In this document: positions 1 through 7,427 of the stretch, piece by piece
How positions within the stretch are numbered: position 1 is the first letter of the stretch
Layout of the letters: the number at the start of each line of letters is the position of its first letter
Source: Deltaproteobacteria bacterium
GTDB lineage: Bacteria; Desulfobacterota; Syntrophia; Syntrophales; UBA2210
Direction of reading: 5' to 3'
Length of the DNA: 7,427 bases
NCBI GenBank assembly: GCA_016934695.1
Contig: JAFGSH010000216.1
Coordinates: 1 to 7,427 of the forward strand
Notes under the pieces: generated by a model
Databases searched by the model: none
What the model was told of the DNA's origin: nothing
Seen by the model: the letters and a program-made list of their open reading frames with translations, nothing else
Program-made: the position numbers and the translations under genes

Positions 1-1952
1 ACTTCTACGCCTTCGAGCTGATGATGGCGCCGTACGCGGTAGGACACCTGAAGATGTCCTTTCTCCTGGAAGAGCTCGGATATACCCTCAAAAAAGACGA
101 CCGGTTCAAGCTCTACCTGACCAGCGCCCTCGAGATGGAGGATCTCGAACAATCGCATCTCCCCGGAATGGCCTCACTCTCCGAGGAATCGCGCCTGGCC
201 GGACGAGTGAAAAAGGAGCAGCCCATCCTGGCGATTATGGGAAATCCGCCTTACTCAGGCCATTCGGCGAATAAGGGACGGTGGATAGACCAACTGCTGA
301 AGGAGGGGTACACGCGCGGTGACGGCTCCGAGGACGAGGGGTACTACCGGGTGGACGGCGCGCCCCTTGGCGAAAAGAACCCCAAGTGGCTCCAGGACGA
401 CTACGTCAAGTTCATCCGCTTCGCCCAGTGGAAGATCGACCGGGCCGGGGAAGGGGTCCTCGGGTTCATCACCAACCACAGCTACCTGGACAACCCCACC
501 TTCAGGGGGATGCGCCGGTCGCTGATGAACAGCTTCGACGAGATATATCTCCTCGATCTCCACGGCAACGCCCTGAAAAAGGAGACCTGCCCCGACGGAT
601 CGAGGGACGAGAACGTCTTCGATATCCGCCAGGGGACGGCCGTCGCCCTCTTCGTCAAGACAAAAGGCCGGAAAAAAGGGAGGGTCGCGCAGGTCCTTCA
701 CGCCGATCTGTGGGGACTGAGAAAGGAGAAATACGACTGGCTCGATAGCCACGCTATCGCGACGACCGAATGGCGGGAGATAACCCCGCAATCCGAATGG
801 TACCTGTTCGTTCCGCGAGATGAAAGGCTCTTAGAGCTGTATGAAGGCTCGCCGAAGATACCGGACATCTTCCCCGTCAACAGCGTGGGGATTGTCACCG
901 CACGGGACAAGTTTGTTATCGATATGGGCAAAGAAGCCCTAACGCGGCGCATCAGAATGCTTCGCGATGAAAAGATGCCGGATGAACTGATCGCCGAGCC
1001 ATATAAACTCAAGGACAAATCAGGCTGGAAACTGAAGACAGCGAGAAAAAAGGTGAGAGATGACGAAGACTGGGAAGATTCCTTTACCCGGATTTTATAC
1101 CGACCCTTCGATATGCAATGGATTTTTTACCATGATAGCATGATTGAGCGCTCTCGCAAGGAAGTCATGCGACACATGGTGCGGGAAAATCTAGGGTTGA
1201 TGACATTAAGAAAAGGGCTACCAACATACGACTATTCTTGGGTTTTTGTTTCATCCTCTTTAGTGAGTCATGGTGTATATTACAATGGCAACCAAAGCAC
1301 AGAATATTTATTTCCCCTCTACCTTTACCCTGATCCCGCTAAAAAAGACCTTCTCAGCGACTTGGATGAGTCAAAGGAAAGACAACCGAACATCAGCGGG
1401 GGAATTGTTAAAGCCCTGCGCGCGGCCTACACGAAACAGCCCTCACCGGAGGATATCTTCCACTACATATACGCCGTCCTGTACTCCGAGGTCTACCGCA
1501 CGAAATACGCCGAATTCCTGAAGACGGACTTTCCGCGAGTCCCCTTCACCGGCGACGAACGTCTCTTCGGCGAGATGGCCGGCTGCGGCAGGCACCTTGC
1601 CGATCTGCATCTGATGCGGTCCCCCGAGCTCGACACCCCCGTCGCCCGGTTCCAGGGGCCGGGGGACGGACGGGTCGAAAAGATCGCCTACGACGGAGAA
1701 ACAAAACGGGTTTACATCAACACGGAGCAGTATTTTGAAGAGGTCGACGAAGATGTCTGGGAGTACCGGATCGGCGGGTACCAGGTCTGCGACAAGTGGC
1801 TGAAGGACCGGAAGGGAAACCGCCTGTCCCTCGACGATATCAGGCACTACTGCAGGGTGGCGACGGCCATCGAGCGCACAATCGCCCTTCAAAACGAGAT
1901 CGATGAATTATATCCTCAGGTGGAAGAGCATCTCATCGCGTTCGGCGCATAG
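1..1952 (+). CDS. Type ISP-like restriction-modification enzyme, C-terminal part (adenine-specific DNA methyltransferase and specificity region), 5' truncated
   Basis: The reading frame is open from base 3 (first codons FYAFEL) and ends at TAG 1950-1952, so the start lies outside the window and about 649 residues are visible. The protein would methylate adenine and, in complete type ISP enzymes, also translocate and cleave DNA through N-terminal nuclease and helicase domains that are not seen here. The visible part starts with the block ELMMAPYAVGHLKM, typical of the region after methyltransferase motif I. It continues to the catalytic motif IV, GNPPYSGHS (NPPY at bases 243-254), which is the signature of N6-adenine methyltransferases. 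After about base 780 comes the presumed target-recognition region, including the block ILYRPFDMQWIFYHDS that is common in type ISP-like proteins. Bases 1201-1320 are markedly AT-richer than the rest. A RhuM-family gene follows 111 bp downstream. The methyltransferase call is firm; the exact type (ISP versus other fused type I/II systems) depends on the missing N-terminus. Confidence 0.88.
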   Translation, partial: FYAFELMMAPYAVGHLKMSFLLEELGYTLKKDDRFKLYLTSALEMEDLEQSHLPGMASLSEESRLAGRVKKEQPILAIMGNPPYSGHSANKGRWIDQLLKEGYTRGDGSEDEGYYRVDGAPLGEKNPKWLQDDYVKFIRFAQWKIDRAGEGVLGFITNHSYLDNPTFRGMRRSLMNSFDEIYLLDLHGNALKKETCPDGSRDENVFDIRQGTAVALFVKTKGRKKGRVAQVLHADLWGLRKEKYDWLDSHAIATTEWREITPQSEWYLFVPRDERLLELYEGSPKIPDIFPVNSVGIVTARDKFVIDMGKEALTRRIRMLRDEKMPDELIAEPYKLKDKSGWKLKTARKKVRDDEDWEDSFTRILYRPFDMQWIFYHDSMIERSRKEVMRHMVRENLGLMTLRKGLPTYDYSWVFVSSSLVSHGVYYNGNQSTEYLFPLYLYPDPAKKDLLSDLDESKERQPNISGGIVKALRAAYTKQPSPEDIFHYIYAVLYSEVYRTKYAEFLKTDFPRVPFTGDERLFGEMAGCGRHLADLHLMRSPELDTPVARFQGPGDGRVEKIAYDGETKRVYINTEQYFEEVDEDVWEYRIGGYQVCDKWLKDRKGNRLSLDDIRHYCRVATAIERTIALQNEIDELYPQVEEHLIAFGA

Positions 1953-2063
1953 GACACGGTGGCTTCATATCCGTAAGCTTCAGATAATGAACGATCGAGC
2001 AACACACCACCGGCATGTCTCCGGCCTCCAGAAGGCTGTTCGAGGAGGGAAGAAGAGAGGAAG

Positions 2064-3152
2064 ATGAGCAAACGATCCGACAATGGGCCTGAGATTCGCT
2101 CCGAGATCGTCCTCTACCAGACCGAGGACGGGCAGAGCCGCATCCAGGTGCGGTTGGAAGACGAAACGGTCTGGTTGACACAGGCCGCTATGGCGGAGCT
2201 TTTCCAGACCTCGGTCCCCAATATCAACATACATATCCGTAACATCCTTCGGGAAGAAGAGTTACGGGCGGAATCAGTTATTAAGGAATTCTTAATAACT
2301 GCCGCCGACGGGAAGAAATACCGCACCAAACACTATACCCTCGACATGATCCTGGCCGTCGGCTACCGGGTCCGCTCTCTCCGGGGGACACAGTTCCGTC
2401 AGTGGGCCACCGAACGCCTGCGCGAGTATCTCGTCAAGGGGTTTACACTGGACGACGACCGGCTGAAGGGCCGGGATCGGCTGGGCGACTATTTCGACGA
2501 ATTGCTGGCCCGCATTCGCGAGATCCGGGCCAGTGAAAAGCGGGCCTACCAGCGCATACGCGAAATCTTCGCCCTGGCATCGGACTGTCGGGAAGGGGAG
2601 CAGGAAACGCAGGCATTCTTTGCCGCCATGCAGAATAAGATGCACTTCGCCGCCGCCGGGATGACGGCGGCGGAAATCATTCGGCGGCGGGCCGACGCGG
2701 ACCGGGCCAACATGGGCCTCACGTCCTGGAGCGGCGGCCGGGTCCTGAAACGCGATGTGGCGACGGCCAAGAACTATCTCACCGAGGGAGAAATCGATAC
2801 GCTCAACCGCATTGTGGTGATGTTCCTCGATCAGGCCGAGTTTCGAGCCCAGCGGCGGCAGGATCTCAGAATGCGGGACTGGTCCGGGTTCCTGGACAAA
2901 TTTCTGCGGGACACCGAACTGCCCGTCCTGGAAGGTCTCGGCGAGGTGAGTCATGACGAGGCGCTTGTCTGGGCCGAAACCCAGTACGACGCCTTCGCCG
3001 AACGGCGGAGGCTGGAGGCGGAACAGACCGCCGAGTCTCGTTACCTGGACGACCTGCAGTCTTCGGCCGAGGCGCTGGAGAAGAAACGAAAGGGATCATC
3101 CTCCACACGGGCATCGTCGAAGCCCCGGAGCAAAAACCCAAGCAAAAAATAA
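2064..3152 (+). CDS. RhuM-family protein
   Basis: This 362-residue protein belongs to the RhuM family, named after a Salmonella pathogenicity-island gene. Its biochemical function is not established, and members are often found beside restriction-modification systems. Residues about 10-130 carry the family core: WLTQAAMAELF (37-47), the HIRNILREEEL segment (57-67), YRTKHYTLDMILAVGYRVRS (86-105) and FRQWAT (111-116). The N-terminal part resembles DNA-binding domains seen in phage antirepressor-like proteins, which is inference. The middle is helical and charged, and the last 25 residues are a basic, serine- and lysine-rich tail (KKRKGSSST..., ending NPSKK). ATG 2064 is chosen because AGAGG lies just upstream at 2056-2060 within a long purine-rich stretch. 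The 111 bp after the methyltransferase gene contain no gene I can support, so the two may be co-transcribed. Codons 71-80 include rare TTA and ATA codons that form part of a long inverted repeat. It converges with the acyl-CoA synthetase gene, 36 bp away. Confidence 0.85.
   Translation: MSKRSDNGPEIRSEIVLYQTEDGQSRIQVRLEDETVWLTQAAMAELFQTSVPNINIHIRNILREEELRAESVIKEFLITAADGKKYRTKHYTLDMILAVGYRVRSLRGTQFRQWATERLREYLVKGFTLDDDRLKGRDRLGDYFDELLARIREIRASEKRAYQRIREIFALASDCREGEQETQAFFAAMQNKMHFAAAGMTAAEIIRRRADADRANMGLTSWSGGRVLKRDVATAKNYLTEGEIDTLNRIVVMFLDQAEFRAQRRQDLRMRDWSGFLDKFLRDTELPVLEGLGEVSHDEALVWAETQYDAFAERRRLEAEQTAESRYLDDLQSSAEALEKKRKGSSSTRASSKPRSKNPSKK
2275..2301. repeat. 27-bp AT-rich inverted repeat inside rhuM
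   Basis: The arms CAGTTATTAAG (2275-2285) and CTTAATAACTG (2291-2301) are perfectly complementary over 11 bp, separated by the 5-base centre GAATT. It lies about 210 bases into the rhuM coding region and covers codons for SVIKEFLITA. In RNA it would form a strong AT-rich stem; in DNA it could be a dimer binding site. The repeat is directly seen; any function is inference. Confidence 0.6.
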
Positions 3153-3188
3153 CCCTTTTTCCGAAGCAGCACGTCCCCTCGCAAACCG

Positions 3189-4604
3189 TCACCCTCTCAC
3201 AGTCTTCCTCTCATGAAACCGGATGAACTTGTCCAGGGCGGTGGCGCATCCCTCGATCGAGGTGAAGGCCGGGATGCCCGCTTTCCAGCATACATCCTGG
3301 TTGTCGAAGGACAGTTCGTAGGATTCCTTCAGGGCCGCGCAGTGGAGCAGCATGGCGACCGGTTTCCTGACACCCTCGATATTGCTGATCATCTTCTCCG
3401 TCATGGCAAGGTGCCGCACATGTTCCGGGGTCAGGAAGGCCAGGATATCATAGGGGACGTGGAGCAGGATGATGTCGATCTCGTCCCAGTCGTCGAGGAT
3501 CTCGATGGTCTTTCTGAACCCGTCGGTCTGATAGAAGAGGGCCGTCGTGTCGATGGGGTTGGTGTAGATGTTCCCCGCCCCGGGGTGCAGGTCCTGGAGC
3601 CGGGCCTGGATGGCCGGGGTGAGACGGGTCAGGGAGAGGTTCTTCCGCTCGAAGGCGTCGGCGGCAAGGACGCTGATACCGCCTCCGATGCCGACCATGC
3701 CGATCCTCCGCCCCGCCGGGGGCTGCATGTATCCGAAGAGGAGCGCGAGATCGATCATCTCGTCGATGCTGTCGGCCTGGAGCGCCCCGGTCTGCGCGAT
3801 CACCGCATCCCATATCCTGAGTGAACCCGCGAGCGACGCCGTGTGCGACTGCGTTACCGCCGCCCCCGCCTCGGTTGCCCCACCTTTCAGGATGATGGTG
3901 GGTTTCGCGCGGGCCGCCCGCTCAAGCACATTCTTGAACCGCCTGCCGTCCTTGATCCCCTCGATATAGGCGCCGATCACCTTGGTTTCTTTATCTTCGG
4001 CGAGGTACTCGATCAAGTCCGATTCATTGATATCGCAGGCGTTGCCGTAACTGACGGCCTTGCTGATCGGCGCCCCTCGCCGCGGGGCCATTTTGCCGAG
4101 ATAGATCGCGTTGCCGCCGCTCTGGCTCGATATGCCGAACCAGCCCTGCGCATGGGGCAGGTTTGCCGAAAAGTACAGGCCGCCGCCCGGACAGTATATC
4201 CCCATGCAGTTGGGACCGATCAGGCGCATCCCGCTGCCCTGGGCGACGGAGACGATCTCACGCTCCAGGGCGATTCCCTCTTCCGTTCCCAGCTCGCTGA
4301 ATCCGGCCGTAAAGAGCGTGCCGGCCCTGACCCCCTTCAGTGCGCACTCCCGTATCACGCCGGGCGTCTGATTCGCCGAGACGGCAATGATGACGTAATC
4401 GACGGGGCCGGGGATATCGGTAACGGATCGATAGCAGGGAAGGCCCATCAACTCGTCGGCGTCACCGCAGACCGCATACACCTGCCCGGGAAAGCCCCCT
4501 TCGAGGAGCTGTTTCAGAAAGAAGCCCCCCAGGCCGCCCGACCGCAGGACAACGGCCACGGATTGTGGTGAAAAGAGGAAGTCCAGCCTCGATGTGTCGC
4601 TCAT
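3189..4604 (-). CDS. NDP-forming acyl-CoA synthetase, alpha-type subunit (CoA-binding protein)
   Basis: This 471-residue protein resembles the alpha part of ADP-forming acetyl/acyl-CoA synthetases, which interconvert acyl-CoA, ADP and phosphate with free acid, ATP and CoA. Residues about 8-105 form the N-terminal CoA-binding Rossmann domain. Residues 128-265 form the succinyl-CoA ligase-like domain, with GPNCMGI (130-136), SQSGG (160-164), SYGNACDINESDLIEYL (185-201) and QSHTASLAG (252-260). By family analogy, His254 in that last motif is the phosphohistidine acceptor. Residues about 290-460 form the third alpha domain (GMVGIGGGISVLAADAFE and NPIDTT segments). The ATP-grasp beta half found in single-chain homologues of about 700 residues is absent here, so a separate beta partner is needed for full activity. 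The usual glycine-rich GAS loop of the CoA domain is replaced by VVLRSGGLGG, which may alter CoA binding. ATG 4604 is preceded by AAGGGA. The gene lies 36 bp after the dehydrogenase gene on the same strand, so they probably form one operon. Confidence 0.85.
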   Translation of the reverse strand: MSDTSRLDFLFSPQSVAVVLRSGGLGGFFLKQLLEGGFPGQVYAVCGDADELMGLPCYRSVTDIPGPVDYVIIAVSANQTPGVIRECALKGVRAGTLFTAGFSELGTEEGIALEREIVSVAQGSGMRLIGPNCMGIYCPGGGLYFSANLPHAQGWFGISSQSGGNAIYLGKMAPRRGAPISKAVSYGNACDINESDLIEYLAEDKETKVIGAYIEGIKDGRRFKNVLERAARAKPTIILKGGATEAGAAVTQSHTASLAGSLRIWDAVIAQTGALQADSIDEMIDLALLFGYMQPPAGRRIGMVGIGGGISVLAADAFERKNLSLTRLTPAIQARLQDLHPGAGNIYTNPIDTTALFYQTDGFRKTIEILDDWDEIDIILLHVPYDILAFLTPEHVRHLAMTEKMISNIEGVRKPVAMLLHCAALKESYELSFDNQDVCWKAGIPAFTSIEGCATALDKFIRFHERKTVRG

Positions 4605-4640
4605 GATCCCGTTCCCTTCGATACCGGCGCGGTCGTCCCG

Positions 4641-5459
4641 CTAGCTGAAGTACATGCCGCCGCAGACGTTGATCCCCTGCCCCACGATCTCCTTGCCCTC
4701 CTCGGAGGCGAGGAAGATGACGGCGTTCCCGATATCCTCCGCCGTCTGGGGCGTCCGCTTGCGGACGGAATTCTTGACGAGGGTATCGAAGACGGCGTCG
4801 GGGTCCATCCCGCGGAAGACAGGGTGAGAGGCGCTGAGGAGCCGTCCCATGTTCGCCCCCATCTCTGTCTTGATGAGGCCGGGGCAGACGGAGTTGACGT
4901 TGACATTGTAACGGGCCATGTGCATCGCCACCGCCTGGGTCAGTGCGATTACCCCCGCCTTGCTGGTGTCGTAATGGGCGAGAAAGTCGAGGGGCATGCG
5001 GCCGCCGATGGAGGCGATATTGATGATCTTGCCGCTCCGCTGCTTCTTGAAGTGGGGGATAGCGGCCCGGTTGCACAGGAAGACGCCCTTGAGGTTGACG
5101 TCGATCGTCCGGTCCCACTCCTCGTCGGTGATATTCTCGATGGTCAGCAGCCTTGACGGGTCCCTGTCGGGGGCGTACCCGCCCACGCCGGCGCTGCAGA
5201 CCAGGATGTCCATGCCACCCATTTCCCGCAGCGCCGTGTCGATCAGGTCCTGACACTGATCGGAGAAGCGGACGTCCGTTTGGACGGCAATGGCCCTCAC
5301 CTCTTTCTCCCGGACCCGGGCCGCCACCCTTTCGGCCATATCCAGATTCACGTCGCTGACGACGACGTGCGCCCCTTCTCTGGCGAGGCACAGGGAGATC
5401 CCCTCTCCCAGTCCGCCGCCGCCGCCCGTGACAACCGCAATCTTATCCTTCAACCGCAC
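4641..5459 (-). CDS. Short-chain dehydrogenase/reductase (SDR), probably NAD-dependent
   Basis: This 272-residue protein is a classical SDR oxidoreductase. It would reversibly oxidise a hydroxyl, probably on a hydroxyacyl or alicyclic substrate, to a ketone in the cytoplasm. Visible motifs are the nucleotide-binding TGGGGGLG (11-18), Asp36 after the second strand (VVVSDVN, favouring NAD over NADP), CSAG in place of the usual NNAG (88-91), the active-site Asn122 (VNLKG), Ser150 (NIAS), Tyr163 and Lys167 (YDTSK), and the PG motif (VCPGLIKTEM, 192-201). The start is GTG at 5459, chosen because GGGAGG lies about 10 bases upstream and because the Rossmann strand KDKIAVVTG begins a few residues later, as is normal. 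The length is slightly above the usual 245-260 because of an insertion near residues 95-112. It precedes an acyl-CoA synthetase subunit gene, which suggests a role in acyl-CoA or alicyclic acid metabolism. The substrate cannot be read from sequence. Confidence 0.9.
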   Translation of the reverse strand: MRLKDKIAVVTGGGGGLGEGISLCLAREGAHVVVSDVNLDMAERVAARVREKEVRAIAVQTDVRFSDQCQDLIDTALREMGGMDILVCSAGVGGYAPDRDPSRLLTIENITDEEWDRTIDVNLKGVFLCNRAAIPHFKKQRSGKIINIASIGGRMPLDFLAHYDTSKAGVIALTQAVAMHMARYNVNVNSVCPGLIKTEMGANMGRLLSASHPVFRGMDPDAVFDTLVKNSVRKRTPQTAEDIGNAVIFLASEEGKEIVGQGINVCGGMYFS

Positions 5460-5495
5460 GATATTCTGTCCTCCCTTGTATTCGAATCTTGGGGG

Positions 5496-5524
5496 TCTGT
5501 ACCTTCCGATCGCATCAATGTCAA
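5496..5524 (-). promoter_or_regulatory. Sigma-70-like promoter candidate of the SDR/acyl-CoA synthetase operon
   Basis: On the minus strand TTGACA (5519-5524, a perfect -35) is followed after 17 bases by TACAGA (5496-5501, only 3 of 6 matches to -10). The expected start of transcription near 5489 gives a leader of about 30 bases that includes the ribosome binding site of the GTG start at 5459. The weak -10 is compatible with activator or repressor control. Confidence 0.4.
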
Positions 5525-5529
5525 TCGGA
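5505..5529. promoter_or_regulatory. Inverted repeat, operator or enhancer candidate
   Basis: TCCGAT (5505-5510) and ATCGGA (5524-5529) are perfect 6-bp arms with a 13-base spacer. The repeat overlaps the -35 and spacer of the leftward promoter candidate, which fits a repressor operator. It also lies about 65-90 bases upstream of the sigma-54 promoter element on the other side, which fits an activator site. A 6-bp repeat can occur by chance. Confidence 0.3.
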
Positions 5530-5592
5530 TTCTTGAGGCGGCGGTCCGGCGTGACTGATCTTTTTCAATGATCGCGGGGGCATCCCAGGGGG

Positions 5593-5608
5593 TGGCATCC
5601 TTCTTGCG
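5593..5608 (+). promoter_or_regulatory. Sigma-54 (RpoN) -24/-12 promoter
   Basis: The sequence TGGCAT-CCTTC-TTGCG matches the sigma-54 consensus TGGCAY-N5-TTGCW. The invariant GG (5594-5595) and GC (5606-5607) have the required 10-base separation. Transcription would start near 5619 and run rightwards into a leader of about 140 bases ahead of the small membrane protein gene. Such promoters need an enhancer-binding activator, and none is encoded in the window. Confidence 0.55.
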
Positions 5609-5696
5609 GAAGGACAGAATTGATACGATCACTCCGGCCTGCGGATACGTGAAATATGATTCAAGAGCGGGATCGGTTCTGCCGATTGTAACGGTC

Positions 5697-5704
5697 AGGA
5701 GGAG
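5697..5704 (+). promoter_or_regulatory. Strong ribosome binding site before an overlapping short frame
   Basis: AGGAGGAG lies 5 bases before ATG 5710, the start of a 56-codon frame ending at TAG 5878-5880. That frame overlaps the small membrane protein frame (5763-5918) out of phase. Its product begins MSMALVIVWCRLCDW and has no recognisable domain. The site may start a leader peptide that affects translation of the downstream frame, or the 56-codon frame may itself be the gene. I favour the downstream frame as the protein, with this as an upstream control element. Confidence 0.35.
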
Positions 5705-5762
5705 TAATCATGTCTATGGCCCTTGTGATCGTCTGGTGTAGATTGTGTGATTGGAGTGGAAG

Positions 5763-5918
5763 ATGTTTCCTGAATTCCGGCGTTATCTTGAACAGACCGA
5801 CTGGGATGAATATTCTGCTCGAGGCGATTCCTATCTCGAGATATTCTATACCGGTGTCATTATTCTGTCGGTGGTGGTAGTCGGTCTGTGCCTGTTCCCC
5901 CAGTATGTTCCGTGGTAA
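5763..5918 (+). CDS. Small single-pass membrane protein (51 residues), unknown function
   Basis: I do not recognise this protein. It starts at ATG 5763 with GGAG at 5753-5756, 6 bases upstream, and ends with TAA 5916-5918. The first 27 residues are polar and rich in acidic and aromatic residues (MFPEFRRYLEQTDWDEYSAR). Residues about 28-45 (FYTGVIILSVVVVGLCLF) form one clear hydrophobic helix with a single Cys43, and the tail is PQYVPW. The charge pattern does not settle its orientation in the inner membrane. It is too short for default gene callers. Support comes from the ribosome binding site, the coherent polar-then-membrane architecture and the sigma-54 promoter about 155 bases upstream. 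It ends 30 bp from the convergent cutA stop. It could be an accessory subunit of a transporter or a stress-linked membrane peptide; both are guesses. Confidence 0.5.
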   Translation: MFPEFRRYLEQTDWDEYSARGDSYLEIFYTGVIILSVVVVGLCLFPQYVPW

Positions 5919-5948
5919 GGGGGAGAGTCAGCCTCGTGACATGTCCCG

Positions 5949-6272
5949 TTATTGCGTGACGGCTGTGATCCACTGCAGGTACGCGCCGCTCCCCGCCGTT
6001 ATCGGAATCCGAACGATTTCAGGAAGATCGTAGATGTGATTCCGGGAAATACATTCCTCGATCGCATCATATGAAGCGGACGGCGCCTTGATCAACAGCA
6101 ACTGTTCTTCGTCCCTGTTGAGGGCGCCGTCCCACTGGTAAAAGCTGGTAACACCCGTCACCTGAACACACGCCGCCAGCCGAGTCTCGACGAGCAGCCG
6201 GGCCAGCCGTTCTGCCTCGTCCCGGCTCCCGCAGGTGGTCAGTATGACGCAATATTGCTCGGCTTCGGCCAT
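5949..6272 (-). CDS. cutA: CutA1 divalent-cation tolerance protein
   Basis: The 107-residue product matches the CutA1 family, small trimeric cytoplasmic proteins related in fold to PII signal proteins and linked to copper and divalent-cation tolerance, though their true role is unsettled. Family blocks seen are YCVILTTCGSRDEAERLARLL, the conserved ETRLAACVQV (strand with Ala-Ala-Cys-Val), SFYQWDG, EEQLLLIKA, and near the C-terminus HIYDLPEIVRIPI followed by YLQWI. The length agrees with the family (about 105-115). ATG 6272 is preferred over the upstream in-frame GTG 6317 because the family's first strand begins right after it. The ATG lies 7 bases downstream of the selenoprotein stop codon, and the only strong purine run (GGAGGG, 6290-6295) is about 17 bases away. 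Expression therefore probably depends on coupling to the preceding gene. It is the last gene of the arsR-hesB-cutA operon. Confidence 0.92.
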   Translation of the reverse strand: MAEAEQYCVILTTCGSRDEAERLARLLVETRLAACVQVTGVTSFYQWDGALNRDEEQLLLIKAPSASYDAIEECISRNHIYDLPEIVRIPITAGSGAYLQWITAVTQ

Positions 6273-6279
6273 AGTTATA

Positions 6280-6600
6280 TCAACTGCACCCTCCGCCGCA
6301 CGCGTCGCACGCGGCACCAGTGGACAGGTTTGACATGATGGAAAAACCGGAACCCCTCGCCGAATCGATAAAATCGATGGCGATCGGTTTGGCTTGTTCG
6401 AATAGCTGTTCGTCTATCACAAAGGTGATTCCGTCTTCCTTGAAAATCTTATCCCCTTCTCGCGTCTCATCCAGAGACATACCCAGCGAGGGCCCCGATC
6501 ACCCGCCTCCGGCATAGATCAGCCGGACGGGGAGTTTTTCTTCCCTCGATTCGAGGACCTTCTTGATCATCTCCTGTGCCTTTTCCGAAACTGTAAACAT
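6280..6600 (-). CDS. HesB/IscA-like selenoprotein (UGA codon at 6499-6501 read as selenocysteine)
   Basis: Read with the in-frame TGA at 6499-6501 as selenocysteine, this gives one 106-residue HesB/IscA-like protein. ATG 6600 has AAGGAG 8 bases upstream and the stop is TGA 6280-6282. The pieces before and after the TGA are in the same frame and are consecutive halves of one family: MFTVSEKAQEMIKKVLESRE, then VRLIYAGGG-U-SGPSLGMSLDE, then GITFVIDEQLF and a GSGF block. Sec34 falls where IscA has its first conserved metal/cluster ligand cysteine (GGGCSG). The C-terminus has Cys98, Cys101 and Cys105 (CDACGGGC) instead of the usual IscA CGCG ending. HesB-like selenoproteins with Sec at this cysteine are a known prokaryotic family. 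A SECIS-like hairpin follows the UGA at the right distance. The likely role is binding iron, Fe-S clusters or another metal in the cytoplasm. It is the second gene of the arsR operon, 23 bp after arsR. The alternative, a nonsense-mutated pseudogene, is much less likely. Confidence 0.88.
6459..6490 (-). promoter_or_regulatory. Bacterial-type SECIS hairpin of the HesB-like selenoprotein mRNA
   Basis: Starting 9 bases after the UGA, the mRNA can form a lower stem CUCGC/GCGAG (5 bp), a 7-base bulge on the 5' side (UGGGUAU), an upper stem GUCUC/GAGAC (5 bp) and an apical loop UGGAU. The loop begins 26 bases after the UGA and has G in its second position. This fits the known bacterial rules: loop 16-37 bases from the UGA, with a G among the first two loop bases. 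Such a hairpin recruits SelB with Sec-tRNA. Both stems are perfect and stack on the 3' side. Confidence 0.75.
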
Positions 6601-6623
6601 TGTGTCTTCTCCTTTTGTCTGTT

Positions 6624-6980
6624 TTACTCCTGAGTAGCGCGGTTCACCAGTGCGCTGTAATATTCCATAATGTTGCCGACAAGTTTGCACGAGATGCGCG
6701 GCCCGTCGACCTCCCCGTACACCCAGCCCGTCTCCTTCAGGATCTTCAGGTGCTGAGAGACGCTCGCCTGAGCCAGGGGGAGGGCCTTGACGATATCCGC
6801 ACAGATGTACTTCTTGTCCGGGGGCTTGTTGGACAGCATCCGGATGATCTCGATCCGCGCGGGGTGGGCAAGTCCTTTCGAGAGCCGTGCCAGGATTGCC
6901 TTCCGCGTCGCATGGTCCGTTTTCTCAAGATCCCCGATATCAAAGGAACGCGGTCCGCCGATACATTCACCTGTCGCCAT
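6624..6980 (-). CDS. ArsR-family winged helix-turn-helix transcriptional regulator
   Basis: This 118-residue protein is an ArsR/SmtB-type repressor, a dimeric DNA-binding protein that often releases DNA on binding metals or on thiol oxidation. The core is visible in order: GLAHPARIEIIRML (36-49), an alpha-3/alpha-4 region ICADIVKALPLAQASVSQHLKILKETGWV (59-87) whose recognition helix is QASVSQHLKIL, and a wing EVDGPRISCKL (90-100). The sensing site is not a clear CxC motif; single cysteines are Cys6, Cys60 and Cys98, so a metal or redox signal is possible but unproven. ATG 6980 has a G-run (GGGGG) about 10 bases upstream. It is the first gene of the operon with the HesB-like selenoprotein and cutA. 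A palindromic operator candidate lies about 80-105 bases upstream of its start, so autoregulation of the whole operon is likely. Confidence 0.93.
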   Translation of the reverse strand: MATGECIGGPRSFDIGDLEKTDHATRKAILARLSKGLAHPARIEIIRMLSNKPPDKKYICADIVKALPLAQASVSQHLKILKETGWVYGEVDGPRISCKLVGNIMEYYSALVNRATQE

Positions 6981-7047
6981 TGGTCATCATCCCCCTATCA
7001 GCGCTTCCGGCAATGGTACGAAAAAGCCCGCCGTGCAGCGTCGCAGG

Positions 7048-7076
7048 GTGATATCACAGAAATCGTGTATCGTCAA
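7048..7076 (-). promoter_or_regulatory. Proximal promoter candidate of the arsR operon
   Basis: On the minus strand TTGACG (7071-7076, 5 of 6 to -35) is followed after exactly 17 bases by TATCAC (7048-7053, 4 of 6 to -10). The expected start near 7041 gives a leader of about 60 bases before arsR. Its -35 sits in the centre of the 25-bp palindrome, so a bound repressor would block it. Confidence 0.5.
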
Positions 7077-7085
7077 TATACGATT
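7061..7085. promoter_or_regulatory. 25-bp palindromic operator candidate for the ArsR-family regulator
   Basis: The arms AATCGTGTAT (7061-7070) and ATATACGATT (7076-7085) are inverted repeats with 9 of 10 matches and a 5-base centre. ArsR-type operators are commonly imperfect, AT-rich palindromes of about this size placed over their own promoter. This one covers the -35 of the proximal promoter and the start point of the distal one. Confidence 0.55.
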
Positions 7086-7087
7086 AT

Positions 7088-7115
7088 ATAATAAGCATCA
7101 TTCCGACCCTGTCAA
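7088..7115 (-). promoter_or_regulatory. Distal promoter candidate of the arsR operon
   Basis: On the minus strand TTGACA (7110-7115, perfect -35) is followed after 16 bases by TATTAT (7088-7093, 5 of 6 to -10); a TATAAT also occurs five bases further on, with a poor 21-base spacer. Transcription would start near 7081, inside the palindrome. It is the better consensus match of the two tandem candidates. Confidence 0.5.
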
Positions 7116-7131
7116 ATGATTCACGGATTCC

Positions 7132-7149
7132 ATGGAAGGGGCTTTCCAT
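7132..7149. repeat. Short hairpin between the DUF401 gene and the arsR promoter region
   Basis: ATGGAA (7132-7137) and TTCCAT (7144-7149) form a perfect 6-bp stem with a 6-base loop, 11 bases after the stop codon of the DUF401-type gene. It has no U-tract on either strand, so it is not a classical intrinsic terminator. It may protect the 3' end of the transcript or be incidental. Confidence 0.3.
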
Positions 7150-7159
7150 CTATGGGGGG

Positions 7160-7427
7160 CTACACAAGCGACCAACGCACGAAGAAGAAGTAGAGGAGAC
7201 CCGTCGCAAAGAGGAAGAGGCAGGGGAGCAGAAGGTGCCGGTACACCTGCCCGAATGAGGCCCCGAAATACTGGTTTGAGAGGAGGAGACAGAGATGGAG
7301 GGGAGAGAGGAGGACTCCCAGAAAGCCGGTCACGAGCGCCAGGGCGACATAGGCCGGCATGAAGGCCCCTTCCCCCATGGAATGGATGAGCGGGATGATG
7401 ATGGGAAAGGTGCTCCCCACGAAGGCG
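7160..7427 (-). CDS. Integral membrane protein, DUF401-like, C-terminal fragment
   Basis: The frame is open to the right edge of the window and stops at TAG 7160-7162, leaving the last 89 or so residues of a larger protein; its true start is beyond 7427. The fragment is very hydrophobic, with three apparent membrane segments: FVGSTFPIIIPLI, AYVALALVTGFLGVLLSPLHLCLLL, and a C-terminal LLLPCLFLFATGLLYFFFV, ending VRWSLV. The glycine-proline pattern GFLGVLLSPLHLCLLL recalls DUF401-type proteins of about 400 residues, of unknown function and resembling anion permeases. The membrane call is firm; the family call is from memory and less sure. The arsR operon follows on the same strand after 180 bp with its own promoters. 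Confidence 0.7.
   Translation of the reverse strand, partial: AFVGSTFPIIIPLIHSMGEGAFMPAYVALALVTGFLGVLLSPLHLCLLLSNQYFGASFGQVYRHLLLPCLFLFATGLLYFFFVRWSLV

Follow-up and report, generated by a model that had tools for sequence, protein, structure and literature searches.

In the 7,427-nucleotide stretch of Syntrophales DNA analyzed here (the window), an in-frame TGA (6499..6501, minus strand) stands inside what looks like a small IscA/HesB-type gene, which raises the question whether this codon ends the gene or is read as selenocysteine (Sec). The gene would occupy 6280..6600 on the minus strand: from the ATG at 6600-6598, a frame of 106 codons is interrupted by one internal TGA alone (6501-6499), at residue 34, and closes on another TGA (6282-6280). 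The ribosome binding site that the initial annotation had placed before the start is indeed there, as an AAGGAG (6609..6614, minus strand) 8 nt 5' of the ATG. When open reading frames are listed with table 11, the gene is split into two pieces, 6690-6499 (63 aa) and 6480-6280 (66 aa). Read through, its product has a Cys-rich C-terminal tail with Cys 98, 101 and 105.

By comparing the read-through product with family models, we found that it scores over the cut-offs of NCBIfam NF038090 (IscA_HesB_Se; 108.3 bits, cut-off 85) and of Pfam Fe-S_biosyn (PF01521; 32.5, cut-off 26.3). It misses those of TIGR01911 (HesB_rel_seleno; 48.2 vs 66.35 bits), of TIGR00049 and of the equivalog models for ErpA (NF010147; 47.5 vs 117), IscA (TIGR02011; 39 vs 150.6) and SufA (TIGR01997; 35 vs 136.2 bits). 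The predicted structure (mean pLDDT 80.5) resembles the fold of E. coli IscA/SufA, with TM values of 0.70 to 0.76 to 1r94, 1s98 and 2d2a chain A (0.75 to IscA 1r94). Since pLDDT falls below 50 in residues 95-106, the metal site is not readable from this prediction. A sequence search of the PDB reached four distinct sequences at E up to 0.1, and in three alignments with structurally characterized A-type proteins, residue 34 fell on the GCSG-motif Cys. The TGA thus interrupts a HesB-like gene at its first conserved Cys, as had been proposed from the window's sequence.

Then, nine loci with 47-83% identity were picked up in a scan of genome contigs; they are recorded as Deltaproteobacteria, Syntrophales, Syntrophaceae or Syntrophus. 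All nine carry TGA at the same place. We looked for degraded sequence after it and found that the frame stays open in 9/9, in L009 only to about residue 70, beyond which the sequence reads N, so that the claim of one frame conserved on both sides of the TGA holds. At a wider scale, NF038090 was matched in 127 of the 155 genomes in the order of G003, over its cut-off in 121. We gathered 30 loci, 100 further stretches, the window and the nine relatives into a family set of 140 sequences, of which 135 differ from one another around the site; the set excludes some of the listed over-cut-off NF038090 matches and the under-cut-off ones. Among these 135 distinct genes, which are related sequences and not independent events, the codon at the Sec site is TGA in 120, Cys in 12 and neither in 3 (two Trp, one without either); an in-frame TGA at the conserved Cys position is therefore common to the relatives. 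Cys homologues aligned at residue 34, for which the initial annotation had suggested a check, were also found among database proteins (P0002, 88% identical, and P0003). In some genomes, e.g. G029 and G030, Sec and Cys copies of the family coexist, which makes the question why an A-type protein uses Sec testable. Two of the 120 TGA genes (L127 and L157) show a variant of the site, with a Cys immediately before the TGA, ahead of the GP motif. The two Trp genes (L149, L155) and L156, which has none of Cys, Sec and Trp at the site, come from G083, G082 and G081, each of which has several family copies.

The initial annotation had also pointed to a SECIS-like hairpin behind the TGA. According to the part of PMC1088965 available to us, a bacterial SECIS element is a stem-loop right after the UGA, with a small apical loop containing a G. 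The window's hairpin, GUCUC-UGGAU-GAGAC (6464..6478, minus strand), is part of the coding sequence, has a 5-bp stem and starts 20 nt downstream of the TGA. Folding the window as a single sequence gave no signal in four stretches (z 0.11 to 0.38), the hairpin being not more stable than shuffles, so that by itself it is indistinguishable from chance. No Rfam family reached its gathering score in the window, and the three matches obtained with a lax threshold (E 2.3 to 5.6) were all far below gathering, at chance level.

Despite this ordinary stability, the hairpin is constrained across the 120 Sec genes, in a comparison where every count is raised by common ancestry. The spacing between the TGA and the stem is 20 nt in 120/120, all five pairs form in 118 (in L107 and L122 the outermost one is absent), and the loop is UGGAU in 92 genes and UGGAC in 28. 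When the partner strand was slid by 1 to 3 bases, five pairs were formed in 0/120 genes, and when synonymous codons were resampled at the genes' own usage (200 runs), they were formed in a mean of 4.4 and a maximum of 11 of 120. Positions outward of the stem pair inconsistently (78/120 and 0/120). One variable pair occurs as G-C, G-U, U-G, U-A or A-U and is nevertheless paired in 120/120 (shuffled mean 101.0). A second is C-G in 115 genes, U-A in 4 and U-G in a single gene (shuffled mean 116.2); none of 2000 shuffles came up to either observed value. The two loop-adjacent pairs are invariant and the outermost pair shows no gain over shuffles (118 observed vs 118.0 expected), so covariation is confined to two pairs. 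Codon choice follows the hairpin as well: the Ala codon inside it is GCT in 104/104 cases vs 34/306 downstream, and the Leu codon is CTG in 120/120 vs 161/393 downstream. Together, this constraint argues that 6478-6464 is very probably a SECIS element located in the coding region.

In the Cys genes, all five pairs are found in 5/12 (Fisher p 2e-7 vs the Sec genes, uncorrected for kinship). Such persistence was foreseen by what is in print, as the available text of PMC1794560 reports that a HesB-like gene of Desulfitobacterium hafniense with Cys has a SECIS-like structure, putatively a remnant. In the Sec genes, the hairpin appears to fix codons and to couple the amino acid at residue 42 to those at 45 and 46, while the Cys genes are looser.

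The search for Sec genes that the initial annotation had suggested for the host was made indirectly, in the genomes of the nine relatives and in 14 control genomes. Since under-cut-off matches turned up in many controls (14/14 for SelB, SelD and tRNA-Sec), only over-cut-off matches were counted. SelB and SelD were each found in 9/9 relatives vs 2/14 controls. SelA was found in 8/9 vs 1/14 and tRNA-Sec in 7/9 vs 5/14, in genomes whose completeness is not stated; in G006, the ninth genome, a frame of 132 aa matches SelA in part, with 96.5 bits. In all nine relatives, the best SelD match itself carries one in-frame TGA.

Could the window's gene be a Cys gene in which the cysteine codon has been lost, as a pseudogene or through a sequencing error? 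P0002, known as a protein only, has Cys at this residue and is 88% identical, and a single substitution may be all that lies between Cys and TGA. Yet a TGA at the same place in 9/9 relatives and in 120/135 distinct genes, followed by a constrained hairpin, makes such an accident hardly conceivable. It is only marginally less improbable that UGA is decoded as Trp under a reassigned code, or passed by ordinary read-through. Residue 34 is Trp in 9 of the 26 database proteins that we retrieved (protein sequences only), perhaps because genes were called under a code in which TGA means Trp, and at the Sec site a genuine TGG stands in two genome copies, L149 and L155. However, TGA also terminates the gene in the window, L002, L006, L007 and L008 (TAA does so in L001, L003, L004 and L005), the 15 of 135 genes without TGA comprise 12 with Cys and 2 with Trp, and both the Sec machinery of the relatives and the conserved hairpin speak against this decoding.

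Alternatively, the locus might encode two separate small proteins, an N-terminal peptide of 33 residues and a C-terminal protein of 66 residues that begins at Met41. A protein database search with the selenoprotein gave 52 matches, 33 of them 62-70 aa long, and among the 7 short entries in the 26 of these 52 that we retrieved 6 begin with MSLDE and 1 with MTLDES. These starts are those expected if a gene caller began after the TGA, and the short entries are explained as the output of one that stops there. Moreover, full-length Cys homologues exist, and a break at this point would fall between two strands of the predicted fold, 25-30 and 38-43, so we give two proteins next to no chance. The 33 truncated relatives show again that annotation loses selenoprotein genes. 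Taking together the shared TGA, the Cys homologues, the constrained hairpin and the Sec machinery in the nine relatives' genomes, the Sec reading put forward initially is upheld: from these comparisons, 6600-6280 is almost certainly an intact A-type (IscA/HesB) selenoprotein gene whose internal TGA is decoded as selenocysteine.

SelB, together with Sec-tRNA, reads a SECIS hairpin and inserts selenocysteine at UGA. In this gene, SelB and Sec-tRNA would recognize the hairpin 20 nt after the UGA and place selenocysteine at residue 34 instead of terminating, a recoding backed by the comparison above. The selenolate would then replace the first ligand cysteine and, with the tail formed by Cys 98, 101 and 105, probably bind iron or an Fe-S cluster.

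The selenoprotein gene has close neighbors on the same strand. A gene for an ArsR/SmtB-type regulator (118 aa; 6624..6980, minus strand) ends 23 nt upstream of it, and one for a CutA-type protein (107 aa; 5949..6272, minus strand) has its start codon 7 nt after the selenoprotein stop. Judging by order, strand and spacing, the three genes are probably carried on one transcript under ArsR control. Both neighbors are present in the same order and strand in L002, L003 and L005, with CutA following at 7, 8 and 10 nt, respectively, and ArsR preceding at 23 nt in L003 and 22 nt in L005; in L002 the ArsR frame overruns the matching end. Within the available DNA, L001, L004 and L054 have CutA without ArsR (upstream, 529 bases are available for L001 and 1117 for L004) and L057 has ArsR without CutA. 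Neither was found beside L006-L009 or the remaining distant loci with the window's proteins as queries and flanks of mostly 1.5 kb, a search that diverged or more distant copies would escape. At the thresholds used, we therefore rejected the idea that ArsR and CutA generally accompany the family. The row ArsR-HesB(Sec)-CutA seems particular to the close lineage, and only part of the close relatives have it. Our literature search found no paper joining the selenoprotein, CutA and ArsR. One could speculate that in this lineage the Sec form belongs to an ArsR-controlled metal unit with CutA, where its selenolate and Cys-rich tail would bind a soft metal or metalloid, rather than being a general Fe-S carrier, but we consider this unlikely.

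Beyond CutA, on the plus strand, a 51-aa open reading frame (5763-5918) has a hydrophobic stretch recognizable by eye; Pfam gave it no match at E up to 1. Its counterparts in L002 and L003 also lie after CutA on the opposite strand, with 71% (51 residues) and 67% (48 residues) identity, and its frame scores above the other two; it is a conserved small protein without a name. Farther away, 3189-5459 on the minus strand holds a gene whose product has CoA-binding and succinyl-CoA-ligase-like domains, together with a short-chain dehydrogenase, both of which also follow CutA in L003 (88-89% identity). On the plus strand, the window opens with the C-terminal part of a Type ISP restriction-modification protein (3-1952), followed by a RhuM-family gene (2064-3152; Virulence_RhuM is a Pfam name only).

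HesB-like selenoproteins are an established family, as the initial annotation had stated. In the portions of these papers that were available, PMC1794560 counts 11 of them, several in Deltaproteobacteria including Syntrophus aciditrophicus, PMC1242214 names HesB among the known selenoproteins, PMC1088965 mentions the HesB-like protein as a known selenoprotein not detected in its dataset, and Table 1 of PMC13188914 lists it with the motif UxGP and the model TIGR01911. The novelty first assigned to this instance and its operon is thus only partly retained: the window's gene is one more HesB-like selenoprotein of a long-known family, and the ArsR-HesB(Sec)-CutA row, seen in close relatives alone, is the only local part.

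Compared with the HesB-like selenoproteins described by NF038090, the window's protein shows no visible difference, as domain, length, position of Sec (UxGP) and hairpin after the UGA are all alike; its gene is set apart by lying between those for ArsR and CutA. With TIGR01911 (HesB_rel_seleno) it has in common the UxGP motif and a small A-type domain, although its score lies under that model's cut-off. With E. coli IscA, SufA and ErpA it shares the fold and the place of the first Cys, which is taken here by Sec. The C-terminal cysteines differ too: they are arranged as CxxCxxxC in the window's protein and as CGC in IscA.
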